Of a stretch of 64,000 bases of DNA, positions 1 through 64,000 are shown one piece after another. The notes under the pieces were generated by a model. The model was not told where the DNA came from. It saw only the letters and a program-made list of their open reading frames with translations, and did not search any database. The DNA lies in assembly GCF_028416635.1 (NCBI RefSeq), contig NZ_CP114013.1, positions 1,054,001-1,118,000 on the forward strand. The letters are read 5' to 3'. The stretch comes from Baekduia alba. Its GTDB lineage: Bacteria > Actinomycetota > Thermoleophilia > Solirubrobacterales > Solirubrobacteraceae. Position numbers and translations under genes: made by a program. How positions within the stretch are numbered: the stretch's first letter is position 1; each line of letters starts with the position of its first letter.

Positions 1-56
1 GTCGCACGCCGGATCGTGATGGGCTGGGCGGCGGAGGAGGAGGTCATGGACACCAT
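1..56 (-). CDS. Start of a divergent gene (partial, runs off the window)
   Basis: Read on the minus strand, an ATG at 47 (or an in-frame ATG at 56) opens a frame to the window edge that begins MTSSSAAQPITIRRA. A short polar tail followed by an I-T-I-R-R-A strand is how many GNAT acetyltransferases begin, but 15 residues cannot establish a family. The position, divergent from a LysR gene with LysR-type dyads between them, is what one expects of a LysR target gene. The plus strand could alternatively hold the last 28 codons of a different gene ending with TGA at 85-87, so this call is tentative. Confidence 0.3.
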   Translation of the reverse strand, partial: MVSMTSSSAAQPITIRRA

Positions 57-120
57 GATGAGCCGCGCCAAGGATCATGTCCAATGATGACTTGACCTAG
101 CTGGCATCATGGTTCGTGAT
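44..120. promoter_or_regulatory. LysR-type control region with three dyads
   Basis: ATCAT-N5-ATGAT (74-88) is a perfect dyad that fits the T-N11-A rule of LysR boxes. A second copy, ATCAT-N5-GTGAT (106-120), also fits T-N11-A and covers the GTG start at 116. A third dyad, TCATG-N5-CATGA, lies at 44-58. The centres are about 30-32 bp apart, close to three helical turns. This is the usual layout of a LysR recognition and activation site that also allows autorepression. Confidence 0.55.
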
Positions 121-1054
121 GCTCGATCTGAAGCTCCTGACGACCTTCCGCGAAGTCGCGCTGCGCCACTCCTTCAGCGAGGCCGCGACGATCCTCGGCT
201 ACACGCAGCCGGCCGTGTCCCAGCACGTGTCGCGGCTGGAGGCGGCCGTCGGCGTCCGCCTGCTGGAGCGCGACGCGCGCGGCGTGCACCTCACGCCCGC
301 GGGCGAGCTGCTGCTCACGCGCGCCGCCTCGCTGCTCGACGCGGCCCGCCGTGCCGAGGACGACGTCCGCGAGGCCGCGGGCGCCGGCCGCCCGACCGTC
401 CGGATCGGGGCGTTCGCCACGCTCGCCGGCGGCCTGCTGCCGGGTGCGACGCGCGACCTGCGCGCGCGCCGGCCCGACCTCCGGCTGGAGATCAAGGTGC
501 TCGAGCCCGAGGAGAGCATCGACGCGCTGCTCGCCGACCGCCTCGACGTCGCGACGATCATCGACTCCGAGCTGCTGCCGATGGGCGTCCGTCCCGGCGT
601 CGAGCACGTCCACCTCTGCGACGACCCTTTGTTCGTGGTGATGGGCAGCGACCACCCGATGGCGGGCCGCCCCTCGATCGGCCTCGAGGAGCTGTCCGAG
701 GAGGGCTGGCTGATGCCCGACGTCGGCGGCACCTGCCCGGACTCCAACATCGTCCTGCGCGCCTGCCGCGACGCCGGCTTCGAGCCCGACGTGCGCCTCG
801 CCTTCGACGACTACCCGGCGCTGCAGGGGATGGCGGCCGCCGGCGTAGGCGTCGCACTGCTGCCGAGCCTCGCGACCTCCAACCTGCGCTCCGACGTCTC
901 GGTGATCCCGCTCCGCGGCCAGCCGCCGGCCCGCCGCATCCAGGCCGCCGTCCGCGTCGGCGAGGCCGACCCGCTCGTCGACCACGTCATCGACGCACTC
1001 CGCGCCGCGGGCCGCGCGCTGCCGTCGGGCCGCGCGCTGACAGCGGTGGCTTAG
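116..1054 (+). CDS. LysR family transcriptional regulator
   Basis: A 312-residue LysR-type DNA-binding regulator, about the normal family length. Residues 1-60 form the winged helix-turn-helix (FSEAATILGYTQPAVSQHVS, then RLEAAVGVRLLER and a HLTPAGE segment). Residues 90-300 form the periplasmic-binding-protein-like effector domain. The ligand cannot be told from sequence. The start is GTG 116 or the adjacent ATG 119; no Shine-Dalgarno is visible. A T-N11-A dyad overlaps the start, so the gene is probably autoregulated, and the divergent gene to the left is its likely target. Confidence 0.9.
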   Translation: MMLDLKLLTTFREVALRHSFSEAATILGYTQPAVSQHVSRLEAAVGVRLLERDARGVHLTPAGELLLTRAASLLDAARRAEDDVREAAGAGRPTVRIGAFATLAGGLLPGATRDLRARRPDLRLEIKVLEPEESIDALLADRLDVATIIDSELLPMGVRPGVEHVHLCDDPLFVVMGSDHPMAGRPSIGLEELSEEGWLMPDVGGTCPDSNIVLRACRDAGFEPDVRLAFDDYPALQGMAAAGVGVALLPSLATSNLRSDVSVIPLRGQPPARRIQAAVRVGEADPLVDHVIDALRAAGRALPSGRALTAVA

Positions 1055-1110
1055 CGCTCGAAGGGCTCCGACGGAATACTCTCTCGCACGGAGGAGAGAG
1101 GGGGTCAAGG

Positions 1111-1908
1111 ATGCGCATCACCGTCTTGGGCAAATCGCCCTCCTGGCAGGACGCCGGAGGGGCATGCAGCGGGTACCTCGTCGAGGAGGACGGGACGTTC
1201 CTGCTGCTGGACTGCGGCAACGGCGTGTTCTCGAAGCTGCGCCGCTACCGCGACTACGTGGCGGTCGATGCGGTCGTGATCTCGCACCTGCACGCCGACC
1301 ACTTCCTGGACCTCGTCCCGTACGCCTATGCCTTGACCTACGCGCCGCGCCAGCAGCCGGTCCCGGTCGACCGCTGGCCGGGCACGCGGGCGCCGGCCAA
1401 GCCGAAGCTGTTCGCGCCGCGCGGCGCGCGCCAGACGTTCCGGCGGGTCGTCGGCGCGTGGGGCGCCGAGGACCTGATCGACAACGCGTTCGACATCCAC
1501 GAGTACGCGCCCGGCGAGGCGCTGAGCGTCGGCCCGCTGAACCTCCGCTTCCACGAGGTCCCGCACTGGCTGCCGACGTGCGCGGTCGACATCGCCTCCA
1601 CCGTCAACGGCTCCGGACGCTTCACCTACGGCGCCGACACCGCGCCGACCGACGAGCTCGTCGCCTTCGCCGCCGGGGCCGACCTGCTGATGATCGAGGC
1701 GACGCTGCCGCGGCCGGAGCGCGACGGCGTGCGCGGCCACCTCACGCCCGCCGAGGCCGGCGAACACGGCAGCCGCGCCAAGGTCGGCCGCCTCGTCATC
1801 ACGCACTTCTCCGACGAGATGGACGAGCTGTGGGCGCGCCGTGAGGCCGAGCGCGCCTTCGCCGGGCCCGTGTCGGTCGCCCGCGAGGGCGCCGTGTACG
1901 AGGTCTGA
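1111..1908 (+). CDS. Metallo-beta-lactamase fold hydrolase, Rv1339-like
   Basis: A 265-residue MBL-fold protein. The metal-binding signature HLHADHFLD lies near residues 54-62, followed by H (HEVPHW), D (YGADTAP) and a final H (VITHFSDEMD), so the full set of metal ligands appears present. The pattern resembles the RNase Z-like actinobacterial group that includes Mycobacterium Rv1339, reported to hydrolyse 3',5'-cAMP; that activity is inference here. The ATG at 1111 is chosen because a strong purine-rich Shine-Dalgarno (GGAGAGAGGGGG, 1092-1104) precedes it. The frame is open far upstream, but that part is antisense-like shadow of the LysR gene. Confidence 0.85.
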   Translation: MRITVLGKSPSWQDAGGACSGYLVEEDGTFLLLDCGNGVFSKLRRYRDYVAVDAVVISHLHADHFLDLVPYAYALTYAPRQQPVPVDRWPGTRAPAKPKLFAPRGARQTFRRVVGAWGAEDLIDNAFDIHEYAPGEALSVGPLNLRFHEVPHWLPTCAVDIASTVNGSGRFTYGADTAPTDELVAFAAGADLLMIEATLPRPERDGVRGHLTPAEAGEHGSRAKVGRLVITHFSDEMDELWARREAERAFAGPVSVAREGAVYEV

Positions 1909-1919
1909 GCGCAGGGCGG

Positions 1920-1932
1920 TACATTCGTTCGC
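1920..1932 (+). promoter_or_regulatory. -10 box of hsp20, leaderless
   Basis: TACATT (1920-1925) ends exactly 7 nt before the GTG at 1933 and no Shine-Dalgarno is present. Transcription would begin at or next to the start codon. Confidence 0.5.
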
Positions 1933-2400
1933 GTGCCTCCCGAGCGCGACCTCTTCGCCAACTTCGAGCGCATGCGCCGAGAGATGGACGAGCTGTTCGG
2001 GGACGTCTTCGGCGGCGGGGTGCTCGGCCCGCGCCACCGCGGCGGCTTCAGCCCGGCGGTCGACGTCTTCTACGAGGGCGACCCGCCGCGCGCGGTCGTG
2101 CACGCCGAGCTGGCCGGGATCGACCCGGACGAGATCGGCCTGGAGATCGAAGGCCGCGAGCTGGTCATCGCCGGCCACCGCCGGCCGGCCGACGCCGAGG
2201 GCCGGGTCTACCAGCAGCTCGAGATCGACTTCGGCCCGTTCCGGCGCGTGATCCCGCTGGGCGCCGACGTCGTCGCCGAGCAGGCTCGCGCGACCTACCG
2301 CGACGGGATCCTGCGTGTCGAGCTGCCGCTCGTGCGCCCCGAGCCGCGCGCCCGCCGCGTCCCGATCGAAGTCCCGATCGACGACGACCTCTCGGCCTGA
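1933..2400 (+). CDS. Hsp20 / alpha-crystallin small heat-shock protein
   Basis: A 155-residue ATP-independent holdase chaperone of the cytoplasm. After an N-terminal amphipathic arm (RDLFANFERMRREMDELF), the alpha-crystallin domain spans residues 40-135, with PAVDVFYEGD, ELAGIDPDEIGLEIEGRELV and the ending YRDGILRVELP. The I-x-I/V style C-terminal tail (VPIEVPI) that mediates oligomerisation is present. Length is normal. It starts with GTG directly behind a -10 box. Lon protease, another protein-quality-control gene, is two genes downstream. Confidence 0.92.
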   Translation: MPPERDLFANFERMRREMDELFGDVFGGGVLGPRHRGGFSPAVDVFYEGDPPRAVVHAELAGIDPDEIGLEIEGRELVIAGHRRPADAEGRVYQQLEIDFGPFRRVIPLGADVVAEQARATYRDGILRVELPLVRPEPRARRVPIEVPIDDDLSA

Positions 2401-2425
2401 GGCCGAGCCGCGCGCGGGGCGACCC

Positions 2426-4099
2426 CTACGTCTTCTTCGGCGCGCAGAGGTTGTAGGTCCGCGAGGACTTCACCTTCTTGCCCCTGGTCGTCGTGCCGGT
2501 GACCGCGACCGTCAGCGGGCCCTTCGGCAGGCCCTGGAACACCAGCCGCGCGCGGTAGTACCCCTTCTTGCCCAGCGTGCCGGTCGCCTTCTTGCCCTTG
2601 ACCGCCTTCTTGGCGAACGCGAACGTCACGCCCTTCCAGTGCCGGCCCTTCGGCGGCCGGACGTTGACGGTCACCACGCGCCGGGACGCGCAGATCACCG
2701 GTCCGCGCGCCGCGGGCTTGGCGCCCGCCGCGGCCACCACGGCCGCGCCCGACGGCCGCACGGCCGGCGCCACCGTCGCGGCGCCCCGCACCCCGACGAC
2801 CAGCGGCGTCGCCACCAGCTCCTGACGGACCGCGCCGCCGCTCGGCACGCTGCGCCCGGACACGACCGCGGTCGGGACGATCACGTTGCCCTGGACCGCG
2901 CCCGGCGCCACGCGGAACCGGTAGCGCGCGGCCTTCTCGCTGCCCGCCGTGACGGTCCCGGCCAGCTCGACGAACGGGATCCGCCCGGTCCCGTCGACGC
3001 TCGTGACCGGGACCGTCAGCCCGGGCAGCGCCGCGCTGCCCGCGGCGTCGGCGACCGCCTCGTGCCCGGCCGCCGCGCGCAGCGTCGCCGTGCAGTTGAC
3101 GATGTCCTGGGCCAGCAGCGGCGGGCCGTCGTCGTCGGCGCACACGAGCGTGCTCGCGGTCACCACCGCGGGTCCGGGGGTGATGACGATCGCGCGCGAG
3201 CCGAGCCCGAGCCCGCCGGCCACGCCGCTCGACGCGTTGGTCCAGTTGACCGTGCCGTTGACGTAGATGATGGTCCCGCCCAGCACCGCCGGGTCGATCT
3301 GGAGGTGCGTCGTCAGCGCCGGGTCCGCCACGCCGCCCGACGGGACGCCGCCCGGCAGCACGCTCGGCAGCCAGTTGAGGTTCTTGCCGAAGTGGAAGCT
3401 CTCGTTGCCGCCGGCCGTCCACGCCGTGCCGCCCGGGAGGCCGACCGTCAGCGAAACGTCGGTCGCGTTCTCGCGGTTGGGCTTGTTGGCCAGCAGGAAC
3501 GAGCAGACGACGGTGTCGCCCGCCCGGACCTCGGTTCGCGTCGGATCGGCGTTGGCGCACGTCGTCGTCGAGGGCTCGAGGTCGGCCGGCTGGGGCATGA
3601 CCGCCAGCTGGTCGGCGGCCACCGTGAACGTCTGCGCCAGCGGGTCGCGCACCGTCGCGACCGGCACGATCGGCGTGCCCGGCAGCGCGGCGGCGTCGAT
3701 CAGCAGCCGGATCGACGCGGGCTTCGGGATGCCCGGGTTCAACAGCCCCAACTTGGTCTCGTCGAAGTGCAAGTGCGTCGGCGCGTCGGCCGGGACCGGG
3801 ATGCCCTGGGCGTTGGGCAGCGGCGCCCACGACGTCCCGTCCGGGATCGCGATGTCCGCGGTCACGTGGTAGGCGTTGCTCGATCCCGCCAGGCCGACGA
3901 CGAGCTGGCACACGACGACGTCGCCCGGCCGCGTCGACCCGAGCAGCGGCGGCACCGCGTTCTCGGGGTGGCAGTGGAACGTCGACGCCGACAGGTCCGG
4001 CGGTGGGTCGTCCGCGAGCGCGGACGGGACGACGACGCCGGGCAGCGCGGTCGCGCACGCCGCGACCACACCCACCAACGCACAACGAACTCGGGACAT
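2426..4099 (-). CDS. Secreted protein with repeated beta-sandwich-like domains
   Basis: A 557-residue exported protein of unknown function. Residues 1-26 are a signal peptide (CALVGVVAACATALPG core, ending SALA|DD). The mature part alternates Cys-containing stretches (FHCHPEN, VVCQLV, TTCANAD, VCADDDG) with DVxxT/NxT-rich segments, suggesting several DUF11/Ig-like domains. The last 100 residues form a basic domain ending in Lys/Thr and NLCAPKKT. The ATG at 4099 has a good Shine-Dalgarno (GGAGAAGG) about 7 nt upstream. It is monocistronic, convergent with hsp20 (25-bp gap) and divergent from lon. Confidence 0.75.
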   Translation of the reverse strand: MSRVRCALVGVVAACATALPGVVVPSALADDPPPDLSASTFHCHPENAVPPLLGSTRPGDVVVCQLVVGLAGSSNAYHVTADIAIPDGTSWAPLPNAQGIPVPADAPTHLHFDETKLGLLNPGIPKPASIRLLIDAAALPGTPIVPVATVRDPLAQTFTVAADQLAVMPQPADLEPSTTTCANADPTRTEVRAGDTVVCSFLLANKPNRENATDVSLTVGLPGGTAWTAGGNESFHFGKNLNWLPSVLPGGVPSGGVADPALTTHLQIDPAVLGGTIIYVNGTVNWTNASSGVAGGLGLGSRAIVITPGPAVVTASTLVCADDDGPPLLAQDIVNCTATLRAAAGHEAVADAAGSAALPGLTVPVTSVDGTGRIPFVELAGTVTAGSEKAARYRFRVAPGAVQGNVIVPTAVVSGRSVPSGGAVRQELVATPLVVGVRGAATVAPAVRPSGAAVVAAAGAKPAARGPVICASRRVVTVNVRPPKGRHWKGVTFAFAKKAVKGKKATGTLGKKGYYRARLVFQGLPKGPLTVAVTGTTTRGKKVKSSRTYNLCAPKKT

Positions 4100-4227
4100 A
4101 GCTCGCCTTCTCCTAGCCGCACGTATGAGGTGCGGGGTCGCGACGGGCCTCCCAGCTCGCGCGGCGATCCTACCCGCCGGTAGGGCTCCGGCGCCAGTCC
4201 AGGACTGGTCGAGGTCGAGTGGTGGCG

Positions 4228-4240
4228 TATCGTCGGCCCG
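4228..4240 (+). promoter_or_regulatory. -10 box of lon, leaderless
   Basis: TATCGT (4228-4233) is followed by 7 nt and then the GTG at 4241, with no Shine-Dalgarno. A leaderless lon transcript is expected. Confidence 0.45.
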
Positions 4241-6649
<2,409 letters not shown>

Positions 6650-6713
6650 TTTGTGGGGAAGGGCGGGTATGCTCGCTGAAAGAGCCCCGACCCCGACCCG
6701 AAGAGGGACCTGC

Positions 6714-7166
6714 ATGGCCAAGAAGAAGAAGGCGGCCGCGGCCGCCGGCGCCGTCACCGCGGCCAAGTCCAATCCCTACGTCCAGCGCGTCATCGAGGAC
6801 GACGAGATCCGCGACAACGTCCGTGTCGCCTTCGAGGCCGCGCGCGACGCCTACGACCGCCTCTCGTCCGGGAAGTCGACCGGCAAGACGCTCACGGACG
6901 ACAAGAAGTTCCACAAGGACCTCCACACGGCGGCCGAGGCGTTGAAGGATGCCGGCTCGTCGCTGCGCGAGGGCCCCAAGAAGAAGCGCAGGGGCGGGTT
7001 CGCCCGCAAGCTGCTGCTGCTGGCCCTCGCCGGCGGTCTGGCCATCGCGCTCAGCGCGGACCTGCGCTCCAAGGTCCTCGACGCCCTGTTCGGCGCCGAG
7101 GAGGAGTTCGACTACACCTCGACGACCGCCCCGTCGGCGGCGCCGACCGCGGGCAGCGCGGCGTAG
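6714..7166 (+). CDS. Small basic membrane protein, function unknown
   Basis: A 150-residue protein with a Lys/Ala-rich N-terminus (MAKKKKAAAAAG), a helical middle with many Lys and Asp residues (about 20-90), a KKKRRG patch, one hydrophobic segment (LLLLALAGGLAIALSA, about 104-119) and a short acidic/Thr-Ala tail. It resembles actinobacterial proteins that sit on the inner face of the membrane by a single helix near the C-terminus. A Shine-Dalgarno (GAGGG) lies about 7 nt before the ATG. It follows lon by 64 bp and ends at a strong terminator. No family is recognised. Confidence 0.7.
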   Translation: MAKKKKAAAAAGAVTAAKSNPYVQRVIEDDEIRDNVRVAFEAARDAYDRLSSGKSTGKTLTDDKKFHKDLHTAAEALKDAGSSLREGPKKKRRGGFARKLLLLALAGGLAIALSADLRSKVLDALFGAEEEFDYTSTTAPSAAPTAGSAA

Positions 7167-7195
7167 TCGCGCCACCACCAGCGAGCTGTGCCGGA

Positions 7196-7225
7196 GGGCG
7201 TCCCGCGAGGGACGCCCTTCTTGTT
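7196..7225 (+). terminator. Intrinsic terminator
   Basis: A perfect 9-bp stem GGGCGTCCC/GGGACGCCC with a GCGA (GNRA) tetraloop is followed by TTCTTGTT. It is the most canonical intrinsic terminator in the window and closes the unit ending at 7166. Confidence 0.85.
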
Positions 7226-7239
7226 GGCGTTATGTCGGT

Positions 7240-7263
7240 TGGCCGGCCAGCTAGGATCGGCGG
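7240..7263 (+). promoter_or_regulatory. Promoter and possible operator of the TetR gene
   Basis: TAGGAT (7252-7257) lies 6 nt before the ATG at 7264. The palindrome TGGCCGGCCA (7240-7249) abuts the -10 box, where an autorepressor could bind. Short GC palindromes are common at this base composition, so the operator is tentative. Confidence 0.4.
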
Positions 7264-7869
7264 ATGGAGGCCGGCGCGACCGCGCGATCGCAGCTCAGCG
7301 GGGAGAAGGCGCAGCGGATCGTGGACGCGATGCGCTCGTCGGTCGCGCTGCGCGGCGTCGCGGGCTCAACGTTCGACCACGTCGCGCGCGACGCCGGGGT
7401 CAGCCGCGGGTTGTTGCACTACTACTTCGGCTCCAAGGAGCGGCTGCTCGCCGAGGTCGTCAAGCGCGACACCGAGCTGCGGCTCGGGATGCTCGACGAG
7501 CAGCTGGCGAAGGCCTCGAGCGCTGCGGACTTCATCGCGATGCTGCGCTCGACGCTCGAGGCGATGCTGCGCGAGGACACCGAGTTCCTGACGCTGTCGT
7601 TCGAGGTCTTCACGCTGTCGCGCCGCAACCCGGACATCGCGGTCGAGTACACCGAGCTGGTCCGCCGCACGCGCGAGCACGTCGCCGCCGTCCTGGCCGC
7701 CAAGCAGGACGAAGGCGTCCTGACCCTGCACGGCGAGCCCGAGGCGATCGCCGAGATCATCTTCGGGCTCGGCGACGGCCTCGCCCTACGGCTGCTGAGC
7801 GAGCCCGACCGCGACCACCGCGCGACCGTCGAGGCCGGCACGCGCGCGGTGGCGGCGCTGATCGGCTAG
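7264..7869 (+). CDS. TetR family transcriptional regulator
   Basis: A 201-residue repressor of the AcrR/TetR type. The N-terminal helix-turn-helix covers residues 15-62 (STFDHVARDAGVSRGLLHYY, then FGSKERLLAEVV). The remainder is the all-helical ligand and dimerisation domain, with conserved YTELVRRTREHVAAVL and a TetR_C-like HGEPEAIAEIIFGLGDGLAL. The ligand is unknown. It is not obviously linked to a transporter or enzyme: left of it is a terminator and right of it a convergent secreted-protein gene, so it may control itself or distant genes. The start is an ATG behind a -10 box without Shine-Dalgarno. Confidence 0.88.
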   Translation: MEAGATARSQLSGEKAQRIVDAMRSSVALRGVAGSTFDHVARDAGVSRGLLHYYFGSKERLLAEVVKRDTELRLGMLDEQLAKASSAADFIAMLRSTLEAMLREDTEFLTLSFEVFTLSRRNPDIAVEYTELVRRTREHVAAVLAAKQDEGVLTLHGEPEAIAEIIFGLGDGLALRLLSEPDRDHRATVEAGTRAVAALIG

Positions 7870-7901
7870 CCGCCGCACGCCCGGCCGCCCCGGGCCGGGC
7901 G

Positions 7902-10900
7902 CTACTTCTTCTTGGTCTTCGGCTTCTTGGTGGCCTTCTTGGCCGCGACCTTGATGGTGGCCTTCTTGCCGCGGGTGCCGTCGGCCTTGAGGCCGGTGAC
8001 CGTGATGGTCGCGCGGGTCGTGCTGGTCACGGAGCCGATCGTGAGGCGGGTCGGCTTCTGGCGGGAGAGGAGGCGGCGGCCGTCGGAGAGCGTCGCCCGG
8101 ATCTCGTAGCGCTTGGCGTTCTTGGCGGTGGCCCAGGAGATCTTGAGGGCCTTGCTCGTGCGGGTGGCCTTCAGGCGCTTGGGCGTCGCGGGCTTGGCCG
8201 GCGGCGGCGCGACGTAGGACCCGACGGTCAGCGTCGTGCGCGGCCGGCCGTTGGAGCTGACCATGGCGATGATCTTGCGCGTGCCGCCGGGGCCGTCGGC
8301 GGGTGTGAAGCGCAGGGTGCCCTGGAGGCCCTTCGCGGTGCCGATCGCCTGCGCCGCGCCCTTGCCCTGCTCGGCGAACGTGACCTTCTGGCCCGGGACG
8401 CTGTTGATGGTGTACTTGAGCTCGCGCCTGCCGTCCGCCGCGCGCGTCAGGTGCGTCGTGACCTTCGGGTCGTCCAGGCCGTCGGCGGCCTTGACGCCGG
8501 TGACCGGGACGCTGTCGGCGGCGGGCTCGATCGTCCAGGCGCCGGCGGCCGGCGCCTTGACCACGAAGTACGTGGTGTTGGTCTCCGGCACGTGGAAGGC
8601 GATGGCGTCGGCGGTTTGGAGCTTGCCGGTCGCCGGCGCGTCGATCCGCGCGCCGCCGGGGCCGACGAGGCTGACGTGCGGCGGCGCGCCCTGGCCTTCG
8701 ACCGCGACGACCCCGGACGGCAGGCCCTGGCCGAACGTGACGCTGCGGGCGCCGCCGGCCTGCGCGGCGGCGGCCGTCGCGCGGAACGGCGCGATGTCGC
8801 AGCCCGACCACATGATGTCGAGGCCCTCGCCCCACTTGTAGCCCGCGCCGAAGTCCGCGATCGGCGTCTGGGCGCAGCCGGCGAAGCCGGTGCTGCTGAA
8901 CACGACCTGGCCGCCGACGCATCCGAAGTCGCCGAGGCAGATGTCGGCGCCCGCCTCCACGTTGAACGCGGACTTGAACAGGAAGCCCGAGACGTCGGCG
9001 GTCGCCGAGAACCCGGAGAACGCGTAGCCGAGGTGGCCGCCGAAGCCGACGTAGCCGTTGGTGCGCAGCTCGAAGAACGCGGTGGCCAGCGGGATGCTGA
9101 CCAGGCTGATCGTGCCGTCGGCACGCAGGATGATCGGGTCGCTGAGCGTGAACGTCAGGTCGCCGTCGACCCGGATCGCCGACACGCCCGCGATCTCCGG
9201 CCCCGCGTCGACCGTGATGCCGCCCTTGAGCTGGAGCGACGGCTGGGTCTTCAGCGAGAAGCGGATCTTCTTGAGCTGCGTGACCGCGAACGGGTCGAGG
9301 AAGACGCCGGGCGGCAGCGTCAGCTCGGCGCTCAGGTAGTCGAGGTCGCCGTGCGTGAACCCGATCTTCGACTCGATCGACGGACCCGGCGGCTGCGGCG
9401 GCAGGATCACCTTCGCGCCGCCGGCCCACGACACCGCGTCCGCGTCGTAGTCGAAGAACAGGTCCTTGATCTCCAGCGGCCCGATCAGCGCGTCGCCGAC
9501 CTTGACGTGCAGCTCGCGCAGGTGGACGCCGGCGACGTTGTCGGCTCGGATCGTCACGTCCCCCGTGACGCCGCCGAACAGCGCCGGCAGCCCGAGGTGC
9601 ACCGGGATCTCCGCACCGCCGCCGCGGAACTTCAGCTCCGCCTTGCCCTTCAGCGGGAAGCCGATCAGGTCGCCGCCGCCGGACACGTCGATCGAGCCCA
9701 GCGAGGCGATCGACGCCTTCGGCAGCGTCCAGTTGATGTCGTCCTTGTACAGGACGGTGTCGCCGACCTTGACCGTGACCGTCGCGCCCGACGACGTGAT
9801 CGTCCGCGCCTTCGGGTCGAGCTTGAGCTTGCCGCCGCCCAGCTCGATCCGCAGGCCGTTGATCTTCACGCCGCCCGTGGCGACGTAGGCGTTGCCCTCC
9901 TTCTTCAGGCACGCGTCGGCGATGACGTCGACGGCGGCGAAGGTGAGCAGGCGGCAGGTCGCGGGCGGCGGCGGGGCGGCCTGCCCGGGCGTCGCGGGCG
10001 GCGCCGGCAGGCCCGGGATGGACGGCAGCGTCACGTGCAGCGAGACGCTCGGGTCGGGCAGCCCTTCGAGGAAGATCCGCGGGTTCTGCTCGCCGCCGTT
10101 CTGGGACTCCCACATGGCCGAGCCGGTGAAGCCCTCGTCGACGGTGCGCGCTGTGACGCGGATGTGGCCGAGCGTGAAGTCGGGCCCCGGGACGAGCGTC
10201 TGCTGATCGCCCCAGGTGACGCCGCCGTCGCCGGAGGCCCGGTAGCCGAGGCCGGTGTCCTTGTCGATGAACAGCGCGTGCAGGATGCCGCCGGCGTCCT
10301 GCACGATGTCGCGGAAGTTGCCGCCGTTGCCGTCGCTGACCGCCAGCGCCGGGCCAACCGTCGTGCCGTCGATCTTGCGGATGAAGTACTGGTTGTCGGT
10401 CGCGCCCGCCGTGCTGCGGTACATCACGAACGTGCCGCTGGGCCCGGTGGTCAGCTCGGGCAGCTCGGCGTCGGGGATCGCCACCTGCGGCGTCCACTTC
10501 GCGGCGTTGTTGACGTCGGACAGCGGGCAGGGGTTCAGCGTGCAGGTGTAGGTCCGGACGAAGGTGGTGTCGCCGAGGTCGGCCCACGCGGCGACGAACG
10601 AGTTGCGCTCGCGCTGGACGACCGACGGGTCGTAGGCGCTGTAGCTCGTCAGCGACGCGTAGGCGGTGGTGCGGGTCTGCGGGTTGCCCTCGGCCGCCAG
10701 CGGCGCGGCCTGCAGGCGGATGCCCTGCGTCGGGCCTTCGATGGTCAGGACGCGCCGATCGGCGCCGTCGAAGATCGCCCGTGAGCCCGAGCCGGTGTAG
10801 GCCGCGCCGACCGTCCCGATCGACACCGGCGTGGCCGGGAACGTCGCGCCGCCGTCATCGGAGACGTAGACGAGGTTCTCGAAGTTGCGGTTGGTCATCA

Positions 10901-11222
10901 GGAGGACCTCGCCGAAGGGCGTGACCATCACGTGCGGGCCCTCGACGTCGGAGCCGCCGCCGGCGGGCGTGCGGGTGATCGCGTTGCTGCATGCCGTCGC
11001 GCCGCGCGGGATCTGGCAGTAGTGGAGGACGTCGTCGTTGCCGGGCCGCGACTCGTTCCAGACGACGTGCGTGATGCCGTCGCGGTCGACGATCGAGTCC
11101 GGGTCGTTGCCGTTGGCGATCACCGTCGCGGCGTGGGCGCCGGTCGCGAGGGCGAGGCCTCCGCACAGCAGGGCCATCAAGATGAGCAGGGATGAAGCGC
11201 GACGGACCGTAGCGAAGGGCAC
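7902..11222 (-). CDS. Large secreted protein with BNR/sialidase-like N-terminus
   Basis: A 1106-residue exported protein. A signal peptide (SSLLILMALLCGGLALATGAHA) is followed by a region with repeated WNESRPG, SDDGGATFP and SGDGGVTWGDQQT elements, typical of BNR/Asp-box beta-propellers (about 25-330). Next is a Pro-rich linker (about 370-400), a long middle rich in beta strands (KLKLDPKART, VDGDLTFTLSD) and a C-terminal fibronectin-like domain ending in a Lys/Thr-rich tail. No sialidase catalytic residues could be verified. GTG 11222 is preferred because it lies 7 nt behind a promoter whose -35 box is TTGACC; the longer in-frame TTG at 11258 is that -35 box itself. Confidence 0.75.
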   Translation of the reverse strand: MPFATVRRASSLLILMALLCGGLALATGAHAATVIANGNDPDSIVDRDGITHVVWNESRPGNDDVLHYCQIPRGATACSNAITRTPAGGGSDVEGPHVMVTPFGEVLLMTNRNFENLVYVSDDGGATFPATPVSIGTVGAAYTGSGSRAIFDGADRRVLTIEGPTQGIRLQAAPLAAEGNPQTRTTAYASLTSYSAYDPSVVQRERNSFVAAWADLGDTTFVRTYTCTLNPCPLSDVNNAAKWTPQVAIPDAELPELTTGPSGTFVMYRSTAGATDNQYFIRKIDGTTVGPALAVSDGNGGNFRDIVQDAGGILHALFIDKDTGLGYRASGDGGVTWGDQQTLVPGPDFTLGHIRVTARTVDEGFTGSAMWESQNGGEQNPRIFLEGLPDPSVSLHVTLPSIPGLPAPPATPGQAAPPPPATCRLLTFAAVDVIADACLKKEGNAYVATGGVKINGLRIELGGGKLKLDPKARTITSSGATVTVKVGDTVLYKDDINWTLPKASIASLGSIDVSGGGDLIGFPLKGKAELKFRGGGAEIPVHLGLPALFGGVTGDVTIRADNVAGVHLRELHVKVGDALIGPLEIKDLFFDYDADAVSWAGGAKVILPPQPPGPSIESKIGFTHGDLDYLSAELTLPPGVFLDPFAVTQLKKIRFSLKTQPSLQLKGGITVDAGPEIAGVSAIRVDGDLTFTLSDPIILRADGTISLVSIPLATAFFELRTNGYVGFGGHLGYAFSGFSATADVSGFLFKSAFNVEAGADICLGDFGCVGGQVVFSSTGFAGCAQTPIADFGAGYKWGEGLDIMWSGCDIAPFRATAAAAQAGGARSVTFGQGLPSGVVAVEGQGAPPHVSLVGPGGARIDAPATGKLQTADAIAFHVPETNTTYFVVKAPAAGAWTIEPAADSVPVTGVKAADGLDDPKVTTHLTRAADGRRELKYTINSVPGQKVTFAEQGKGAAQAIGTAKGLQGTLRFTPADGPGGTRKIIAMVSSNGRPRTTLTVGSYVAPPPAKPATPKRLKATRTSKALKISWATAKNAKRYEIRATLSDGRRLLSRQKPTRLTIGSVTSTTRATITVTGLKADGTRGKKATIKVAAKKATKKPKTKKK

Positions 11223-11258
11223 GGCGGCCAATCTTCCAGCCGGTGTGGACGCGGTCAA
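11223..11258 (-). promoter_or_regulatory. Promoter of the BNR-like gene, leaderless
   Basis: On the minus strand, TTGACC (11258-11253), a 17-bp spacer, AAGATT (11235-11230) and 7 nt precede the GTG at 11222. This is the only leaderless-type promoter here with a good -35 box and it decides the start codon. Confidence 0.55.
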
Positions 11259-11312
11259 CGGGCAGATGGGTGGGTCCAGGCCCTCCGTCCAGAGGTTGGC
11301 GCGTCGCCGCGC

Positions 11313-13661
11313 TTAGAGCCGGAACCGCAGCGGGGTCGCGTGCTCGTCGTCGTGCGTCGAGGTGGGCGTCGTCGGAACGGCGCAGCGGGCGATCGGGCCG
11401 TCGCGGCGGGCGGCCAGCCAGGCGTCCATCTGCGCTGCCGGCAGCGGGTGGCTGAGGACGAAGCCCTGGATCGCGTCGGCGCCGAGCTCGGCCAGCGACG
11501 TCCACGTGTCCTCGTCCTCGACGCCCTCGGCGACGACGCGCAGGCGCAGCGAGCGGGCGAGGTCGAGCGTGGTGCGGACGATCGAGGCGTCGTCCTCGTC
11601 GCGGACCATGTCGGCCACGAACGAGCGGTCGATCTTCAGCTCGGTGACCGGCAGGCGGCGCAGGTGCGCGAGCGAGGACCAGCCCGTGCCGAAGTCGTCG
11701 AGCGCCACCCGGATCCCGAGCCGGGCGATCGCGGCCAGCGCCGCGGCGGCCGCGTCCGGGTCGGCGATGACGCCGTCCTCGGTGACCTCGAGTGTCAGGC
11801 ACGTCGGCGGGACGTCGTGGAGGGCGAGCGCGCGGGCCACCGCGTCGCCGAGCGTCGCGTCGGCCAGGTCGCCGACCGCGAGGTTGACCGCGACGGTCAG
11901 GTCCAGGCCGTCGGCCCGCCAGCGCGCGAGCTGCTCAAGCGCCTGGTCGAGCACCGTGCTCGTCAGCCGGTTCATCAGCCCCGACTTCTCGGCCAGCGGC
12001 AGGAAGTCCGGCGGCATCATCAGCCCGTGGGTCGGATGCTGCCAGCGCACCAGCGCCTCGACGCCGAGCACGCGCCCGAGCTGCGGGTCGACCTTGGGCT
12101 GGTAGTGCACGACGATCTCGTCGCCGCGGTCCAGCCCGGCGCGCAGCTGCTGGCCGAGCACCAGCCGGTCGCGCGTGTGCAGGTCCCGCGTCGGGTCGTA
12201 CAGCGCGACGCCGCCGCCGGCGCCCTTGGCGAGGTACATCGCGACGTCGGCACGCCGCAGCAGCTCGCCGTCCTGCTGGGCGTGGTCGGGGTAGAGCGCG
12301 ATGCCGACGCTGACGCCGACGTCGAGCGTCAGCCCCTCGATCGCGAACGGCTGGGCGATCGCGTCCACCACCTTGTTCCCGGCGCGCAGCGCGTCGGCGC
12401 GGCCGCTGCCGGGTGGCAGCAGGACCGCGAACTCGTCGCCGCCGAGGCGGGCGAGCAGCGTGTCGCGCCCTAGCGCGGCGCGCAGCCGCCGGCCGATGAG
12501 CTGCAGCAGCGTGTCGCCGGCGCCGTGGCCGAGCGTGTCGTTGAGCTCCTTGAAGCGGTCGAGGTCGAAGATCAGCAGCGCGAACGGCAGGTCCTCGACC
12601 TCGGCCTCGCGCAGCACGGTGTCCATCCGGCGGTGGAACTGGCGGCGTGACGGCAGGCCCGTGAGCTCGTCGACGAGCGACTCGTGGCGCGCGTCGGCCA
12701 GCAGCTGGACCTCCCGCAGCGTCAGCCCGGTCCGGGCCAGCGCGACCGCGACGGCGCACAGCGCCAGGCCGGCGGTGATCCCGTTGAGCGTCGTGATCCT
12801 GTCGGCGGCCAGCAGGCCGAGCGCTACCGCGCTGAAGCCAGCCGGGACCAGCAGGACGCGCGCGCCCTCGACGCGCAGGCCCTCCGGCGCGCTCGGCGCC
12901 GCCCACGGCGCGAGCGCCAGCAGCCCGAAGCCCGCGCACCACAGGACGTCGGCCGCGCCGTGCGCGATCGCCCCGCCGCCGGCGACCGAGTCCAGGTTGA
13001 TCGCGTCGCCGATGAACCAGCACAGCATCGCCGTCCCGATGAGGACCCAGCGCGCGCCCGGCCGCCAGCCCGACATCGCGACGATCGCGATGACGAGGAC
13101 GACGAACGCGAGGTCGCCGATCGGGTATGCGGCCTGGACGCCGATGTCCGAGCGCGTCGCCTCGTGGAAGACCGGGCCGTAGATGAGCGCGATGCCGGCG
13201 GCCGCGAAGGTGAGGACCGCGACGAGGCCGTCGAGCCACATGCTCGCGGGCGCCCGCACGAAGGAGCGGCGCAGGACCATCGCGATCGTCGCGTAGGCCG
13301 CGGGGTAGAAGGCGAGCCAGAGGACGTCGGCGGCCGATGGGATCGGCGGGTCGGGGTCGCCGCTCCAGAACACGGCCCAGAGCAGCGAGCCGGCGGTGTA
13401 GAGGCCGAGGCCGATCGCCAGCGGGATCCAGGCGCGGCGGTCGCGCTCGATCACGAGCGTGCGGGCGATCGTCGTCCCGGTCGCCAGCGCGCCGGCGAGC
13501 ACCGCCGCCCAGCGATGCAGCGTGGGGAGGTCGAGCCGGTCGCCGGCGGCGACGTCCAGCGCGAGGACGGCGACGAGCACGCCGAGGCATGCCGCGGCCG
13601 CGTGGAGCGCGAGCCGTGTGGGTCGAGGCAGCTCCGCGAAGGAGGAGGGATCCATCTTCAC
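11313..13661 (-). CDS. Membrane GGDEF-EAL protein (c-di-GMP turnover)
   Basis: A 782-residue integral-membrane protein. Residues 1-300 hold about nine hydrophobic segments forming a sensory membrane module. A diguanylate cyclase domain follows, with an intact active-site GGDEF at 407-411 (LARLGGDEFAVLLP). The C-terminal EAL phosphodiesterase domain has E535-A-L (GVEALVRW), TLEVTEDG, LDDFGTGWSSL and LKIDRSFV. Because both signature motifs are complete, either activity could be real; which dominates cannot be told. The start is GTG 13661 (M-K-M-D) or the ATG two codons later. A PilZ protein, a likely c-di-GMP receptor, is encoded at 59 kb. Confidence 0.93.
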   Translation of the reverse strand: MKMDPSSFAELPRPTRLALHAAAACLGVLVAVLALDVAAGDRLDLPTLHRWAAVLAGALATGTTIARTLVIERDRRAWIPLAIGLGLYTAGSLLWAVFWSGDPDPPIPSAADVLWLAFYPAAYATIAMVLRRSFVRAPASMWLDGLVAVLTFAAAGIALIYGPVFHEATRSDIGVQAAYPIGDLAFVVLVIAIVAMSGWRPGARWVLIGTAMLCWFIGDAINLDSVAGGGAIAHGAADVLWCAGFGLLALAPWAAPSAPEGLRVEGARVLLVPAGFSAVALGLLAADRITTLNGITAGLALCAVAVALARTGLTLREVQLLADARHESLVDELTGLPSRRQFHRRMDTVLREAEVEDLPFALLIFDLDRFKELNDTLGHGAGDTLLQLIGRRLRAALGRDTLLARLGGDEFAVLLPPGSGRADALRAGNKVVDAIAQPFAIEGLTLDVGVSVGIALYPDHAQQDGELLRRADVAMYLAKGAGGGVALYDPTRDLHTRDRLVLGQQLRAGLDRGDEIVVHYQPKVDPQLGRVLGVEALVRWQHPTHGLMMPPDFLPLAEKSGLMNRLTSTVLDQALEQLARWRADGLDLTVAVNLAVGDLADATLGDAVARALALHDVPPTCLTLEVTEDGVIADPDAAAAALAAIARLGIRVALDDFGTGWSSLAHLRRLPVTELKIDRSFVADMVRDEDDASIVRTTLDLARSLRLRVVAEGVEDEDTWTSLAELGADAIQGFVLSHPLPAAQMDAWLAARRDGPIARCAVPTTPTSTHDDEHATPLRFRL

Positions 13662-13692
13662 GGGTCATCGGTCCTGGATCCGGAGGGCTTGA

Positions 13693-13707
13693 GCAACGGA
13701 CCGTTGC
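13693..13707. promoter_or_regulatory. Palindrome between divergent genes
   Basis: GCAACGG-A-CCGTTGC is a perfect 7-bp inverted repeat in the 193-bp gap between the GGDEF-EAL gene and the gene at 13855. It is 32 bp upstream of the former and could be an operator. Nothing else in the gap is recognisable. Confidence 0.35.
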
Positions 13708-13854
13708 CTACGCGAGGAGGCCCTTCGAGCTGGGCGCGGATGGGCGAAACCTCCCCATCGCAGCCCGGAAGTTGCGCGCAACGTGCGTGAATCTGTGCAG
13801 AACCGCGCAGGGTGTGGACAACCACACCCAGGAAGAGGAGTGTTGCGCTCCCCG

Positions 13855-14232
13855 ATGACCGATCGCCCCGATCCTTACCGCAGCGTCGCGCGTGAGCTGC
13901 TCTGCGTCCTGGCCGACGAAGGCCGGCCGATGAGCCTGCGCGAGCTCGAGGAGCCGGGCCGGCTCGTCGGCGACGACGCGGCGTTCCAGCTGTCGGTCGC
14001 GCGCGTCGCGGGGTTCGTCAGGGCGGTGCCGGGCATGGTCGCGCCGACCGAGCCGCCGCGCGAGCCGCGCTACCAGCCGACGACGCTCGGCTGGATGATC
14101 GCCCGCCAGACCTCGCGCGCGGGCGCCTTGGCGCGCCAGCTGCGCGACGCCGACGACGTCCCGTGGGCGCCCGAGCGCCCCGCGGTCACGGCCGCGCGCG
14201 CCGCCGCGCGCCGCTCACGTCACGTGGCCTAG
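13855..14232 (+). CDS. Hypothetical protein, possible winged-helix fold
   Basis: A 125-residue protein of unknown function. The pattern SVARELLCVLADEGRPMSLR followed by ELEEPG and a helix resembles a small DNA-binding winged helix, but no family is recognised; the tail is Ala/Arg-rich. The ATG 13855 was chosen; in-frame GTG 13840 and TTG 13843 are possible, and GGAAGAGGA at 13831-13839 would suit the TTG. Its stop codon overlaps that of the convergent gene by 4 bp (CTAG). Confidence 0.55.
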   Translation: MTDRPDPYRSVARELLCVLADEGRPMSLRELEEPGRLVGDDAAFQLSVARVAGFVRAVPGMVAPTEPPREPRYQPTTLGWMIARQTSRAGALARQLRDADDVPWAPERPAVTAARAAARRSRHVA

Positions 14233-14531
14233 CCGAGGCTGCCGGGCAGCGAGCCCGGCGTCCCGCTGCGCGAGCGCCAGTGCTCCGGCAGCTCCGGGTG
14301 CTCGAGGAACAGCAGGTGGTCGTCAGCGCCCGACGCGGCGACGCCGTCCCAGACGATCGTCAGCGCGTCGTCGACGTCGTCGGCCTCGACCGTGACGGTG
14401 AACACGCCGACCTCGTCGGGCTCGCCCACTTCCACGTCGTCGGGCAGCGCGGACGCCAACTGCTCGCGCGCCTCTTCGTCGCGCGGCGTGCCGCCGTGGA
14501 TCTCAAGCATTCCAACCTCGAAGCTGGGCAT
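14229..14531 (-). CDS. Small acidic hypothetical protein
   Basis: A 100-residue strongly acidic protein (EVEADDVDDALTIVWDG) of unknown function with no membrane segment or signal peptide. It starts 12 bp after the glyS stop codon on the same strand and is probably cotranscribed with glyS. The sequence FTVTVEADDVDDALTIVWDG suggests a small alpha/beta (ferredoxin-like) domain, which is only an impression. Confidence 0.6.
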   Translation of the reverse strand: MPSFEVGMLEIHGGTPRDEEAREQLASALPDDVEVGEPDEVGVFTVTVEADDVDDALTIVWDGVAASGADDHLLFLEHPELPEHWRSRSGTPGSLPGSLG

Positions 14532-14543
14532 GACCCTGTTGTA

Positions 14544-15947
14544 CTAGTCCAGCTTGGGTGACGTCCACGGTTGGGCCAGGCGCAGCGACAGGTTGTCGGC
14601 CAGCTCGTCGATCGCGATGCGCTCCTGGCCGAGCGAGTCGCGGTCGCGCACGGTGACCGTCCGGTCCTCGAGCGACTGGTGGTCGATCGTCACGCACCAC
14701 GGCGTCCCGATCTCGTCCTGGCGGCGGTAGCGCTTGCCGATCGAGCCGCCTTCGTCGTACTCGGTCTGCATGCGCGCCTTGAGCAGCTTCTGGACCTCAG
14801 CGGCGAGCTCCGGCTGGCCGTCCTTGCGGACGAGCGGCAGGATCGCGACCTTCACGGGCGCGAGGCGCGGGTGCAGGCGCAGGACGGTCCGGACGTCGGA
14901 CTTGGCCGGGTCGTCGCTCAGCTCCTCCTCGTCGTAGGCGTCGGCCAGGAACGCGAGGACCGAGCGGCCGACGCCGGCGGCCGGCTCGATGACGTGCGGG
15001 ACGTAGCGGCGGCCGTCGGGCTCGACGACCTCGATGTCCTTGCCCGAGCCCTTGGCGTGGGCGGTCAGGTCGAAGTCGCCGCGGTTGGCGATGCCCTCCA
15101 GCTCCGACCAGCCGATCGGGAAGAGGTACTCGACGTCGGCGGTGCCCGACGAGTAGTGGCTGAGCTCGTCGGCGTCGTGGGCGCGCAGGCGCAGGTGGTC
15201 CGGACGCAGGCCCAGGTTCACGTACCAGTCGAACCGCGCCTGCTTCCAGTGCTCGTACCAGTCGGGCGCCTGCTCCGGCGGGACGAAGAACTCCATCTCC
15301 ATCTGCTCGAACTCGAGCGTGCGGAAGATGAAGTTGCCGGGCGTGATCTCGTTGCGGAACGACTTGCCGACCTGCGCGATCCCGAACGGCGGGCGGCGGC
15401 GGGCGAAGGTCAGGACCGTCTTGAAGTCCAGGAAGATGCCCTGCGCGGTCTCGGGGCGCAGGAAGACGCGCTGGCCGCCGCCCTGGACGGGGCCGATCGC
15501 GGTCTCGAACATCAGGTTGAACTCGCGCGGCTCGGTGAGCTCGCACTCCTCGGTCCCGCCCGGGAGCTTGGACGGCTTGCGCCCGCAGCGGATCTCGGGC
15601 TGGGAGTCCGGGTTCTCGCGCGCCTCGGCGAGATGGTCGGCGCGGAAGCGTCGCTTGCAGGTCTTGCAGTCGACGAGCGGATCGGTGAAGCCCGCGAGGT
15701 GGCCCGACGACTCCCAGGTCTTGGGGTGCTGGATGATCGCGGAGTCCAGGGCCACGACGTCGTCGCGCTCCTGCAGCATCGCGTCCCACCAGGCGTCGAT
15801 CACGTTGCGCTTGAGCAGGACGCCGTAGTGACCGTAGTCGTAGGTGTTGGCGATCCCGCCGTAGATCTCGCTGGCAGGGAAGATCAGGCCGCGGCGCTTG
15901 CACAGCGCCACGATCTTGTCCATCGTCACGACGTCCTGGGTGGGCAC
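14544..15947 (-). CDS. glyS: Glycyl-tRNA synthetase (alpha2 type)
   Basis: A 467-residue class II aminoacyl-tRNA synthetase that charges tRNA-Gly. Motif 1 lies around GGIANTYDYGHYGVLLK. An insertion with CKTC...C holds putative zinc ligands. Motif 2 is SFRNEITPGNFIFRTLEFEQ, with the Glu-rich strand EMEFF. The C-terminal anticodon-binding domain begins at KVAILPLV and contains GSIGKRYRRQDEIGTPWCVT. Length matches the homodimeric type of actinobacteria. GTG 15947 is chosen because a TAAAGT box ends 7 nt before it; the internal ATG 15923 is the alternative. Confidence 0.96.
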   Translation of the reverse strand: MPTQDVVTMDKIVALCKRRGLIFPASEIYGGIANTYDYGHYGVLLKRNVIDAWWDAMLQERDDVVALDSAIIQHPKTWESSGHLAGFTDPLVDCKTCKRRFRADHLAEARENPDSQPEIRCGRKPSKLPGGTEECELTEPREFNLMFETAIGPVQGGGQRVFLRPETAQGIFLDFKTVLTFARRRPPFGIAQVGKSFRNEITPGNFIFRTLEFEQMEMEFFVPPEQAPDWYEHWKQARFDWYVNLGLRPDHLRLRAHDADELSHYSSGTADVEYLFPIGWSELEGIANRGDFDLTAHAKGSGKDIEVVEPDGRRYVPHVIEPAAGVGRSVLAFLADAYDEEELSDDPAKSDVRTVLRLHPRLAPVKVAILPLVRKDGQPELAAEVQKLLKARMQTEYDEGGSIGKRYRRQDEIGTPWCVTIDHQSLEDRTVTVRDRDSLGQERIAIDELADNLSLRLAQPWTSPKLD

Positions 15948-15960
15948 GCGCGCCACTTTA
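15948..15960 (-). promoter_or_regulatory. -10 box of glyS, leaderless
   Basis: On the minus strand TAAAGT (15960-15955) plus 7 nt leads directly into the GTG at 15947, with no ribosome-binding site. Confidence 0.55.
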
Positions 15961-16006
15961 CCCACGGCCTGTGTCTGAGCCCGTGCCGTGGCGGCAAGAG
16001 GTTCGA

Positions 16007-16031
16007 TGGCACTCGTATACTCGGAGTGCCA
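16007..16031. promoter_or_regulatory. CIRCE-like HrcA operator over the FmdB-like promoter
   Basis: TGGCACTC-N9-GAGTGCCA has perfect 8-bp arms with a 9-bp spacer. The HrcA/CIRCE consensus is TTAGCACTC-N9-GAGTGCTAA, so core (GCACTC/GAGTGC), spacer and symmetry all match. The spacer contains a near-ideal -10 box, TATACT (16016-16021), and the right arm ends at the base before the ATG at 16032. A bound repressor would cover the -10 box and the start site. Confidence 0.65.
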
Positions 16032-16409
16032 ATGCCCATCTACGAGTACCGACGTCCAAACGGAACCACGTTCGAGGTCATGCAGAAGATGACCGACGAC
16101 CCGCTCACGCACGACCCCGAGTCGGGCCAGCCGGTCGAGCGCGTGTTCCACCCGGTGGCCGTGCACTTCAAGGGCAAGGGCTTCTACAACACCGACTACG
16201 GGACCAAGCGCCGCAACCGCGAGCTGCGCGAGTCCGCCGAGTCGGGGGCCGACAAGTACGAGGCCGGGCAGGCGGAGAAGAAGAAGGAGAAGGACAAGTC
16301 CTCCTCCTCCTCCTCGTCTTCGGACTCGTCCTCGACGTCGTCGTCCAAGCCCAAGGCCGAGAAGAAGTCGTCCTCGGGCGACAAGAAGCCCGCGAAGAAG
16401 TCCGCCTAG
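16032..16409 (+). CDS. FmdB-like protein lacking the zinc-ribbon cysteines
   Basis: A 125-residue protein. Residues 1-58 align with the FmdB/CxxC_CXXC_SSSS zinc ribbon: MPIYEYRRPNGTTFEVMQKM, then DDPLTHDPESGQPVERVF and FKGKGFYNTDY. The family has CxxC pairs where this protein has Arg/Asn and His/Glu, so no Cys remains and zinc binding by the classical site is lost. The C-terminal half is a Lys/Glu stretch and then a Ser-rich, Lys-rich low-complexity tail. The ATG follows directly on a CIRCE-like operator, giving a leaderless, possibly heat-responsive gene. It converges with the LCP gene, with a 4-bp stop overlap. Confidence 0.75.
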   Translation: MPIYEYRRPNGTTFEVMQKMTDDPLTHDPESGQPVERVFHPVAVHFKGKGFYNTDYGTKRRNRELRESAESGADKYEAGQAEKKKEKDKSSSSSSSSDSSSTSSSKPKAEKKSSSGDKKPAKKSA

Positions 16410-17572
16410 CCCTTCAGGAACCGTTCGACGTCCCGCGCCTTCTCGGCGTCGGAGACGTGGAGGCCGGCGCCGCCGTCCGGCGCGGTCTCGGCGCCGTCGG
16501 GCTTGAGGATGCGGGTCGGCGGCGAGCCGGAGGTGGCGAGCGCGCCGAACAGGCCCAGGAGCGTCGGGCCGGACATGTCGCTCTTGAGCGCCTTGGGCGT
16601 GTTCCAGGCGATCAGCGGCAGGCGCGGGAAGGCCCACGGCGAGATCAGCCGCGACTTCATCGCGCTGAGGATCTTCTGCTGGCGGCGCGCGCGGGTGAGG
16701 TCGGACTCGGCCTTGTTGCAGTCGTTGTGCCGGGTGCGCGCGAGCGCGAGCGCCTGCTTGCCGTCGATGTGCGTCTTGCCCTTCTTCAGGCGCAGCGTGT
16801 AGCCGCCGTTCTTGAAGCCGCCGTTGATCTTCGAGACCACGCAGCCGCCCTCGTAGGTGATGCCGCCCATGGCGTCGATGAGGTCGGGGAAGTTCTGGAA
16901 GTTGACCTCGATCAGGTGGTTGACCTTGATCCCGAGGTAGTTCTCGATGGTCTCGACGGCCAGGGCGGGGCCGCCGAACGCGTACGCCGCGTTGATCTTG
17001 TTGCGACCGTGGCCGGGGATGTCGACGATCGTGTCGCGCGGGATCGAGAGGCGCGAGTTCTTGCCGCCGCCGACGCGCATCAACATGATGGAGTCGCTGC
17101 GGGAGGGGCCTGACGGGTCGGCGCCCGCCTCCTTGGAGCCCTTGGGGCGCTGGTCGGAGCCGAGGACGAGGACGGTGTTGGGGCTGGTGAGCGGGAAGCC
17201 GGCGCCGCCGAGGGCGACCTTGCCGCTGAGGTCGCCCTGCTGGATCTGGGCGCTGATCAGGAACAGGACGAGGCTGAGCCCGACCCACGCGATCGCGCCC
17301 AGGACGACCCACTTGACGATGCGGCCGAAGGAGATCGGGCCGCGGGGCGCGCCCGTGCGTCGGCGGCGCGGGAGGCCGGGAAGGCGGGGGCGGCGCGGCT
17401 GGCCGTCGTCCCGGCGCCCGTCCTCGTCCGGACCGTCGGGCGGCGGCGGGGTTCCCGGGGCGCCCCGGAAGTCGTCGAGCAGCGGCTCGCCCGGCCTGGG
17501 GCCGCGGCGCAGGAAGCTCGGTCCCGAGCGGTACTTCGTGTACTCGGGTGGGGGATCGGAAGGGTGGGGCAT
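16406..17572 (-). CDS. LytR-CpsA-Psr (LCP) cell-wall glycopolymer ligase
   Basis: A 388-residue membrane protein that would transfer lipid-linked glycopolymers onto peptidoglycan outside the membrane. The first 80 residues are a Pro/Arg-rich cytoplasmic tail, followed by one helix (WVVLGAIAWVGLSLVLFLIS, about 92-111). The LCP domain (about 130-300) has LVLGSDQRP, RSDSIMLMRV, SIPRDTIVDIPGHGRNKINA, YLGIKVNHLIEV and ALALARTRHNDCNKAESDLTR, so the conserved Arg and Asp residues are present. The ATG 17572 lies only 21 bp from the start of the divergent ROK kinase, so the two share a promoter region. Confidence 0.9.
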   Translation of the reverse strand: MPHPSDPPPEYTKYRSGPSFLRRGPRPGEPLLDDFRGAPGTPPPPDGPDEDGRRDDGQPRRPRLPGLPRRRRTGAPRGPISFGRIVKWVVLGAIAWVGLSLVLFLISAQIQQGDLSGKVALGGAGFPLTSPNTVLVLGSDQRPKGSKEAGADPSGPSRSDSIMLMRVGGGKNSRLSIPRDTIVDIPGHGRNKINAAYAFGGPALAVETIENYLGIKVNHLIEVNFQNFPDLIDAMGGITYEGGCVVSKINGGFKNGGYTLRLKKGKTHIDGKQALALARTRHNDCNKAESDLTRARRQQKILSAMKSRLISPWAFPRLPLIAWNTPKALKSDMSGPTLLGLFGALATSGSPPTRILKPDGAETAPDGGAGLHVSDAEKARDVERFLKG

Positions 17573-17576
17573 CCAG

Positions 17577-17593
17577 CGGATAGGGTGGTTGGC
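17577..17593. promoter_or_regulatory. Back-to-back -10 boxes of LCP and ROK genes
   Basis: In a 21-bp gap, TAGGGT (17581-17586, plus) lies 7 nt before the ATG at 17594. TATCCG (17582-17577, minus) lies 4 nt before the LCP ATG at 17572. The two boxes overlap, so both transcripts would be leaderless and initiation on each strand should exclude the other. Confidence 0.45.
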
Positions 17594-18547
17594 ATGTCCG
17601 CCGGGTGCGTGATCGGCGTCGATCTCGGCGGCACCAAGCTGCTCGCAGGGGTCGTCGACGCCGACCTGAACGTCCACCATCGGGTGTTCCGCCATGCCCG
17701 CGAGGGCAAGGGGCCCGATCAGCTGCTCGACGTCCTCGTCGCGGCGGTCGAGGAGGCGCGTGAAGCGGCGGATGGAGAGGTTAGGGCAGTCGGCTTCGGT
17801 GTCCCGTCGTTGGTGGATCCTGCAACTGGAGTTGCCAACACGACAGTTCACCTGCCGTTGCGGGATGTCCCGCTGAAGGACGTCATGGCCGAGCGCCTGG
17901 GCGTCCCGGTGGCGGTCGACAACGACGCCAACGCCGCGATGGTCGCCGAGCACCGCCACGGTGCGGCGGTTGGGGCGTCGTGCGCCGCTTTGCTGACGCT
18001 GGGGACCGGGATCGGCGGCGGGATCGTCGCCGACGGTCGCGTCGTCCGCGGCGCGCACGGCGGGGCGGGGGAGTGGGGGCACATGGTGATCGCGGCCGAC
18101 GGACCGCTGTGCACGTGCGGCAACCGCGGGTGCCTGGAGATGCTGGTGAGCGGCACCGCGTTGGGCCGGGCGGCCGCCGAGGCGGCGGTGGCGCTGCCGG
18201 ACTCCGGGTTCGGGCGCGCGCTGGCCGCGGGGCGGTCGATCACCGGGATGCTGGCGACCGAGCTGGCCCATGACGGCGACCCGGTGGCGCGTGACGTGGT
18301 CGCGTCGATCGGCCACTACCTCGGCGTCGGGATCGGGAACGTGGTCAACATCCTCAACCCGGAGGTCGTGGTGGTCGGCGGGGGTGTCATCGCGGCGGGC
18401 GAGCTGCTGCTGGCGCCGGCGCGCAAGGTCGTGGCCGAGCGCGCGCTGGCGCCGTCGCGCGACCAGGTCCGGATCGTGCCGACGCGGTTCGGCGACGCCA
18501 GCGGCATGATCGGCGCGGCGGTCCTGGCCATGGACCTGGTGGCGTGA
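17594..18547 (+). CDS. ROK family sugar kinase (glucokinase-like)
   Basis: A 317-residue cytoplasmic kinase of the ROK family, most like actinobacterial glucokinases. The phosphate-1 loop is GVDLGGTKL (about 8-16). DNDANAAMVAEH holds the catalytic Asp. LGTGIGGGIV is the phosphate-2 loop and E-W-G-H-M precedes the zinc-binding CTCGNRGCLE. VVVGGGV is near the C-terminus. There is no N-terminal helix-turn-helix, so it is an enzyme rather than a repressor. The ATG 17594 follows a -10 box by 7 nt. Its TGA is 1 nt from the GTG of the first mini-ORF leading to rsmI. Confidence 0.9.
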   Translation: MSAGCVIGVDLGGTKLLAGVVDADLNVHHRVFRHAREGKGPDQLLDVLVAAVEEAREAADGEVRAVGFGVPSLVDPATGVANTTVHLPLRDVPLKDVMAERLGVPVAVDNDANAAMVAEHRHGAAVGASCAALLTLGTGIGGGIVADGRVVRGAHGGAGEWGHMVIAADGPLCTCGNRGCLEMLVSGTALGRAAAEAAVALPDSGFGRALAAGRSITGMLATELAHDGDPVARDVVASIGHYLGVGIGNVVNILNPEVVVVGGGVIAAGELLLAPARKVVAERALAPSRDQVRIVPTRFGDASGMIGAAVLAMDLVA

Positions 18548-18548
18548 G

Positions 18549-18626
18549 GTGAGCGCGGACGGCGTCGGTCGTCTGGTGGTGTGCCCGACACTGGGCGTCG
18601 GCGTCGGCGCCGAGGTCGCGTCGTGA
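18549..18626 (+). CDS. Mini-ORF 1 of the rsmI 5' array
   Basis: Twenty-five codons from GTG 18549, one base after the ROK stop codon. Its middle (GRLVVCPT) repeats the RsmI N-terminus, then diverges to LGVGVGAEVAS. Its TGA (18624-18626) overlaps the GTG of the next mini-ORF as GTGA. It could be the original rsmI start before duplication. Translation is unproven. Confidence 0.3.
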   Translation: MSADGVGRLVVCPTLGVGVGAEVAS

Positions 18627-18682
18627 CGGGGCGTTTGGTGGTGTGCCCGACACTGGGCGTCGGCGCCGAGGTCGCGTCGTGA
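18623..18682 (+). CDS. Mini-ORF 2 of the rsmI 5' array
   Basis: Nineteen codons (MTGRLVVCPTLGVGAEVAS). The first ten residues equal those of RsmI. The TGA at 18680-18682 overlaps the next GTG (18679-18681) as GTGA, the geometry used for translational coupling elsewhere in this window. Confidence 0.3.
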   Translation: MTGRLVVCPTLGVGAEVAS

Positions 18683-18738
18683 CGGGGCGTCTGGTGGTGT
18701 GCCCGACGCTGGGCGTCGGCGCCGAGGTCGCGTCGTGA
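18679..18738 (+). CDS. Mini-ORF 3 of the rsmI 5' array
   Basis: The same 19-residue peptide as mini-ORF 2, with two synonymous changes. Its TGA (18736-18738) overlaps the GTG start of rsmI at 18735, so ribosomes finishing it would be placed on the rsmI start. Confidence 0.3.
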   Translation: MTGRLVVCPTLGVGAEVAS

Positions 18739-19544
18739 CGGGGCGTTTGGTGGTGTGCCCGACGCCGATCGGCAACCTGGAGGACATCACGCTGCGGGTG
18801 CTCAGCGCGCTGCGCGAGGCCGACGTGATCGCCTGCGAGGACACGCGCCACACGCGGATCTTGTTGGACAAGTACGGCGTGAGCGCGCGGACCGTGAGCT
18901 ACCACGAGCACAACGAGGCCTCGCGGGCGTCGGAGCTGGTGGCGCGGATCCGGGACGGCGAGACCGTGGCGCTGGTGAGCGACGCCGGCATGCCGTTGGT
19001 CAACGACCCCGGCTTCGTGCTGGTGCAGGCCTGCGTGGCCGCCGGGATCGGCGTCGAGGTGCTGCCAGGGCCGTCGGCGGCGCTGACGGCCCTGGTCGCG
19101 TCGGGGCTGCCGGCGACGACGTGGCGGTTCGTCGGGTTCCTGCCGCGCAAGCAGGGCGAGTTGTCGTCCTTGCTCGGCTCGGCGGCGGAGACCCTGGTCG
19201 CCTTCGAATCCCCGCGTCGCCTGTCCGCGTCGTTGGAGATCCTCACCGCGCTCGATCCCGGTCGCCCGGTCGCGGTCTGCCGCGAGCTGACCAAGCTCCA
19301 CGAGGAGATCCTGCGCGGCACCGCCTCCGAGTTGTCCTCGCACTTCTCCTCGACCGAGCCCCGCGGCGAGATCGTCGTCGTCATCGGCGCCGCGCCGGCC
19401 GAAGACCTCGAGCTCGGCCCCGCGCTGTCGGCGCTGACGAAGCTGGTCGAGGCGGGAGCGAAGACACGCCCGGCGGCGGCCGTCGTGTCCGAGCTGACGG
19501 GCGTACCGGCCAACACGCTGTACAAGGCGCTGACGGACCGCTGA
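18735..19544 (+). CDS. rsmI: 16S rRNA (cytidine1402-2'-O)-methyltransferase
   Basis: A 269-residue tetrapyrrole-methylase-fold enzyme that 2'-O-methylates C1402 of 16S rRNA with SAM. Characteristic segments are VCPTPIGNLEDITLR (8-22), ADVIACEDTRHTRILLDKYG, LVSDAGMPLVNDPG (SAM loop), LPGPSAALTAL, FVGFLPRK and CRELTKLHEE. Length is normal. The start GTG 18735 places MTGRLVVCPTPIGN as the N-terminus, which matches the family. An open frame continues upstream, but that is repeat DNA. Translation is probably coupled to the mini-ORFs before it, since no Shine-Dalgarno is present. Confidence 0.95.
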   Translation: MTGRLVVCPTPIGNLEDITLRVLSALREADVIACEDTRHTRILLDKYGVSARTVSYHEHNEASRASELVARIRDGETVALVSDAGMPLVNDPGFVLVQACVAAGIGVEVLPGPSAALTALVASGLPATTWRFVGFLPRKQGELSSLLGSAAETLVAFESPRRLSASLEILTALDPGRPVAVCRELTKLHEEILRGTASELSSHFSSTEPRGEIVVVIGAAPAEDLELGPALSALTKLVEAGAKTRPAAAVVSELTGVPANTLYKALTDR

Positions 19545-19790
19545 TCGCGGGGGCGGCGGCGGGCCCGCCGCGTCGTCGCGACCGCTCTGCGGTCTCCGCG
19601 CCGGCCCCCATCGCCACCGCCGCCTCGGTCGACGCGCCTCCGTCGCCTCGGCAGCCCGGGCGTGGCCGGCCGCGGTCGGCCGACCCGGCAGCGGGATCGT
19701 CTTCGGCGATCCACCCTCACATCGTCGAGCAACACCTACGACTTCGTTCCAACTCTGCGCAGATCGCCGGTGACGCCGCGCCGGCGGCCA
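19545..19790. other. Intergenic region with two small hairpins
   Basis: No gene is seen in these 246 bp. Two perfect dyads occur: GACCGC-TCT-GCGGTC (19580-19594), which may end the rsmI transcript although no T-tract follows, and GGATCG-N7-CGATCC (19694-19712). Open frames on the minus strand are shadows. Confidence 0.4.
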
Positions 19791-19803
19791 TAGCTTCGGT
19801 CCG
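19791..19803 (+). promoter_or_regulatory. -10 box of the M23-like gene, leaderless
   Basis: TAGCTT (19791-19796), 7 nt and then ATG 19804, with no ribosome-binding site. Confidence 0.5.
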
Positions 19804-20505
19804 ATGCCTCGGAAGGTGCTCTGCCTGTCGCTCGCCGTCACGGCCCTCTTGGTGGTGCTCGAGGGGGTCGGAGCTCAGTCGGCGATCGCGGGGGAGCGCT
19901 GGCGCCGGCCGTTGCCGGGAGGTGCGGTCGTCGGTGCGTTCTCGTTCGAGCGCTCGGCGCCGTATGTGCGCGGCCGGCGCCGAGGTGTCGACTTCGCGGG
20001 GACTCCCGGCACGCCGGTGCTCGCGGCGTGCGACGGCACGGTCACATACGCCGGTCGGGTGCCCGAGCCGCGCTTCGGACGCGGCGTGACCATCCGGTGC
20101 GACCGCCTCGTCGCGACCGAGTTGGGGTTGTCGGTCGCGTTCGTCAGGCGCGGCGCGCATGTGACGTCCGGCGCGCCGGTCGGGGTGCTCGCAGCCAGCG
20201 GAACCCTCCGCCTCGGCGCCCGCGTCGCCACCGATCGCCAGGGCTACCTCGACCCACTGCCGCTCATCGACGACGCTCCGCCGAGCATCGCGCCGCCCGT
20301 CGTCCCGCGCAGCCACAACCGGCGAACGAGACCCGCGGCCCGGTCGCCCTACGCCGCGCCCGCGTCCCGCCCGGCTCCCGGCACCTTCCCGTGGCCCGCC
20401 TTCGCCGGCCTCGCGCTCGTGACCACCGCGGCCGCGGGAGGTGGCGCCATGCGCGCCCACCACCGGCGTCGCACGCAGCGACAGACCGCACCGGCCACGC
20501 GTTAG
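19804..20505 (+). CDS. Secreted M23/LytM-like protein, catalytically degenerate
   Basis: A 233-residue exported protein. A signal peptide (about 1-28, LCLSLAVTALLVVLEGVG) precedes a LytM-like domain (about 45-150) with RRRGVDFAGTPGTPVLAACD followed by GTVTYAG. In active M23 endopeptidases the first motif starts with a zinc His (HxGxDF), and later HL and HLH motifs supply the rest. Here the first His is Arg, and the later positions read LGLSVAF and LRLGARV, so all zinc His are missing. It is probably a regulatory or binding relative, as EnvC and NlpD are in other bacteria. A second hydrophobic segment (FAGLALVTTAAAGGGAM) near the C-terminus and a basic tail suggest a membrane anchor. Confidence 0.75.
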   Translation: MPRKVLCLSLAVTALLVVLEGVGAQSAIAGERWRRPLPGGAVVGAFSFERSAPYVRGRRRGVDFAGTPGTPVLAACDGTVTYAGRVPEPRFGRGVTIRCDRLVATELGLSVAFVRRGAHVTSGAPVGVLAASGTLRLGARVATDRQGYLDPLPLIDDAPPSIAPPVVPRSHNRRTRPAARSPYAAPASRPAPGTFPWPAFAGLALVTTAAAGGGAMRAHHRRRTQRQTAPATR

Positions 20506-20536
20506 CCGCCAAGCGATCTCGCCCCGGCCACCCCGA

Positions 20537-20553
20537 TAGCCTCAGACCCACGC
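20537..20553 (+). promoter_or_regulatory. -10 box of the metG operon
   Basis: TAGCCT (20537-20542) is followed by 11 nt and ATG 20554, with no Shine-Dalgarno. It leads a six-gene operon. Confidence 0.4.
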
Positions 20554-22101
20554 ATGGCCTCCTTCTACGTCACGACCCCGATCTACTACGTCAACGCTGC
20601 CCCGCACCTTGGGCATGCCTACACGACGATCGCTGCGGATGTGATGGCTCGGCATCACCGGCAGAGGGGCGATGACGTGTTCTTCCTCACCGGCACGGAT
20701 GAGCATGGGGAGCCGGTGGCGCTCGCGGCGGAGGCGGCCGGGGTGACGCCGAGGGAGCTGGCCGACAAGAACGCGGAGCGGTTCAAGGCGCTGGCGCCGG
20801 TGCTCAACGTCACCAACGACTTCTTCATCCGGACGTCGGACCCCGAGCACGTGAAGGCCGTGCAGGAGGTCCTGACCAAGGTGAAGGACAACGGCTACGT
20901 CGAGCTCGGCACCTACGAGGGGTGGTACTGCCCGCGCTGCGCCGACTTCAAGTCCGAGCAGGAGATCGTGGACGGCGACCGCTGCCCGATCCACCTCATC
21001 GAGCTCGACTGGGAGCAGGAGGAGAATTACTTCTTCAAGCTCTCCAAGCTCCAGGACCGCCTCGAAGAGCTCTACGCCAAGCACCCGGACTTCGTCACCC
21101 CGTCGACGCGCCGCAACGAGGCGTTGTCCTTCATCAAGGGTGGCCTCCAGGACGTCTCCCTCACGCGCGGGAAGCTCACGTGGGGCGTCCCGGTGCCGTG
21201 GGACGAGAAGCACGTGTTCTACGTGTGGTTCGACGCGCTGCTCAACTACTACACGGCGCTCACGTACGCCAAGCCCGGCCAAGACCTACGAGAGGAGTTC
21301 TGGCCGGCCTCCTACCACCTCATCGCCAAGGACATCCTGAAGTTCCACTGCGTCTTCTGGCCGGCGCTGCTGATGGCCGCCGACCTGCCGCTGCCCAAGC
21401 ACGTCTTCGTGCACGGGTACCTGCTGCTCGAAGGCCACAAGATGTCCAAGTCGCTCGGCAACGTCCTCGACCCGTTCGAGGTCATCGACAAGTACGGCGC
21501 CGACGCGCTGCGCTTCTACCTGCTGCGCGACGTCAGCTTCGGCCAGGACGGCTCGGTCTCCACGGCCGACTTCGAGAAGCGCTACGAGTCCGAGCTGGCC
21601 AACGACTTCGGCAACCTCGCGAGCCGCACGATCAAGATGGTCCTGCGCTACCGGGACGGCGCGGTCCCGCAGGTCGAGCCGGACCCGACCCTCCAACCCG
21701 ACTTCGAAGGCCTGCAGGACCGCGTGTCCGCGCTCGTCGGTCGCGCCGAGCTGACGCCCGCCCTCGAGGAGATCTGGCAGCGCGTGCGCCGCCTCAACCG
21801 CTACGTCGACGAGCAGGCGCCGTGGAAGCTGGCCAAGGAGGAGGGCCGCGCGGCCGACCTCGACCGGACGCTCGCGACGCTCGTCGAGGGCCTGCGCGTC
21901 GTCACCGTCCTCCTGTACCCCTGGATCCCGGAGCGTGCCGCGACCCTGATGCACGCGCTCGGGGCGCCCGCCGACGTCGAGCTCACCGACACCAACCCCG
22001 CGCTCTCCCTCGCGACCGCGAAGCTCGGCGCCCGCGTCCCGACGCACGTCACCGACCTCGACCCGCTGTTCCCCAAGCAGCAGCCCCCGAAGGCCGCGTG
22101 A
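20554..22101 (+). CDS. metG: Methionyl-tRNA synthetase
   Basis: A 515-residue class I aminoacyl-tRNA synthetase. The HIGH motif is HLGH (AAPHLGHAYTT, about 17-20) and the KMSKS loop is HKMSKSLGNV (about 296-305). A zinc knuckle of the Thermus type is suggested by WYCPRCADF and DRCPIH. The anticodon-binding helical domain follows (ALEEIWQRVRRLNRYVDEQAPWK is split across about 410-432). There is no C-terminal tRNA-binding OB fold, consistent with the short form. It heads an operon in which every following gene starts with a GTG overlapping the previous TGA. Confidence 0.97.
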   Translation: MASFYVTTPIYYVNAAPHLGHAYTTIAADVMARHHRQRGDDVFFLTGTDEHGEPVALAAEAAGVTPRELADKNAERFKALAPVLNVTNDFFIRTSDPEHVKAVQEVLTKVKDNGYVELGTYEGWYCPRCADFKSEQEIVDGDRCPIHLIELDWEQEENYFFKLSKLQDRLEELYAKHPDFVTPSTRRNEALSFIKGGLQDVSLTRGKLTWGVPVPWDEKHVFYVWFDALLNYYTALTYAKPGQDLREEFWPASYHLIAKDILKFHCVFWPALLMAADLPLPKHVFVHGYLLLEGHKMSKSLGNVLDPFEVIDKYGADALRFYLLRDVSFGQDGSVSTADFEKRYESELANDFGNLASRTIKMVLRYRDGAVPQVEPDPTLQPDFEGLQDRVSALVGRAELTPALEEIWQRVRRLNRYVDEQAPWKLAKEEGRAADLDRTLATLVEGLRVVTVLLYPWIPERAATLMHALGAPADVELTDTNPALSLATAKLGARVPTHVTDLDPLFPKQQPPKAA

Positions 22102-22859
22102 TCGACTCCCACACCCATCTCGACTCCTGCGGGGCGGGCGGGGGACCGAGTCCCGCGGAGCTGGTAGCGGCGGCGACGCGCGTTGGCGTGACGCGTATCC
22201 TCACCGTCGGCCAGGACGGTGCGACCGGCCGCGCGGCGCTCGCCGCCGCCGAGGCGTTCCCGCAGGTCTACGCCGCGATCGGCCACCACCCCAACCAGGC
22301 GACCGGCTTCGGCGACGCGCACCTGGCCGAGATCCAGGCCCTCGCCGCGCATGACCGCTGCCGCGCGATCGGCGAGACCGGTCTGGACTACTTCCGCGAC
22401 TACGCGCCGCGCGCCGACCAGGAGCGCGCGTTCCACGCCCAGATCGAGCTCGCCAAGGACACCAACAAGCCGTTGGTCATCCACACGCGCGCGGCCGAGG
22501 ACGACACGATCGCCACGCTGCGCCGGCGGGCCGCCGGCGTCCGCGTCATCCTCCACTGCTTCTCGATGCCCGACCGCCTGGACGAGTGCCTGGCCGAGGG
22601 CTGGTGGATCTCGTTCGCCGGGAACGTCACCTACCCCAAGAACGAGGACCTGGCCGCCGCTGCCGAGCGCGTGCCCGACGATCGCGTCCTCGTCGAGACC
22701 GACGCGCCCTACCTGACGCCGCAGCCGCTGCGCAAGGAGCGCAACCAGCCGGCGTACGTGACCGAGACCGCGCGTTTCGTCGCCGACCGTCGCGGTCAGG
22801 CCTACGAGGCGTTCAACCAGATCGTCGAGCGCAACGCGGCCGAGCTGTTCGGGTGGTGA
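22098..22859 (+). CDS. tatD: TatD family metal-dependent DNase
   Basis: A 253-residue TIM-barrel hydrolase of the TatD/YcfH group, a metal-dependent deoxyribonuclease. Metal ligands are seen in DSHTHLD (3-9), GETGLDYFRD, VIHTRAAE, LHCFS and ETDAPYL. The GTG start overlaps the metG stop as GTGA. The metG-tatD-rsmA order is conserved in many actinobacteria and supports the identity. Confidence 0.93.
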   Translation: MIDSHTHLDSCGAGGGPSPAELVAAATRVGVTRILTVGQDGATGRAALAAAEAFPQVYAAIGHHPNQATGFGDAHLAEIQALAAHDRCRAIGETGLDYFRDYAPRADQERAFHAQIELAKDTNKPLVIHTRAAEDDTIATLRRRAAGVRVILHCFSMPDRLDECLAEGWWISFAGNVTYPKNEDLAAAAERVPDDRVLVETDAPYLTPQPLRKERNQPAYVTETARFVADRRGQAYEAFNQIVERNAAELFGW

Positions 22860-23725
22860 CGCGCGCCGTGCCCACCGAGCCCCCGCCGGCCGGTCCCGAC
22901 GCCGACCTTCCCTCCCAGCCCAGCCTGCGCCGGATGCGCGCGTTCGCCGTGCGCCCGAAGCGCGACCTCGGCCAGAACTTCCTGATCGACTCCAACATCC
23001 TGGGCGTGATCGAACGCGCCGCGGAGCTGGAGCCCCAGGACGTGGCGCTCGAGATCGGCGGCGGCCTGGGTGTGCTCTCCGAGCACCTGGCGGCGCGCAC
23101 GGCGCACACGCATGTCGTCGAGCTCGACCGCTCGCTGGAGCCCGCGCTGCGCGACGCGCTCGCGCCCTACGCGGACAAGACGACGCTGCACCTCGGCGAC
23201 GCGCTCCACCTCGACCTCCCGAGCCTCGACCCGCCGCCGACCAAGGTGGTGGCCAACCTCCCGTACGGCATCGCGGCGACCGCGATCCTCAACACGGTGT
23301 TCGAGCTGCCGACGGTCACCCGCTGGGTCGCGATGGTGCAGAAGGAGGTGGGCGAGCGCTTCGCGGCGCAGGCCGGGACGTCGGCCTACGGCGTGCCGTC
23401 CGTGCTCGCGCAGCTCGCGTGCGCCGTCAAGGTGCACCGCAGCGTCGCGCGCACGGTCTTCCATCCGGTGCCGAACGTCGACTCCGTCCTCGTCGTGCTG
23501 ACCCGGACCGGTGAGGCGCCGTCACCGGCGCTGCGCAAGATCGTCCAGGGCGCGTTCGCCCACCGCCGCAAGGCGCTGCCGCGATCGCTGCAGCTCCACA
23601 CCGGCGACAAGGCGCTGCGCGACCGCGCCCGCGCCGCGCTCGCCGACCTCGGCCTGCCCGAGGACGCGCGCGCCGAGCGCCTCACGCCCGACCAGTTCCG
23701 CGGGCTGGGGGAGCGGCTGGCGTGA
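22856..23725 (+). CDS. rsmA: 16S rRNA adenine(1518/1519)-N6-dimethyltransferase
   Basis: A 289-residue SAM-dependent methyltransferase (KsgA) that dimethylates A1518 and A1519 of 16S rRNA during small-subunit maturation. Motifs are KRDLGQNFLIDSNIL (about 39-53), the SAM loop EIGGGLGVLSEHL (usually EIGPG; Pro is Gly here), VVELDRSLEP, GDALHLDL and the catalytic NLPYGIAA. The C-terminal helical domain carries AFAHRRKALPRSL. A 35-residue polar extension precedes the domain. GTG 22856 overlaps the tatD stop; GTG 22868 is an alternative. Confidence 0.95.
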   Translation: MTRAVPTEPPPAGPDADLPSQPSLRRMRAFAVRPKRDLGQNFLIDSNILGVIERAAELEPQDVALEIGGGLGVLSEHLAARTAHTHVVELDRSLEPALRDALAPYADKTTLHLGDALHLDLPSLDPPPTKVVANLPYGIAATAILNTVFELPTVTRWVAMVQKEVGERFAAQAGTSAYGVPSVLAQLACAVKVHRSVARTVFHPVPNVDSVLVVLTRTGEAPSPALRKIVQGAFAHRRKALPRSLQLHTGDKALRDRARAALADLGLPEDARAERLTPDQFRGLGERLA

Positions 23726-24600
23726 GACTCGAGACGCGCGCGCCCGGCAAGATCAACGTCTGCCTGTTCCTCGGGCCGACGCGCGCCGACGGCCGCCATG
23801 AGCTCGTGTCGATCATGCAGTCGGTGACGCTCGCCGACCGGCTCCGCCTGGAGGACCAGGTCGGCGGTGGCGGCGCCGGCGCGCGCGACCGCGTCGACTG
23901 CCCCGGCGTCGACGGCGACAACCTCGTCACGACCGCGATCGAGCGCTTCCGCGCCGCCACCGGCTGGGCCGGCGAGCCCGTGCGCATCAGCATCGACAAG
24001 CGCCTGCCGGTCGCGGCCGGGATGGCCGGCGGGTCGGCCGACGCCGCCGCCGCGCTGCGCCTCCTCGCGCGCGCGTCAGGCCTCGAGGACCGCGACGTGC
24101 TGCACGAGATCGCCGCCGGCCTCGGCGCCGACGTGCCGGCCCAGGTCACGCCGGGCCGCGTCCTGGCCACCGGCGTGGGCGACGTCGTCGAGCGCGTGCC
24201 CGGCGTCCCGCGCTACGGCGTCCTGGTCGTCCCGTCGGCCACGCCGCTGCTGACCGCCGACGTGTACCGGGAGGCCGACCGCCTCGGCCTGCCGCGCAGC
24301 GCGGCGGACCTCGAGCAGGCCCTCGCACAGGTCCGCGACGCGCTGCCCGACATCCCCGACGCGCTGTGCGTCAACGAGCTCCAGCCCGCCGCGCTCTCGC
24401 TGCGCCCGGAGCTGGAGGACACGCTGGCGCGCGTCAAGGCCGCCGGCGCCGACGTCGCGCTGGTCTCCGGCTCCGGGCCCACCGTCCTCGGGCTGTTCCA
24501 CGACCGCCACGCCGCCAAGGCCGCGCGCGACCGGCACTTCCCGGGCTGCAAGGTCGCCAAGCCGGTCGGCCCGCATGGCGGCGAGGTCCTGGCCGCGTGA
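23722..24600 (+). CDS. ispE: 4-diphosphocytidyl-2-C-methyl-D-erythritol kinase
   Basis: A 292-residue GHMP kinase of the MEP (non-mevalonate) isoprenoid pathway that phosphorylates the 2-hydroxyl of CDP-methylerythritol with ATP. It has the substrate motif APGKINVCLFLG (8-19), the ATP loop PVAAGMAGGSADAAAALR (about 94-111) and the C-terminal GHMP motif VSGSGPTVLGLF. The length is normal. The GTG start overlaps the rsmA stop by 4 bp (GTGA), as expected for the conserved rsmA-ispE pair. Confidence 0.95.
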   Translation: MRLETRAPGKINVCLFLGPTRADGRHELVSIMQSVTLADRLRLEDQVGGGGAGARDRVDCPGVDGDNLVTTAIERFRAATGWAGEPVRISIDKRLPVAAGMAGGSADAAAALRLLARASGLEDRDVLHEIAAGLGADVPAQVTPGRVLATGVGDVVERVPGVPRYGVLVVPSATPLLTADVYREADRLGLPRSAADLEQALAQVRDALPDIPDALCVNELQPAALSLRPELEDTLARVKAAGADVALVSGSGPTVLGLFHDRHAAKAARDRHFPGCKVAKPVGPHGGEVLAA

Positions 24601-26141
24601 AGACCGGCCCGCTCGTCGCCGCGGTCCTCCTGGCCGCGTTCCTGGTCGTTCGCCGGCGCAAGCTCGAGCCGACGCTGAAGATCGGCGGCGGGCTCGCGGT
24701 CCTCGCGCTGCTCGTCTACGGCAGCGGCGTGGTAGAGCTGCCCGACTTCAAGAAGATCGTCGAGGACGCCGGCGACACGCTGGGCAATTGGACCTACCTC
24801 GTCGTCGGCGTGATGGCGTTCTTCGAGACCGGCGCGTTCGTCGGCCTGATCGCGCCCGGCGAGACGTTCCTGATCTTCGGCGGCGTCGTCGCCGGCCAGG
24901 GCACGATCTCGCTCGTCGCGCTGATCGCGATCACCTGGACGTGCGCGGTCCTCGGCGACCTCGCGAGCTTCTACGCGGGCCGCCGGCTCGGCCGCGACTT
25001 CCTGCTCAGGCACGGGCCGAAGGTGCAGATCACCGAGGACCGCATCCACCAGGTCGAGGGCTTCTTCGACCGCCACGGCGGCAAGGCGATCTTCCTCGGC
25101 CGCTTCGTCGGGCTCGTGCGCGCGGTCAACCCGTTCCTGGCCGGCTCGTCCGGGATGCCGTTCCGGCGCTTCCTGCCCTACGACATCGTCGGAGCGGGCG
25201 CGTGGGCGACGATGCTGCTGGTCCTCGGCTACGTCTTCTGGCAGTCGTTCGACAAGGTCCTGCACTACGCCGAGCAGGGGACGCTGGCGCTGGGCACGAC
25301 GATCGTCGTCATCGCGATCGTGGTCTGGGCCTACCGCCACTTCCGCGACGAGGAGAACCGCGACGCGGCGATGCGCTGGGTCGACACCCAGCTCGACCGG
25401 CCGGTGCTGCGGCCGCTCGCGCGCGTCGTGCGGCCGGTCGGGCGCTGGGCGCGCGGGCCGCTGAAGTTCTTCTGGAACCGGATCACGCCGGGCCAGCTCG
25501 GGCTCGAGCTGACGACGACGCTGGCGGTCGTCGCGGTCGGGTCGTTCGCGTTCGCGGCCAACGCGATCACCCTGCGCGACAAGGACCTCGTCACCGGCGA
25601 CGCGACGGCGTTCCGGTGGGCGGACGAGATCCGCTCAGACACGCTGGACGACATCGCGAGGGCCGTGTCGCATCTCGGGTCGCTGAGCGTGGTGGCCGTC
25701 GCCGTCGCGGTCACCGTGGTGGTCCTGCTCACGCGCGAGCGCCGGCGAGTCATCGAGTCGTTCACGCTCGTCGGCGGCCTGGCCGTGACGTGGGGCGCGG
25801 TGCACATCGCCAAGGCGGCGGTCGACCGGCCGCGGCCGGCGGATCCGCTGGTCGACACCGCGGGCCAGAGCTATCCGTCGGGCCACGCGGCGTACGCCTT
25901 CGCCTGGGTCGCGATCGCCCTCGTCCTCACCCGGACGCTGCCCGGCCTGGCCCGGACGACGGCGGCGATCGTGGCCGCCGTCGTGCTCGCCGCCGTGATC
26001 GGGCTGACGCGCGTCTACCTGCGCGCGCACTACCTCTCCGACGTCGTCGGCGGCTGGGGGTTGGGGGCGACGATCTTCGGGCTGTTCGGCATGGCGGGGC
26101 TGGTCGTCGCCTTCCTGCGGCACAATGGGTCCCGCACGTGA
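24597..26141 (+). CDS. DedA (SNARE-associated) - PAP2 phosphatase fusion
   Basis: A 514-residue polytopic membrane protein joining two families. Residues about 50-240 are a DedA/VTT domain (GAFVGLIAPGETFLIFGGVV, FYAGRRLGRDFL, GRFVGLVRAVNPFLAGSSGM), related to lipid carrier and undecaprenyl-phosphate flippases. Residues about 310-500 are a PAP2 lipid phosphatase with all three motifs: KAAVDRPRP, PSGHAAYAF and TRVYLRAHYLSDVVGG. A fusion of a putative flippase with a lipid phosphatase suggests recycling of undecaprenyl or phosphatidyl lipids, an inference. It is in the metG operon, GTGA-coupled to ispE. Confidence 0.9.
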   Translation: MKTGPLVAAVLLAAFLVVRRRKLEPTLKIGGGLAVLALLVYGSGVVELPDFKKIVEDAGDTLGNWTYLVVGVMAFFETGAFVGLIAPGETFLIFGGVVAGQGTISLVALIAITWTCAVLGDLASFYAGRRLGRDFLLRHGPKVQITEDRIHQVEGFFDRHGGKAIFLGRFVGLVRAVNPFLAGSSGMPFRRFLPYDIVGAGAWATMLLVLGYVFWQSFDKVLHYAEQGTLALGTTIVVIAIVVWAYRHFRDEENRDAAMRWVDTQLDRPVLRPLARVVRPVGRWARGPLKFFWNRITPGQLGLELTTTLAVVAVGSFAFAANAITLRDKDLVTGDATAFRWADEIRSDTLDDIARAVSHLGSLSVVAVAVAVTVVVLLTRERRRVIESFTLVGGLAVTWGAVHIAKAAVDRPRPADPLVDTAGQSYPSGHAAYAFAWVAIALVLTRTLPGLARTTAAIVAAVVLAAVIGLTRVYLRAHYLSDVVGGWGLGATIFGLFGMAGLVVAFLRHNGSRT

Positions 26142-26362
26142 GCAACACCGAGGTCACCTATCTCGTCGGCGCCTGCTGCGCCGTCCTGGGCCTTGCGGCC
26201 TACGTCGCGTTCATCTTCGTCCCGGCCTGGACGGCGTACTCGCGCGTCTGGCAGCGGGTGGCCGCCGGGGTCCTGAGCCTCTACGTCCTGGCCGCGTTCG
26301 TCGGCCTCGGCGCCGGCGGCGGCGCCGCGATCGTGTGGTTCTGGGACCGCATCGGCGTCTAG
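26138..26362 (+). CDS. Small two-helix membrane protein
   Basis: A 74-residue protein with two hydrophobic helices (LVGACCAVLGLAAYVAFIFV and VLSLYVLAAFVGLGAGGGAA) separated by a short loop containing AYSRVWQRVA. No family is recognised. It is the last gene of the metG operon, its GTG overlapping the stop of the DedA-PAP2 gene, and a hairpin follows the stop codon at once. It may assist the fusion protein. Confidence 0.75.
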   Translation: MSNTEVTYLVGACCAVLGLAAYVAFIFVPAWTAYSRVWQRVAAGVLSLYVLAAFVGLGAGGGAAIVWFWDRIGV

Positions 26363-26381
26363 GGCGGTTCTCCGGACCGCC
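26363..26381 (+). terminator. Hairpin ending the metG operon
   Basis: GGCGGT-N7-ACCGCC begins directly behind the stop codon and is followed by TTG. There is only a weak T-tract, so it may act with the larger structure next to it. Confidence 0.5.
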
Positions 26382-26390
26382 TTGCCGCGC

Positions 26391-26452
26391 CTGAGCCCAC
26401 CCGCGGGAGCTTGATGGGCTGGCGCCCACCGGCGCTCCGCGGGCGGGCTCAG
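26391..26452. terminator. Long Y-shaped dyad, possible bidirectional terminator
   Basis: Arms 26391-26410 and 26434-26452 pair over about 19 bp with one mismatch and one bulge. Between them is a second stem, TGGGC-TGGC-GCCCA. The structure is very stable but has no T-tract. It may be a terminator, an RNA 3' end or a cruciform. Confidence 0.4.
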
Positions 26453-26485
26453 CCACGACGATCCGGGCCGGAGAATCGAGCCAGC

Positions 26486-26520
26486 CGCGACCTGAAGAAC
26501 TGACGAAGGGTCAGGTCGCG
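26486..26520. promoter_or_regulatory. Perfect 10-bp inverted repeat before the PucR gene
   Basis: CGCGACCTGA-N15-TCAGGTCGCG ends 24 bp upstream of the -10 box TAAACT. The 25-bp centre-to-centre arm distance and the position suit an operator, plausibly for autoregulation by the downstream PucR-type protein. As RNA it would only be part of the transcript if an upstream promoter is used. Confidence 0.5.
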
Positions 26521-26544
26521 CCTCTCAAGTGGACGTTCGGGCCC

Positions 26545-26553
26545 TAAACTTCC
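26545..26553 (+). promoter_or_regulatory. -10 box of the PucR-type gene
   Basis: TAAACT (26545-26550) lies 3 nt before ATG 26554 and 9 nt before the in-frame ATG 26560. The second ATG would suit a leaderless transcript better. Confidence 0.45.
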
Positions 26554-27813
26554 ATGCACATGTCCAGTCCGGCTCCGAGGACGCCGGCCGGAATCGACCT
26601 CGAGGCCCTGGATGCCGTCACGGACGCCGTCGAGTCCGGTGCGGGTCTGCCTGAGGTGATCCGTGCTGCCGCGCGCGCGCTCGACGGCGCGAGCCTCGCG
26701 CTGACCGATCGGTCCGGAGCGGTGCTGGCCGTCGCCGCGCGCTCGCCGGCCGACGAGCGCGGACTGCTGGGCGACGCCGACGGCGTGGAGGTCCACGACC
26801 TGCGCGTCGCCGACGAGCAGGTCGGACACCTGCGGCTGCGCCCCCGCGCGCAGGCCGAGGTCGCGCCGATGGTCCTCAGGCTGATCCTCACGTTCATCGC
26901 CTCCGAGGTGCAGCGCGTCCGCGCGCCGGCACGGGCCTCCGAGCTGGCGGTCGCCGAGTTCCTGCACGACCTGCTCGGCCGCCGGCTCACCGACCGCGAT
27001 GAGCTGCTCGCGCGCGGCGAGGAGATCGGGGCCGACATCGCGGCCGGCGGCGCGGTCGTCGTCGTGCGCGCCCAGCTGCACGTGCCGTCCGAGGAGGGCT
27101 GGCGCGAGCGCGTCGTCACGGTCGCCGAGCGCGGCGCGCGGGCGGCGGCGCCCGGCGCCGTCGTCGCGTCGTCGGGCCGCCCGGACCCGCGCGGCTCGGA
27201 GGTCGCGATCCTCGTCCCGGGCGATGACCCGGACGCGGCGGAGCGCGTCGCCGAGGGCGTCCTACGCGAGCTCGGCGCGTCGCTGCCCGGCCACACGTTC
27301 GCGCTGGGCCGCAGCCGCCTGGCCGCCGACCCCGCCGACCTCCCGCGCGCGGGCAACGAGGCCCGGCTGGCCGCCAACGTCGCCGAGGGCGACGTCACCG
27401 CCGACGACGGCCACCGCGCCATGGCCTTCGACGACACCGGCGCCTACCGGCTCCTGCTGTCGGCGATGAGCGAGGACCCGGCCGAGCTGCAGCGCTTCTA
27501 CGCCGAGACGATCGAGCCGCTCGTCGCCTACGACGAGCAGTACGAGACCGACCTGGTCGTGACCGTCGAGGCGTTCCTGGACGCCGACGGCAACGTCGCC
27601 GGCACCGCCCAGCGCCTCTTCACCCACCGTCACACGATCCGCTACCGGCTCGAGCGCGTCCGCGAGCTGAGCGGGCTGGACGTCGGCTCGACCGACGGGC
27701 GCGAGAAGCTCAGCCTCGGGCTCAAGGCGATGCGCGTGCTCGGGATCGCGTCCCGCGGCGGCCCCGCCACGGAGCAGGGCGCGAGCGGCGGACGGGTCCC
27801 CCGACGGGGGTAG
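26554..27813 (+). CDS. PucR/CdaR-type transcriptional regulator
   Basis: A 419-residue regulator. The N-terminal third (about 20-120) resembles a divergent GAF-like sensor (LALTDRSGAVLAVAARSPAD). A CdaR GGDEF-like middle domain spans about 150-290, with VVVVRAQLHVP and FALGRSRLAADPADLPRAGN. The C-terminal PucR helix-turn-helix is complete: TVEAFLDADGNVAGTAQRLF, then THRHTIRYRLERV (about 345-380). In known cases such proteins activate catabolic or nitrogen genes; the target is not evident. The start is ATG 26554 or 26560. An inverted repeat upstream is a candidate binding site. Confidence 0.85.
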   Translation: MHMSSPAPRTPAGIDLEALDAVTDAVESGAGLPEVIRAAARALDGASLALTDRSGAVLAVAARSPADERGLLGDADGVEVHDLRVADEQVGHLRLRPRAQAEVAPMVLRLILTFIASEVQRVRAPARASELAVAEFLHDLLGRRLTDRDELLARGEEIGADIAAGGAVVVVRAQLHVPSEEGWRERVVTVAERGARAAAPGAVVASSGRPDPRGSEVAILVPGDDPDAAERVAEGVLRELGASLPGHTFALGRSRLAADPADLPRAGNEARLAANVAEGDVTADDGHRAMAFDDTGAYRLLLSAMSEDPAELQRFYAETIEPLVAYDEQYETDLVVTVEAFLDADGNVAGTAQRLFTHRHTIRYRLERVRELSGLDVGSTDGREKLSLGLKAMRVLGIASRGGPATEQGASGGRVPRRG

Positions 27814-27856
27814 ACGTCCGCTGCCTGACTTCGTTCGGGCCCGACACAGACGAGGG

Positions 27857-27886
27857 TTGCGTAGGTTTGCGCCCGGACACTAGAGT
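27857..27886 (+). promoter_or_regulatory. Promoter of the structured-leader gene
   Basis: TTGCGT (27857-27862), an 18-bp spacer and TAGAGT (27881-27886) predict a transcription start near 27893 and a 5' UTR of about 160 nt, by far the longest in the window. Confidence 0.45.
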
Positions 27887-27892
27887 GGCAAC

Positions 27893-28053
27893 GCGCCAAC
27901 TACAGCCGCTCAGATGGCGGAGACCCGCCAGAACCGGTGAAGTCCCCGGAATTCCGAGCGGACATGGGGTGCAGACCCCACTTGAGAAGTCGGCCCCAGG
28001 CGCCGAAACCTTGGAGTGAGGGGAGCTGTCCCCTCCCGTCTCACTCCCTCCTG
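27893..28053 (+). promoter_or_regulatory. Structured 5' leader, candidate riboswitch
   Basis: Four perfect stems occur in order: TGGCGG-AGAC-CCGCCA (27915-27930), TGGGGT-GCAG-ACCCCA (27965-27980), TCGGC-N7-GCCGA (27990-28006), and a terminal element in which GGAGTGAG pairs with CTCACTCC (28013-28047) around a GGGA/TCCC stem. The only purine-rich ribosome-binding sequences are inside the terminal hairpin. Short strings (GGAGACCCG, CGGTGAAGTCC, GCCGAAACC) recall ydaO/c-di-AMP or cobalamin riboswitches, but the match is incomplete and the class is unassigned. Confidence 0.45.
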
Positions 28054-29148
28054 ATGAAGCACCGCACCCACGACCATCTCTTCGCCGCCGCCGGGGTCAC
28101 CGCGGCGCTCTCGCTCATCGGCACCGGTGCCACGGTGCTCAAGGGGTCGGTCTTCCACTTCGATCACTGGCCGCTGGTCGCCGGCGACTCGGCGCGCGAC
28201 ATGCAGCTGCCGACGGCGCCGATCGCGGTCAACGACCCTTCGACCCCGCAGAGCGCCCGTGAGGCGCTGCTGTCGGGCGCGACGCGCGCCGGCGGCACCG
28301 CGGCCCTCCTGCCCGGCCTGGGCGGCCCCTCGGGGATCGTCGCGATCGGAACCACCATCCCGGCGTCCCAGACGACCACGAGCGCGGGCAACGGCTCCGG
28401 CACCGCCGGCGGCGCCGGCTCGACCGGCACCGGCGGATCGGGCTCGGCCGGCGCCACGCGCGTCGCCGCGCAGGACGGCTTCGGCTTCGGCCTCGGCCCG
28501 TCGCCGAGCTCCTCGGTCGACGGCTCGCGCGATCCGGCCAGCTCCACGGGCCCGACCGGCAGCACGCGGGTCGCCTCCAACGGCGCCGACACCGACGGCG
28601 ACGGCGTTCCGGACACGTGGGAGAAGGACCACGGCACGCCCGCCGCGTCCGACGCCCCGGCCTCCAGCGGCGGCACCGGCGGCAGCGACCGTCGCGACCC
28701 GACGACAGCCAGCGCCTTCACGGCCGATCCGCCGGCGGCGCCCGCGCCCGCGCCCGACACGTCCGCGCCGGTCGACCCGCCGCCCGCCGAGACGACCCCG
28801 ACCGACCCGCCGCCGACCGACCCCGGCCACACGGACCCGCCGCCGGCGACCGAGGACCCGACGCCGCCCGCCGATCCGGCACCCGCCGACCCCGCGCCGA
28901 CGCCCGATCCTCCGGCCTCCGACCCGGCCCCGGCCGACCCGACGCCGCCCGCCGATCCTCCGGCCTCCGACCCCGGTCCGGCCGACCCGGCCCCGCCGGC
29001 CGATCCGCCGCAGACCGATCCGGCGCCGCCCGCCGAGTCGCCGCCGGCCGACACGCCGACGGCCGCCCCGGCTCCGGCGGCGTCGACCGACGGCACCGCC
29101 GGTGGCGCCGCGAGCGCCAACGCGGCGATCCCGGCCAGCGTCCAGTAG
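28054..29148 (+). CDS. Secreted or surface Pro/Asp-rich protein with one Ca-binding loop
   Basis: A 364-residue protein. The basic start and hydrophobic stretch (LFAAAGVTAALSLIGTGATV, 8-27) look like an uncleaved signal anchor. A Gly/Ser/Thr-rich region follows, then one thrombospondin type-3 loop DTDGDGVPDTWE (about 188-199), and then about 110 residues of P-A-D-P low-complexity repeat of the kind that spans cell walls. There is no sortase motif. No enzyme domain is present. The gene stands alone behind a long structured leader, which suggests RNA-level control, for example by a second messenger tied to the wall. Confidence 0.7.
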   Translation: MKHRTHDHLFAAAGVTAALSLIGTGATVLKGSVFHFDHWPLVAGDSARDMQLPTAPIAVNDPSTPQSAREALLSGATRAGGTAALLPGLGGPSGIVAIGTTIPASQTTTSAGNGSGTAGGAGSTGTGGSGSAGATRVAAQDGFGFGLGPSPSSSVDGSRDPASSTGPTGSTRVASNGADTDGDGVPDTWEKDHGTPAASDAPASSGGTGGSDRRDPTTASAFTADPPAAPAPAPDTSAPVDPPPAETTPTDPPPTDPGHTDPPPATEDPTPPADPAPADPAPTPDPPASDPAPADPTPPADPPASDPGPADPAPPADPPQTDPAPPAESPPADTPTAAPAPAASTDGTAGGAASANAAIPASVQ

Positions 29149-29157
29149 CCGGGAACG

Positions 29158-29172
29158 TAGGATCCCGGTCCT
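29158..29172 (+). promoter_or_regulatory. -10 box of the phosphorylase gene
   Basis: TAGGAT (29158-29163) lies 9 nt before ATG 29173, without a Shine-Dalgarno. Confidence 0.4.
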
Positions 29173-29964
29173 ATGCGGATCGGGATCATCACCGGCTCGG
29201 GGACGTACGCGCTGCCGTCGTTCGAGGACGCCGTCGCGGCCGAGGTCGCGACCGAGTTCGGGCCCGCGACGGTGACCGAGGGGAGCTTCGCCGGCGTCGA
29301 CGTGCTCCACGTCTCGCGCCACCTGCCGGGCCATCCGCGGCTGTCGCACCAGGTCACCCATCAGGCGAACATCGCGGCGCTGCGCGACCGCGGCGCCGAC
29401 GCGATCGTGGCGGTGACGGTCTGCGGCGCGGTGGACCGCAGCGTGCCGCTGGGCTCGCTGATCGTCTTCGACGACCTGCACTTCCTCGTCAACCGGCTCG
29501 CCGACGGCGCGATCTGCACGCTGCACACCGAGCCGGGGCGGCCGGGGCGCGGGCACTGGGTCTTCGAGCAGCCGTTCCACGACGGCCTGCGCGGCGCGCT
29601 GCTGGAGGGCGCGCGCTCGGCCGGGCTCGAGGCCCGGGACGGCGGCTGCTACGGCCACGTCGATGGCCCGCGCTTCAACTCCAAGGCGGAGATCCGGTCG
29701 CTCGCGGCGGTCGGCGTCACCGCGGTGAGCCAGACCGCGGGGCCGGAGACCGTGCTGTGCGGCGAGGCGTCGATCCCGTTCGCGCTGATCGGCTACGCGA
29801 CCGACTACGCCAACGGCGTCGAGGAGGAGCTGCAGCCGGTCGAGAACCTCGTCCGGCTCGTCGAGGCGTCGCCCGCGGCGTTCGCGGCGACGCTGAGCAC
29901 GGCGCTGCCCCGCATCGCCGCGCTCGACCTGGCGCCGGTGGGCTCGCATTTCCGCTTCGACTGA
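29173..29964 (+). CDS. Methylthioadenosine/methylthioinosine or purine nucleoside phosphorylase
   Basis: A 263-residue phosphorylase of the PNP/MTAP family II. It cleaves a purine nucleoside, probably 5'-methylthioadenosine or a relative, with phosphate. It has the phosphate loop IITGSG (5-10), SRHLPGHPRLSHQVTHQANI (His-rich, about 57-76), VTVCGAV, GGCYGHVDGPRFNSKAEI (substrate loop, about 157-174) and QTAGPETVLCGEASIPFALI. MTAP normally has Asp in a DYD segment; ATDYANG fits. Substrate preference cannot be decided by eye. Confidence 0.85.
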   Translation: MRIGIITGSGTYALPSFEDAVAAEVATEFGPATVTEGSFAGVDVLHVSRHLPGHPRLSHQVTHQANIAALRDRGADAIVAVTVCGAVDRSVPLGSLIVFDDLHFLVNRLADGAICTLHTEPGRPGRGHWVFEQPFHDGLRGALLEGARSAGLEARDGGCYGHVDGPRFNSKAEIRSLAAVGVTAVSQTAGPETVLCGEASIPFALIGYATDYANGVEEELQPVENLVRLVEASPAAFAATLSTALPRIAALDLAPVGSHFRFD

Positions 29965-30106
29965 CACGCCGCCGCCCCGTGCGCGCGGCGCGCTCCTGGA
30001 CGCGCTGGCCGCCGAGCGCGAGCCGGCCCTGCGCGCGCGCCTGGGCCCAGAGGCCGACGACGCGCTGCGCGCCGCGCTGCGGGCCCACGCGCGCGACTGG
30101 GCGCGG

Positions 30107-30523
30107 ATGGCAGGCGACGGCGCCGAGCCGCTGGAGCTCGCCGACGGCGCCGCGGTGGCCGCGGCGCTGGGCGACCACGACGGGCCGCTGGTCATGGTGG
30201 CGTCCGACGTCCCCGCGCTCGGCCTCCAGCATCTGGAGGCGGTGCGCGGCGACCTCGCCGCCGGCGTCCTGCTCAGCACCGCCGCGACCGGCGACGGCAC
30301 GCCGTTCCTGGTCGCGCTCTCCCGGCCCGAGCCCGACCTCCTCGGGCTCATCGGCGCGCCCTTCAGCGACCTGCTCGCGGCGGCGGCCGGCCACGAGCGC
30401 GAGCTCGGCATGGTCCGCGCGGAGCGCCGCCTGGCGTCGATCGCCGACGCCCGGGCGGTCCAGGCCGACCCGTTGACGTCGCCCGCGCTGCGCGCGCTCC
30501 TGGCGCCGCTCGGCCGGCCCTAG
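30107..30523 (+). CDS. DUF2064/nucleotidyltransferase-like protein, likely 5'-truncated
   Basis: From ATG 30107, 138 residues remain. GPLVMVASDVPALGLQHLEA and VLLSTAATGDGTPFLVALS match the core of the DUF2064 (MobA/CofC-like) glycosyl- and nucleotidyltransferases. Coding-like sequence continues upstream in the same frame to about 29981 (ALLDALAAEREPALRARLG) with no ATG, GTG or TTG before a stop at 29894. The usual N-terminal VKTRL nucleotide-binding segment is missing. Either the gene lost its 5' end next to the phosphorylase gene or it uses a rare start. The stop overlaps the convergent gene by 4 bp. Confidence 0.5.
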   Translation: MAGDGAEPLELADGAAVAAALGDHDGPLVMVASDVPALGLQHLEAVRGDLAAGVLLSTAATGDGTPFLVALSRPEPDLLGLIGAPFSDLLAAAAGHERELGMVRAERRLASIADARAVQADPLTSPALRALLAPLGRP

Positions 30524-31845
30524 CCGACCTGCGCGCGCGCCGCGCGCGAGTACGCGGAGATCACGCGCTCGCAGTGGCGTGTGTGCGGGCGCACGCGGCC
30601 GTAGACGACGGTGTCGCCGCCGGGGCCGCAGTCGACCGACGCCGGCCGCCGGGTGAACGCCATGACGGAGTCGTTGCCGTTGCCGCCCTTGACGACGTCG
30701 GCGCCGCCGCCACGCAGGCGGATCACGTCGTCGCCGTCGCCGCCGCCGATCGTGTTGTCGCCCTCGCCGCCCTGGAGCTGGTCGGCGCCCGGGCCGCCGT
30801 CGACGTGGTTGGTGCCGCGGCCGCCGTAGACGGTGTCGGCCCCGGGCCCGCCGGCGAGCTCGTCGTGGGCGCCGTGCCCGCCGTCGCCGTGGTTGCGGTC
30901 GCCCCACAGGACGTCGTCGCCCGCGGCGCCGAGCAGCGTGTCGGAGCCGCGGCCGCCGAGCAGGTTGTCGTCGCGGTCGGTGCCGTGGACGGTCGCGCCG
31001 GCGTCGGAGGCGAGCTCGCGGCGGCCGACGGTCGGGTCCTGGACCGCGTCGGCCTCGACGACGTCCTCGCAGTTGCGGATCTCGCCGCGGCGCACCGCCT
31101 GCGCGTTGGAGATGCCGCCGGGCGCGTCATAGGGGTTGACGACGACCGTGTCGGTGCCGGGGCCGCAGTCGACGTCGGCGACCGCTGTGCCGTTGTTGAC
31201 GTAGACGACGTCGTCGCCGTCGCCCGCGTCGACGTGATCGGGGCCCGAGTCGGCGTAGACGACGTCGTCCCCGCCTCCCGCCCTGATGGTGTCCGCCCCC
31301 GAGCCGCCGTGGACGAGGTCGTCGCCGTCGCCCGCGTCGAGGACGTCGGGCGCGGCGCCGCCGTCGAGGACGTCGTTGCCGCTGCCGGCCTCGAGACGGT
31401 CGTGGCCGAAGCCGCCGTAGAGGCGGTCGGCGCCGTCGCCGCCCTGGAGCTGGTCGTCGCCCGAGCCGCCGTCGAGCTCGTCCGCGCCGCCCCGGCCGAT
31501 CGCGGTGTCGGCGCCGGTGCCGCCGTCGAGGTGGTCCGGGCCGGTGCCGCCCACGAGGCGGTCGCCGCCCTCCTCGCCGAGCAGCACGCCGCCGCCGGCG
31601 CTGCGGACGGTCAGGCGGTCCGGGCCGGGCAGGCCGAGCAGCGGCGCGGCCGCGGGCTGCGACAGCGGCGGCAGCAGCGGCGTGGTCGGCAGCGCGGCGA
31701 CGCTTGCGACCGCGAGCGCGGGCGACAGGTCGGCCGGCAGCGCCGGCAACGCGGCGGTCTGGGCGGAGGCGGCGGGGGCGACCGCGGTCACGAGCGCGAG
31801 CGCGGGCAGCACGACGAGACGGCGAGCGGTGGGGGCGAAGCGCAT
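30520..31845 (-). CDS. Secreted RTX-type calcium-binding repeat protein
   Basis: A 441-residue exported protein. A signal peptide (residues 1-28, LVVLPALALVTAVAPAASAQ) precedes an Ala/Pro/Leu linker and then two blocks of GGxGxDxLxGG-type nonapeptides (about 85-205 and 290-395), such as LVGGTGPDHLDGGTGADTAI. These fold as a calcium beta-roll. Each block ends in a VDCGPG(T/G)DTVV segment, and RxxxHCE/RNCED Cys segments occur, a layout common in actinobacterial calcium-binding proteins. No type I secretion genes are nearby and a Sec signal is present. ATG 31845 is preferred over the upstream GTG because it starts the signal peptide. Confidence 0.85.
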   Translation of the reverse strand: MRFAPTARRLVVLPALALVTAVAPAASAQTAALPALPADLSPALAVASVAALPTTPLLPPLSQPAAAPLLGLPGPDRLTVRSAGGGVLLGEEGGDRLVGGTGPDHLDGGTGADTAIGRGGADELDGGSGDDQLQGGDGADRLYGGFGHDRLEAGSGNDVLDGGAAPDVLDAGDGDDLVHGGSGADTIRAGGGDDVVYADSGPDHVDAGDGDDVVYVNNGTAVADVDCGPGTDTVVVNPYDAPGGISNAQAVRRGEIRNCEDVVEADAVQDPTVGRRELASDAGATVHGTDRDDNLLGGRGSDTLLGAAGDDVLWGDRNHGDGGHGAHDELAGGPGADTVYGGRGTNHVDGGPGADQLQGGEGDNTIGGGDGDDVIRLRGGGADVVKGGNGNDSVMAFTRRPASVDCGPGGDTVVYGRVRPHTRHCERVISAYSRAARAQVG

Positions 31846-32026
31846 CACGACATGGGTCGACGGCGCGACCGCGACGCTGCAGGTCGCGGACCTCCGGCGG
31901 ACCATCGTCCGACCCGGCGCGCCGCGCGCGCCAACCCGACGATCGGGTGCATCCGCAGCCGTTGCCGCCTTGCCCCGGGGGCGCCGGCGCCCTACAGTGC
32001 ACGGACCTTCAGCGCACGACTTCGCT
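31846..32026. other. Intergenic region, no gene seen
   Basis: This is the leader of the RTX-type gene on the minus strand. On the plus strand a TACAGT box at 31993-31998 could start a short untranslated RNA toward the dyads at 32027-32075. No convincing open frame exists. Confidence 0.3.
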
Positions 32027-32075
32027 GAGCAACTTGCTCGTCTGTCCGGCTAACGACGGGGCGGCCGGACAGACG
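32027..32075. terminator. Two adjacent dyads downstream of tRNA-Gln
   Basis: CGTCTGTCCGGC (32039-32050) and GCCGGACAGACG (32064-32075) pair perfectly over 12 bp with a 13-nt loop. Directly next to it GAGCAA-C-TTGCTC (32027-32039) is a second dyad. Read on the minus strand, they follow the tRNA by 38 nt and may terminate its transcript; no T-tract is present. Confidence 0.5.
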
Positions 32076-32113
32076 GCAGGCTTCCGCGGGCGCGCGGCGG
32101 GGTGGTTCTGGAG

Positions 32114-32184
32114 CTGGGGAGCAGGGATTCGAACCCCGACTAGATCTTCCAAAGAGACCTGTGCTGCCTTTACACCACTCCCCA
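32114..32184 (-). tRNA. tRNA-Gln (TTG)
   Basis: Read on the minus strand, a 7-bp acceptor stem TGGGGAG/CTCCCCA with discriminator G, a D-arm, an anticodon stem GGTCT/AGATC with loop CTTTGGA (anticodon TTG), and a T-arm containing GTTCGAAT. The length is 71 nt and the CCA end is not encoded. TGGGGAG is typical of bacterial tRNA-Gln. Confidence 0.95.
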
Positions 32185-32218
32185 GTGCGTCGGCTCGGGT
32201 GAGCCTGCGCGCTCCATT

Positions 32219-32257
32219 TTGACGCACCTCGGAGCCGGACCTCTAGCCTTCCGCCCC
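32219..32257 (+). promoter_or_regulatory. Promoter of glmU, leaderless
   Basis: TTGACG (32219-32224), 19 bp, TAGCCT (32244-32249) and 8 nt precede GTG 32258. The in-frame ATG at 32219 lies in the -35 region and is rejected as a start. Confidence 0.5.
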
Positions 32258-33577
32258 GTGAGCTCCTTCAGCGCCGTCGTGATGGCCGCCGGACAGGGGA
32301 CGCGGATGAAGTCCGCAACGCCCAAGGTCCTGCACGAGATCTGCGGGCGCCCGATGGTGGCCTGGCCCGTGATCGCCGCCCAAGAGGCCGGCGCCGAGCG
32401 CGTCGTCGTGGTCGCCGGCCCCAACGTCGACCTCGGCCCGGCGCTGCCCGACGGCACCCGGACGGCCACGCAGCCGACGCCCGACGGGACCGGCGGTGCC
32501 GTGCTGGCGGCGCTGCCCGAGACCCAGCCCGGGATCCCGGTCGTCGTCCTCTCGGGCGACGTCCCGCTGATCTCGGCCGCCGCGATCGAGGAGCTCGTCG
32601 CAGCCCACCTCCACGCCAACGCCGCCGCGACGATGGCGACCACGCTGCTCGACGACCCGACGGGCTACGGCCGCGTCGTCCGCGATGCCGTCGGCCACGT
32701 CGAGCGGGTCGTGGAGACCAAGGCGCCCGGCGACGCCACCGCCGCCCAGCTCCAGATCCGCGAGATCAACACCGGGATCTACTGCTTCGACCACGCGGCG
32801 CTCGCCGACGCCCTGCCGCGGGTCGGCACCGAGAACGTCCAGGGCGAGCGCTATCTCCCCGACGTCCTGACGCTGCTGCGCGACCAGGGCCTGATCATCG
32901 CCGCCCACGTCGTCGAGGACCCGGCGCTGACGTTCGGCATCAACGACCGCGTCCAGCTCTCCGACGTCACCGTGATCGCCCAGCGCCGGATCCTCGAGCA
33001 CCACATGCGCAACGGCGTGACGATCATCGACCCCGCCGCGACCTACGTCGACGCCGGCGTGACGATCGGCCAGGACACCACGATCGAGCCCGGCACGACG
33101 ATCAAGGGCGCCACCACGATCGGCGCCAACACGACGATCCGCAGCTCCTACATCGTCGACGCGACGATCGCCGACGGCGTGTCGGTCGGCCCCTTCGCCT
33201 ACCTGCGCCCGGGCGCCCACCTGGCCGACGGCGCGAAGGCCGGCACGTTCGTCGAGATCAAGAACTCGACGATCGGCGCGGGCAGCAAGGTCCCGCATCT
33301 GAGCTACATCGGCGACGCCGACGTCGGGCCCGGGACCAACCTCGGCGCGTCCACGATCACGGCCAACTACAACAACAAGACCAAGGCCAAGAACCGGACG
33401 ACGATCGGCGCGAACGTCAAGACATCCGTCGACACCACGCTGGTCTCGCCGGTGTCCCTCGGCGACGGCGCTTACACTGCCGCTGGGTCGGTCGTCACGC
33501 AGGACGTCCCGGCCCGTGCGCTCGCCATCGCGCGTGCGCGGCAGCACAACATCGAGGGCTACGCGGACCGCGAGTAG
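32258..33577 (+). CDS. glmU: Bifunctional GlcN-1-P acetyltransferase / GlcNAc-1-P uridyltransferase
   Basis: A 439-residue cytosolic enzyme making UDP-GlcNAc for wall synthesis. The N-terminal pyrophosphorylase domain has VVMAAGQGTRMKSATPKVLH (about 7-26), the GTGGAV loop, VVLSGDVPL (Mg-binding Asp) and EINTGIYCF. The C-terminal left-handed beta-helix acetyltransferase carries hexapeptides from about 255 on, YLRPGAHL, VEIKNSTIGAG, ANYNNKTKAKNRTTIGANVK and the late AGSVVTQDVP. It is slightly shorter than E. coli GlmU. The gene directly precedes prs, a common pair. Confidence 0.96.
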   Translation: MSSFSAVVMAAGQGTRMKSATPKVLHEICGRPMVAWPVIAAQEAGAERVVVVAGPNVDLGPALPDGTRTATQPTPDGTGGAVLAALPETQPGIPVVVLSGDVPLISAAAIEELVAAHLHANAAATMATTLLDDPTGYGRVVRDAVGHVERVVETKAPGDATAAQLQIREINTGIYCFDHAALADALPRVGTENVQGERYLPDVLTLLRDQGLIIAAHVVEDPALTFGINDRVQLSDVTVIAQRRILEHHMRNGVTIIDPAATYVDAGVTIGQDTTIEPGTTIKGATTIGANTTIRSSYIVDATIADGVSVGPFAYLRPGAHLADGAKAGTFVEIKNSTIGAGSKVPHLSYIGDADVGPGTNLGASTITANYNNKTKAKNRTTIGANVKTSVDTTLVSPVSLGDGAYTAAGSVVTQDVPARALAIARARQHNIEGYADRE

Positions 33578-33631
33578 GAGACCACTCCAGGTGATCATGC
33601 AGACCCCGCTCAAGGCGTCGGCCGGGGCGAT

Positions 33632-33647
33632 TACGATGGACGTCGAC
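33632..33647 (+). promoter_or_regulatory. -10 box of prs
   Basis: TACGAT (33632-33637) lies 10 nt before GTG 33648. The in-frame ATG 33636 overlaps the box itself, so the GTG is the likelier start. Confidence 0.4.
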
Positions 33648-34670
33648 GTGAGCACCCCGACGCGGACGATGCCGGTGGCGACGAGCCTCCCGATCGACTA
33701 CGACAAGCGGCTGATGCTGTTCTCGGGGCGGGCGAACCCCGAGCTGGCCGCGAAGATCGGCAGCAAGCTCGGGGTCGACCTCGGGCCGATCACCCTCAAG
33801 ACCTTCAAGAACGGCGAGGTCTACTGCCGCTACGAGGAGTCGATCCGCGGCGCGGACGTCTTCCTCATCCAGCCGATCTGCGCCAACCCGGCGACCGGGA
33901 TCTCCACCAACGACGCGCTGATGGAGCTGCTGGTGATGATCGACGCCGCGATCGGCGCCAGCGCCCACCGCGTCATCGCCGTCACGCCGTGGTACGGCTA
34001 CAGCCGCCAGGACAAGAAGTCCGCGCCGCGCGAGCCGATCTCCGCGCGCCTCGTCGCCCGGATGCTCGAGTCCGCCGGCGCCGACCGCGTCCTGACGATG
34101 GACCTGCACGCGGGCCAGGTCCAGGGCTTCTTCAACATCCCGGTCGACCACATGACCGCGCTGATGATGCTCACGCAGCACTTCGACGACATGCAGCTCA
34201 ACGACCTCGTCGTCGTGGCGCCGGACGCCGGCCGCGTGAAGCTGAACAAGAAGTTCGCCTCCAAGATCGGCGCCGAGCTGGCGATCCTGGACAAGGAGCG
34301 CCCCGCCCAGCAGGTCGCCGAGATCGGCTACGTGATCGGCGACGTCAAGGGCAAGACCGCGGTGATCGTCGACGACATGATCGACACGGCCGGGACCCTG
34401 AAGGCCGCGGCGCACACGGTCCGCGACGAGGGCGCCGAGCGCGTCTTCGCCGCCGCCACGCACCCGGTCTTCTCCGGCAACGCCTACGAGAACCTCGTCG
34501 ACGCCGGCTTCGAGAAGATCGTCGTCACCGACACGATCCCGCTGCGGCCCGGCGCGCCGGAGAACATCCAGGTGCTGTCCTGCGCCGACCTGCTCACCGA
34601 CTCGATCCGCCGGATCTTCACCGACGACTCGGTGTCCGAGGTCTTCGGCGGAGAGAACCAGCTGTTCTGA
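33648..34670 (+). CDS. prs: Ribose-phosphate pyrophosphokinase
   Basis: A 340-residue enzyme forming PRPP from ribose 5-phosphate and ATP for nucleotide, His and Trp synthesis. It contains FSGRANPELAAKIG, KTFKNGEVYCRYEESIRGAD, PWYGYSRQDKK, the Mg-binding DLHAGQVQGFFNIPVDH and the PRPP loop VIVDDMIDTAGTL (about 242-254). It ends EVFGGENQLF. Length is slightly above the 315-325 norm because of the N-terminal 20 residues. GTG 33648 is chosen; ATG 33636 is also in frame. The last codons and stop are duplicated three times in a tandem array downstream. Confidence 0.96.
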   Translation: MSTPTRTMPVATSLPIDYDKRLMLFSGRANPELAAKIGSKLGVDLGPITLKTFKNGEVYCRYEESIRGADVFLIQPICANPATGISTNDALMELLVMIDAAIGASAHRVIAVTPWYGYSRQDKKSAPREPISARLVARMLESAGADRVLTMDLHAGQVQGFFNIPVDHMTALMMLTQHFDDMQLNDLVVVAPDAGRVKLNKKFASKIGAELAILDKERPAQQVAEIGYVIGDVKGKTAVIVDDMIDTAGTLKAAAHTVRDEGAERVFAAATHPVFSGNAYENLVDAGFEKIVVTDTIPLRPGAPENIQVLSCADLLTDSIRRIFTDDSVSEVFGGENQLF

Positions 34671-34671
34671 C

Positions 34672-34725
34672 ATGTCCACCGTCGCCCGCATCTCCGCTGC
34701 GGGCGGAGAGAACCAGCTGTTCTGA
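34672..34725 (+). CDS. Mini-ORF 1 of the prs 3' array
   Basis: Seventeen codons, MSTVARISAAGGENQLF, with the ATG one base after the prs TGA (TGA-C-ATG). The last seven residues copy the Prs C-terminus. Reinitiation after prs is plausible but unproven. Confidence 0.3.
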   Translation: MSTVARISAAGGENQLF

Positions 34726-34726
34726 C

Positions 34727-34780
34727 ATGTCCACCGTCGCCGGCATCTCCGCTGCGGGCGGAGAGAACCAGCTGTTCTGA
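34727..34780 (+). CDS. Mini-ORF 2 of the prs 3' array
   Basis: Seventeen codons, MSTVAGISAAGGENQLF, one base behind the previous TGA. It differs from the first by Arg to Gly. Confidence 0.3.
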   Translation: MSTVAGISAAGGENQLF

Positions 34781-34781
34781 C

Positions 34782-34835
34782 ATGTCCACCGTCGCCGGCA
34801 TCTCCGCTGCGGGCGGAGAGAGCCAGCTGTTCTAG
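34782..34835 (+). CDS. Mini-ORF 3 of the prs 3' array
   Basis: Seventeen codons, MSTVAGISAAGGESQLF, ending TAG. The following gene's apparent CTG start is 8 nt downstream of this stop. Confidence 0.3.
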   Translation: MSTVAGISAAGGESQLF

Positions 34836-34842
34836 GCACCTC

Positions 34843-35160
34843 CTGACCTCCACCGCCGCAGCGCTGCTGCAGGACCGGCTCGGGCTCTCCGACGACGAGC
34901 TGCTGACCGTGCTCGGCGCGGATCCGTTGACGGTCCTGGGCGGCGATCTCGACGACAAGCCGCAGCTCCCGATCCTCCTCACGCTCACCGAGGAGGCCGC
35001 GGAGCGCGCGGGCGGCGAGACGCTCAAGCGCTGGATCCGCAGCAGCGGGAAGGTCGGCCGTCCGATCGACCTCCTGCTCGCCAGCGACTTCGGCGCGTTC
35101 GAGGACGCCCTCGAAGACCTCCGCGAGCGCGGCTTCGTGGTCCGCGCCCCGGGCCGTTAG
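34843..35160 (+). CDS. Hypothetical protein, apparent CTG start
   Basis: The coding-like frame runs from CTG 34843 (LTSTAAALLQDRLGLSDDEL) for 105 residues; the first standard start, GTG 34909, would remove 22 residues that look like a helical domain start. It contains LSDDELLTVLGADPLTVLGG, LLTLTEEAAERAGGETLKRW and a C-terminal DALEDLRERGFVVRAPGR. No family is recognised; the helices suggest a small DNA- or protein-binding fold. It lies directly behind the prs array and converges with the DUF4235 gene with a 4-bp stop overlap. Confidence 0.5.
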   Translation: MTSTAAALLQDRLGLSDDELLTVLGADPLTVLGGDLDDKPQLPILLTLTEEAAERAGGETLKRWIRSSGKVGRPIDLLLASDFGAFEDALEDLRERGFVVRAPGR

Positions 35161-35453
35161 CGGACGGCCTCGGCCGCCTGCGACTTCTCCTGCTTCTTGT
35201 CGCCGGGCCATACGCCGAAGAGGTGGTCCCAGCCCTTGGCGCCCGCGCGATCCACCGCGGCGCGCGTGACCTTGAACGTCACGCCCTGGACGGCGGCGGC
35301 CGCCAGGACCTTGGGCCAGTCGGCGTCCTTCGTCGTCGGCTTCGGCGGCTCCTCGTTGTCGAAGAGGCCCCACACCACGTCGAACAGCTTCTTGGACACC
35401 AGGCCGGCCATGAGGCCGAGCACGATGCCGAACGGCTTGTAGATCAGCTTCAT
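35157..35453 (-). CDS. DUF4235 membrane protein
   Basis: A 98-residue protein of the actinobacterial DUF4235 family, function unknown. The N-terminal hydrophobic stretch (KPFGIVLGLMAGLVSKKLFDVVW, split at Lys) contains the family motif KPFG and KKLFD. EEPPKPTTKDADWPKVLAAA and VTRAAVDRAGAKGWDHLFGVWPG complete the match. The ATG 35453 lies 7 nt behind a TAGGTT box and so is probably leaderless. Confidence 0.88.
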   Translation of the reverse strand: MKLIYKPFGIVLGLMAGLVSKKLFDVVWGLFDNEEPPKPTTKDADWPKVLAAAAVQGVTFKVTRAAVDRAGAKGWDHLFGVWPGDKKQEKSQAAEAVR

Positions 35454-35466
35454 GGCGGTGAACCTA
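35454..35466 (-). promoter_or_regulatory. -10 box of the DUF4235 gene, leaderless
   Basis: On the minus strand TAGGTT (35466-35461) plus 7 nt reaches ATG 35453. Confidence 0.5.
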
Positions 35467-35558
35467 CCCGCCACCGGATCTGCCCGACCGTCAGTGCAGG
35501 ATTCGACCATCTGTCCGATGAAATCGGGTAGACATCGCAGCAGGATCTAGGAGGCGTG

Positions 35559-36281
35559 ATGGACGAGCACCTCGAAGACGACGGCCAAGCAGAGGATCTG
35601 CTTCGTCGCGCGCTCCTGGACCCCGAAGCGGCGGCCGCCGTCGCGCTGAAGGTGCACGGCCTCGCGCTCGCCGACGAGCTCACGGTCGTCTTCCACGGCC
35701 GCCGCGACCTCGGGACGATCCAGACCTACGTCGCCAACGGCGGCCACGGCGAGGGGGAGAAGCTCGGCGCGCGCGACCTCCTGCGCGTCCCGGTCGACCT
35801 CGACCTCGGCGAGACGCACACCCGCGCCGAGGCGCAGGAGGCCTACGCGAACCAGGCGCGCACGCTGCGCGACGCGCTGCAGGCCGCCGACACCGTCCTC
35901 GCGATCTGGGCCCAGCCGCTGGAGGACGTCGCGGAGTCCTACGTGACGCTGCAGCGCTCGGTCGACCTCGACCTCCCGATCCCGGCCCACCGCCTGATGC
36001 CGATCGCGCTGGTCGCGCCCGAGCGCCACATCACGGTCGTCCCGGTCGTCGGCGCGCGCACGCTGGCCGAGGGCCTGCCGCCGATGGGGATCGCCTGCGC
36101 GCAGCAGGACGTCGCGCACGTCTACCCGCTGCCCGACGACCCGGAGTCGGCGCTGGAGGACTTCCTGGTCCGCGCCTCCGACCACGCGCGCCACATGGCC
36201 GACCGCCTCGAGTCCCAGGAGCGCAGCGTCCAGCGCTTCCTCGAGATCAACGGGCCCGACGACTGGCCCGCCGCCGGCTGA
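35559..36281 (+). CDS. Hypothetical protein
   Basis: A 240-residue cytoplasmic protein without signal peptide or membrane helix. It is rich in Asp, Glu and Leu, with segments such as LADELTVVFHGRRDLGTIQT, LLRVPVDLDLGETHTRAEAQ and VAPERHITVVPVVGARTLAE. No family is recognised. A Shine-Dalgarno GGAGG (35550-35554) lies 4 nt before ATG 35559, which is preferred to the adjacent GTG 35556. It is one of the few genes here with a clear ribosome-binding site. Confidence 0.65.
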   Translation: MDEHLEDDGQAEDLLRRALLDPEAAAAVALKVHGLALADELTVVFHGRRDLGTIQTYVANGGHGEGEKLGARDLLRVPVDLDLGETHTRAEAQEAYANQARTLRDALQAADTVLAIWAQPLEDVAESYVTLQRSVDLDLPIPAHRLMPIALVAPERHITVVPVVGARTLAEGLPPMGIACAQQDVAHVYPLPDDPESALEDFLVRASDHARHMADRLESQERSVQRFLEINGPDDWPAAG

Positions 36282-36308
36282 CGCCGGCCCGGTTCGTGGG
36301 CCGCCCAC

Positions 36309-36324
36309 TAGGCTGCGCGGCGGA
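36309..36324 (+). promoter_or_regulatory. -10 box of the gene at 36325
   Basis: TAGGCT (36309-36314) lies 10 nt before GTG 36325, with no Shine-Dalgarno. Confidence 0.4.
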
Positions 36325-36786
36325 GTGACCGCCCGCCGCCGCCTCAGCCCGCGCACCATCGCGATCGTCGCCGTCGCGACCGTCGTCGTCCTCGTCGTCG
36401 GCTTCGCGGCCGCGCGCTGGCTGACGACCGAGAACCGCGAGCGCGACGCGCTGTTCGACCTCGTCCAGGCCGAGGCCGCCGGCGACGCGCCGCAGGTGCT
36501 GGCCCAACTGCACGGCTGCGACGCCGCGTGCGCGGACAAGGTCCGCGCGTTCCTGCCGAAGGTCACCGGGCCTGGCGCCGTCAAGATCGCCCGTCTGGAT
36601 TCCGGCACGTCGTACTCGTTCGGGACGACGACCGGCACGAGCCGCGTGGTCTGGGTCCACGGCGTCGACTCGCGTCCGCTCGTGCAGTGCGTGGTCGTGA
36701 GGCGGCAGGGAGGCCCGCTGACCGGTCGCTCCGTTAGCCTCCTGCGCCTCAGCGCGCCGCTGGCCGACAACGAAGACTCCTGCTGA
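36325..36786 (+). CDS. Membrane-anchored small protein, function unknown
   Basis: A 153-residue protein with a single N-terminal helix (TIAIVAVATVVVLVVGFAAA, 11-30) and an extracytoplasmic domain. That domain has four Cys (HGCDAAC, VQC and the last residue), which may form disulfides. QAEAAGDAPQVLAQLHGC resembles proteins that carry a small accessory domain related to NTF2-like folds, but no assignment is made. Confidence 0.6.
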   Translation: MTARRRLSPRTIAIVAVATVVVLVVGFAAARWLTTENRERDALFDLVQAEAAGDAPQVLAQLHGCDAACADKVRAFLPKVTGPGAVKIARLDSGTSYSFGTTTGTSRVVWVHGVDSRPLVQCVVVRRQGGPLTGRSVSLLRLSAPLADNEDSC

Positions 36787-36854
36787 CCCCGGCAGGACGC
36801 TTCTTCGGGTCGGACCGCATCGCGTCCCAACCCCCGGTGTTCCCCCTCCCCGAG

Positions 36855-38774
36855 ATGCTCCGACGCTGCCTTTCGCTGTCCTTCCTCGCCGTCCTGGCGC
36901 TCGCCCTGCTCGCCGGCGCCGCGAGCGCCCAGTCGCCCGCGGCCAACGCCGCGCAGGCCGACGGCCTCCTGAACAAGACGCTCTACAAGACCGGTGCGTC
37001 CGGCCGCTTCCTGATGGCCGGCCAGTGGTACTACCGCGCCGACCCGACCGGCAACGGCTCGGTCGCCGACTTCGCGGCCAACCCGAACAACGCGGGCTGG
37101 ACCCCGGTGAGCGTCCCGAACGCGTGGAACGCGAAGGACTACTCCGACGCGTCGTTCGCGGGCGGCGTCGGCTGGTACCGCAAGGGCTTCCACCTGCCGA
37201 GCGCCAAGAAGGCGCTCTCGTGGGTGGTGCGCTTCGAGTCGGTCAACTACCGCTCGAAGGTCTACCTCAACGGCCAGCTGATCGGGAAGAACACCGGCGC
37301 CTACCTGCCGTTCGAGATCCGGCTGCCCGCGAGCCTGCTCAAGCGCGACGGCACCAACCTGCTGGCGATCCGCGTCGACGACCGCCGCTTCCCGACCGAC
37401 TTCCCGCCCTCGGGCCTGTCGACGACCGGCGTGCCGACCGGCGGCTGGTGGAACTACGGCGGCCTGCTGCGCGAGGTCTACCTGCGCGAGATCGACAACA
37501 TCGACTTCAACACCGTCTCGGTCCTGCCCGACCTGCCGTGCGGCACCTGCGACGCGCACGTCACCTACAAGACGACGATCCGCAACTACGGCGACAAGGC
37601 CCAGAAGGTGAAGGTCACCGCCCGGCTGGGGGCGCGCAAGGTGAACCTCGGCACGGCCTCGGTCGGGGCCAAGAAGTTCGCGTCGTTCACCAAGCGCATC
37701 GGGGTCAAGAACCCGAAGACGTGGTCGCCGGACTCGCCCTACCTCTACAACACGTCGTTGACCGCGACGGATGCGGGCCCGCCCACCCGCAAGAAGAGCC
37801 GGACGCTGCAGACCTACACCGTCCAGACCGGCATCCGCTCGATCAAGGTCGTCGACGGCCACCTCATGCTCAACGGCAAGCCGCTGCACTTCCGCGGCTT
37901 CGGCACGCACGAGGACTCGCTCGACAAGGGCTTCGCGATCGACGACAGCCAGCGCGAGCAGCAGATCCAGTGGGCGCGCGAGATCGGCGCGACGCTGTTC
38001 CGCAGCCACTACCCGCTGCACCCGTACTACTACGAGCGCCTCGACGAGCTGGGCATGCTCGCCTGGGTCGAGGTCCCGGTCTACTCGGTCAAGACCAAGT
38101 ACCTCAAGCAGAAGCTCGTGCGCCAGCTGGCGGCCAAGGAGGTGGCCAGCGCGGTGCGGACGAACATGAACCACCCGTCGGTGATCGTCTGGTCGGTGGG
38201 CAACGAGCTGAGCGCGCGGCCGGGCCCGGTGCAGGGCTACTACATCAACCGCGCCGTGAAGCTCGCGAAGTCGATCGACCCGACGCGGCCCGTCGGCCTC
38301 GCGGTCGCCGGCTACCCGTCGGCCGGCTGCCAGCCCGAGTACGCGCCGCTGGACGTCCTGGGCATCAACGAGTACTTCGGCTGGTACTCCGGTCCCAACG
38401 GCCAGATCGCCGACCGCACGACGCTGAGCGACTACCTCGACAGCGTCCGCCAGTGCTACCCGGGCAAGGCCATCGTGATCACCGAGACGGGCGCGGAGGC
38501 CAACCGCGACGGCCCGGTCGAGGAGCGCGGCACCTACCAGTTCCAGCAGGACTTCGCCAACTACCACTACGGCGTCTACGCGACGAAGCCGTGGCTGTCG
38601 GGCGCGATCTGGTGGACGTTGGAGGAGTTCGCGGTCAAGCCCGGCTGGGAGGGCGGCAACCCGTGGCCGGCGCCGCCGATCCACCAGAAGGCGCCGATCA
38701 CGATGCTCGGGCAGAAGAAGCCGGTCTTCGGCGACCTGCAGCGGATCTACAAGGGCACGAAGCAGTACGGCTAG
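36855..38774 (+). CDS. Secreted glycoside hydrolase family 2 (beta-glucuronidase-like)
   Basis: A 639-residue exported glycosidase. A signal peptide (1-25, LSLSFLAVLALALLAGAASA) precedes the jelly-roll sugar-binding domain (WYRKGFHLP, GQLIGKNTGAYLPFEI), an Ig-like domain and a TIM barrel from about 320. In the barrel, SHYPLHPYYYERLDELGMLA and HPSVIVWSVGNELS carry the acid/base E451, and ITETGAEA carries the nucleophile E544. The 93-residue spacing is near that of beta-glucuronidases. Substrate (glucuronide or galactoside) is undecided. ATG 36855 begins the signal peptide; GTG 36837 is in frame. Confidence 0.9.
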   Translation: MLRRCLSLSFLAVLALALLAGAASAQSPAANAAQADGLLNKTLYKTGASGRFLMAGQWYYRADPTGNGSVADFAANPNNAGWTPVSVPNAWNAKDYSDASFAGGVGWYRKGFHLPSAKKALSWVVRFESVNYRSKVYLNGQLIGKNTGAYLPFEIRLPASLLKRDGTNLLAIRVDDRRFPTDFPPSGLSTTGVPTGGWWNYGGLLREVYLREIDNIDFNTVSVLPDLPCGTCDAHVTYKTTIRNYGDKAQKVKVTARLGARKVNLGTASVGAKKFASFTKRIGVKNPKTWSPDSPYLYNTSLTATDAGPPTRKKSRTLQTYTVQTGIRSIKVVDGHLMLNGKPLHFRGFGTHEDSLDKGFAIDDSQREQQIQWAREIGATLFRSHYPLHPYYYERLDELGMLAWVEVPVYSVKTKYLKQKLVRQLAAKEVASAVRTNMNHPSVIVWSVGNELSARPGPVQGYYINRAVKLAKSIDPTRPVGLAVAGYPSAGCQPEYAPLDVLGINEYFGWYSGPNGQIADRTTLSDYLDSVRQCYPGKAIVITETGAEANRDGPVEERGTYQFQQDFANYHYGVYATKPWLSGAIWWTLEEFAVKPGWEGGNPWPAPPIHQKAPITMLGQKKPVFGDLQRIYKGTKQYG

Positions 38775-38811
38775 CCGCGGGCACCCGGCGGGCGTCGTTA
38801 CGTCGAAGGTC

Positions 38812-39334
38812 ATGCGTCTCCTCTACACAAGAGCCTTGACCATTGCGTGGCCGCCGCGGCCACCGCGTTGCCGGCCGCCGGCTGCGGCGCCAACGACGCG
38901 GCGGACGGCGCCGAAACGCGACCGACCCGGTGGCTGAGGCGCTGACGCCACCGACGCCCAGCGCGGCGGCATCGCCGTGAAGGTCACCGGCTCGGTGTCG
39001 GGCACCAATCAGCCGGTCCAGATCAACGGCTCGGGCACGGTCGCCGCGGCCAAGACGGGCGACCCCACGACGAAGGCCGGCGCCGAGAAGCTCGTCAAGC
39101 TGGCCGGGACGGGCACGCTCCCGATCGACGTGTGGGTCGACGCCCAGCACCTCGTCCGCCGCGAGACGCTGAGCTACGACGTGAACGTCATGGGTCAGAC
39201 GGTGATGTCGAAGATGACCATCAACATGACGAAGTACGGGGTCGAGGTCGACGGCCCAGCCGCCGTCGGACGGCGAGACCGTCGACATGACCGATCTGGC
39301 GGGCCGGGCGACGGGCGAGGCCGCCCGCGGCTAG
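38812..39334 (+). pseudogene. Frameshifted lipoprotein pseudogene
   Basis: The remains of a LppX/LprAFG-like lipoprotein. ATG 38812 starts MRLLYTRALTIA. After a +1 shift the lipobox LPAAGC appears (38873-38890), but this frame stops soon after. A second frame holds VKVTGSVSGTNQPVQINGSG, then AGAEKLVKLAGTGTLPIDVW and VDAQHLVRRETLSYDV. A further shift near 39255 recovers DGETVDMTDLAGRATGEAAR and the stop at 39332. At least two or three frame changes are needed, so no full protein can be made unless the sequence has errors. Confidence 0.7.
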
Positions 39335-39404
39335 GTTCGAACCGTTCGGGTCTGAAGCGACGAGGTGGTCGCGGCCGTCGCTCCGCTACCATCGTCCGTC
39401 GCTC

Positions 39405-40079
39405 ATGGCCGATCAGACCACCAAGCTCGACGTCAACGCCCGCGAGGCGGCCCATTCCCGCGAGACCCGCCGCCTGCGCCGCTCCGGCCAGGTCCCCGGC
39501 GTGCTCTACGGAGGCAACGACGACCCCGTCGCGTTCGCCGTCAACGAGCGCACGCTGCGCCACGCGCTGGCCGCGAAGGGCGCCGTGCTCGAGCTGACCA
39601 TCGACGGCGCCGCTGGCACGCCCGCCGTCCTCAAGGACGCCCAGCGCCACCCCGTGCGCGGCGACCTCATGCACGTCGACCTCCTGCGCGTCGACCTCAA
39701 CGTCGCCATCCAGGCTTCCGTCCCGGTGCACCTCATCAACGACGAGCAGGCGCCCGGCATCGTCGAGGGCGGCATCCTCGAGCACGTCACGCGCGAGCTG
39801 TCGATCGAGGCCCTGCCGAACGAGATCCCCGAGTTCATCGAGGTCGACGTCTCCAAGATGGAGATGAACGCGACCATCCAGCTCTCGGAGATCGACGCGC
39901 CGAAGGGCATCACGCTTCTCGACGACCCCGACACGACGGTCCTCGCCTCGATCACGCCGCCGAGCGTGTCGACCGAGTCCGACGACGAGGTCGAGACCGA
40001 GACCGCGGTCGTCGGCGAGGCCGCCGCGCCTGCCGAGGGCGACGCTGACGACGACTCGTCTTCCGGCGACGCCGAGTAG
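39405..40079 (+). CDS. rplY: Ribosomal protein bL25 (TL5/CTC type)
   Basis: A 224-residue 5S rRNA-binding protein of the large subunit. The N-terminal L25 domain has REAAHSRETRRLRRSGQVPG, then VLYGGNDDPVAFAV. The C-terminal CTC beta domain (about 95-185) contains VPVHLINDEQAPGIVEGGIL and SIEALPNEIPEFIEVDVSKM. An acidic tail (DDDSSSGDAE) follows. The ctc-pth order is conserved in many bacteria, as here. The ATG 39405 is 12 nt after a TACCAT box. Confidence 0.94.
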   Translation: MADQTTKLDVNAREAAHSRETRRLRRSGQVPGVLYGGNDDPVAFAVNERTLRHALAAKGAVLELTIDGAAGTPAVLKDAQRHPVRGDLMHVDLLRVDLNVAIQASVPVHLINDEQAPGIVEGGILEHVTRELSIEALPNEIPEFIEVDVSKMEMNATIQLSEIDAPKGITLLDDPDTTVLASITPPSVSTESDDEVETETAVVGEAAAPAEGDADDDSSSGDAE

Positions 40080-40088
40080 TAGGCACTC

Positions 40089-40670
40089 CTGAAGCTCCCG
40101 GGTCGCAGCTCCGCGCCCGTCGACTGGCTGGTCGTCGGGCTCGGCAACCCGGGCTCGCAGTACGCGCGCTCGCCGCACAACGTCGGCTTCCTCGTCGCCG
40201 AGGAGCTGATCGCGCGGTGGGAGCTGGGCAAGCCGAAGAAGACGTTCGCCGGGCTCTACGCCGACGGGCGCACGATGCCCGGGGGTCCGCGCGTCGGCGT
40301 CCTGCTGCCGCAGACCTACATGAACGAGTCGGGCCGGAGCGCCGGCCCGGCGCGCGGCGCGCTGAAGGTCGACCTCGACCACGTCGTCGCCGTCCACGAC
40401 GAGCTCGACCTCAAGTTCGGCGAGATCCGCACGCGCATGGGCGGCGGGCTGGCCGGCCACAACGGGCTGAAGTCGCTGAAGGCCGGGTTCGGCACGCCGG
40501 ACTTCGCGCGCGTGCGCATCGGCATCGGCCGGCCGGACACGACCGACCCGGACATCGTGTCCGCCTACGTGCTCGGCCGCTGGCGCCAGCCGGAGGCCGA
40601 GGTGCGCGACCTCGTCGGGCGCGCGGCGGACGCCGTCGAACGCATCGTGGACGGCCGCGAAGATCTCTAG
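40089..40670 (+). CDS. pth: Peptidyl-tRNA hydrolase, apparent CTG start
   Basis: A 193-residue enzyme that releases peptides from peptidyl-tRNAs. It has VDWLVVGLGNPGSQYARSPH followed by NVGF (catalytic His in SPHNVG), LLPQTYMNESG, VAVHDELDLKFG and GGGLAGHNGLKS. All catalytic residues are intact. In-frame stop codons lie at 40080-40082, and no ATG, GTG or TTG occurs before the WLVVGLGNPG core, so the only reasonable initiators are CTG 40089 or another rare codon. It follows the rplY stop by 9 bp, allowing coupled translation. ATG 40275 would delete the active site. Confidence 0.88.
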   Translation: MKLPGRSSAPVDWLVVGLGNPGSQYARSPHNVGFLVAEELIARWELGKPKKTFAGLYADGRTMPGGPRVGVLLPQTYMNESGRSAGPARGALKVDLDHVVAVHDELDLKFGEIRTRMGGGLAGHNGLKSLKAGFGTPDFARVRIGIGRPDTTDPDIVSAYVLGRWRQPEAEVRDLVGRAADAVERIVDGREDL

Positions 40671-40681
40671 ACTGCGCGACC
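40668..40681 (+). promoter_or_regulatory. -10 box of the gene at 40682
   Basis: TAGACT (40668-40673) overlaps the pth stop codon and lies 8 nt before GTG 40682. Confidence 0.45.
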
Positions 40682-41452
40682 GTGCCTAACCGGTTCGGTC
40701 TCGTCAAAGCATTCGTCGCCGCGGCCGCGCTGGCCTGCGCGCTGCCCGTCGCAGCGTCGGCCGCCGACCCGCCCTGGTCGGTGGGCGACACCGGCCAGCC
40801 GCAGGGCGTACGGACCGTGCGCGCGGGCACCGACGCGGTCATGACCCTCACCGGCGAGGCGAGCCCCGTGCTGCGCATCCTGCGGCGCGAGCGGCAGGTC
40901 GTCGCGCGCTGCGCGCCGCGGCCGTCCTACGACCCGCTGACCTTCGGCAGCGCGCCGGCCGTCCGGCGCGCGGTCACGCTGTCGGCGCGTGGCAGGAGCC
41001 TGCGCATCCGCCGCGCCTTCGGACGGGCGAGCGACGACACGTGCGTGGTCTGGTCCGACGGCGCGAAGGCGCGGCCGCTGGCGGTCGCCACGCTCACCCC
41101 GCGCGGCACGGAGTGGCTCGACGAGCTCGACGCCACCGCGCTCCTGTACTTCGGCTTCGACGCCGCCGAGGCCGTGCCCGACCGCCCGCACGGTCGGGCG
41201 CCGACGCTCCAGCAGGTCGTCGCGGTCGTCAAGCGCTGGACGGGCAGCGAGAGCCCGCTTGACGACTCGCCGGTGTCGGCGCTCGCGAACCCCGGCGACA
41301 CGCCGCCCGCCCGCCACGTCGGGTACTGGAGCGACGGCGACCAGCACTTCGTCCTGGCGGTCGCGACCCCCGCCGGCCGGCGCGTGTACATGGAGTTCCA
41401 GGCCGGCGGCATCGAGGTCTCGAACATCGAGGTGTTCGCCTCCGACCTTTGA
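40682..41452 (+). CDS. Secreted protein, single-domain member of a local paralog family
   Basis: A 256-residue exported protein. The signal peptide (1-28) is AFVAAAALACALPVAASAA. Two Cys (RCAPRP and DDTCVVW) are followed by VATLTPRGTEWLDELDATAL, VGYWSDGDQHFVLAVATPAG and a final SNIEVFASDL. The same order, Cys, LTPxGxxWL, GxWTDGxRxxVLAT, recurs twice in the protein at 44544. No catalytic motif is evident and no named family is recognised. Confidence 0.65.
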   Translation: MPNRFGLVKAFVAAAALACALPVAASAADPPWSVGDTGQPQGVRTVRAGTDAVMTLTGEASPVLRILRRERQVVARCAPRPSYDPLTFGSAPAVRRAVTLSARGRSLRIRRAFGRASDDTCVVWSDGAKARPLAVATLTPRGTEWLDELDATALLYFGFDAAEAVPDRPHGRAPTLQQVVAVVKRWTGSESPLDDSPVSALANPGDTPPARHVGYWSDGDQHFVLAVATPAGRRVYMEFQAGGIEVSNIEVFASDL

Positions 41453-41467
41453 GGCAAGCTGTAGGGG

Positions 41468-42688
41468 ATGGCCGAACGATCAGGCGCGCCCGGCGTCCCG
41501 AGTCGCCGCACGCTCGTCGTCGTGCTCGGCGCGCTCAGCGCGTTCGGCCCGCTGTCGATCGACATGTACCTGCCGGCGCTGCCGGAGCTGGCCGACGACC
41601 TCGGCGCCGCGCCCTCGCTCGTCCAGCTGACGCTGACCGCCTGCCTGCTCGGGCTCGCGGCCGGGCAGTTGCTCGGCGGGCCGATCAGCGACGCGCGCGG
41701 GCGGCGCGGGCCGCTGCTGGCGGGGCTGTGCCTGTACGTCGTCGCGAGCGCGCTGTGCGCGGCGGCGCCGTCGGTGGGCGTGCTCATCGCCTTGCGGTTC
41801 GTGCAGGGCCTGGCGGGCGCGTTCGGGATCGTGATCGGCCGCGCGGTCGTGCGCGACCTCGCCGAGGGCCGCGCGGCCGCCGTGCTGTTCGCGGCGCTGA
41901 TCCTAATCAACGGCGTCGCGCCGATCGTCGCGCCGGTGCTGGGCGCCGGGATCCTGCACGTGACGACCTGGCGCGGGGTGTTCGTCGTGCTCGCGCTGAT
42001 CGGCGTCGCGCTGGTGGCGACGGCGCTGTTGCTGCTGGGGGAGACGCTGCCGCGCGAGCAGCGCCGGCCCGGCGGGCTGGGCGCGACGCTGCGGACGTTC
42101 CGCGCGCTGCTGCGCGACCCGCGCTTCGTCGGCTGCGTCGTCTCCTCCGGCCTGGCCTTCGCGGCGATGTTCGCCTACATCTCGGGCTCGCCGTTCGTGC
42201 TCCAGGAGGTCTACGGCGCGTCGCCGACGGTCTTCAGCCTCCTGTTCGCGGTCAACGGCCTCGGGATCGTGCTGGCCGGGCGGGTGAGCGCGAGGCTCTC
42301 CGAGCGCGGCCACGAGCCGGCCGAGCTGATGCGCGCGGGGTTGCTCGGCATCGCCGGCGGCGGCGCCGCGCTGCTCGTCTCGGTGCTCGGCGGCCTCGGC
42401 CTCTGGGGCGTCCTCCCGTCGCTGTTCGCGACCGTCTCCTGCATCGGCGTGATCGTCCCCAACGCCGCAGCGCTCGCCCTCAGCGGCCACCGGAGCACCG
42501 CCGGCGCGGCCTCCGGCCTCCTCGGCGTCGCCCAGTTCGCCTTCGGCGCGGCCGCCGCACCCCTGGTCGGCCTCGCCGGCGAGGACACCGCGGTCCCGAT
42601 GGCGATCGTGATCTGCACGTTCGGCCTCGGCGCGCTGGCGACCTTCGCCTCGCTGGTCGCCCGGCCGGCGCGGGCGGCGGCGGCATAG
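41468..42688 (+). CDS. MFS drug-resistance transporter, Bcr/CflA type
   Basis: A 406-residue major-facilitator efflux permease with about twelve helices. The N-terminal SIDMYLPALPELADDLGAAP is characteristic of the Bcr/CflA subfamily (drug:H+ antiport). It is followed by LLGLAAGQLLGGPISDARGR (motif A, about 60-79) and RFVQGLAGAFGIVIGRAVVRDL. The second half begins near residue 215 (FVGCVVSSGLAFAAMFAYIS). Substrate is unknown. ATG 41468 directly follows TAGGGG. Confidence 0.92.
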   Translation: MAERSGAPGVPSRRTLVVVLGALSAFGPLSIDMYLPALPELADDLGAAPSLVQLTLTACLLGLAAGQLLGGPISDARGRRGPLLAGLCLYVVASALCAAAPSVGVLIALRFVQGLAGAFGIVIGRAVVRDLAEGRAAAVLFAALILINGVAPIVAPVLGAGILHVTTWRGVFVVLALIGVALVATALLLLGETLPREQRRPGGLGATLRTFRALLRDPRFVGCVVSSGLAFAAMFAYISGSPFVLQEVYGASPTVFSLLFAVNGLGIVLAGRVSARLSERGHEPAELMRAGLLGIAGGGAALLVSVLGGLGLWGVLPSLFATVSCIGVIVPNAAALALSGHRSTAGAASGLLGVAQFAFGAAAAPLVGLAGEDTAVPMAIVICTFGLGALATFASLVARPARAAAA

Positions 42689-42771
42689 CGCTGGGCGAGC
42701 GCTCCGGCTGAGCCTGCCAGCCGGCACGGGCCGTTTCCACGTGCGCGAACGCCGCTGGCACACTCGCGGCC

Positions 42772-44466
42772 ATGGCCACCGCGCAGGTCAAGCGAGCGCC
42801 GCCGTCGCCGCGTGTGCCGTCCGAGTCCGCTCCCTCGCGCCGGAGGCTCTGGCCGCCGTCCTCCCGGGCGACGCTGCTGCTCGGCCTGCTCGGCCTCGTC
42901 CTGGTCGCCGTGGTCAGCTACGCCTGGTACGTCCGGCACGGCGGGCTCTTCGACGATGACTGGGCCGTCACCTCGTCGATGATCGCCAACCGGGCCGACG
43001 GCGGCGGCTTCTGGGCGGGCGTGAGCGACCTATGGAGCGTCTTGTCGTGGCGGCCCGTGCTGGTCGCCTACAACGCGTTGGTCGTCGCGCCGCTGGGCTG
43101 GCACATCACCGCGCAGCTCATATGGAGCGTGGCCGTCAGCACCGTGTTCGTCGGGCTGCTCTTCCAGCTCTTGCGCGTGCGCGGCATCCCGTCGCCCCAC
43201 GCGTTCGCCGTCGCGGCGCTCGTGCTCGTGTCGACGTTCGGCGACGCCGGCGTGCTGTGGATCTCGGGCGCGACGATCCGCTTCGCCGGCGCGCTCTACC
43301 TCGCGGGCCTGTTGCTGGCCCTCAGCGCGTTCGACACGCAAGATCGGGGCAGGGCGCTGCGCCGGCACGTGGGCGCCGGTGTGCTGTACGCGTTGTCGAT
43401 CTTGTCGTACGAGGTGACGGCCGGGTTCGTCGGCGCTGGGATCCTCGTCTACCTCACGGCCGCTCCGCCGGGGCGCGCGCTCCGCCGCTGGGGCGCGGAC
43501 CTCGCGGTGAGCGCCGCGGCCCTGGCCTGGTCGGCGACGCAGACGCCACGCCCGACGCACTCCCTCAGCGCGAGCCTGGACCACGCGCGGGCGATCGCGC
43601 GTGAGTTCTGGAAGGCGTACGACGGCGCGGTCGCCCCGGGATGGTTCCCGAGCCACGCGGCCGGCGTGCTCACGTTGGTGGCCCTCGCGGTGGGTCTCGT
43701 GTGCCTCGCGCTGCGCGCGCGCAAGCGGATCGCGGGCGCTCAGGTCGACGCGATCTGCCTCTGGGCGGTCGTGCTCGTCGTCGCGCTGGTCTACGTCGCC
43801 GCGGCCTACGTCGTCTTCGTGCCAGGCGACGCGTACTACCTGCCGAACGGGGTCGGGACGTCCAACCGCATCAACAGCCTGCCGACGGCGCCGACGCTCC
43901 TGCTCGGCTACGCGGCGGTGATGGTGCTGGCCTCGGCGCTGTTGTCGCTGCGGCGGCGCTGGGTGCCGGCGGCGCTGGCCGTCGGGCTGCTGTACGCGGC
44001 GGGCATGTTCGTCACGCACGAGCGAGCGTTGCACGCCGAGCAGCGCGTCTGGGCCGGCGACTACGCCGCGTCGCGCGGCGTGCTCGACACGGTCGCGCTG
44101 GCCGTGCCGCACCCCGCGAAGGGCACGTACGTCGTCGTCGTCGGCGCACCGGCGGTCCGGCCTTCAGGCAACCCGTTGTTCTACGCCTCGTGGGACCTCG
44201 ACGCCGCCGTCAAGAAGTTGTACGGCGACGGGTCGCTGAAGGCCATCAACGCCTACCAGGGCGTGAGCTGCCAGCCCGACGGCCTGGCCGTCACCGGCGG
44301 CTCGAGCGACGCCTACAACCCCAACGACCCGGGTGGGGAGACGACGGGTTCGTTGACCACCGACTACCGCAGGACCGTCCTGGTCGACGCCGTCCACCAG
44401 ACGGCGTACGCGCTGTCCGACGGCCTGGGCTGTCAGCGCGCGAGCAGTCGCATCGCGGGCGGTTGA
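42772..44466 (+). CDS. Polytopic membrane protein, GT-C glycosyltransferase-like
   Basis: A 564-residue protein with about ten hydrophobic helices (LLGLLGLVLVAVVSYAWYV at about 41-59). The first extracytoplasmic loop contains the acidic cluster FDDDWAVTS, the position where GT-C glycosyltransferases carry their catalytic Asp pair. The C-terminal 130 residues are extracytoplasmic and contain two Cys (SCQPDG, GLGCQRA). The lipid-linked sugar donor typical of GT-C enzymes is inference. It lies between two secreted paralogs and may act in surface assembly with them. Confidence 0.6.
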   Translation: MATAQVKRAPPSPRVPSESAPSRRRLWPPSSRATLLLGLLGLVLVAVVSYAWYVRHGGLFDDDWAVTSSMIANRADGGGFWAGVSDLWSVLSWRPVLVAYNALVVAPLGWHITAQLIWSVAVSTVFVGLLFQLLRVRGIPSPHAFAVAALVLVSTFGDAGVLWISGATIRFAGALYLAGLLLALSAFDTQDRGRALRRHVGAGVLYALSILSYEVTAGFVGAGILVYLTAAPPGRALRRWGADLAVSAAALAWSATQTPRPTHSLSASLDHARAIAREFWKAYDGAVAPGWFPSHAAGVLTLVALAVGLVCLALRARKRIAGAQVDAICLWAVVLVVALVYVAAAYVVFVPGDAYYLPNGVGTSNRINSLPTAPTLLLGYAAVMVLASALLSLRRRWVPAALAVGLLYAAGMFVTHERALHAEQRVWAGDYAASRGVLDTVALAVPHPAKGTYVVVVGAPAVRPSGNPLFYASWDLDAAVKKLYGDGSLKAINAYQGVSCQPDGLAVTGGSSDAYNPNDPGGETTGSLTTDYRRTVLVDAVHQTAYALSDGLGCQRASSRIAGG

Positions 44467-44543
44467 TCGGGCCCGGTCGAAGCGCCCCGAGCCCGCGGCA
44501 TCGCGCCGGCCGGGCGCGCCGGCCAGTACGATCCCGCGCGCCC

Positions 44544-46055
44544 ATGCGCTTCCGATCCGGACTCTTCATCACTGCGATCGCCCTTCTGGGCGTCGTGCCC
44601 GGAAGCGCCCAGGCCGCGCGGCTGCTCGGCCCGGACGACGGGGTCACGGCGACCCGCGGCGGCGATACCGTCGACGTGCGCTTCACGCCCGCCGCGTTGG
44701 CCGCCGCCCACCTGAAGGCCGGCCAGGACGTCACGATCGAGTGCGCCGTCGAGCCGCCTCCGCCGGCGCTCGCGCTCGCGCTTACGGTCGGGGACGACGA
44801 GGGCGGCCGGAGCCCCACGTCCGGGCGCGCGGCGCTCGGCGCCGACGGCGTCGTCCACGTGCCGCTGAGCGCCGACAGCACGAACGGGGTTCCACGCCCG
44901 GTCGGCGCGGTCGACGGCTGCACGGTCGAACGCTTGCGGAGGATCGATCCGAGCTTCGAGGAGACCGTGCCGGTCGCCCGCGTCGCGCTGACCCCGAACG
45001 GCGACGTGTGGTTGGAGCGCGCTGCGGTGGCCGCCGCGCTCAGCGCGCTGCTCACCGAAGCCCACGGCGCCAACGGCTACCGGCCGGCGTCGGCCCTGAG
45101 CGGCGTCGTCGCGCTCGCCTCGGCCGACGCGACGCCGCCGGTCGCCGGCCCGCTCGGCTACTGGACCGACGGCAGGCGCGCGACCGTTGCGACGCTGGGC
45201 AAGGCTGGGAACCGGTTCGTGTTGCAAGACCTCGGCGACGGCATGCTGCGCGTGAACGCCGGGCCGATCGTGGTGGCGGACAACGACGAGTTCCTCGGCG
45301 GCATCGAGCTGCTCGACGCGACGAAGGACGCGGACGAGGGCAAGCTCCGCTATCGCGAGGACCGCGCCCAGCAGCCCGGCGACGGCGTCCGCGCCGCCCT
45401 CCACGGCGGCCGGCTCGTGGTGCGCTTCACGGGCCGCTCGGCCTCGGCGTTCCGGGCGATCGCCGGCCGGCGGGTGGCCGCGCTCTGCTTCGCGCGCCCG
45501 CCGGCGTTCGTCTTCCCGGACCTCTCGAGCAGCGCCGAGCGTTCCGGCGTAGCGCGCGTGCCCCGCCGTGGCGGGCGAGTCGTGATCCCGCTGTCCGGGC
45601 ACGCGAAGACCGACGCGTGCCTGATCGTCGACGACGGCGTCGGGGTGGCCGTCGCGGCGCCGACGGCCGCCGGTCTGCGCTGGGCGCGGGACGCGCTTGC
45701 GGTGACCGTGCTGCTCGCCGCCGAGCCATCGGCGAGCAAGCTCGCCGCGCCGGGCGGTCAGGCCTACCGGCAGACCGCGGACGCGGTCAAGCGCCTCGGT
45801 CGCCAGACCGTGGCCATGGCCGGCTCCGGCGGTCCGGCGCCGATCGGCCGCATCGGCGTCTGGACCGACGGCGCGCGCCGGGCGGTCCTGGCCACGCGCT
45901 CGGCCAGCGGCCGGGTCATCACGCTCGCCGACGAGGGGGAGGGCATGGTCCAGACCAACCTCTTGGGCGAGCTCGACAACCTCTGGTGGCTCCAGGAGCT
46001 CGCGGGCCCGAGCTTCGGCGGATCGAGCGAGGGCGGCGGCGCCGGAACCCTGTAA
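44544..46055 (+). CDS. Secreted protein with a duplicated domain
   Basis: A 503-residue exported protein. The signal peptide (1-22) is SGLFITAIALLGVVPGSAQA. Two similar halves follow: residues about 25-240 (IECAVEP, DGCTVERL, VALTPNGDVWLERAAVAAAL, GYWTDGRRATVATLGKAGNR, GDGMLRVNAGPI) and about 265-490 (ALCFARPP, DACLIVDDG, ALAVTVLLAAEP, GVWTDGARRAVLATRSASGR, GEGMVQTNLLGEL). Each resembles the single-domain protein at 40682. The function is unknown. A TACGAT box is 11 nt before ATG 44544. Confidence 0.65.
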   Translation: MRFRSGLFITAIALLGVVPGSAQAARLLGPDDGVTATRGGDTVDVRFTPAALAAAHLKAGQDVTIECAVEPPPPALALALTVGDDEGGRSPTSGRAALGADGVVHVPLSADSTNGVPRPVGAVDGCTVERLRRIDPSFEETVPVARVALTPNGDVWLERAAVAAALSALLTEAHGANGYRPASALSGVVALASADATPPVAGPLGYWTDGRRATVATLGKAGNRFVLQDLGDGMLRVNAGPIVVADNDEFLGGIELLDATKDADEGKLRYREDRAQQPGDGVRAALHGGRLVVRFTGRSASAFRAIAGRRVAALCFARPPAFVFPDLSSSAERSGVARVPRRGGRVVIPLSGHAKTDACLIVDDGVGVAVAAPTAAGLRWARDALAVTVLLAAEPSASKLAAPGGQAYRQTADAVKRLGRQTVAMAGSGGPAPIGRIGVWTDGARRAVLATRSASGRVITLADEGEGMVQTNLLGELDNLWWLQELAGPSFGGSSEGGGAGTL

Positions 46056-46058
46056 CGG

Positions 46059-46072
46059 GCCCGCTACCGGGC
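46059..46072 (+). terminator. Short hairpin after the duplicated-domain gene
   Basis: GCCCG-CTAC-CGGGC begins 4 nt after the TAA. There is no T-tract, so termination is weakly supported. Confidence 0.35.
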
Positions 46073-46077
46073 GCGAC

Positions 46078-46083
46078 TACTAT
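46078..46083 (+). promoter_or_regulatory. Possible -10 box of mfd
   Basis: TACTAT at 46078-46083 would give a leader of about 44 nt before ATG 46134. No -35 box or Shine-Dalgarno is seen. Confidence 0.3.
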
Positions 46084-46133
46084 GGGGCCGAGCACCCGGC
46101 CGCGCACCCAGCGCGGTCGCTGCGCATGCCTAC

Positions 46134-49526
<3,393 letters not shown>

Positions 49527-49548
49527 GGCGTCAGGCCCCTGCCGCCTG

Positions 49549-49564
49549 GCACACGGAGGTGTGC
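49549..49564 (+). terminator. Hairpin after mfd
   Basis: GCACAC-GGAG-GTGTGC is a perfect 6-bp stem 22 nt after the mfd stop codon, followed by GTATTGG rather than a T-run. Confidence 0.45.
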
Positions 49565-49606
49565 GTATTGGACACAGGTTTAAGGTCCCGTTCATACGGA
49601 CCCTGG

Positions 49607-49622
49607 TAGCTTCCGGCGCGCT
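49607..49622 (+). promoter_or_regulatory. -10 box of the parvulin lipoprotein gene
   Basis: TAGCTT (49607-49612) lies 10 nt before ATG 49623. A dyad GGTCC-N9-GGACC lies just upstream (49583-49604 region). Confidence 0.4.
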
Positions 49623-50810
49623 ATGACATCGCCTCGTCGGTATGCGGCGCTCTTGGGCGCCTTTTTCGTGCTTCCTCTCGCTCTCTCCGCCTGCGGTGAC
49701 AGCGGGGTCCCCGGCAACGCCGTGGTCGACATCGGAGGCGACACGATCAAGACGTCCACGTTCGACCACTGGCTGAACGTCGCCGCGACGTCGCAGCAGC
49801 AGCAGACCGGTGCGACCGGCGCCGCGGTCCTTCCGGACCCGCCGAACTACACGAAGTGCATCGCCAACAAGAAGAAGACGGCGACCAAGCCGGCGAAGGG
49901 TCAGCCGAACCCGACCGACGCGACCTACAAGTCGCAGTGCGCGCAGGAGTACAACGCGCTGCGCGACCAGGTCATGCAGTTCCTGATCACGTCCGCGTGG
50001 ATCGAGGGCGAGTCCAGCGACCGCGGCGTCAAGATCTCCGACACCGACGTCAAGAAGGACTTCGACAAGCAGCGTCAGCAGAGCTTCCCGAAGGACAAGG
50101 ACTACGCCGCGTTCCTGAAGAGCTCCGGCTACGTCCAGGAGGACCTGCTCTACCGCATCAAGGTCCAGGACCTGACGAACAAGCTGCGCACCAAGATCCT
50201 CGAGGGGACCGACAAGGTCTCCAGCGCGCAGATCGCCGACTACTACAACAAGAACAAGGCGAAGTTCGCGCAGCCCGAGAAGCGCGACCTGCGCATCGTG
50301 CTGACCAAGACCGAGGCCCAGGCCAACAAGGCCAAGGCGGCGCTCGAGGCCGGCCAGTCCTTCAAGTCGGTGGCGGCGAAGTACTCGATCGACCAGGGCA
50401 CGCGCGACAACGGCGGCCTCCTCGCCGCGGTCCCCAAGGGCCAGCAGGAGAAGGCGCTGGACGACGCGACGTTCAAGGCGTCGAAGAACAAGATCGTCGG
50501 CCCGGTCAAGACGCAGTTCGGCTACTACGTCTTCGAGGTCACGAAGATCACGCCGGGCTCGCAGCAGACGCTGGATCAGTCCAAGGACTCGATCAAGCAG
50601 CTGCTCGTCAGCCAGCAGCAGCAGGGCAAGATCGACGCGTTCTCCAAGAGCTTCCAGAGCAAGTGGAAGGACCGCACGGACTGCCGCAAGGGCTACGTGA
50701 CGACCGACTGCAAGAACGCGCCGAAGAAGGCCGCGACGACGGCGACCGCCGCCACGCCGCAGCCGCAGACGCAGACCGCGCCGGCTGACGGCACGACGAC
50801 CACGAAGTAG
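49623..50810 (+). CDS. Parvulin-type peptidyl-prolyl isomerase lipoprotein (PrsA/SurA-like)
   Basis: A 395-residue exported lipoprotein foldase. The signal has a lipobox LALSAC (about 19-24). An N-terminal SurA-like helical region carries unusual Gln repeats and Cys residues. The parvulin domain is about 215-320: KRDLRIVLTKTEAQANKAKA, LEAGQSFKSVAAKYSIDQGT, RDNGGLL, and QFGYYVFEVTKITPG. The C-terminus is Thr/Ala/Pro/Gln low complexity. It lies between mfd and mazG, a frequent order in actinobacteria. It would assist folding of secreted proteins outside the membrane. Confidence 0.88.
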   Translation: MTSPRRYAALLGAFFVLPLALSACGDSGVPGNAVVDIGGDTIKTSTFDHWLNVAATSQQQQTGATGAAVLPDPPNYTKCIANKKKTATKPAKGQPNPTDATYKSQCAQEYNALRDQVMQFLITSAWIEGESSDRGVKISDTDVKKDFDKQRQQSFPKDKDYAAFLKSSGYVQEDLLYRIKVQDLTNKLRTKILEGTDKVSSAQIADYYNKNKAKFAQPEKRDLRIVLTKTEAQANKAKAALEAGQSFKSVAAKYSIDQGTRDNGGLLAAVPKGQQEKALDDATFKASKNKIVGPVKTQFGYYVFEVTKITPGSQQTLDQSKDSIKQLLVSQQQQGKIDAFSKSFQSKWKDRTDCRKGYVTTDCKNAPKKAATTATAATPQPQTQTAPADGTTTTK

Positions 50811-50872
50811 CTGCAGGCCGCCTGCGGCGGGTGTCGCCCTTCGCGACGCCCGCCGCGCAGGGCGCGGGCCGC

Positions 50873-50885
50873 TAGGTTGCGAGGG
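50873..50885 (+). promoter_or_regulatory. -10 box of mazG-eno, leaderless
   Basis: TAGGTT (50873-50878) plus 7 nt leads to GTG 50886. GAGGG within the spacer could serve as a weak Shine-Dalgarno if initiation is further upstream. Confidence 0.45.
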
Positions 50886-52963
<2,078 letters not shown>

Positions 52964-53255
52964 CCGGCACACGCGTCTGGCGCTGCAGCGCCCGCCATCC
53001 CCGTCGCCCCTCGGCACGGGCGTCTCGGCGGCGGTGGCAGTCGGCCGCGGGCGGCGCTTCCGCGGCGCTCCTGCTCCTGGCTGAGACGGCCCCGGTCGCT
53101 TCCGGCAACGCACGCGGTGTGTGCAGCGTCCGCGGTCCGAGTCGCGACGCGCCGTCGAGGTGGTCCGGCCTCACCAGCCCGTCTCTCGCGCCCACATCTC
53201 GTACATGCGCCTGCATGGGCAGGAACCCGCGTGGAGGGCGCGAACCGCTCCAAAG
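52964..53255. other. Intergenic region between eno and ftsB-like gene
   Basis: These 292 bp hold no convincing gene. The palindrome GGCGCTGCAGCGCC (52979-52992), 16 nt behind the eno stop, could form a small terminator hairpin. The ftsB-like frame is open back to 53121 but that part shows no protein-like conservation. Confidence 0.4.
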
Positions 53256-53636
53256 ATGTCCCCAGCCCGCCAGTCCGCGGCGCACGCGCGCAACCGACCC
53301 TCCACGGACAGCCGCCCGCAGCAGCGGCCGCGCGTGGTCGCGGGTGGCGGGAGGGCGATCAGGTGGGATCGGGTCGGGCGGGTCGCGCTGTTGATGGTGT
53401 TGCTCGGGGTCGTCGCGCTGTACGTCGGGCCGTCGATCTCGTTCTTCTCGACCTACCGCGACGCGAAGGCCAAGCGTGGCGAGGTCCGCACGCTGCAGGC
53501 CGAGAACGACCGCCTCAGGGCGCGCCGCAAGGCGCTGCAGAGCCCCGGCACGATGGAGCGCGAGGCGCGGCGCCTGGGGCTCGTCAAGCCCGGCGAGCGG
53601 CCGTTCATCGTCAAGGGCCTGCCCGGCGATCGCTGA
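53256..53636 (+). CDS. Septum formation initiator family protein (FtsB/DivIC)
   Basis: A 126-residue bitopic division protein. A basic cytoplasmic tail is followed by one helix (VALLMVLLGVVALYVGPSIS, about 41-60) and a coiled coil with heptad Leu (EVRTLQAENDRLRARRKALQ), and then EREARRLGLVKPGERPFIV, the diagnostic C-terminal DivIC motif. Its place just after eno is conserved in actinobacteria. ATG 53256 (MSPARQ) is preferred; upstream in-frame ATGs at 53205 and 53121 are possible. Confidence 0.85.
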   Translation: MSPARQSAAHARNRPSTDSRPQQRPRVVAGGGRAIRWDRVGRVALLMVLLGVVALYVGPSISFFSTYRDAKAKRGEVRTLQAENDRLRARRKALQSPGTMEREARRLGLVKPGERPFIVKGLPGDR

Positions 53637-53662
53637 CCCGGGAAGCGCCGTCGTGGGCTCGC

Positions 53663-53675
53663 TAGCCTGGCGGCG
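53663..53675 (+). promoter_or_regulatory. -10 box of the gene at 53676, leaderless
   Basis: TAGCCT (53663-53668), 7 nt, ATG 53676. Confidence 0.5.
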
Positions 53676-54011
53676 ATGTCCGATTTCGAGAGCGCGCTGT
53701 TCCAGTGGCGGGAAGGTGAGCGCCGGGTGCGCGAGACGCTTCCGGACGAGCGCCTGGCGATGGATCGCGTCGTCGAGCGGATCCTCGCGGAGTTGCGCCG
53801 GCGCCTCGGCGGGCGGTTCACGATCGACGAGCTCGTCGCGCTCTACGACCAGGGCACCGGCTGGTGCACCGACATCGCCTACACGGTCGCACCCGGCGCG
53901 CCGTGGACCTGGGACGCCCGCACGACCGCCGACGCCGCCTTCGGCCGCTACGTCCGCGAAGCCTCGGACTACGCCGGCGGCCGCCGCCTGGACCCGCGCC
54001 CGGCGGACTAG
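53676..54011 (+). CDS. Hypothetical protein
   Basis: A 111-residue soluble protein that I do not recognise. ERILAELRRRLGGRFTIDEL and VALYDQGTGWCTDIAYTVAP are its most conserved-looking parts. It has a DxGTGWCxDIA segment that resembles small actinobacterial proteins often found between eno/ftsB and convergent genes. A strong dyad ends it and the convergent GNAT gene. Confidence 0.65.
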   Translation: MSDFESALFQWREGERRVRETLPDERLAMDRVVERILAELRRRLGGRFTIDELVALYDQGTGWCTDIAYTVAPGAPWTWDARTTADAAFGRYVREASDYAGGRRLDPRPAD

Positions 54012-54018
54012 ATCGGTT

Positions 54019-54056
54019 GTTGCGCGGGGCCGATCGCCCGGACCGTCTCGCGCAAC
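54019..54056. terminator. Bidirectional terminator hairpin
   Basis: GTTGCGCG (54019-54026) and CGCGCAAC (54049-54056) form a perfect 8-bp stem, with a smaller GGGC/GCCC stem in the loop. It lies between two convergent genes and fits both. Confidence 0.55.
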
Positions 54057-54068
54057 GACACAGCTAGG

Positions 54069-54851
54069 TCAGCGCGGCACGAAGCGCTGGTAGACGCCCA
54101 GCGTCCCCGCTGGCGCGAAGCCGAGCCGGCCGTAGAGGTCCTTCGGCCAGTCCTCGTCGTCGGCGACGATGAACAGCAGCGAGGCGCCCTCGGCCAGCGC
54201 CGCCCGGGCGGCCGCCGCGACGACGGCGCGTCCGTAGCCGCGGCCGCGGAACGCCGCCAGGCACACGACGTCCTCGATCTGCGCCTCGTCGCCCCGGCGC
54301 CACAGGCGTGCCCAGGCGGCGACCGCGCCGGCGACGACGACCGCGAACCGGCGCTCGGCGCCGCCCGTCGACCCGTACTCGCGGTGATGGGCCAGCAGGT
54401 GCTCGCGGGTCATCGGATCGCGGCCGTAGTCGGTGTCCGGATCCGTCAGCAGGTAGCGCTCGTTCGCGGTCTGGACCAGGTCGACGCCGACCTCCTCCAC
54501 CGTGACGGCCGGCGCTTCGACCGCGCCACCGTCGTGCACCATGAACAGGTGCGCCCCGGCGTCGTAGCCCAGCGCCACCAGCCCGTCGCGCAGCCGCGCG
54601 TCGGCCGCCGGCTCGACCAGCATCCGCCGGTGCGTCATCCCGTGGCCGCCGAGCAGCCGCTGCGCGTGCGCGTCCAGGGTCTCGGCCGAGAGCCCGTCGC
54701 CGTCGCCCACGACCCACAGCAGGTTGCGGTCGTAGCAGCGCTCGATCTCGGGCGCGAGGAACGCCTGGCCCCACGCGGCGCTGACCACGCGCCCGACCGC
54801 GCCATGCATCGCGCGCTCGAACGCGAACGCGCGCTCGAGCGGCGAGGTCAC
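54069..54851 (-). CDS. GNAT family N-acetyltransferase
   Basis: A 260-residue acetyltransferase. The N-terminal half (to about 115) is a degenerate GNAT-like or substrate domain, with FLAPEIERCYDRNLLWVV and VALGYDAGAHLFMV. The C-terminal domain has DVVCLAAFRGRGYGRAVVAA (acetyl-CoA loop R-G-x-G-x-G, about 194-213) and DDEDWPKDLYGRLGFAPAGT. Substrate is unknown. GTG 54851 is the start; the gene lies 12 bp behind the one at 54864 on the same strand and is probably cotranscribed with it. Confidence 0.85.
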   Translation of the reverse strand: MTSPLERAFAFERAMHGAVGRVVSAAWGQAFLAPEIERCYDRNLLWVVGDGDGLSAETLDAHAQRLLGGHGMTHRRMLVEPAADARLRDGLVALGYDAGAHLFMVHDGGAVEAPAVTVEEVGVDLVQTANERYLLTDPDTDYGRDPMTREHLLAHHREYGSTGGAERRFAVVVAGAVAAWARLWRRGDEAQIEDVVCLAAFRGRGYGRAVVAAAARAALAEGASLLFIVADDEDWPKDLYGRLGFAPAGTLGVYQRFVPR

Positions 54852-54863
54852 GGCCTCAGGCGG

Positions 54864-55421
54864 CTACTCGTCGACGTTGTCGTCGTCCGCGACGTCGTCG
54901 CCGACGCGCTTGATGACGATCTGATCGGCGTCGACCGTCACCTCGACCTGGCGGTGCCCGGCCCAGTGCTCGGCGTAGACGCCGTCGTCGGCGATCGCGG
55001 GGTCGAGCCAGAGCCCGTAGCCCTCGTCGCCGTGCTCGAAGGTGCCCTCGTAGGCCGCGGCCCTCTTCGTCCGCGCCCGGCCGCGGCCGCCGCGGCGACC
55101 TCGCCGGCGCTTGGGCGCGTCGTCGTCCTCGGAGGCGGGCTCGTCTTCGGCCTCACCTTCCTCGGCCTTCCGCGCCGCCTCGGCCTCGAGCTCCGCTGCG
55201 ATCAGCGCGTCGTCTTCGGCGCGGAGATCGATCTCGTCGTCGAAGTCGACGCCGGGGGTCTCAGCGGTCTCGCCGTCGGGCAGCAGATCGTTCTCCTTCT
55301 TGAAGGCTTCGATCTGCTGGACGGTGACCTCCAGCTGGTGCGCGACCCATGCATCGGTGCGCCCCTGGCGCACCCAGGTACGGATCTGGTTCAGATGAGG
55401 GCGGAGCGATCGTCTGGCCAT
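54864..55421 (-). CDS. Hypothetical protein with N-terminal HTH and mixed-charge linker
   Basis: A 185-residue protein. Residues 1-50 ([35 protein letters not shown]) look like a small helix-turn-helix. The middle (60-120) is a highly acidic, then Arg/Gly-rich linker ([17 protein letters not shown]) of the kind that binds RNA or DNA. The C-terminal part ([20 protein letters not shown]) is a beta-rich domain. No named family is recognised. A TAGGAT box is 12 nt before the ATG on the minus strand. Confidence 0.6.
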
Positions 55422-55627
55422 GCGAAGGTCGCCATCCTAGTCGAGAGTCCGGGCGGTACGTCGGGTCGGTGCGTGAGACTTCCGTCCGATGCCCGACCAC
55501 CAGCATGCGACTTCGCACAGGCTTTTGGGGCAAGGTTCGCCTCGGGACGACGTTCCAGCAAATTGACCGTTTCGGCCAGCTTGCATGTGGGCAAGGGCCC
55601 TGCGAGACTCGAACGCCCGGTGGCAGG
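55422..55627. other. csrA upstream region
   Basis: These bases separate the divergent gene at 55421 from csrA. TTGACC at 55562-55567 is the only -35-like element. No convincing -10 box follows at the usual distance and no gene is present; several ATG-led frames are short shadows. Confidence 0.35.
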
Positions 55628-55647
55628 GACGTTGGGAGGCGTCCAAC
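55628..55647 (+). promoter_or_regulatory. csrA ribosome-binding site in alternative hairpins
   Basis: The Shine-Dalgarno GGGAGG (55634-55639) can be enclosed by either GACG-N8-CGTC (55628-55643) or GTTGG-N7-CCAAC (55631-55647). In the first the GGA lies in the loop, the usual form of a CsrA site. Autoregulation of csrA translation is therefore plausible. Confidence 0.45.
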
Positions 55648-55648
55648 C

Positions 55649-55903
55649 ATGCTCGTACTGACACGAAAGTCCAACCAGAGCATCATGATCGGAGACGACA
55701 TCGAAGTCTCCGTGTTGTCCATCATGGGCGAGAAGGTGCGCATCGGGATCCAGGCCCCGCGAGACATCCCCGTCTTCCGCAAAGAGGTCTACCTGGAGAT
55801 CCAGCAGGAGCGCAACGGCGCGGTCGAGGCGCCTGCGGAAGGCGCCACCGTGCGCGGCGAGGTCGACGAGGCCCTCCGCAAGCTCGGCACCGCCGCCGAG
55901 TAG
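55649..55903 (+). CDS. csrA: Carbon storage regulator
   Basis: An 84-residue RNA-binding translational regulator. The canonical N-terminus [20 protein letters not shown] is followed by [20 protein letters not shown], including the RNA-contacting Leu4/Arg6 and the [11 protein letters not shown] strand ([14 protein letters not shown] has Val and Arg at the RNA-binding VHRxE site as VFRKE). The tail is Glu/Ala-rich. CsrA is uncommon in actinobacteria and usually goes with flagella; no flagellar genes are in this window. A purine-rich ribosome-binding site sits in a foldable region. Confidence 0.93.
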
Positions 55904-55910
55904 CTCCCGG

Positions 55911-55945
55911 CTCGCGAAGATCGCCGCCAGGCGGTTCTTCGCGAG
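55911..55945. terminator. Bidirectional terminator after csrA
   Basis: CTCGCGAAGA (55911-55920) and TCTTCGCGAG (55936-55945) form a perfect 10-bp stem around a loop that itself can fold (CCGCC/GGCGG). The site lies between convergent csrA and the gene ending at 55965. Confidence 0.6.
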
Positions 55946-55948
55946 GGA

Positions 55949-55965
55949 ATCGCCCTCCGGGCGAT
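55949..55965. terminator. Second hairpin between csrA and its convergent neighbour
   Basis: ATCGCCC-TCC-GGGCGAT is a perfect 7-bp stem touching the stop codon of the minus-strand gene. Confidence 0.5.
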
Positions 55966-56228
55966 CACCCCATCACGTAATACAGCGTCTCGAACATCGC
56001 GACCGTCACGAGGACGGCCGTGGCGACGAGGATCAGGTACAGCAGGCCGAAGCGCATCGACCCGCGCTTGTGGGTCTTGGCCAGCTGACGCTGACGCGTG
56101 CGTCGTTCAGCCTCGCGGCGGAGACGCTCCGCCTTCGCGCGGTCCTGCTCGATCTCGTCGACGAACGCCCGTTCCAGCTGGGCGAGGCTCTCACGCATGC
56201 GCATCGGCCCGGCAAGGCTATCGCTCAC
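55965..56228 (-). CDS. Small coiled-coil membrane protein
   Basis: An 87-residue protein. A long charged helix (ERAFVDEIEQDRAKAERLRR, EAERRTRQRQLAKTHKRG) is followed by one C-terminal hydrophobic helix (FGLLYLILVATAVLVTVAMF). The topology suggests a tail-anchored cytoplasmic coiled coil. No family is recognised. Its GTG start overlaps the end of the nuclease gene by 11 bp, so the two are cotranscribed. Confidence 0.7.
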   Translation of the reverse strand: MSDSLAGPMRMRESLAQLERAFVDEIEQDRAKAERLRREAERRTRQRQLAKTHKRGSMRFGLLYLILVATAVLVTVAMFETLYYVMG

Positions 56229-56733
56229 ACGCGCTCCATAACCCTCGGCCGGCCCGTCGAGCGCCTTCCGCGAGGTCTCGGAACCGCGCCGCGAACCGCA
56301 CGTTCGGCGGGATCGTCAGGGTCGTCGCGTATCCGCCGCGGACCAGCGCGGCGTTGACGAACAGACCGTCGTCGGCGCGGTAGACGTAGGCGAGCAGACG
56401 GCCGTAGCGGTCGCGCCGCTCCGCGTCGTACCGCAGCCGGACGTCGTGCCCGTCGACCAGCGTGTGGTTGAACGCCGACGCCTTCTTGCCGAAGCACTGC
56501 ACCGGCGTGTTCGGCTTGACCGTCTCGGGCGTGTCGACGCCGATGTAGCGCACGCGCTCTTCGGAGCCGCCGCGGTCGAAGGTGACGACGAGCGTGTCGC
56601 CGTCGACGGCCCGGACCACGTGCGCGACGGTCGAGACGGGCGCGTCGTGGCCGCCGTTGTCGACGTGGGTCCGCGCGTAGCGGTAGCCGACGGCCAGCAC
56701 GACGATCAGGATCCAGGGCACAAGGCGACGCAC
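56218..56733 (-). CDS. Thermonuclease (staphylococcal nuclease) family protein
   Basis: A 171-residue membrane-anchored or secreted nuclease. An N-terminal helix (WILIVVLAVGYRYA, 7-20) precedes the SNase domain: VVRAVDGDTLVVTF (metal Asp), ERVRYIGVDTPETVKP (catalytic Arg and metal Asp/Glu), and AERRDRYGRLLAYVYRADDG (second catalytic Arg). The active site is thus complete. It would cut DNA or RNA outside the cell, with calcium in known relatives. GTG 56733 lies 7 nt behind a TAGGGT box and is the likely start. Confidence 0.9.
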   Translation of the reverse strand: MRRLVPWILIVVLAVGYRYARTHVDNGGHDAPVSTVAHVVRAVDGDTLVVTFDRGGSEERVRYIGVDTPETVKPNTPVQCFGKKASAFNHTLVDGHDVRLRYDAERRDRYGRLLAYVYRADDGLFVNAALVRGGYATTLTIPPNVRFAARFRDLAEGARRAGRGLWSACER

Positions 56734-56746
56734 CCGCCGGACCCTA
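56734..56746 (-). promoter_or_regulatory. -10 box of the thermonuclease gene, leaderless
   Basis: On the minus strand TAGGGT (56746-56741) plus 7 nt leads to GTG 56733. It fixes the start codon of a frame that is open far upstream. Confidence 0.5.
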
Positions 56747-56807
56747 AGCCGAAGGCCGGGCACGACGGGTGCGTCGTTGCAGAATCGCTGCGAAGCCTGC
56801 GCGGCGG

Positions 56808-57746
56808 CTACGCGACCCCCGCGCCCTGCTCCGCGGCCTCGTAGACCTGGATGAACCGCAGGTAGTTGTCGGCGATCTTGTCCTGCGCGTCCTCGCGCGA
56901 GACCGAGCCGTCGAGGAAGCCCTTCAGGGCGTCCCACCAGATCGAGCGTCCGATGGCGAACCCGATGAAGCCGTCGACCGGCGCGGCGGCCTGGAGCCAC
57001 TGGTCGACCTTGGCATCCGACGCGCCACGACCCAGCAGCACGCAGACCACGTTCTCGCGGCCTTCGCCGGAGCGCGTCTGCTTGGCCAGCATCTCGGCGT
57101 CGGACTGCTCGTCGACGCCCTCGATCTTCCAGATGTCGACCTCGATGCCGAAGTCCTGGATCGCCTCGATCGCCTTGCGCATCAGCTCGGGCCGCAGCTC
57201 GGCGTCGTAGCGGTCGGCGTCGCCGCCGACGGACTCCAGCTGCGCCGGCTCGGCCGGGACGAGCAGCTCGAAGAGGAACAGGCGGTCGTTCTCGTGCAGC
57301 CAGTCGGCCAGCGTCTTGAGCTTGCCGAGCTGGACGCGGTTCTCCTCGGCGTCGTGGTCCGGGTTGTAGCGGACCAGCACCTTGGAGAAGTCCGGGTCGA
57401 ACTTCAGGATGTGCTCGCCGAACGCGTCGCCGTACTCGAAGTCGAACATGTCCTGGCCGGACTTCTCGACCGGCATCGCGAGCTTCAGACCAGCGGCCTT
57501 CGCGTCGCCTTGGATGCTCTTGGGGGCGCCGAACTGCTCGTCGACCAGCACGCCGAGCGTGTCGGGGTGCACGTCGCTCTTCTCGACGGCCTTGACCATG
57601 CCCTCGTAGATGAGGTGCTTGGCGTCGGCGATCGTGGCGGTCTCCTCCGGCGTCGGATCGCCCGCGATCCCGAACATCTTCTTCTGGAAGGACCCCCGGT
57701 GGTCGAACGCGAGGATGTACAGCTTCCCGTCATAGCCCAGAGGCAT
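56808..57746 (-). CDS. DUF2090/IolC-type aldolase-like protein
   Basis: A 312-residue protein matching DUF2090, the domain fused to 5-dehydro-2-deoxygluconokinase (IolC) in some bacteria and related to class I aldolases of inositol catabolism. Signature parts are YILAFDHRGSFQKKMFGI, GVLVDEQFGAP, LAMPVEKSGQDMFDFEYG, KVLVRYNPDHD, FLFELLVP and FAIGRSIWWDALKGFLDG. There is no kinase domain. A Shine-Dalgarno (AGGAG) is 8 nt before the ATG at 57746. No other inositol gene is nearby, so the substrate is open. Confidence 0.82.
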   Translation of the reverse strand: MPLGYDGKLYILAFDHRGSFQKKMFGIAGDPTPEETATIADAKHLIYEGMVKAVEKSDVHPDTLGVLVDEQFGAPKSIQGDAKAAGLKLAMPVEKSGQDMFDFEYGDAFGEHILKFDPDFSKVLVRYNPDHDAEENRVQLGKLKTLADWLHENDRLFLFELLVPAEPAQLESVGGDADRYDAELRPELMRKAIEAIQDFGIEVDIWKIEGVDEQSDAEMLAKQTRSGEGRENVVCVLLGRGASDAKVDQWLQAAAPVDGFIGFAIGRSIWWDALKGFLDGSVSREDAQDKIADNYLRFIQVYEAAEQGAGVA

Positions 57747-57799
57747 CAGCAATCTCCTGTTCCGTGTACCTGAGCCTGATCGTACCCCTGGCACCCGGG

Positions 57800-57812
57800 T
57801 AGGGTCCCGCCC
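57800..57812 (+). promoter_or_regulatory. -10 box of the ybdK-like gene, leaderless
   Basis: TAGGGT (57800-57805), 7 nt, GTG 57813, no Shine-Dalgarno. Confidence 0.5.
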
Positions 57813-58952
57813 GTGGATCACGCTTTCACCGGGCCGAGCTACACGATCGGCATCGAGGAGGAGCTGATGATCGTGGACGGCAGCTCGTTCGAGCTCGTCA
57901 ACGCGATCGAGACCCTGCTCGAGGACGCCCGCACGGCCGCGCCCGCGACGGCCGCGGGCGACATCAAGCCCGAGCTGATGGAGTCGGTGCTCGAGATCGC
58001 GACGCGCCCGGCCGCCAACACCGCCGAGGCGGCCATCCAGCTGCGTGCGCTGCGCCGGCAGGTCCACGACACCGCGGCCCTGCGCGGCCTCACGATCGGC
58101 TCGGCTGGAACGCATCCGTTCGCGCTGTGGGAGGACCAGCGGATCGCCTCGCGCCTGCGCTACCGCGAGCTGGTCAACGCGCTGCGCTTCGTCGCGCGCC
58201 AGGAGCTGATCTTCGGCCTGCACGTCCACGTCGGCGTCGACGACGCCGACAAGGCGATCCACGTCGCCAACGGGATGCGCGTCCACCTGCCGGTGCTGCT
58301 GGCGCTGTCGGCCAACTCGCCGTTCTGGCGCGGCGACGGCACGGGCATGGCGTCCACGCGCCTGCCGATCTTCCGCGCGTTCCCGCGCGTCGGCGTGCCG
58401 CCGAGCTACCGCGACTGGGCCGACTACGAGCGCCAGATCGAGTTCATGGTGTCCAGCGGCGTCATGGAGGACTACACCTACCTCTGGTACGACGTGCGGC
58501 CGCACCCCAAGCTCGGGACCGTCGAGATCCGCGCCTGCGACGCCCAGACCCGCGTCGAGCACACGCTCGGCCTCGCCGCCCTGATCCAGGCGATGGTCAA
58601 GGAGCTCTGCGACCACTTCGACTCCGGCCAGCACCTCGGCGAGTACCCGTGGCAGATGCTCGACGAGAACCGCTGGCTGGCCGCCCGCCACGGGCTGGAC
58701 GGCGAGCTCGTCGACCTGCCGTCCAACGAGCGCATCGCGACCAAGGCGCTGGCCCAGCGGCTGCTCGACCGCCTGCGCGGGCACGCGCAGGACCTCGGGA
58801 GCGCGAGCGAGCTGGAAGGCATCGACGACCTGCTGGCCCGCGGGAACGGGGCCAAGCGCCAGGTGGTGGTCTACGAGGCCAACCACGACCTCCGCGAGGT
58901 CATGGCCGAGATCGTCTCCGCGACGAGCGGCAACGGGGACACGGAGTTCTGA
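57813..58952 (+). CDS. Carboxylate-amine ligase, YbdK/GCS2 family
   Basis: A 379-residue ATP-dependent ligase of the glutamate-cysteine ligase 2 family. It has YTIGIEEELMIVD (metal-binding Glu cluster, 11-23), ELMESVLEIAT, GSAGTHPFALWEDQRI, FGLHVHVGVDDADKAI and LGTVEIRACDAQTRVEHTLG. Relatives form gamma-glutamylcysteine weakly or act in mycothiol/ergothioneine-like pathways; the physiological reaction is not settled for the family. It is monocistronic, convergent with the PilZ gene. Confidence 0.9.
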   Translation: MDHAFTGPSYTIGIEEELMIVDGSSFELVNAIETLLEDARTAAPATAAGDIKPELMESVLEIATRPAANTAEAAIQLRALRRQVHDTAALRGLTIGSAGTHPFALWEDQRIASRLRYRELVNALRFVARQELIFGLHVHVGVDDADKAIHVANGMRVHLPVLLALSANSPFWRGDGTGMASTRLPIFRAFPRVGVPPSYRDWADYERQIEFMVSSGVMEDYTYLWYDVRPHPKLGTVEIRACDAQTRVEHTLGLAALIQAMVKELCDHFDSGQHLGEYPWQMLDENRWLAARHGLDGELVDLPSNERIATKALAQRLLDRLRGHAQDLGSASELEGIDDLLARGNGAKRQVVVYEANHDLREVMAEIVSATSGNGDTEF

Positions 58953-59032
58953 GGCTGGGGGGCGGGAGTGCCGGCGTTGGTGGCGCCCAGCGCGCCGCAC
59001 TGGGACCACCAGCGCCCGCCGCCGCCCGCCTC

Positions 59033-59662
59033 CTACGCCGCGCGCTGCACGAACGCCTGCCGCGCCACGCGCTGCCGCACCGCGAAGATCAACCGGTCCA
59101 GCGCGGTCGCGACCAGCGGGTCCAGGTCGGCGAACGCGACCGCGGTCACCACACCCTCCGCCGCGATCCGGCGCACGACGCGCCCGCGGCAGGCCACCGG
59201 CGCGCTCTCCAGGCCCGGCACCGCCAGGTCGACGCGCACCCATGCGCCACGTTCGAGGTCCAGGCCCGCGACCGCGATCCCGCCGGCGCTGACGTCGGTC
59301 GTCGCGTAGTCCTGGGCGAACGCGGTGCGCTCGCCGGCCTGGTCGGTGGGCGTGATCCGGACCGACAGGTCGGCCTTCAGCCGCGGCCGCAGGCGCAGCG
59401 GGCGGACGCCGACGTCGTCGGTCACCCAGAAGCGCACCGTGTCCGGGATCGGCCCGGCGTCCGCGTTCCCGGTCAGCAGGATCGGGTGGCGGCCGGTGTC
59501 GAAGGCCAGCGTCGCGGGGGCCGGGAGGACGAGCGCGGCGACCTCGTCGGGCGATCGCGGCTCGAGCACCGCCTGGCCGCCGTCGACCGCGACGACACGG
59601 CACGTCGCGTCCTCGCCGGACACGCCGAGACCGACGATCTGGAAGTCACGCAGGCGCCGCAC
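59033..59662 (-). CDS. PilZ domain protein, putative c-di-GMP receptor
   Basis: A 209-residue protein. The N-terminal half resembles the YcgR-like flexible domain (VLPAPATLAFDTGRHPILLT). The PilZ domain follows at about 90-200: RLRPRLKADLSVRITP (Arg-rich c-di-GMP binding segment) and TTDVSAGGIAVAGLDLERGA (the D-x-S-x-x-G motif). Binding of c-di-GMP is therefore likely. It is alone on the minus strand, divergent from the rhomboid-like gene. Together with the GGDEF-EAL protein at 11 kb and CsrA it points to control of motility or surface lifestyle. Confidence 0.85.
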   Translation of the reverse strand: MRRLRDFQIVGLGVSGEDATCRVVAVDGGQAVLEPRSPDEVAALVLPAPATLAFDTGRHPILLTGNADAGPIPDTVRFWVTDDVGVRPLRLRPRLKADLSVRITPTDQAGERTAFAQDYATTDVSAGGIAVAGLDLERGAWVRVDLAVPGLESAPVACRGRVVRRIAAEGVVTAVAFADLDPLVATALDRLIFAVRQRVARQAFVQRAA

Positions 59663-59708
59663 GATCAGGTGATCGGCGCGGTCGCCGCCGACTGGAGTCG
59701 CGGGGGCC

Positions 59709-59723
59709 TAGAATCGGATGGAG
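59709..59723 (+). promoter_or_regulatory. -10 box of the rhomboid-like gene
   Basis: TAGAAT (59709-59714) lies 9 nt before ATG 59724 and only 3 nt before the in-frame ATG 59718, favouring the second ATG. Confidence 0.45.
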
Positions 59724-60488
59724 ATGGCCGGGACGCCCGACCTGTTCGTGGTTTGCAAGAAGTGCGGGTCTGAGGTCAGCCCGTACATCACCGAGTGCCC
59801 GTACTGCGGCACCCGGTTGCGAAAGCGTGCCCCGAAGATCGACCGCAGGTCGGGGGACGCGTCGCCGCGCGCGGCGCGCCGGGTGCCGCGTCCGACGCTC
59901 ACGCCGCTGCGCACGGGCGAGATCCCGGGCATCCGCGGCGACGCCTTCGGCAAGCCTCGCGCGACGATCCTGATCCTCGCGCTGTCGCTCGTCGGCTTCC
60001 TCGTCCTGCCGTTCGTCGCGCGCGTGGACCTCGGCCTGACCGACTTCGCCAGCGACCAGTGGAAGATCGCCGTCGCGCCGTTCATCTACCCGAACGCCTG
60101 GTACCAGCTGGCCGTGCTGCTGGCCATCGGCGTCTACGGATGGCGGCTGGAGCTGCGCCACGGCCCGGTGCTGGTCGTCGCGCTGTTCCTGGCCTGCGGG
60201 ATCGGCGGCGACGCGATCGCGACCGCCGTCGGGAGCAACGCCTACGTCTTCGGTGCCCCGGGCGCGGCGCTGGGCATGCTCGCGGCCTGGGCGCTGCCCG
60301 ACATCGTGCGGGCGCGCAACGGGGTCGAGCACGACGGCGACCTGCTCGGCACCGCGGTGATCGCGGCGGTCGTGGCGCTGATGCCGGCGGTCACGCCCTT
60401 CGCCAGCGCGGTCGCGACGTTCAGCGGGCTGGTCCTCGGCGCTCTGGCGGGCCTGATGCTCCTGCGCGGCGCCGACACCACGCGCTAG
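59724..60488 (+). CDS. Zinc-ribbon rhomboid-like pseudoprotease
   Basis: A 254-residue protein. The N-terminus is a zinc ribbon (CKKCGSEVSPYITECPYCGT, 12-31). A linker with many Arg precedes about six helices (LILALSLVGFLVLPFV; AWYQLAVLLAIGVYGWRLEL; FLACGIGGDAIATAVGS; GAPGAALGMLAAWAL). In rhomboid proteases the fourth helix has G-x-S-G; here it reads GAPGA, with Pro in place of the catalytic Ser. It is therefore probably an inactive rhomboid relative. Confidence 0.75.
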   Translation: MAGTPDLFVVCKKCGSEVSPYITECPYCGTRLRKRAPKIDRRSGDASPRAARRVPRPTLTPLRTGEIPGIRGDAFGKPRATILILALSLVGFLVLPFVARVDLGLTDFASDQWKIAVAPFIYPNAWYQLAVLLAIGVYGWRLELRHGPVLVVALFLACGIGGDAIATAVGSNAYVFGAPGAALGMLAAWALPDIVRARNGVEHDGDLLGTAVIAAVVALMPAVTPFASAVATFSGLVLGALAGLMLLRGADTTR

Positions 60489-60513
60489 TCGGACCGCACC
60501 GCTCCACGCTCGC

Positions 60514-60526
60514 TAGTGTGGGCTTC
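60514..60526 (+). promoter_or_regulatory. -10 box of the gene at 60527, leaderless
   Basis: TAGTGT (60514-60519), 7 nt, GTG 60527. Confidence 0.5.
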
Positions 60527-60871
60527 GTGCCCGCCCGTCGCTTCACCGCCGAGCAGGTCGACGCCGCCGTGGCGGCGCTGTCCGACGAGCCCGAGCGGTT
60601 CGTCCACTCGCAGGAGATCGTCACCCACGCCGCCCCCGGGCTCCAGCGCGTCCTCAACGAGGCCCTGGACGCCGGCGGCTGGTTCGGCGAGGCCCACGAG
60701 GCGCAGATCACCGGCGTGGCCAGCGCGGCCGAGGGCGACGAGCGCCTCTCCGCGATCCGCGTCCTCATCGCCGAGGAGACGCGCCTGAGCATGCTCGTCG
60801 GCGTCGCGGTGGGGCTGGAGCTGGCACGCGGGCTCTACGAGCCGGACACCGACGACACGCAGGAGAGCTAG
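60527..60871 (+). CDS. Hypothetical protein
   Basis: A 114-residue soluble protein (VPARRFTAEQVDAAVAALSD; LQRVLNEALDAGGWFGEAHE; AAEGDERLSAIRVLIAEETR). It appears mostly helical. No family is recognised. It starts with a GTG 7 nt behind a -10 box, and its stop is immediately followed by the ATG of the UPF0173 gene, so it heads a four-gene operon (60527-62420). Confidence 0.65.
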   Translation: MPARRFTAEQVDAAVAALSDEPERFVHSQEIVTHAAPGLQRVLNEALDAGGWFGEAHEAQITGVASAAEGDERLSAIRVLIAEETRLSMLVGVAVGLELARGLYEPDTDDTQES

Positions 60872-61552
60872 ATGCCGAAGATCACGTTCCTGGGCCACGC
60901 GGCCTTCTCGATCGAGCACGACGGCAAGACCGTCCTCGTCGACCCGTTCCTCACCGGGAACCCGAAGGCCGCGGCGACAGCCGACGAGGTCGCCGCCGAC
61001 GCGATCTTCCTCACGCACGCCCACGGCGACCACCTCGGCGACACCGTCGCGATCGCCAAGCGCACGGGCGCGCCGGTCGTCGCGATCGTCGAGCTCGCGC
61101 ACGAGCTGGAGGAGGGCGGCGTCGCGTCTGTCTTCAACCCCAACATCGGCGGCACCGTCGACCTCGACTGGGTCTCGGTCCGCCTGACGCCGGCCTGGCA
61201 CACGGGCACGTCGCCGAGCGGCACGACCAGCACGCCGGCCGGCCTCGTGATCGAGATCGGCGGCAAGCGGATCTACCACCTCGGCGACACGGGGCTGTTC
61301 AGCGATCTGGCGCTGCCGTCCAAGCGCGGGCACATCGACGTGGCGCTCGTCCCGATCGGCGGGCACTTCACGATGGACCGCTTCGACGCGGTGGTCGCGG
61401 CCGACTTCCTGAAGGCCGACCAGATCATCCCGTGCCACTACGACACGTTCCCGCCGATCGAGACCGACGTGCAGGCGTACAAGTCCGACGTGCAGAACGC
61501 CGGCTACGCCGAGGTCGTCGTGCTCGAGCCCGGCGCGACGCACGCGCTGTGA
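60872..61552 (+). CDS. UPF0173 metal-dependent hydrolase (MBL fold)
   Basis: A 226-residue MBL-fold protein of the UlaG/YtkL-like UPF0173 family. It has ITFLGHAAFSIEHDGKTVLV, DPFLTGNP, the metal site THAHGDHLGD (about 48-57), PAWHTGTSPSG, HLGDTGLFSDL and a C-terminal PCHYDTFPPI. All expected metal ligands are present. The substrate is unknown. It is second in a compact operon and overlaps the next gene as GTGA. Confidence 0.92.
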   Translation: MPKITFLGHAAFSIEHDGKTVLVDPFLTGNPKAAATADEVAADAIFLTHAHGDHLGDTVAIAKRTGAPVVAIVELAHELEEGGVASVFNPNIGGTVDLDWVSVRLTPAWHTGTSPSGTTSTPAGLVIEIGGKRIYHLGDTGLFSDLALPSKRGHIDVALVPIGGHFTMDRFDAVVAADFLKADQIIPCHYDTFPPIETDVQAYKSDVQNAGYAEVVVLEPGATHAL

Positions 61553-61824
61553 CCACCGCGGTCGTCCTCGTCGAGGCGGAGCGCGACGCGCTCCAGACGC
61601 TCGGCGGCGCGCTCGCCGGCCTGGACGGCGTGGCCGAGGCGTACTCGGTCACCGGTGAGTGGGACTTCGTGGCGATCGTCCGCGTTCCGCGCCACGAGCA
61701 GCTGGCAGAGGTCATCACCGGCCAGCTGGTGAAGCTGGACGGCGTGGGCCGGACGCAGACGATGGTCGCCTTCGAGGTCTTCTCCGAGCACGACCTCGAC
61801 GCGATGTTCTCGATCGGCCAGTGA
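61549..61824 (+). CDS. Stand-alone Lrp/AsnC ligand-binding (RAM) domain protein
   Basis: A 91-residue protein equal to the C-terminal alpha/beta effector domain of Lrp/AsnC regulators (TTAVVLVEAERDALQTLGGA; VAEAYSVTGEWDFVAIVRVP; QTMVAFEVFSE), without the DNA-binding helix-turn-helix. Such single-domain proteins form oligomers that bind amino acids. Its GTG overlaps the UPF0173 stop, and its stop overlaps the next GTG, both as GTGA. Confidence 0.85.
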   Translation: MTTAVVLVEAERDALQTLGGALAGLDGVAEAYSVTGEWDFVAIVRVPRHEQLAEVITGQLVKLDGVGRTQTMVAFEVFSEHDLDAMFSIGQ

Positions 61825-62420
61825 GGTCCCGGCGCGTTGTCGTAGGAGTTGCTGCCGCCGCCCTGCTGAGCGTGGGCGCGGCGGCGTGCGGCGACGACGA
61901 CGCGTCGACGGCGACGGTCGTGCAGGAGCCGACCACCGCGGTCGAGCCGTCGACCGTGCCGACGACGACGACCGAAACGCCGCCGACGTCGACCGACACG
62001 AACCCGACGGCGACGACCGGCGAGCCCACCGGCGGCGGCGAGCCGACCGGTGCCGGGACCGGGACCACCACCGCGCCCGACACCGGCGGCGCGCCCGCCG
62101 GCGGCGAGCAGGCCGAGGGCGGCGCCGGCGACGAGGAGGCCACGCGCGTCCCGGTCGCGCTGACGACCGACGGTGGCGCGCTCTCGCCGACCACCGTGAC
62201 GGTTCCGGCGTTCCTGTCGGTCGAGGTCGCGGTGACCGCCAAGGGCGCTGCCGAGAAGGTCACGATCGACGCGCCGGGCGGCGGGACGCTGAGCGTGCCC
62301 GCGGGCGGCAGGGCGACCAGGACGCTGTCGGGCCTGAAGCCCGGCGACTACGCCGTGACGACCGCGGGCGGCGGCAGGACCGTGCTGCACGTCGTCAACG
62401 GCGGCGACCCCGGCCCCTAG
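61821..62420 (+). CDS. Putative lipoprotein with Thr/Pro-rich linker
   Basis: A 199-residue exported lipoprotein. The signal has a lipobox VGAAAC (about 18-23; ALLSVGAAACGDDDAS). A roughly 75-residue Thr/Pro/Gly/Glu linker follows and then a small beta domain (VPVALTTDGGALSPTTVTVP; LSVEVAVTAKGAAEKVTIDA; LKPGDYAVTTAGGGRTVLHV) that resembles cupredoxin-like or EfeO-like folds but without the copper ligands. It closes the operon begun at 60527. Confidence 0.75.
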   Translation: MRSRRVVVGVAAAALLSVGAAACGDDDASTATVVQEPTTAVEPSTVPTTTTETPPTSTDTNPTATTGEPTGGGEPTGAGTGTTTAPDTGGAPAGGEQAEGGAGDEEATRVPVALTTDGGALSPTTVTVPAFLSVEVAVTAKGAAEKVTIDAPGGGTLSVPAGGRATRTLSGLKPGDYAVTTAGGGRTVLHVVNGGDPGP

Positions 62421-62462
62421 CGCGGTCCGCGGGCTCGACTGGCCAGCCAGCCAGTTGCCGAG

Positions 62463-62476
62463 TAGGCTCGCCCGCC
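62463..62476 (+). promoter_or_regulatory. -10 box of the R2-like gene
   Basis: TAGGCT (62463-62468) lies 8 nt before ATG 62477, with no Shine-Dalgarno. Confidence 0.45.
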
Positions 62477-63409
62477 ATGACCGATCAGGCGGCTGGGCAG
62501 CACCGGACGGAGCGCGACGATTTCCAGCAGACGAGCGACCCGGCGCTGGACGCGCGCGCGGACCGCGGGCTCGCCACGCTGCTGTCGCCGCGCGAGCTGT
62601 ACTTGCTGTGGGAGCGCCAGCACTGGGCGACGCAGGACATCGACTTCACCCAGGACCGCATCGACTGGCACGAGCGGATCCCGGAGGAGGAGCGCTTCCA
62701 GCGCATGTACGGGCTGTCGTCGTTCTTCATCGGCGAGCAGCGCGTGGAGGCCGAGCTCGCGCCGCTCATGCGCGCGGTGCCCGACGAGGACATGCGGATG
62801 TTCCTCGCCACCCAGATCGCCGACGAGGCGCGCCACGTCGCGTTCTTCGACCGCTTCTACTCCGAGGTCGGCGTCCTAGAGTCCGACTCGCTGGCGGCCC
62901 GCCTGGAGGAGACCGCGGCACACGTCAACCCCGAGTTCACCGTGCTCTTCGACGAGATCCTGAAGGGGAAGGCCGACCGGCTGGCGGTCGCGCCCGACGA
63001 CCTGGAGTGCGCCGTCGAGTTCGTGACGATCTACCACATGATCGTCGAGGGGATGCTGGCGCTTACCGGCCAGCACTTCATCATCGACTACAACGAGCAG
63101 CAGGGAACGCTGCCGGGCTTCGTCGAGGGCTTCACGAACGTCGCGCGCGACGAGCACCGCCACGTCGCGTTCGGCGCCTGGTTCCTGCGCCACATGGCAC
63201 AGCGCGATCCGAAGTACGGCGAGGCGGTCCAGCGGACGCTGGTCGAGGTCGGGCCGGTCGCCGACGGCGTGCTCAAGCCCAAGTTCATGGACGGCGTCGC
63301 CGACGACGACACCGAGACGCTGTTCGGCGTGTCGGTCGAGGAGACGCGCGCGTTCGCGATGCAGGCGCTCTCGCGCCGACTCAAGGTCATTGGGTTGATG
63401 GCCGCCTAA
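62477..63409 (+). CDS. R2-like diiron protein (ribonucleotide reductase small-subunit fold)
   Basis: A 310-residue ferritin-fold protein with the metal ligands of an R2-type site: GEQRVEAEL, then DEARHVAFFDRF (E-x-x-H), MIVEGMLAL, and DEHRHVAFGAWF (second E-x-x-H). It may be an R2-like ligand-binding oxidase (R2lox) or a class I RNR beta-like protein. No nrdA-type large subunit is nearby, which favours R2lox or an independent oxidase. The gene is alone, convergent with an IclR gene, sharing a 4-bp stop overlap. Confidence 0.82.
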   Translation: MTDQAAGQHRTERDDFQQTSDPALDARADRGLATLLSPRELYLLWERQHWATQDIDFTQDRIDWHERIPEEERFQRMYGLSSFFIGEQRVEAELAPLMRAVPDEDMRMFLATQIADEARHVAFFDRFYSEVGVLESDSLAARLEETAAHVNPEFTVLFDEILKGKADRLAVAPDDLECAVEFVTIYHMIVEGMLALTGQHFIIDYNEQQGTLPGFVEGFTNVARDEHRHVAFGAWFLRHMAQRDPKYGEAVQRTLVEVGPVADGVLKPKFMDGVADDDTETLFGVSVEETRAFAMQALSRRLKVIGLMAA

Positions 63410-64000
63410 TCTGGCCGGCCGTGGATGCGCCGGGCCACCTCGGCGGCCGCGGCGCGGACGGCGGCGGCCAGCGTCGCGCGCTGCGCGTCGTCCACGTCGC
63501 CGGTCCCGAACGTCAGCGCGATCGCCGCGACCGGATGGCCGGCGTGGTCGAGGACCGGCGCGGCGACCGAGGCGAAGCCGGGCGTGACGTAGCCGTCCTC
63601 GTCGGCGTGGCCTTGTTGTCGCACCTGCCCGAGCGTCCGGCGCAGCTCGGTCGGCGTCCGCGGGCCCGCGTCGTGGCGGCGGACGAGCGGCCCGCGCGCG
63701 CCGATCAGCGCCCTGACCTGCTCGGCCGGCAGCGCCGCGAGCATCGCCAGGCCGCTGGCGGTGAGGTGCGCGGGGAGGCGGACGCCGACCTCGGTGACGA
63801 GGCTCGGCCGGTCCGGTGCGCGCTCCTCGATCACGTAGAGCACGTCGGCGCCGTGGAGCATCGCGAAGTGGCCGTTGTGCGTGGTCTTGGCCACGAGGTC
63901 GGCGAGCGCGGTCTGCGCGATCCAGCGCAGCGGCTCCTGGCGCGTGTAGGCCGAGCCCAGCGCGAACGCCGCGACGCCCAGGCCCCAGCGGCGCTCGGCC
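63406..64000 (-). CDS. IclR family transcriptional regulator (partial)
   Basis: The C-terminal 198 residues or so of an IclR-type regulator; the N-terminal winged helix lies beyond the window edge. The visible effector domain has RWGLGVAAFALGSAYTRQEP (start of the domain), HFAMLHGADVLYVIEE, GVRLPAHLTASGLAMLAALP, and a final GYVTPGFASVAAPVLDHAGH with PVAAIALTFG. The first in-window ATG (63894) reads V-A-K in the real frame and is not the start. The ligand is unknown. Confidence 0.88.
   Translation of the reverse strand, partial: AERRWGLGVAAFALGSAYTRQEPLRWIAQTALADLVAKTTHNGHFAMLHGADVLYVIEERAPDRPSLVTEVGVRLPAHLTASGLAMLAALPAEQVRALIGARGPLVRRHDAGPRTPTELRRTLGQVRQQGHADEDGYVTPGFASVAAPVLDHAGHPVAAIALTFGTGDVDDAQRATLAAAVRAAAAEVARRIHGRPD

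What the first reader, a model, noticed from the sequence alone, without database searches (positions are those of the whole stretch)
16007..16034. CIRCE-like operator fused to a leaderless FmdB-like promoter
Seen: TGGCACTC-N9-GAGTGCCA has 8-bp perfect arms and the exact CIRCE spacer; the -10 box TATACT is in the spacer and the ATG begins right after the second arm. Known: HrcA binds CIRCE at groESL and dnaK operons. An FmdB-like gene is not a usual HrcA target. Inference: this protein belongs to the heat-shock or HrcA regulon of the organism, and operator, core promoter and start codon are compressed in 28 bp.
Basis: partly seen in the sequence, partly recalled or inferred. Interest (0 to 1): 0.65.

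Follow-up and report, generated by a model that had tools for sequence, protein, structure and literature searches.

The report
Heat-shock switch on chaperone-like gene
A small stress-protein gene in a soil actinobacterium carries the same DNA switch as the cell's main heat-shock genes, with switch, promoter and start codon packed into 28 bases, and its protein has lost the zinc-binding redox sensor that its best-studied relative uses.

Summary
The dyad is real and is a CIRCE operator. In the window's own genome (Solirubrobacteraceae), hrcA is present, and TTGGCACTC-N9-GAGTGCCAA within 3 mismatches occurs at three places only: two in front of groES and this one. An HrcA target of this gene family is not new: Rv0991c (Ruc), the M. 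tuberculosis homologue, is HrcA-repressed (PMC7448276), and 15 of 15 CIRCE-bearing loci found outside the family encode a four-cysteine relative. What is unusual is the layout. In 17 of 17 fused loci across six genera the -10 box TATA[AC]T sits at the same spacer position and ATG follows the arm by 0-1 nt, against 0 of 36 loci where CIRCE lies further upstream. Orthologues without CIRCE keep a -10-like box at a similar distance and lack a Shine-Dalgarno, so the gene is probably (near-)leaderless. The protein has lost all four zinc ligands. In 69 of 69 such ORFs they are replaced by the same residues (R8, T/S12, D28, T/S31) under purifying selection. Ruc with Cys-to-Ser changes is constitutively active, so this may be a redox-blind, HrcA-controlled version. 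No binding, transcript or activity data exist.

The parts
16007..16014 (+). CIRCE left arm TGGCACTC
16015..16023 (+). CIRCE spacer GTATACTCG (9 nt)
   Evidence: position of the -10 inside the spacer kept in 17 of 17 fused loci
16016..16021 (+). -10 box TATACT inside the spacer
   Evidence: TATA[AC]T at spacer positions 2-7 in 17 of 17 fused loci, TAnnnT anywhere in the spacer of 0 of 36 upstream-CIRCE loci. No sigma-70-like promoter pair of consensus type
16024..16031 (+). CIRCE right arm GAGTGCCA, ends on the base before ATG
16032..16409 (+). FmdB/Ruc-like gene, 125 aa, no cysteine (P0001)
   Evidence: PF09723 37 bits (cut-off 34.4); TIGR02605 40.2 bits (cut-off 31.3); orthologues in 110 of 121 family genomes
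16053..16055 (+). codon of Arg8, at the position of the first zinc ligand (Cys8 in zinc-type relatives)
   Evidence: R in 69 of 69 ligandless ORFs, C in 43 of 43 zinc-type ORFs profiled
16065..16067 (+). codon of Thr12, at the position of His12 in zinc-type relatives
   Evidence: T/S in 69 of 69; H in 43 of 43
16113..16115 (+). codon of Asp28, at the position of Cys28
   Evidence: D in 69 of 69; C in 42 of 43
16122..16124 (+). codon of Ser31, at the position of Cys31
   Evidence: T/S in 69 of 69; C in 42 of 43
16242..16406 (+). Ser/Lys-rich C-terminal tail (residues 71-125), predicted disordered
   Evidence: model pLDDT about 51-58 in these blocks
14544..15923 (-). divergent neighbour, class II tRNA synthetase with GlyRS-like sequence (context only)
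   Evidence: PF03129 and PF00587; divergent to the FmdB-like gene in 77 of 110 loci. The name GlyRS is from recall of the sequence, not from a named hit

Best explanation
The 28-bp element is an HrcA operator (CIRCE) merged with the core promoter of a near-leaderless FmdB/Ruc-like gene. At normal temperature HrcA dimers bind the dyad and cover the -10 box and the start region, so RNA polymerase cannot open the promoter. When heat or unfolded protein inactivates HrcA (expected from HrcA biology), the gene is induced together with groESL, the only other CIRCE-controlled unit visible in this genome. The product is a relative of the M. tuberculosis chaperone Ruc in which the four zinc ligands were replaced by a fixed R8/T12/D28/T(S)31 set, probably a zinc-free stabilised fold, while the disordered hydrophilic tail is kept. 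The likeliest function is a heat-induced holdase that no longer needs oxidation to be switched on, so control rests on HrcA. Shown by sequence: operator, hrcA, the three-site regulon, conserved -10 position, conserved ligand replacement, purifying selection. Inferred: HrcA binding, leaderless transcript, heat induction, holdase activity, loss of redox control, a salt bridge between R8 and D28. The confidence below is for the operator/promoter part; for the redox-blind holdase see the section on the most novel reading.
For: hrcA in the genome and in 118 of 121 family genomes. Same arms twice at groES, and only three sites genome-wide at 3 mismatches or fewer. CIRCE core (12 or more of 14 arm bases) in front of the gene in 53 of 110 loci; control windows 8 of 572, all 8 being the true operator of a neighbouring tandem copy. 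Genomes with an exact CIRCE at this gene have median 3 sites (36 genomes), those without median 2 and never more than 2 (35 genomes). -10 at spacer positions 2-7 in 17 of 17 fused loci. SD-like 4-mers in 0 of 58 loci without CIRCE and 2 of 36 with upstream CIRCE. Fused form also in sister family f76 (5 of 8 genomes sampled) and in the cultured Svornostia abyssi (L149). Ruc is HrcA-repressed and heat-induced, and its C-to-S forms are active when reduced (PMC7448276). Replacement residues invariant in 69 ORFs, median dN/dS 0.183 against 0.190 for zinc-type. N-terminal 40 residues modelled at pLDDT about 90.
Against: 57 of 110 loci have no CIRCE (one of them, L064, with only 38 nt of upstream sequence to test), so the control is often lost or never gained; on the HrcA tree CIRCE presence changes at least 11 times and the fused layout 8 times. 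No binding or expression data. In the window the right arm with the base before it reads GGAG, which could act as a Shine-Dalgarno (4 of 17 fused loci have an SD-like 4-mer). No consensus -35. The redox-blind chaperone idea rests on analogy with Ruc mutants; homology of the N-terminal domain does not show that the function is kept. The structure model saw zinc-type homologues in its alignment, so its confidence does not prove a zinc-free fold.
Confidence: 0.8

Rival explanations
1. The dyad is a CIRCE operator but lies in the 5' leader of a conventional mRNA made from a promoter further upstream; GGAG (16023-16026) is the ribosome-binding site and TATACT in the spacer is chance.
For: GGAG 5 nt before ATG in the window; SD-like 4-mers in 4 of 17 fused loci. 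In the distant phylum members (L203-L213) CIRCE is followed by AGGAGG and a GTG start, a leadered layout.
Against: TATA[AC]T at the same spacer position in 17 of 17 fused loci and in no spacer of the 36 others; loci without CIRCE keep a -10-like box mostly 14-17 nt before the start and have no SD-like 4-mer (0 of 58); no sigma-70-like promoter in 15850-16120.
Confidence: 0.12
2. The operator is real, but the ligandless protein is no chaperone: it lost the Ruc function with its zinc site and now serves another role, or is a decaying copy kept by its promoter.
For: All four ligands of the founding Ruc mechanism are gone; no activity data; the tail is low in complexity and evolves freely.
Against: Replacement residues are invariant (69 of 69) and dN/dS is low, 0.183, so it is not decaying; the tail and the HFKGxGF/NTDYGT segment are kept; CIRCE control is kept in both ligandless and zinc-type genera; C-to-S Ruc keeps chaperone activity (PMC7448276).
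Confidence: 0.3
3. The dyad acts as an RNA hairpin at the 5' end of the message (mRNA stability or start-codon masking) rather than, or as well as, a DNA operator.
For: A perfect 8-bp inverted repeat directly before the start codon could pair in RNA if transcribed; a second role of CIRCE in groE mRNA stability is recalled from Bacillus work, not from a call.
Against: If the -10 inside the spacer is used, the left arm is not transcribed. Elsewhere in the family the same dyad lies 25-47 nt upstream with the -10 box between it and ATG, which fits only a DNA site.
Confidence: 0.05

Closest known systems
Ruc (Rv0991c) of Mycobacterium tuberculosis, HrcA/SigH-controlled redox-regulated chaperone (PMC7448276)
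   Same: Small N-terminal zinc-ribbon-like domain with a disordered hydrophilic tail; HrcA is the repressor; co-regulated with groES/groEL; the paper's primer sequences translate to MPTYSYE.TQ.ANRFDVV and DDALTT.ER.SGRLRKLF (mutated Cys positions shown as dots), alignable with the relatives found here.
   Different: Ruc has four zinc cysteines (C8, C11, C29, C32); the window protein has none. At ruc the HrcA site overlaps the SigH site; here it encloses a -10 box of housekeeping type and abuts ATG.
CIRCE/HrcA operators of groESL and dnaK operons
   Same: Inverted repeat with 9-nt spacer, hrcA in the genome, identical arms at groES of the same genome.
   Different: The spacer carries the -10 box and the start codon follows at once; at groES here two operators lie 71 bp apart (centre to centre) before the gene.
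Zinc-free versions of zinc-ribbon ribosomal proteins ('C-minus' forms, e.g. of L31/L36) and cysteine-poor RbpA of mycobacteria (both recalled, no call)
   Same: Zinc ligands lost together while fold and gene are kept.
   Different: Those are not HrcA targets or chaperones; here the replacing residues are one fixed set across a bacterial subfamily.

Membership tests
CIRCE operator | Inverted repeat of about 9 bp with 9-nt spacer, core GCACTC-N9-GAGTGC | tested here: met
   1 mismatch in 18 against TTGGCACTC-N9-GAGTGCCAA; the textbook form TTAGCACTC-N9-GAGTGCTAA is recalled
CIRCE operator | hrcA in the same genome and the same element at groESL | tested here: met
CIRCE operator | Binding by HrcA and derepression by heat | not testable with these tools
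   needs gel shift and expression data
FmdB family zinc ribbon protein (TIGR02605 / PF09723) | Profile score over the curated cut-off | tested here: met
   40.2 over 31.3 bits; 37 over 34.4 bits
FmdB family zinc ribbon protein (TIGR02605 / PF09723) | CxxC...CxxC zinc ligands | tested here: not met
   no cysteine in 125 residues; zinc-type relatives in the family have C8-x3-H12...C28-x2-C31
Ruc redox-regulated chaperone | Four zinc-coordinating cysteines that form disulfides on oxidation | tested here: not met
   no cysteine; so it is filed as a derived relative, not as a Ruc
Ruc redox-regulated chaperone | Hydrophilic disordered C-terminal tail | tested here: met
   Ser/Lys-rich tail, pLDDT about 51-58
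Ruc redox-regulated chaperone | HrcA control | tested here: inconclusive
   operator present, binding not shown
Ruc redox-regulated chaperone | Prevents protein aggregation | not testable with these tools
   needs purified protein
Leaderless gene | -10 box just upstream of the start codon, no Shine-Dalgarno, transcript start at or next to ATG | tested here: inconclusive
   -10 placed 15-16 nt before ATG in 17 of 17 fused loci; SD-like 4-mer in 0 of 58 loci without CIRCE but in 4 of 17 fused ones; start site not measured

The most novel reading that the evidence does not exclude
In a large subclade of Solirubrobacteraceae a Ruc-type chaperone traded its zinc/thiol switch for a fixed polar cluster (R8-D28 salt bridge with T/S12 and T/S31) and became a constitutively competent, zinc-free holdase, so that control moved wholly to transcription. 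That control was in turn compressed, in several genera and a sister family, into a single 28-bp unit in which one HrcA site is at once operator, core promoter and leader of a leaderless mRNA.
Probability: 0.4. Interest if true: 0.65.

Novelty: new variant of a known kind. Interest (0 to 1): 0.5.

Why it matters
It links the HrcA regulon to FmdB/Ruc-like proteins in Actinomycetota well beyond M. tuberculosis: CIRCE stands directly before a four-cysteine homologue in 15 of 15 out-of-family loci that the pattern found, including 11 of 11 sampled genomes of one large-genome genus. It offers a natural experiment on Ruc: dozens of sampled genomes carry a version without the redox switch, with a fixed set of replacement residues, next to sister genera that keep the zinc site, so the roles of zinc, thiols and tail can be tested side by side. 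The fused operator/-10/ATG is about as compact as a repressor-promoter unit can be.

Tried and rejected
A chance dyad was rejected. A decaying zinc ribbon was rejected (dN/dS and invariant replacements). glyS as a stand-in for the species tree (77 rows) was weakly resolved, with one outgroup row misplaced, so it was not used for conclusions. A first HrcA tree used a wrong reading frame by my mistake and is discarded; one search is the corrected tree. On it all 37 ligandless rows lie in one clade (support 97/96, 42 rows) together with 5 zinc-type rows (genera g2, g4, g7), so at least 4 changes are needed and a single loss is not proven. The fold search gave no match at E <= 0.001 (top rows are zinc-ribbon-like domains such as RbpA, not significant). 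No related sequence in the PDB. Paper searches FmdB+HrcA and 'FmdB family'+CIRCE gave 0 papers; 'FmdB family'+heat shock gave 1 paper on Mycobacterium intracellulare, not opened; FmdB+Solirubrobacter gave 1 paper that looks unrelated (listing only); CIRCE+leaderless+HrcA gave 5 papers, none by title on this (listing only). Zinc ribbon + loss of cysteines + paralogs gave 0. The HrcA/CIRCE/Streptomyces/regulon listing (15 papers) was not opened.

Rows left out before the counts: of the match rows, five were not fetched (G113 partial, G015:C385 fragment, G081:C10, G095:C7, G075:C216). The 110 loci therefore stand for 109 genomes (G060 twice) and hold 118 ORFs. G095:C7 was met later with its own CIRCE (L222) and is not in the 53. 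One search listed only part of its match rows; its per-genome counts were complete. In one search the counts of 74 genomes with listed completeness of 90 or more and a fetched locus were typed, and all 74 were used (36 exact, 35 none, 3 with 12-13 of 14). The named loci (80: 15 fused, 17 upstream, 46 none, 2 too short) largely repeat the genomes and are not added to its counts.

Full report
What is there. The window is part of a 5.86-Mb single-contig genome (G000:C1:1054001-1118000). Named relatives found with the protein alignment are mostly Solirubrobacteraceae and Solirubrobacterales. At 16007-16034 the sequence reads TGGCACTC GTATACTCG GAGTGCCA ATG. The match to TTGGCACTC-N9-GAGTGCCAA has 1 mismatch in 18 specified bases, and 0.01 such matches (up to 3 mismatches) are expected per window by shuffling. 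The ORF 16032-16409 codes for 125 residues and passes the cut-offs of PF09723 (37 over 34.4 bits) and TIGR02605, 'FmdB family zinc ribbon protein' (40.2 over 31.3 bits).

Is it a CIRCE of this organism? The genome has one hrcA (154 bits). The core GCACTC-N9-GAGTGC occurs at five places: this one, two before a gene whose product begins MKLKPLGDRLIVRAVEEE (Cpn10, 51 bits), and two others (L002, L003) with different flanks (CAGGCACTC...GAGTGCCTG). With the full 18 bases and up to 3 mismatches only three places remain: both groES sites and this one (the reversed pattern matches once).

Is it conserved? In 121 genomes of the family, 110 have an orthologue; 110 loci from 109 genomes were read, with 118 ORFs. 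A dyad with at least 12 of 14 core arm bases lies within 150 nt of the start in 53 of 110 loci. Control windows gave 8 of 572, and all 8 are the true operator of the first copy of a tandem pair. hrcA is present in 118 of 121 genomes. The exact 14-base core has a typical count of three per genome where the gene carries it (median 3, 36 genomes) and two or fewer where it does not (median 2, 35 genomes, maximum 2). The FmdB-like gene is thus the usual third CIRCE site beside a pair that, in the window's genome, lies at groES.

Three layouts. Fused, 17 loci in six genera (g1, g4, g6, g7, g10, g14): TATA[AC]T at spacer positions 2-7 in 17 of 17, ATG 0-1 nt after the 7-base arm. Upstream, 36 loci (g1, g8, g13, g19, g22, g23, g25): the dyad ends 25-47 nt before the start; no TAnnnT in any of 36 spacers; -10-like box 12-16 nt before the start. 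None, 65 ORFs (58 without the second tandem copies of g19): -10-like box mostly 14-17 nt before the start. SD-like 4-mers at -16 to -5: 0 of 58 (none), 2 of 36 (upstream), 4 of 17 (fused). The promoter is therefore read as near-leaderless with or without CIRCE, and CIRCE as an add-on that covers either the -10 (fused) or the region upstream of it. The transcript start has not been measured. The fused form also occurs in the sister family f76 of the same order (5 of 8 genomes sampled) and in named organisms such as Svornostia abyssi (L149), so it is either old or arose repeatedly. On the HrcA tree the fused label changes at least 8 times and CIRCE presence 11 times, which shows that this region is labile.

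Beyond the order. A pattern of CIRCE, 0-30 nt, then a start matching MPxYxY found 19 of 396 genomes over the phylum (reversed control 0). All 15 proteins have the four cysteines C8, C11, C29, C32 and a Ser-rich tail. Two of them scored 70 and 71 bits for TIGR02605.

What is known. Becker et al. 2020 (PMC7448276; I saw the outline and abstract, passages and section 8) report that in M. [quoted passage not shown] Ruc is heat-induced, binds one zinc through four cysteines, has a disordered tail needed for activity, becomes a chaperone on oxidation and, with cysteines changed to serine, is active without oxidation. The paper does not use the word FmdB, which may be why the link is easily missed. 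Primer sequences printed in the paper translate to residues that align with the relatives found here.

What is different in the protein. Family members come in two kinds: 44 ORFs of the type C8-x3-H12...C28-x2-C31 (the second cysteine of Ruc seems to have been exchanged for a histidine) and 69 ORFs, the window's among them, with no ligand. Five more are partial. In all 69 the four positions hold R8, T or S12, D28 and T or S31, and G11, P29 and G32 are invariant. Selection is equally strict in both kinds (median dN/dS 0.183 over 1284 pairs and 0.190 over 273 pairs; pairs of related sequences are not independent). On the corrected HrcA tree all 37 ligandless rows lie in one supported clade (97/96) with 5 zinc-type rows; at least 4 changes are needed. 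One loss followed by re-acquisition fits the identical replacement residues best, but this is not proven. A model built from 26 homologues folds residues 1-40 with pLDDT about 90 and leaves the tail at about 51-58. The closest solved folds are zinc-ribbon-like but not significant. I infer that R8 and D28 face each other where zinc sat; coordinates could not be measured here.

Mechanism. Repression by HrcA on the fused site would cover -10 and start region directly. Heat-driven release would induce the gene with groESL. Because Ruc with cysteines changed to serine is active, the ligandless protein may be a holdase under transcriptional control alone. This last step is analogy, not a result.

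Verdict. That an FmdB-like gene is an HrcA target is already known from M. tuberculosis and appears to be common in Actinomycetota. New, as far as these searches show, are the fused operator/-10/ATG layout and the concerted, conserved loss of the zinc site in an HrcA-controlled Ruc relative.

Noticed in passing
   Followed up: partly
L118 (G008, same genus as the window): Close behind the ligandless, CIRCE-controlled gene lies a second FmdB-like gene with cysteines at 8, 27 and 30, so a zinc-type paralogue can sit beside the ligandless one.
   Followed up: no
L002 around 1251-1525 and L003 around 1252-1525 (G000:C1 near 4075331 and 4152114): Two further dyads CAGGCACTC-N9-GAGTGCCTG, 76.8 kb apart, each about 108 nt from a 140-bp stretch that is 80% alike in the two places and ends like a tRNA 3' half; ARAGORN finds no tRNA and Rfam nothing above its cut-offs.
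   Followed up: partly
window 14544-16409: The FmdB-like gene is divergent to a GlyRS-like class II tRNA synthetase gene in 77 of 110 loci of the family; a shared intergenic region might let CIRCE affect both.
   Followed up: no
G022:C1:24601, G022:C1:50830, G022:C10:120429: One genome of genus g22 has seven CIRCE-core sites, three of them near-identical (GGCACTCGYGCCCGYCGAGTGCC), perhaps a repeat or coding motif rather than operators.
   Followed up: no
L116 (G060) and L117 (G015): Divergent FmdB-like copies with R8 but a cysteine at 28, possible intermediates between the zinc-type and ligandless forms.
   Followed up: no

What the first reader, a model, noticed from the sequence alone, without database searches (positions are those of the whole stretch)
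18549..18764. Chain of coupled mini-ORFs built from a repeated rsmI 5' end
Seen: a 56-bp unit is repeated in front of rsmI so that the coding start (GRLVVCPT) occurs four times. Because 56 is 18 codons plus 2 nt, each copy forms a 19-25-codon ORF whose TGA overlaps the next GTG as GTGA, ending on the true rsmI start; the first GTG is 1 nt behind the ROK stop. The two variable positions (TTG/CTG, ACA/ACG) are both synonymous. Inference: this may be a translational relay or attenuator that tunes rsmI dose by repeat number, or simply a fresh slippage expansion that keeps rsmI translatable because of its frame geometry.
Basis: partly seen in the sequence, partly recalled or inferred. Interest (0 to 1): 0.85.

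Follow-up and report, generated by a model that had tools for sequence, protein, structure and literature searches.

The report
Gene-start minisatellite with coupled mini-ORFs
A short DNA repeat that copies the first codons of the rRNA-methylase gene rsmI is stacked in front of the gene so that each copy makes a tiny reading frame ending where the next begins; it is one of many ~55-base repeats in this bacterial genus, resembles the variable repeats of the tuberculosis bacterium, and probably persists because it leaves the gene readable rather than because it is a proven switch.

Summary
Between a ROK-kinase gene and rsmI, three mini-ORFs (25, 19 and 19 codons) and rsmI are linked by GTGA stop/start overlaps, from a 56-bp unit that repeats rsmI's first ~8 codons. 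Two things change its meaning. (1) It is not fresh: a congeneric species (G003, RsmI 74% identical) has one homologous 56-bp unit at the same site, with ATGA overlaps on both sides and the shared peptide core GRLVVCPTLGVGAE; three other congeners with an assembled rsmI lack it, and so do the other 144 family genomes searched. (2) It is one of a genus-wide class. In 1.66 Mb of this genome every near-perfect tandem array with period >=30 has a 54-58-bp unit (6 of 6), and two more single-spacer sites have 53 bp. They tend to sit at gene ends; several form coupled mini-ORFs (prs, nuoE-nuoF, csaA in G006), others only lengthen proteins in frame. Best reading: a locally generated, MIRU/VNTR-like minisatellite that turns over in copy number and is retained where it keeps downstream translation intact. 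A rheostat for RsmI is possible but untested; frame geometry alone is weak evidence (67% of shuffled units also keep rsmI reachable).

The parts
17594..18547 (+). upstream cistron, ROK-family glucokinase-like gene; stop TGA 18545-18547 (start codon not settled)
   Evidence: TIGR00744 ROK glucokinase E 1.9e-63 on 17594-18544; ORF 17564-18547
18549..18626 (+). mini-ORF 1, GTG, 25 aa, divergent first copy with a 6-bp insertion
18623..18682 (+). mini-ORF 2, GTG, 19 aa, VTGRLVVCPTLGVGAEVAS*; GTGA overlaps at both ends; unit 18623-18678 (56 bp)
18679..18738 (+). mini-ORF 3, GTG, 19 aa, same peptide; unit 18679-18734 (56 bp); stop overlaps rsmI start
18735..19544 (+). rsmI, 16S rRNA (cytidine1402-2'-O)-methyltransferase; its first ~8 codons are the repeated segment E
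   Evidence: TIGR00096 E 3.5e-70
18600..18765 (+). 56-bp tandem array as called by TRF
   Evidence: period 56, 3.0 copies, 97%
34647..34835 (+). sister array, 55-bp unit at the prs 3' end (TRF 34647-34833); three 17-aa mini-ORFs MSTVA(R/G)ISAAGGE(N/S)QLF* at 34672-34725, 34727-34780, 34782-34835, each 1 nt after the preceding TGA
   Evidence: homologous insert in G003

Best explanation
The rsmI array is one member of a genus-wide class of ~53-58-bp minisatellites. Each unit is a short end of a host gene (E, 9-35 bp; here rsmI's first ~8 codons) plus a unique insert (X, ~20-45 bp), in the order E-X-E(-X-E). An initial event duplicated the rsmI start around an insert before G003 and this species split; slippage or recombination then changed the copy number and homogenised the copies together with the real rsmI start (three extra starts here, one in G003, exact loss back to one start in G006). 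Because E carries the GTGA start/stop overlap and 56 = 3x18+2, every copy becomes a mini-cistron whose stop is the next start. Ribosomes terminating on the ROK gene can therefore be handed down the chain by termination-reinitiation to rsmI, and the array is tolerated. Shown: sequence, homology, copy-number differences between species, period class, co-occurrence. Inferred: birth by duplication around an insert, coupled translation, near-neutral retention.
For: Homologous 56-bp unit with ATGA overlaps on both sides in G003, absent from other congeners with rsmI and from all other family genomes by pattern (2 of 146 genomes). Period class: 6 of 6 near-perfect arrays with period >=30 in 1.66 Mb are 54-58 bp, plus two 53-bp E-X-E sites; 8 of 14 repeat families between 40 and 120 bp fall in 53-58, binomial P 2e-6, the rest being codon-multiple protein repeats. 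Orthologous arrays vary in copy number: serS-upstream 3E here, 2E in G004, 1E in G006/G001; dehydratase C-terminus 3 here, 2 in G006, 0 in G001; prs array here and in G003, none in five other congeners. Same coupled architecture elsewhere: nuoE-[mini-ORF]-nuoF here; a gene-[mini-ORF]-csaA in G006 with GTGA at both ends where this genome has a direct GTGA overlap. Members inside proteins are in frame (57, 57, 54 bp). Five-gene tree puts G003 outside G004+(G000, G006), so presence in G003 and here with absence in G006 fits old gain plus loss.
Against: No expression, ribosome-profiling or read-level data. Only 28% of the genome and 400 kb each of G001 and G006 were surveyed. In shuffled X with random length class, 67% (rsmI) and 20-27% (nuoF) of units still leave the gene reachable, so the chain does not prove selection for coupling. 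G003 and G004 are incomplete MAGs. The whole X (19/26 identical) is not clearly more conserved than 4-fold sites (62%), though its first 19 nt are 18/19 identical.
Confidence: 0.7

Rival explanations
1. A selected translational relay or rheostat: the number of coupled mini-cistrons sets RsmI dose, and copy number is an adaptive, reversible setting.
For: GTGA/ATGA geometry kept in two species; GAGG 7 nt and GGAG 8 nt upstream of the next start in this species and G003 respectively; the same geometry at prs, nuoF and csaA. In M. tuberculosis, repeat length upstream of fpg1 correlates with mRNA level (PMC2734929).
Against: The same repeat class occurs where no relay is possible (serS-upstream array, in-frame protein arrays). 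The array is absent in G006 and G001, where the ROK gene end abuts rsmI directly. No expression data.
Confidence: 0.15
2. A fresh, strain-specific slippage expansion with no history.
For: Copies 2-4 differ at only two synonymous sites.
Against: Homologous 56-bp unit with the same peptide core in G003. Near-identity is better read as recent turnover of an old array.
Confidence: 0.05
3. A mobile, dispersed MIRU-like element that inserts at start codons.
For: Mini-ORF with -4 overlaps, as described for MIRUs (PMC12548453).
Against: The unit contains rsmI's own 5' end. No dispersed copy in the genome by DNA search. Inserts of different arrays are unrelated to each other.
Confidence: 0.04
4. Off-target CRISPR spacer integration (target duplication plus ~32-bp insert).
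For: E-X-E layout with ~22-26-bp E and ~31-bp X in several arrays.
Against: No Cas1 in this genome while controls ring; E ranges 9-35 bp while only the sum is constant.
Confidence: 0.02
5. Assembly artefact.
For: Short repeats can be mis-assembled; no reads were available.
Against: Single-contig genome; variant-bearing copies; an independent assembly (G003) carries the homologous unit.
Confidence: 0.03

Closest known systems
Mycobacterial interspersed repetitive units (MIRUs; Supply et al. 1997, as summarised in PMC12548453)
   Same: Short tandem units between operon genes with a small ORF coupled to the downstream gene by a 4-nt overlap; variable copy number
   Different: MIRUs are a dispersed family of related sequences thought to be mobile; here each unit is built from the adjacent gene's own end and is unique to its locus; not a mycobacterium
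M. tuberculosis VNTR loci: leuA VNTR4155 (57 bp + extra 9 bp, PMC2704214), VNTR3239 upstream of fpg1 (55- and 79-bp units, PMC2734929), dop VNTR2372 (57-bp duplication, PMC12817950)
   Same: Same unit-size class, partial extra copy, gene-internal or gene-start locations, intergenic in related species only a few bp
   Different: No chain of stop/start-overlapping gene-start copies is described for these in the passages read; strain-level polymorphism is documented there, only species-level here
Translational coupling by termination-reinitiation / leader mini-cistrons
   Same: Stop/start overlaps (GTGA, ATGA, TGATG) in an operon
   Different: Normally one short ORF, not a repeat-generated series

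Membership tests
MIRU | small ORF whose ends overlap flanking cistrons (-4 nt) | tested here: met
   GTGA at every internal junction; first GTG is 1 nt after the ROK stop; ATGA on both sides in G003
MIRU | members are homologous and dispersed in the genome | tested here: not met
   no other copy in G000; inserts of nine arrays mutually unrelated except orthologues
MIRU | copy number varies | tested here: met
   between species: three upstream copies in G000, one in G003, none in G006/G001/G005
Bacterial minisatellite / VNTR | tandem head-to-tail near-identical units of 10-100 bp | tested here: met
   56 bp x 3.0, 97%
Bacterial minisatellite / VNTR | copy number polymorphic among strains | not testable with these tools
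   one genome per species is held; no reads
Leader-peptide attenuator | mutually exclusive RNA structures or regulatory codons controlling the downstream gene | tested here: inconclusive
   fold of 18540-18780 z = -1.72, 11 of 200 shuffles as stable
CRISPR (off-target array) | Cas1 integrase in the genome | tested here: not met
   PF01867 absent in G000; control genomes positive

The most novel reading that the evidence does not exclude
This genus has a DNA-duplication process with a ~55-bp ruler that repeatedly plants coupled mini-cistrons at operon junctions, and their copy number acts as a reversible, heritable rheostat on translation of the gene behind them (rsmI, nuoF, csaA, the gene after prs).
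Probability: 0.15. Interest if true: 0.8.

Novelty: new variant of a known kind. Interest (0 to 1): 0.52.

Why it matters
It extends MIRU/VNTR-type biology to a distant actinobacterial lineage and shows that such mini-cistron chains can arise from the host gene's own ends, without a mobile element. The narrow 53-58-bp unit size, shared with several M. tuberculosis VNTRs, points to an unexplained length preference in how such duplications form, which can now be tested by comparative genomics. If copy number changes output, it would be a simple slippage-driven tuner of an rRNA-modifying enzyme.

Tried and rejected
Dispersed element: no other copies, inserts unrelated. CRISPR off-target integration: no Cas1. 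Fresh slippage only: contradicted by G003. Selection for the chain from its mere existence: shuffles give 67% (rsmI) and 20-27% (nuoF), so not evidence; the csaA row used a wrong frame offset and is ignored, and the prs null used GTG for the real CTG start, so it is not relied on. Snap-back (hairpin-templated) origin of X: inverted repeats straddle an E/X border in most arrays (CATCTTCGA-C-TCGAAGATG at nuoF, CCGACGC-TGG-GCGTCGG at rsmI); combined P 6e-4 over nine arrays, but the test was designed after seeing them and boundaries were set by hand, so it stays a lead.

Full report
WHAT IS THERE. In the window, a ROK glucokinase-like gene ends at 18547 and rsmI (TIGR00096, E 3.5e-70) starts at GTG 18735. 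Between them lie three mini-ORFs, 18549-18626 (25 aa), 18623-18682 (19 aa) and 18679-18738 (19 aa). Each TGA overlaps the next GTG as GTGA, the last being the rsmI start. TRF gives 56 bp x 3.0 copies at 97%. Copies 2-4 differ only at TTG/CTG and ACA/ACG, both synonymous; copy 1 is divergent and carries a 6-bp insertion.

NOT FRESH. The genome (5.86 Mb, one contig) has its nearest named RsmI relatives in Solirubrobacteraceae. Seven genomes of its genus are held. In G003 (RsmI 74% identical) the same junction carries one unit of exactly 56 bp, encoding MSGRLVVCPTLGVGAERSA*, with ATGA overlapping the ROK stop and ATGA overlapping the rsmI start. Aligned without gaps, 42 of 56 bases match a unit here; the insert's first 19 nt match at 18, although 4-fold degenerate sites of rsmI match at only 62%; over the whole insert (19/26) the excess is not significant. 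G006, G001 and G005 have no unit; G002 and G004 lack an assembled rsmI. A pattern search of 146 family genomes finds the unit only in G000 and G003. A five-gene tree places G003 outside G004+(G000, G006), so gain before that node and loss in G006 is the simplest history. In each species the mini-ORF start resembles that species' own rsmI start (GTGACGGGGCG here, ATGAGCGGGCG in G003), as expected of concerted turnover by slippage or recombination.

ONE OF A CLASS. TRF over 1.66 Mb of this genome finds six arrays with period >=30 and >=90% match, with periods 54, 55, 56, 57, 57 and 58 bp. A direct-repeat scan adds two single-spacer sites of 53 bp. Eight of 14 repeat families between 40 and 120 bp fall in 53-58 bp (P 2e-6 against a uniform spread); the others are multiples of 3 inside repetitive protein segments. 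Each array reads E-X-E..., E being 9-35 bp of host sequence (mostly a gene end) and X a unique insert; E and X vary but the sum is nearly constant. Sites: rsmI start; prs 3' end (window 34647-34835); nuoF start (genome 785827); lepA-like 3' end (3530660); end of the gene before serS (792562); C-terminus of a sugar-nucleotide dehydratase-like gene (88813); N-terminus of a membrane-protein gene (97775); inside an acyl-CoA dehydrogenase-like gene (297307). No near-perfect array of this class was found in 400 kb of G001; one 53-bp site occurs in 400 kb of G006. In the mixed set of short loci from other genomes the only near-perfect arrays of this class were re-fetched G000 loci.

COPY NUMBER DIFFERS BETWEEN SPECIES AT OTHER SITES TOO. 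Before serS: three E here, two in G004, one in G006 and G001. Dehydratase C-terminus: three here, two in G006, none in G001. Acyl-CoA dehydrogenase: present here, absent in G006. Prs 3' end: three inserts here; G003 has a related insert sharing CCGGCATCTCCGCTGCG; none in G001, G002, G004, G005 or G006. nuoF unit: here only; csaA unit: G006 only among the four species with the gene found.

COUPLED MINI-ORFS RECUR. In the prs array each 17-aa mini-ORF MSTVA(R/G)ISAAGGE(N/S)QLF* starts 1 nt after the previous TGA. In G003 the sequence reads prs TGATG mini-ORF TGATG short ORF GTGA next gene (sequence; reading is mine). nuoE and nuoF are joined by MSTPQQPLIFDSKMRSERA*, with GTGA before and TGATG after. 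In G006, VRLARRAPSSFRFGSERP* sits between a membrane-protein gene and csaA with GTGA on both sides, where this genome has the two genes directly overlapping. Yet the serS-upstream array contains no start codon for a mini-ORF, and three arrays are simply in frame within proteins. The repeat process therefore does not depend on mini-ORFs.

MECHANISM. Inferred: a duplication around a short insert, then slippage or recombination, gives the arrays; selection removes those that break proteins or operons. At rsmI the unit contains the GTGA start, so any period of 2 mod 3 makes a mini-ORF ending on the next start, and any period of 0 mod 3 would make an in-frame extension. Simulated shuffles confirm that about two thirds of random units keep rsmI reachable. 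The geometry is therefore what tolerance alone would leave, and is not evidence of tuning. A GAGG 7 nt before each internal GTG could help reinitiation (inference). The RNA fold is unremarkable (z -1.7). Hairpin-forming inverted repeats at E/X borders (combined P 6e-4, post hoc) hint at snap-back template switching in the birth of X, but this is only a lead.

RELATION TO KNOWN SYSTEMS. MIRUs of mycobacteria carry a small ORF coupled at -4 nt to the gene where they sit (PMC12548453). M. tuberculosis VNTRs have similar units: 57 bp plus an extra 9 bp in leuA (PMC2704214); 55 and 79 bp upstream of fpg1, where length correlates with mRNA level and related species have only a few bp (PMC2734929); 57 bp at dop (PMC12817950). 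The present arrays work like MIRUs but fail the MIRU criterion of a dispersed homologous family. They are best called locus-specific minisatellites with coupled mini-cistrons: a new variant of a known kind.

LIMITS. No reads, transcripts or profiling; survey partial; two of the informative relatives are incomplete MAGs; organism not named by the tools, family inferred from relatives.

Noticed in passing
34647-34835: Second, 55-bp array with three coupled 17-aa mini-ORFs at the prs 3' end; the following gene has no ATG/GTG/TTG at the homologous start in this species (CTG), while G003 and G006 have GTG there.
   Followed up: partly
genome 53-58-bp repeats (G000:C1 88813, 97775, 297307, 785827, 792562, 3530660): All near-perfect long-period tandem repeats in the surveyed 28% of the genome have units of 53-58 bp; no reason for the fixed length was found.
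   Followed up: partly
G000:C1 3530660-3530734 (minus strand): A 53-bp duplication gives a lepA-like gene an earlier stop and leaves the old C-terminal codons in a separate ATG mini-ORF.
   Followed up: no
30520-31905 (minus strand): Putative secreted protein (461 aa) with many GGxGxD-type nonapeptide (RTX-like, 27-bp period) repeats.
   Followed up: no
L218 (G003 prs 3' end): A longer mini-ORF (about 28 aa) built of two 30-bp units, followed by a 7-codon ORF, joins prs to the next gene by TGATG, TGATG and GTGA overlaps.
   Followed up: partly

What the first reader, a model, noticed from the sequence alone, without database searches (positions are those of the whole stretch)
34647..34835. Second mini-ORF array: the prs 3' end repeated three more times
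Seen: a 55-bp unit repeats the last codons of prs (GGENQLF stop). Each stop is followed after one base by ATG, opening a 17-codon ORF that ends again in GGENQLF. It is unrelated in sequence to the rsmI array, yet has nearly the same period, the same stop/start juxtaposition and again copies a gene end. Two independent arrays of this form within 16 kb are unlikely to be coincidence of codon use alone. Inference: a reinitiation chain, a small-peptide family, or a recombination mechanism that duplicates gene termini; each unit can also form a CTCCGC/GCGGAG hairpin that might stabilise the prs mRNA.
Basis: partly seen in the sequence, partly recalled or inferred. Interest (0 to 1): 0.82.

Follow-up and report, generated by a model that had tools for sequence, protein, structure and literature searches.

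The report
Tandem mini-gene repeats after prs
An actinobacterium carries a stack of three 55-base insertions behind its prs gene, one of dozens of such stacks in its genome, and wherever these lie in translated DNA their length keeps the reading frame intact, so ribosomes could be passed through them to the next gene, much as proposed for the tandem repeats used to type tuberculosis strains.

Summary
The repeat is real: a 55-bp unit, 3.4 copies, 98% identical, window 34647-34833. prs ends at the first TGA. Three stops are TGAcATG and open 17-codon ORFs; the last copy reads GGESQLF-TAG. The host belongs to Solirubrobacteraceae.

It is one member of a genome-wide class. In 1.96 Mb of this genome (33%), 17 of 44 tandem duplications have periods of 51-59 bp, with sequences unrelated to each other. 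None was found in 0.98 Mb of related loci or 0.4 Mb of two congeners.

The strongest result is a reading-frame rule. Four of four arrays inside genes are multiples of 3. Seven of seven arrays spanning close co-directional gene pairs (prs and rsmI included) close every mini-ORF onto the next start. Arrays in untranslated DNA obey no rule. This points to selection on translation; the peptides themselves vary.

At prs, the ancestral TAG stop (as in a congener) now sits in the last copy, so the units lie inside the old 3' end and rebuild it. Similar short prs-tail duplications occur in three relatives, and the prs tail is also an attachment site for integrase-bearing elements in the family.

Closest known: mycobacterial MIRU/VNTR loci. 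New variant of a known kind. Reinitiation itself is inferred.

The parts
33597..34670 (+). prs, ribose-phosphate pyrophosphokinase; its C-terminus GGENQLF-TGA is supplied by the first unit of the array
   Evidence: best match in each congener 83-96% identical; congener prs genes read end GGENQLF
34647..34833 (+). tandem array, 55-bp unit, 3.4 copies
34672..34725 (+). mini-ORF 1, MSTVARISAAGGENQLF, start 1 nt after prs stop (TGAcATG)
34727..34780 (+). mini-ORF 2, MSTVAGISAAGGENQLF
34782..34835 (+). mini-ORF 3, MSTVAGISAAGGESQLF-TAG; its end is the displaced ancestral prs 3' end (TAG as in congener G006)
34843..35160 (+). downstream gene of unknown function, probable CTG start (GTG or CTG at the same position, 7 nt after the prs stop, in G006/G005); no Pfam match
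18600..18765 (+). second array of the same class, 56-bp unit, between a ROK-type gene and rsmI, closed by GTGA overlaps

Best explanation
The array is a bacterial minisatellite, one of an estimated ~50 locus-specific tandem arrays of 51-59 bp in this genome. A unit carrying its own copy of the last seven prs codons was inserted or duplicated at the 3' end of prs. It displaced the ancestral TAG stop, which is now in the last copy, and the unit was then amplified, probably by slippage between identical copies. Because prs and the next gene are spaced for termination-reinitiation, only a version whose period closes each mini-ORF onto the next start was tolerated. A ribosome finishing prs at TGA can reinitiate 1 nt later, read 17 codons, and repeat this three times until the TAG 7 nt before the downstream start. 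Prs keeps its C-terminus, and the peptides are by-products. Shown: the sequence anatomy, the genome-wide class with its period peak, the reading-frame rule, array-free junctions in congeners, and similar short duplications at prs in other species. Inferred: that ribosomes reinitiate, that slippage amplifies the unit, and what produces the ~55-bp length.
For: Period spectrum: 17 of 44 duplications at 51-59 bp, 0 at control offsets; units unrelated to one another. Frame rule: in-gene arrays 54, 57, 57, 54 are all multiples of 3; coupled-junction arrays rsmI 56 (GTGA), prs 55 (TGAcATG), pstS-like 56 (TGATG), argB-like 53 (ATGA), apt 56 (GTGA), 4738679 53 (TGATG) and 4499013 86 (ATGA) are all closed; arrays in untranslated context 57, 58, 51, 53, 59, 58, 57, 57 follow no rule. 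Chance is about 1/3 each: 1/3^7 = 4.6e-4, 1/3^11 = 5.6e-6. Array-free junctions in congeners: prs (G006, G005), rsmI (G001, G003), apt, pstS-like and argB-like. TAG stop and 7-nt gap shared with G006. In G004 and G140 the short prs duplications also give closed ORFs ending SAAGGENQLF. A known parallel exists in M. tuberculosis.
Against: Gene calls come from a home-made caller, so contexts can be wrong at single loci. Only 33% of the genome was scanned. The frame rule is a post-hoc test on 11 arrays. No translation data exist. For prs the juxtaposition is +1 nt, not the -4/-1 overlap best known for coupling. The unit spacer does not match the native DNA downstream of prs, so a plain local duplication does not explain the first step.
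Confidence: 0.6

Rival explanations
1. Attachment-site scar: the prs 3' end is the attB of tyrosine-integrase elements in this family. The tail copies are att cores left by integration and deletion of an element, later amplified in tandem.
For: G013 has an 8.0-kb element between two copies of the prs tail, with a tyrosine integrase (PF00589 E 1e-14) 0.6 kb from prs. G055 (1.36 kb) and G094 (2.15 kb) carry inserts flanked by the tail, and in G038 and G011 a second tail copy lies at or near a contig end. Short prs-tail duplications occur in four species of three genera.
Against: Sixteen other 51-59-bp arrays lie at unrelated genes, so prs needs no special cause. There is no integrase by the array: the nearest relative of the G013 integrase in this genome is about 48 kb away. 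The repeated tail extends into GGCGG, whereas the copies flanking the G055, G094, G011 and G013 elements lack it upstream.
Confidence: 0.2
2. Plain slippage minisatellite under ordinary purifying selection: any ~55-bp duplication is neutral where it does not break a gene, and closed mini-ORFs survive only because nothing downstream is disturbed. There is no relay function.
For: Period peak and unrelated sequences; arrays also in untranslated DNA; copies differ by non-synonymous changes.
Against: It does not by itself explain 7 of 7 closed frames at coupled junctions. Unit ends resemble alleles of other species rather than the local flanks at argB-like and pstS-like loci.
Confidence: 0.25
3. 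A family of functional small peptides (17-mers).
For: SAAGGENQLF is shared by window, G004 and G140 mini-ORFs, with synonymous differences (GCG/GCA, GGA/GGC).
Against: Peptides at other loci are unrelated; copies carry R/G, N/S, Q/R, V/A and M/T changes; the shared end is simply the prs tail plus about 9 bp.
Confidence: 0.04
4. Hairpins that stabilise or terminate the prs mRNA.
For: TCTCCGC/GCGGAGA can pair; whole array z -2.1.
Against: Unit 2 z 0.00, unit 1 z -1.8; the single C/G difference between copies changes the fold; no U-run; the rsmI unit does not fold better than shuffles (z -0.3).
Confidence: 0.05
5. Assembly artefact.
For: Nearly identical copies; reads were not available.
Against: Copies differ by single bases; a separate assembly (G004) has a related duplication at the same site; many independent arrays share one frame rule.
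Confidence: 0.03

Closest known systems
Mycobacterial interspersed repetitive units (MIRU; Supply et al. 1997, described in PMC12548453)
   Same: Short repeats at gene starts/stops whose ORF is coupled to the neighbouring gene, so insertion has little effect on expression; tandem copies.
   Different: MIRUs are a dispersed homologous family with -4 spacing. The prs unit has no other homologous locus in this genome and uses +1 spacing. A dispersed ~86-bp family here (4499013, 2539442) fits MIRU better.
M. tuberculosis VNTR3239/ETR-F between rnc and fpg1 (PMC2734929)
   Same: 55-bp (and 79-bp) units between two genes that lie 1-20 bp apart in most other mycobacteria; array absent in relatives; repeat length affected expression of the downstream gene.
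   Different: Units there are composites of 37, 18, 26 and 16-bp repeats. The start/stop relay was not described in the passages read.
Integrative elements with attB in the 3' end of a housekeeping gene
   Same: A copy of the gene end is carried so that the gene is restored; the prs tail is such a site in this family (G013).
   Different: No integrase, no cargo and no arm sites beside the array; a 55-bp period shared with unrelated loci.
Translational coupling by termination-reinitiation at ATGA/TGATG overlaps (PMC6728339, PMC10666635; abstracts only)
   Same: Same stop/start geometry at most arrays of the coupled group.
   Different: Here it is iterated two to four times through meaningless mini-ORFs.

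Membership tests
MIRU | unit of about 40-100 bp, often in tandem | tested here: met
   55 bp x 3.4
MIRU | dispersed homologous copies at many loci | tested here: not met
   only one locus for the prs unit; units of the class unrelated
MIRU | internal ORF coupled to the flanking gene by overlapping or abutting stop/start | tested here: met
   closed ORFs; +1 at prs, -4 or -1 at rsmI, argB-like, apt, pstS-like; geometry only, coupling itself not tested
MIRU | mobility into stop/start junctions | tested here: inconclusive
   junctions are array-free in congeners; no transposition shown
VNTR / bacterial minisatellite | tandem array of near-identical units of 10-100 bp | tested here: met
VNTR / bacterial minisatellite | copy number differs between strains of the species | not testable with these tools
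   only one genome of this species held; congeners have none or other short duplications
att-site scar of an integrative element | direct repeat of the gene's 3' end that restores the gene | tested here: met
   tail copies, last copy carries the ancestral TAG
att-site scar of an integrative element | integrase gene or element remnant beside the repeat | tested here: not met
   nearest integrase relative about 48 kb away; between the copies only 31-bp spacers
Translational reinitiation relay | ribosomes terminate and restart in each unit | not testable with these tools
   inferred from the reading-frame rule only

The most novel reading that the evidence does not exclude
An undescribed process in this lineage creates 51-59-bp insertions, mostly at gene ends, each carrying a recoded copy of the local gene terminus plus a stop/start pair, i.e. 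micro-elements that splice themselves into operons without breaking genes or coupling. Their unit ends resemble alleles of other species at some loci, and the same prs-specific unit end occurs in two genera.
Probability: 0.17. Interest if true: 0.85.

Novelty: new variant of a known kind. Interest (0 to 1): 0.56.

Why it matters
Tandem repeats between closely spaced genes are the basis of tuberculosis strain typing, yet why they have their length and position is not well understood. A distant actinobacterium shows a similar unit length at dozens of loci with unrelated sequences, together with a reading-frame rule. This suggests that a length-specific mutational process plus selection for unbroken translation makes such loci, and that can be tested without working on a pathogen.

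Tried and rejected
CRISPR or spacer arrays: rejected, because the whole unit repeats. A dispersed repeat family for the prs unit: rejected; weak hits L002-L008 are chance matches. Unit as a simple local duplication: weakened, since the spacer does not match native DNA after prs and unit ends at other loci match other species' alleles. Small-peptide family and hairpin: see rivals. Papers naming prs as an attB were looked for and none was found among the ten titles listed. A first tally that counted only closed ORFs was replaced by one chosen on gene context, to avoid circularity.

Full report
Observation. The prs tail appears four times. Three TGA stops are each followed by c and ATG, opening ORFs of 17 codons; the fourth copy is GGESQLF with TAG. 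There is no other copy in the 5.86-Mb single-contig genome. The host is a member of Solirubrobacteraceae: one family genome, G139, coincides in coordinates with Svornostia abyssi J379, and most of the named relatives found are Solirubrobacterales.

The prs locus in relatives. In congeners G006 and G005 prs is followed after 7 nt by the next gene, with no array. G006 ends prs with TAG, as does the last copy here, so the three TGA units lie upstream of the old stop and prs now uses the tail carried by the first unit. Short second copies of the tail also occur in G004 (86 bp apart, including a 30-bp internal doubling, so probably 56 at first), G140 (56 bp, another genus) and G024 (33 bp, a third genus). 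The units of the window species, G004 and G140 share TCTCCGCTGC(G/A)GGCGG(A/C)GAGAACCAGCTGTTCTGA. In G004 and G140 the insert is again a closed ORF whose ATG overlaps the prs stop (TGATG): MLRRAPGISAVLRRVPGISAAGGENQLF and MGSGVCELSAAGGENQLF. G024 is not closed at the tail copy; its ORF ends about 7 nt before a downstream GTG (direct reading).

The prs tail as an integration site. In G013 two copies of the tail are 8.0 kb apart, and a tyrosine integrase (Phage_integrase 1e-14, Arm-DNA-bind_4) lies 0.6 kb after prs. G055 and G094 carry shorter inserts flanked by the tail, and in G038 and G011 a second tail copy lies at or near a contig end. The prs 3' end is therefore, by this anatomy, an attachment site in this family. 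This is a serious rival for the origin of the first duplication, but it does not explain the other arrays.

Genome-wide class. I took 1.96 Mb of the same genome. Tandem Repeats Finder and an independent offset-match detector both show a peak: 17 of 44 duplications have periods 51-59, and control offsets near 3 kb give none. Units do not resemble each other beyond 14 bp. In 0.98 Mb of named related loci there are none in this range (8.5 expected at this density, P about 2e-4), and none in 0.4 Mb of G001 and G003 (3.5 expected, P 0.03). Many of the named relatives are draft assemblies, so this contrast is indicative only.

Reading-frame rule. With a simple gene caller I sorted arrays by context. 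Inside genes: periods 54, 57, 57, 54. Spanning close co-directional junctions: rsmI 56 with GTGA, prs 55 with TGAcATG, a pstS-like gene 56 with TGATG, an argB-like gene 53 with ATGA, apt 56 with GTGA, locus 4738679 53 with TGATG, locus 4499013 86 with ATGA. Each spacing fixes the period modulo 3 that makes the unit an ORF ending exactly at the next start (2 for -4 and -1, 1 for +1), and all seven fit. Arrays in untranslated context (57, 58, 51, 53, 59, 58, 57, 57) follow no rule. With 1/3 per array the junction set alone gives 4.6e-4 and all eleven 5.6e-6. The test was conceived after seeing the data, and gene names other than prs and rsmI are my reading of the sequences. Differences between copies include amino-acid changes but no indel, so the frame, not the peptide, is kept.

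What the units are made of. At several loci the unit is not a copy of the present flanks. The argB-like tail in the unit (CGAGCTGCGTCATGA) is closer to congener G005 (CGAGCTGCGTCGTGA) than to the native copy next to it (CGGGCGGCGTCGTGA). The pstS-like unit ends ATCGGGAGCTGATG as in G001, while the native end is ATCACGAGCTGATG. The apt unit encodes VSSVDLNNFVRDIP, where the left flank encodes MTVDIGSFV and G006 has MSVDIESFVRDI. Old arrays that expand, contract and exchange ends between strains would explain this; so would insertion of foreign units. The tools cannot separate these.

Position. Eight of 18 arrays overlap a stop codon, against 6.7% of random 80-bp windows, but about a third of random windows not wholly inside genes do so as well, so gene-end preference beyond avoidance of gene interiors is mild.

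Hairpin. The array folds moderately better than shuffles (z -2.1), unit 1 z -1.8, unit 2 z 0.00, rsmI unit z -0.3. This does not support a structural role.

Known parallels. A 2025 review describes MIRUs as repeats that insert at start codons so that their ORF is coupled to the gene at -4 nt, which likely limits the effect of insertion (PMC12548453). The tuberculosis VNTR3239 between rnc and fpg1 has 55-bp and 79-bp units, is absent from most species outside the tuberculosis complex, where the two genes lie 1-20 bp apart (54 in M. leprae), and its length correlated with fpg1 expression (PMC2734929). The window arrays work like these. They are not members of the MIRU family, because the dispersed sequence family is missing. 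A separate dispersed repeat of about 86 bp in this genome, which at 2539442 reads as a closed ORF between GTGA and ATGA, fits that definition better.

Verdict. The array is real and is one of a class of locus-specific, frame-preserving minisatellites. A translational relay is the most likely reason for its form (about 0.6), with the process that sets the length at about 55 bp unknown.

Noticed in passing
L171 1-8500 (G013:C35:76000 onward): 8.0-kb integrative element in the 3' end of prs with a tyrosine integrase, an excisionase-like HTH and a RepB-primase/CHC2 protein; prs appears as attB in Solirubrobacteraceae, and no report of it was found in the one paper search made.
   Followed up: partly
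own genome 4499013-4499272, 2539442, 4716429, 1729173, 1930550 (L255 and others): Dispersed ~86-bp intergenic repeat family (CTCGCCTGGCGGCTCGG...GCTCGCCAGGGGCTC); the copy at 2539442 reads as a closed ORF from GTGA to ATGA between two genes, a MIRU-like family.
   Followed up: partly
window 34843: Downstream gene of prs seems to use CTG as start (also in G005; GTG in G006 and G004).
   Followed up: no
L133, L137, L139, L145, L149, L153, L161: prs genes 70-81% identical to this Solirubrobacteraceae prs in contigs labelled Planosporangium, Pseudonocardia, Rhodococcus and Amycolatopsis; possible horizontal transfer, contamination or plain conservation.
   Followed up: no
own genome 4593409-4593732: Longest array of the class: 53-bp unit, 6.1 copies, over the 3' end of a gene, not at a coupled junction.
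   Followed up: no
own genome 1617614, 2541604, 2696522, 4738679: Array units at coupled junctions have lower GC (0.55-0.60; prs 0.65) than the genome (0.73) or intergenic DNA (0.69).
   Followed up: partly
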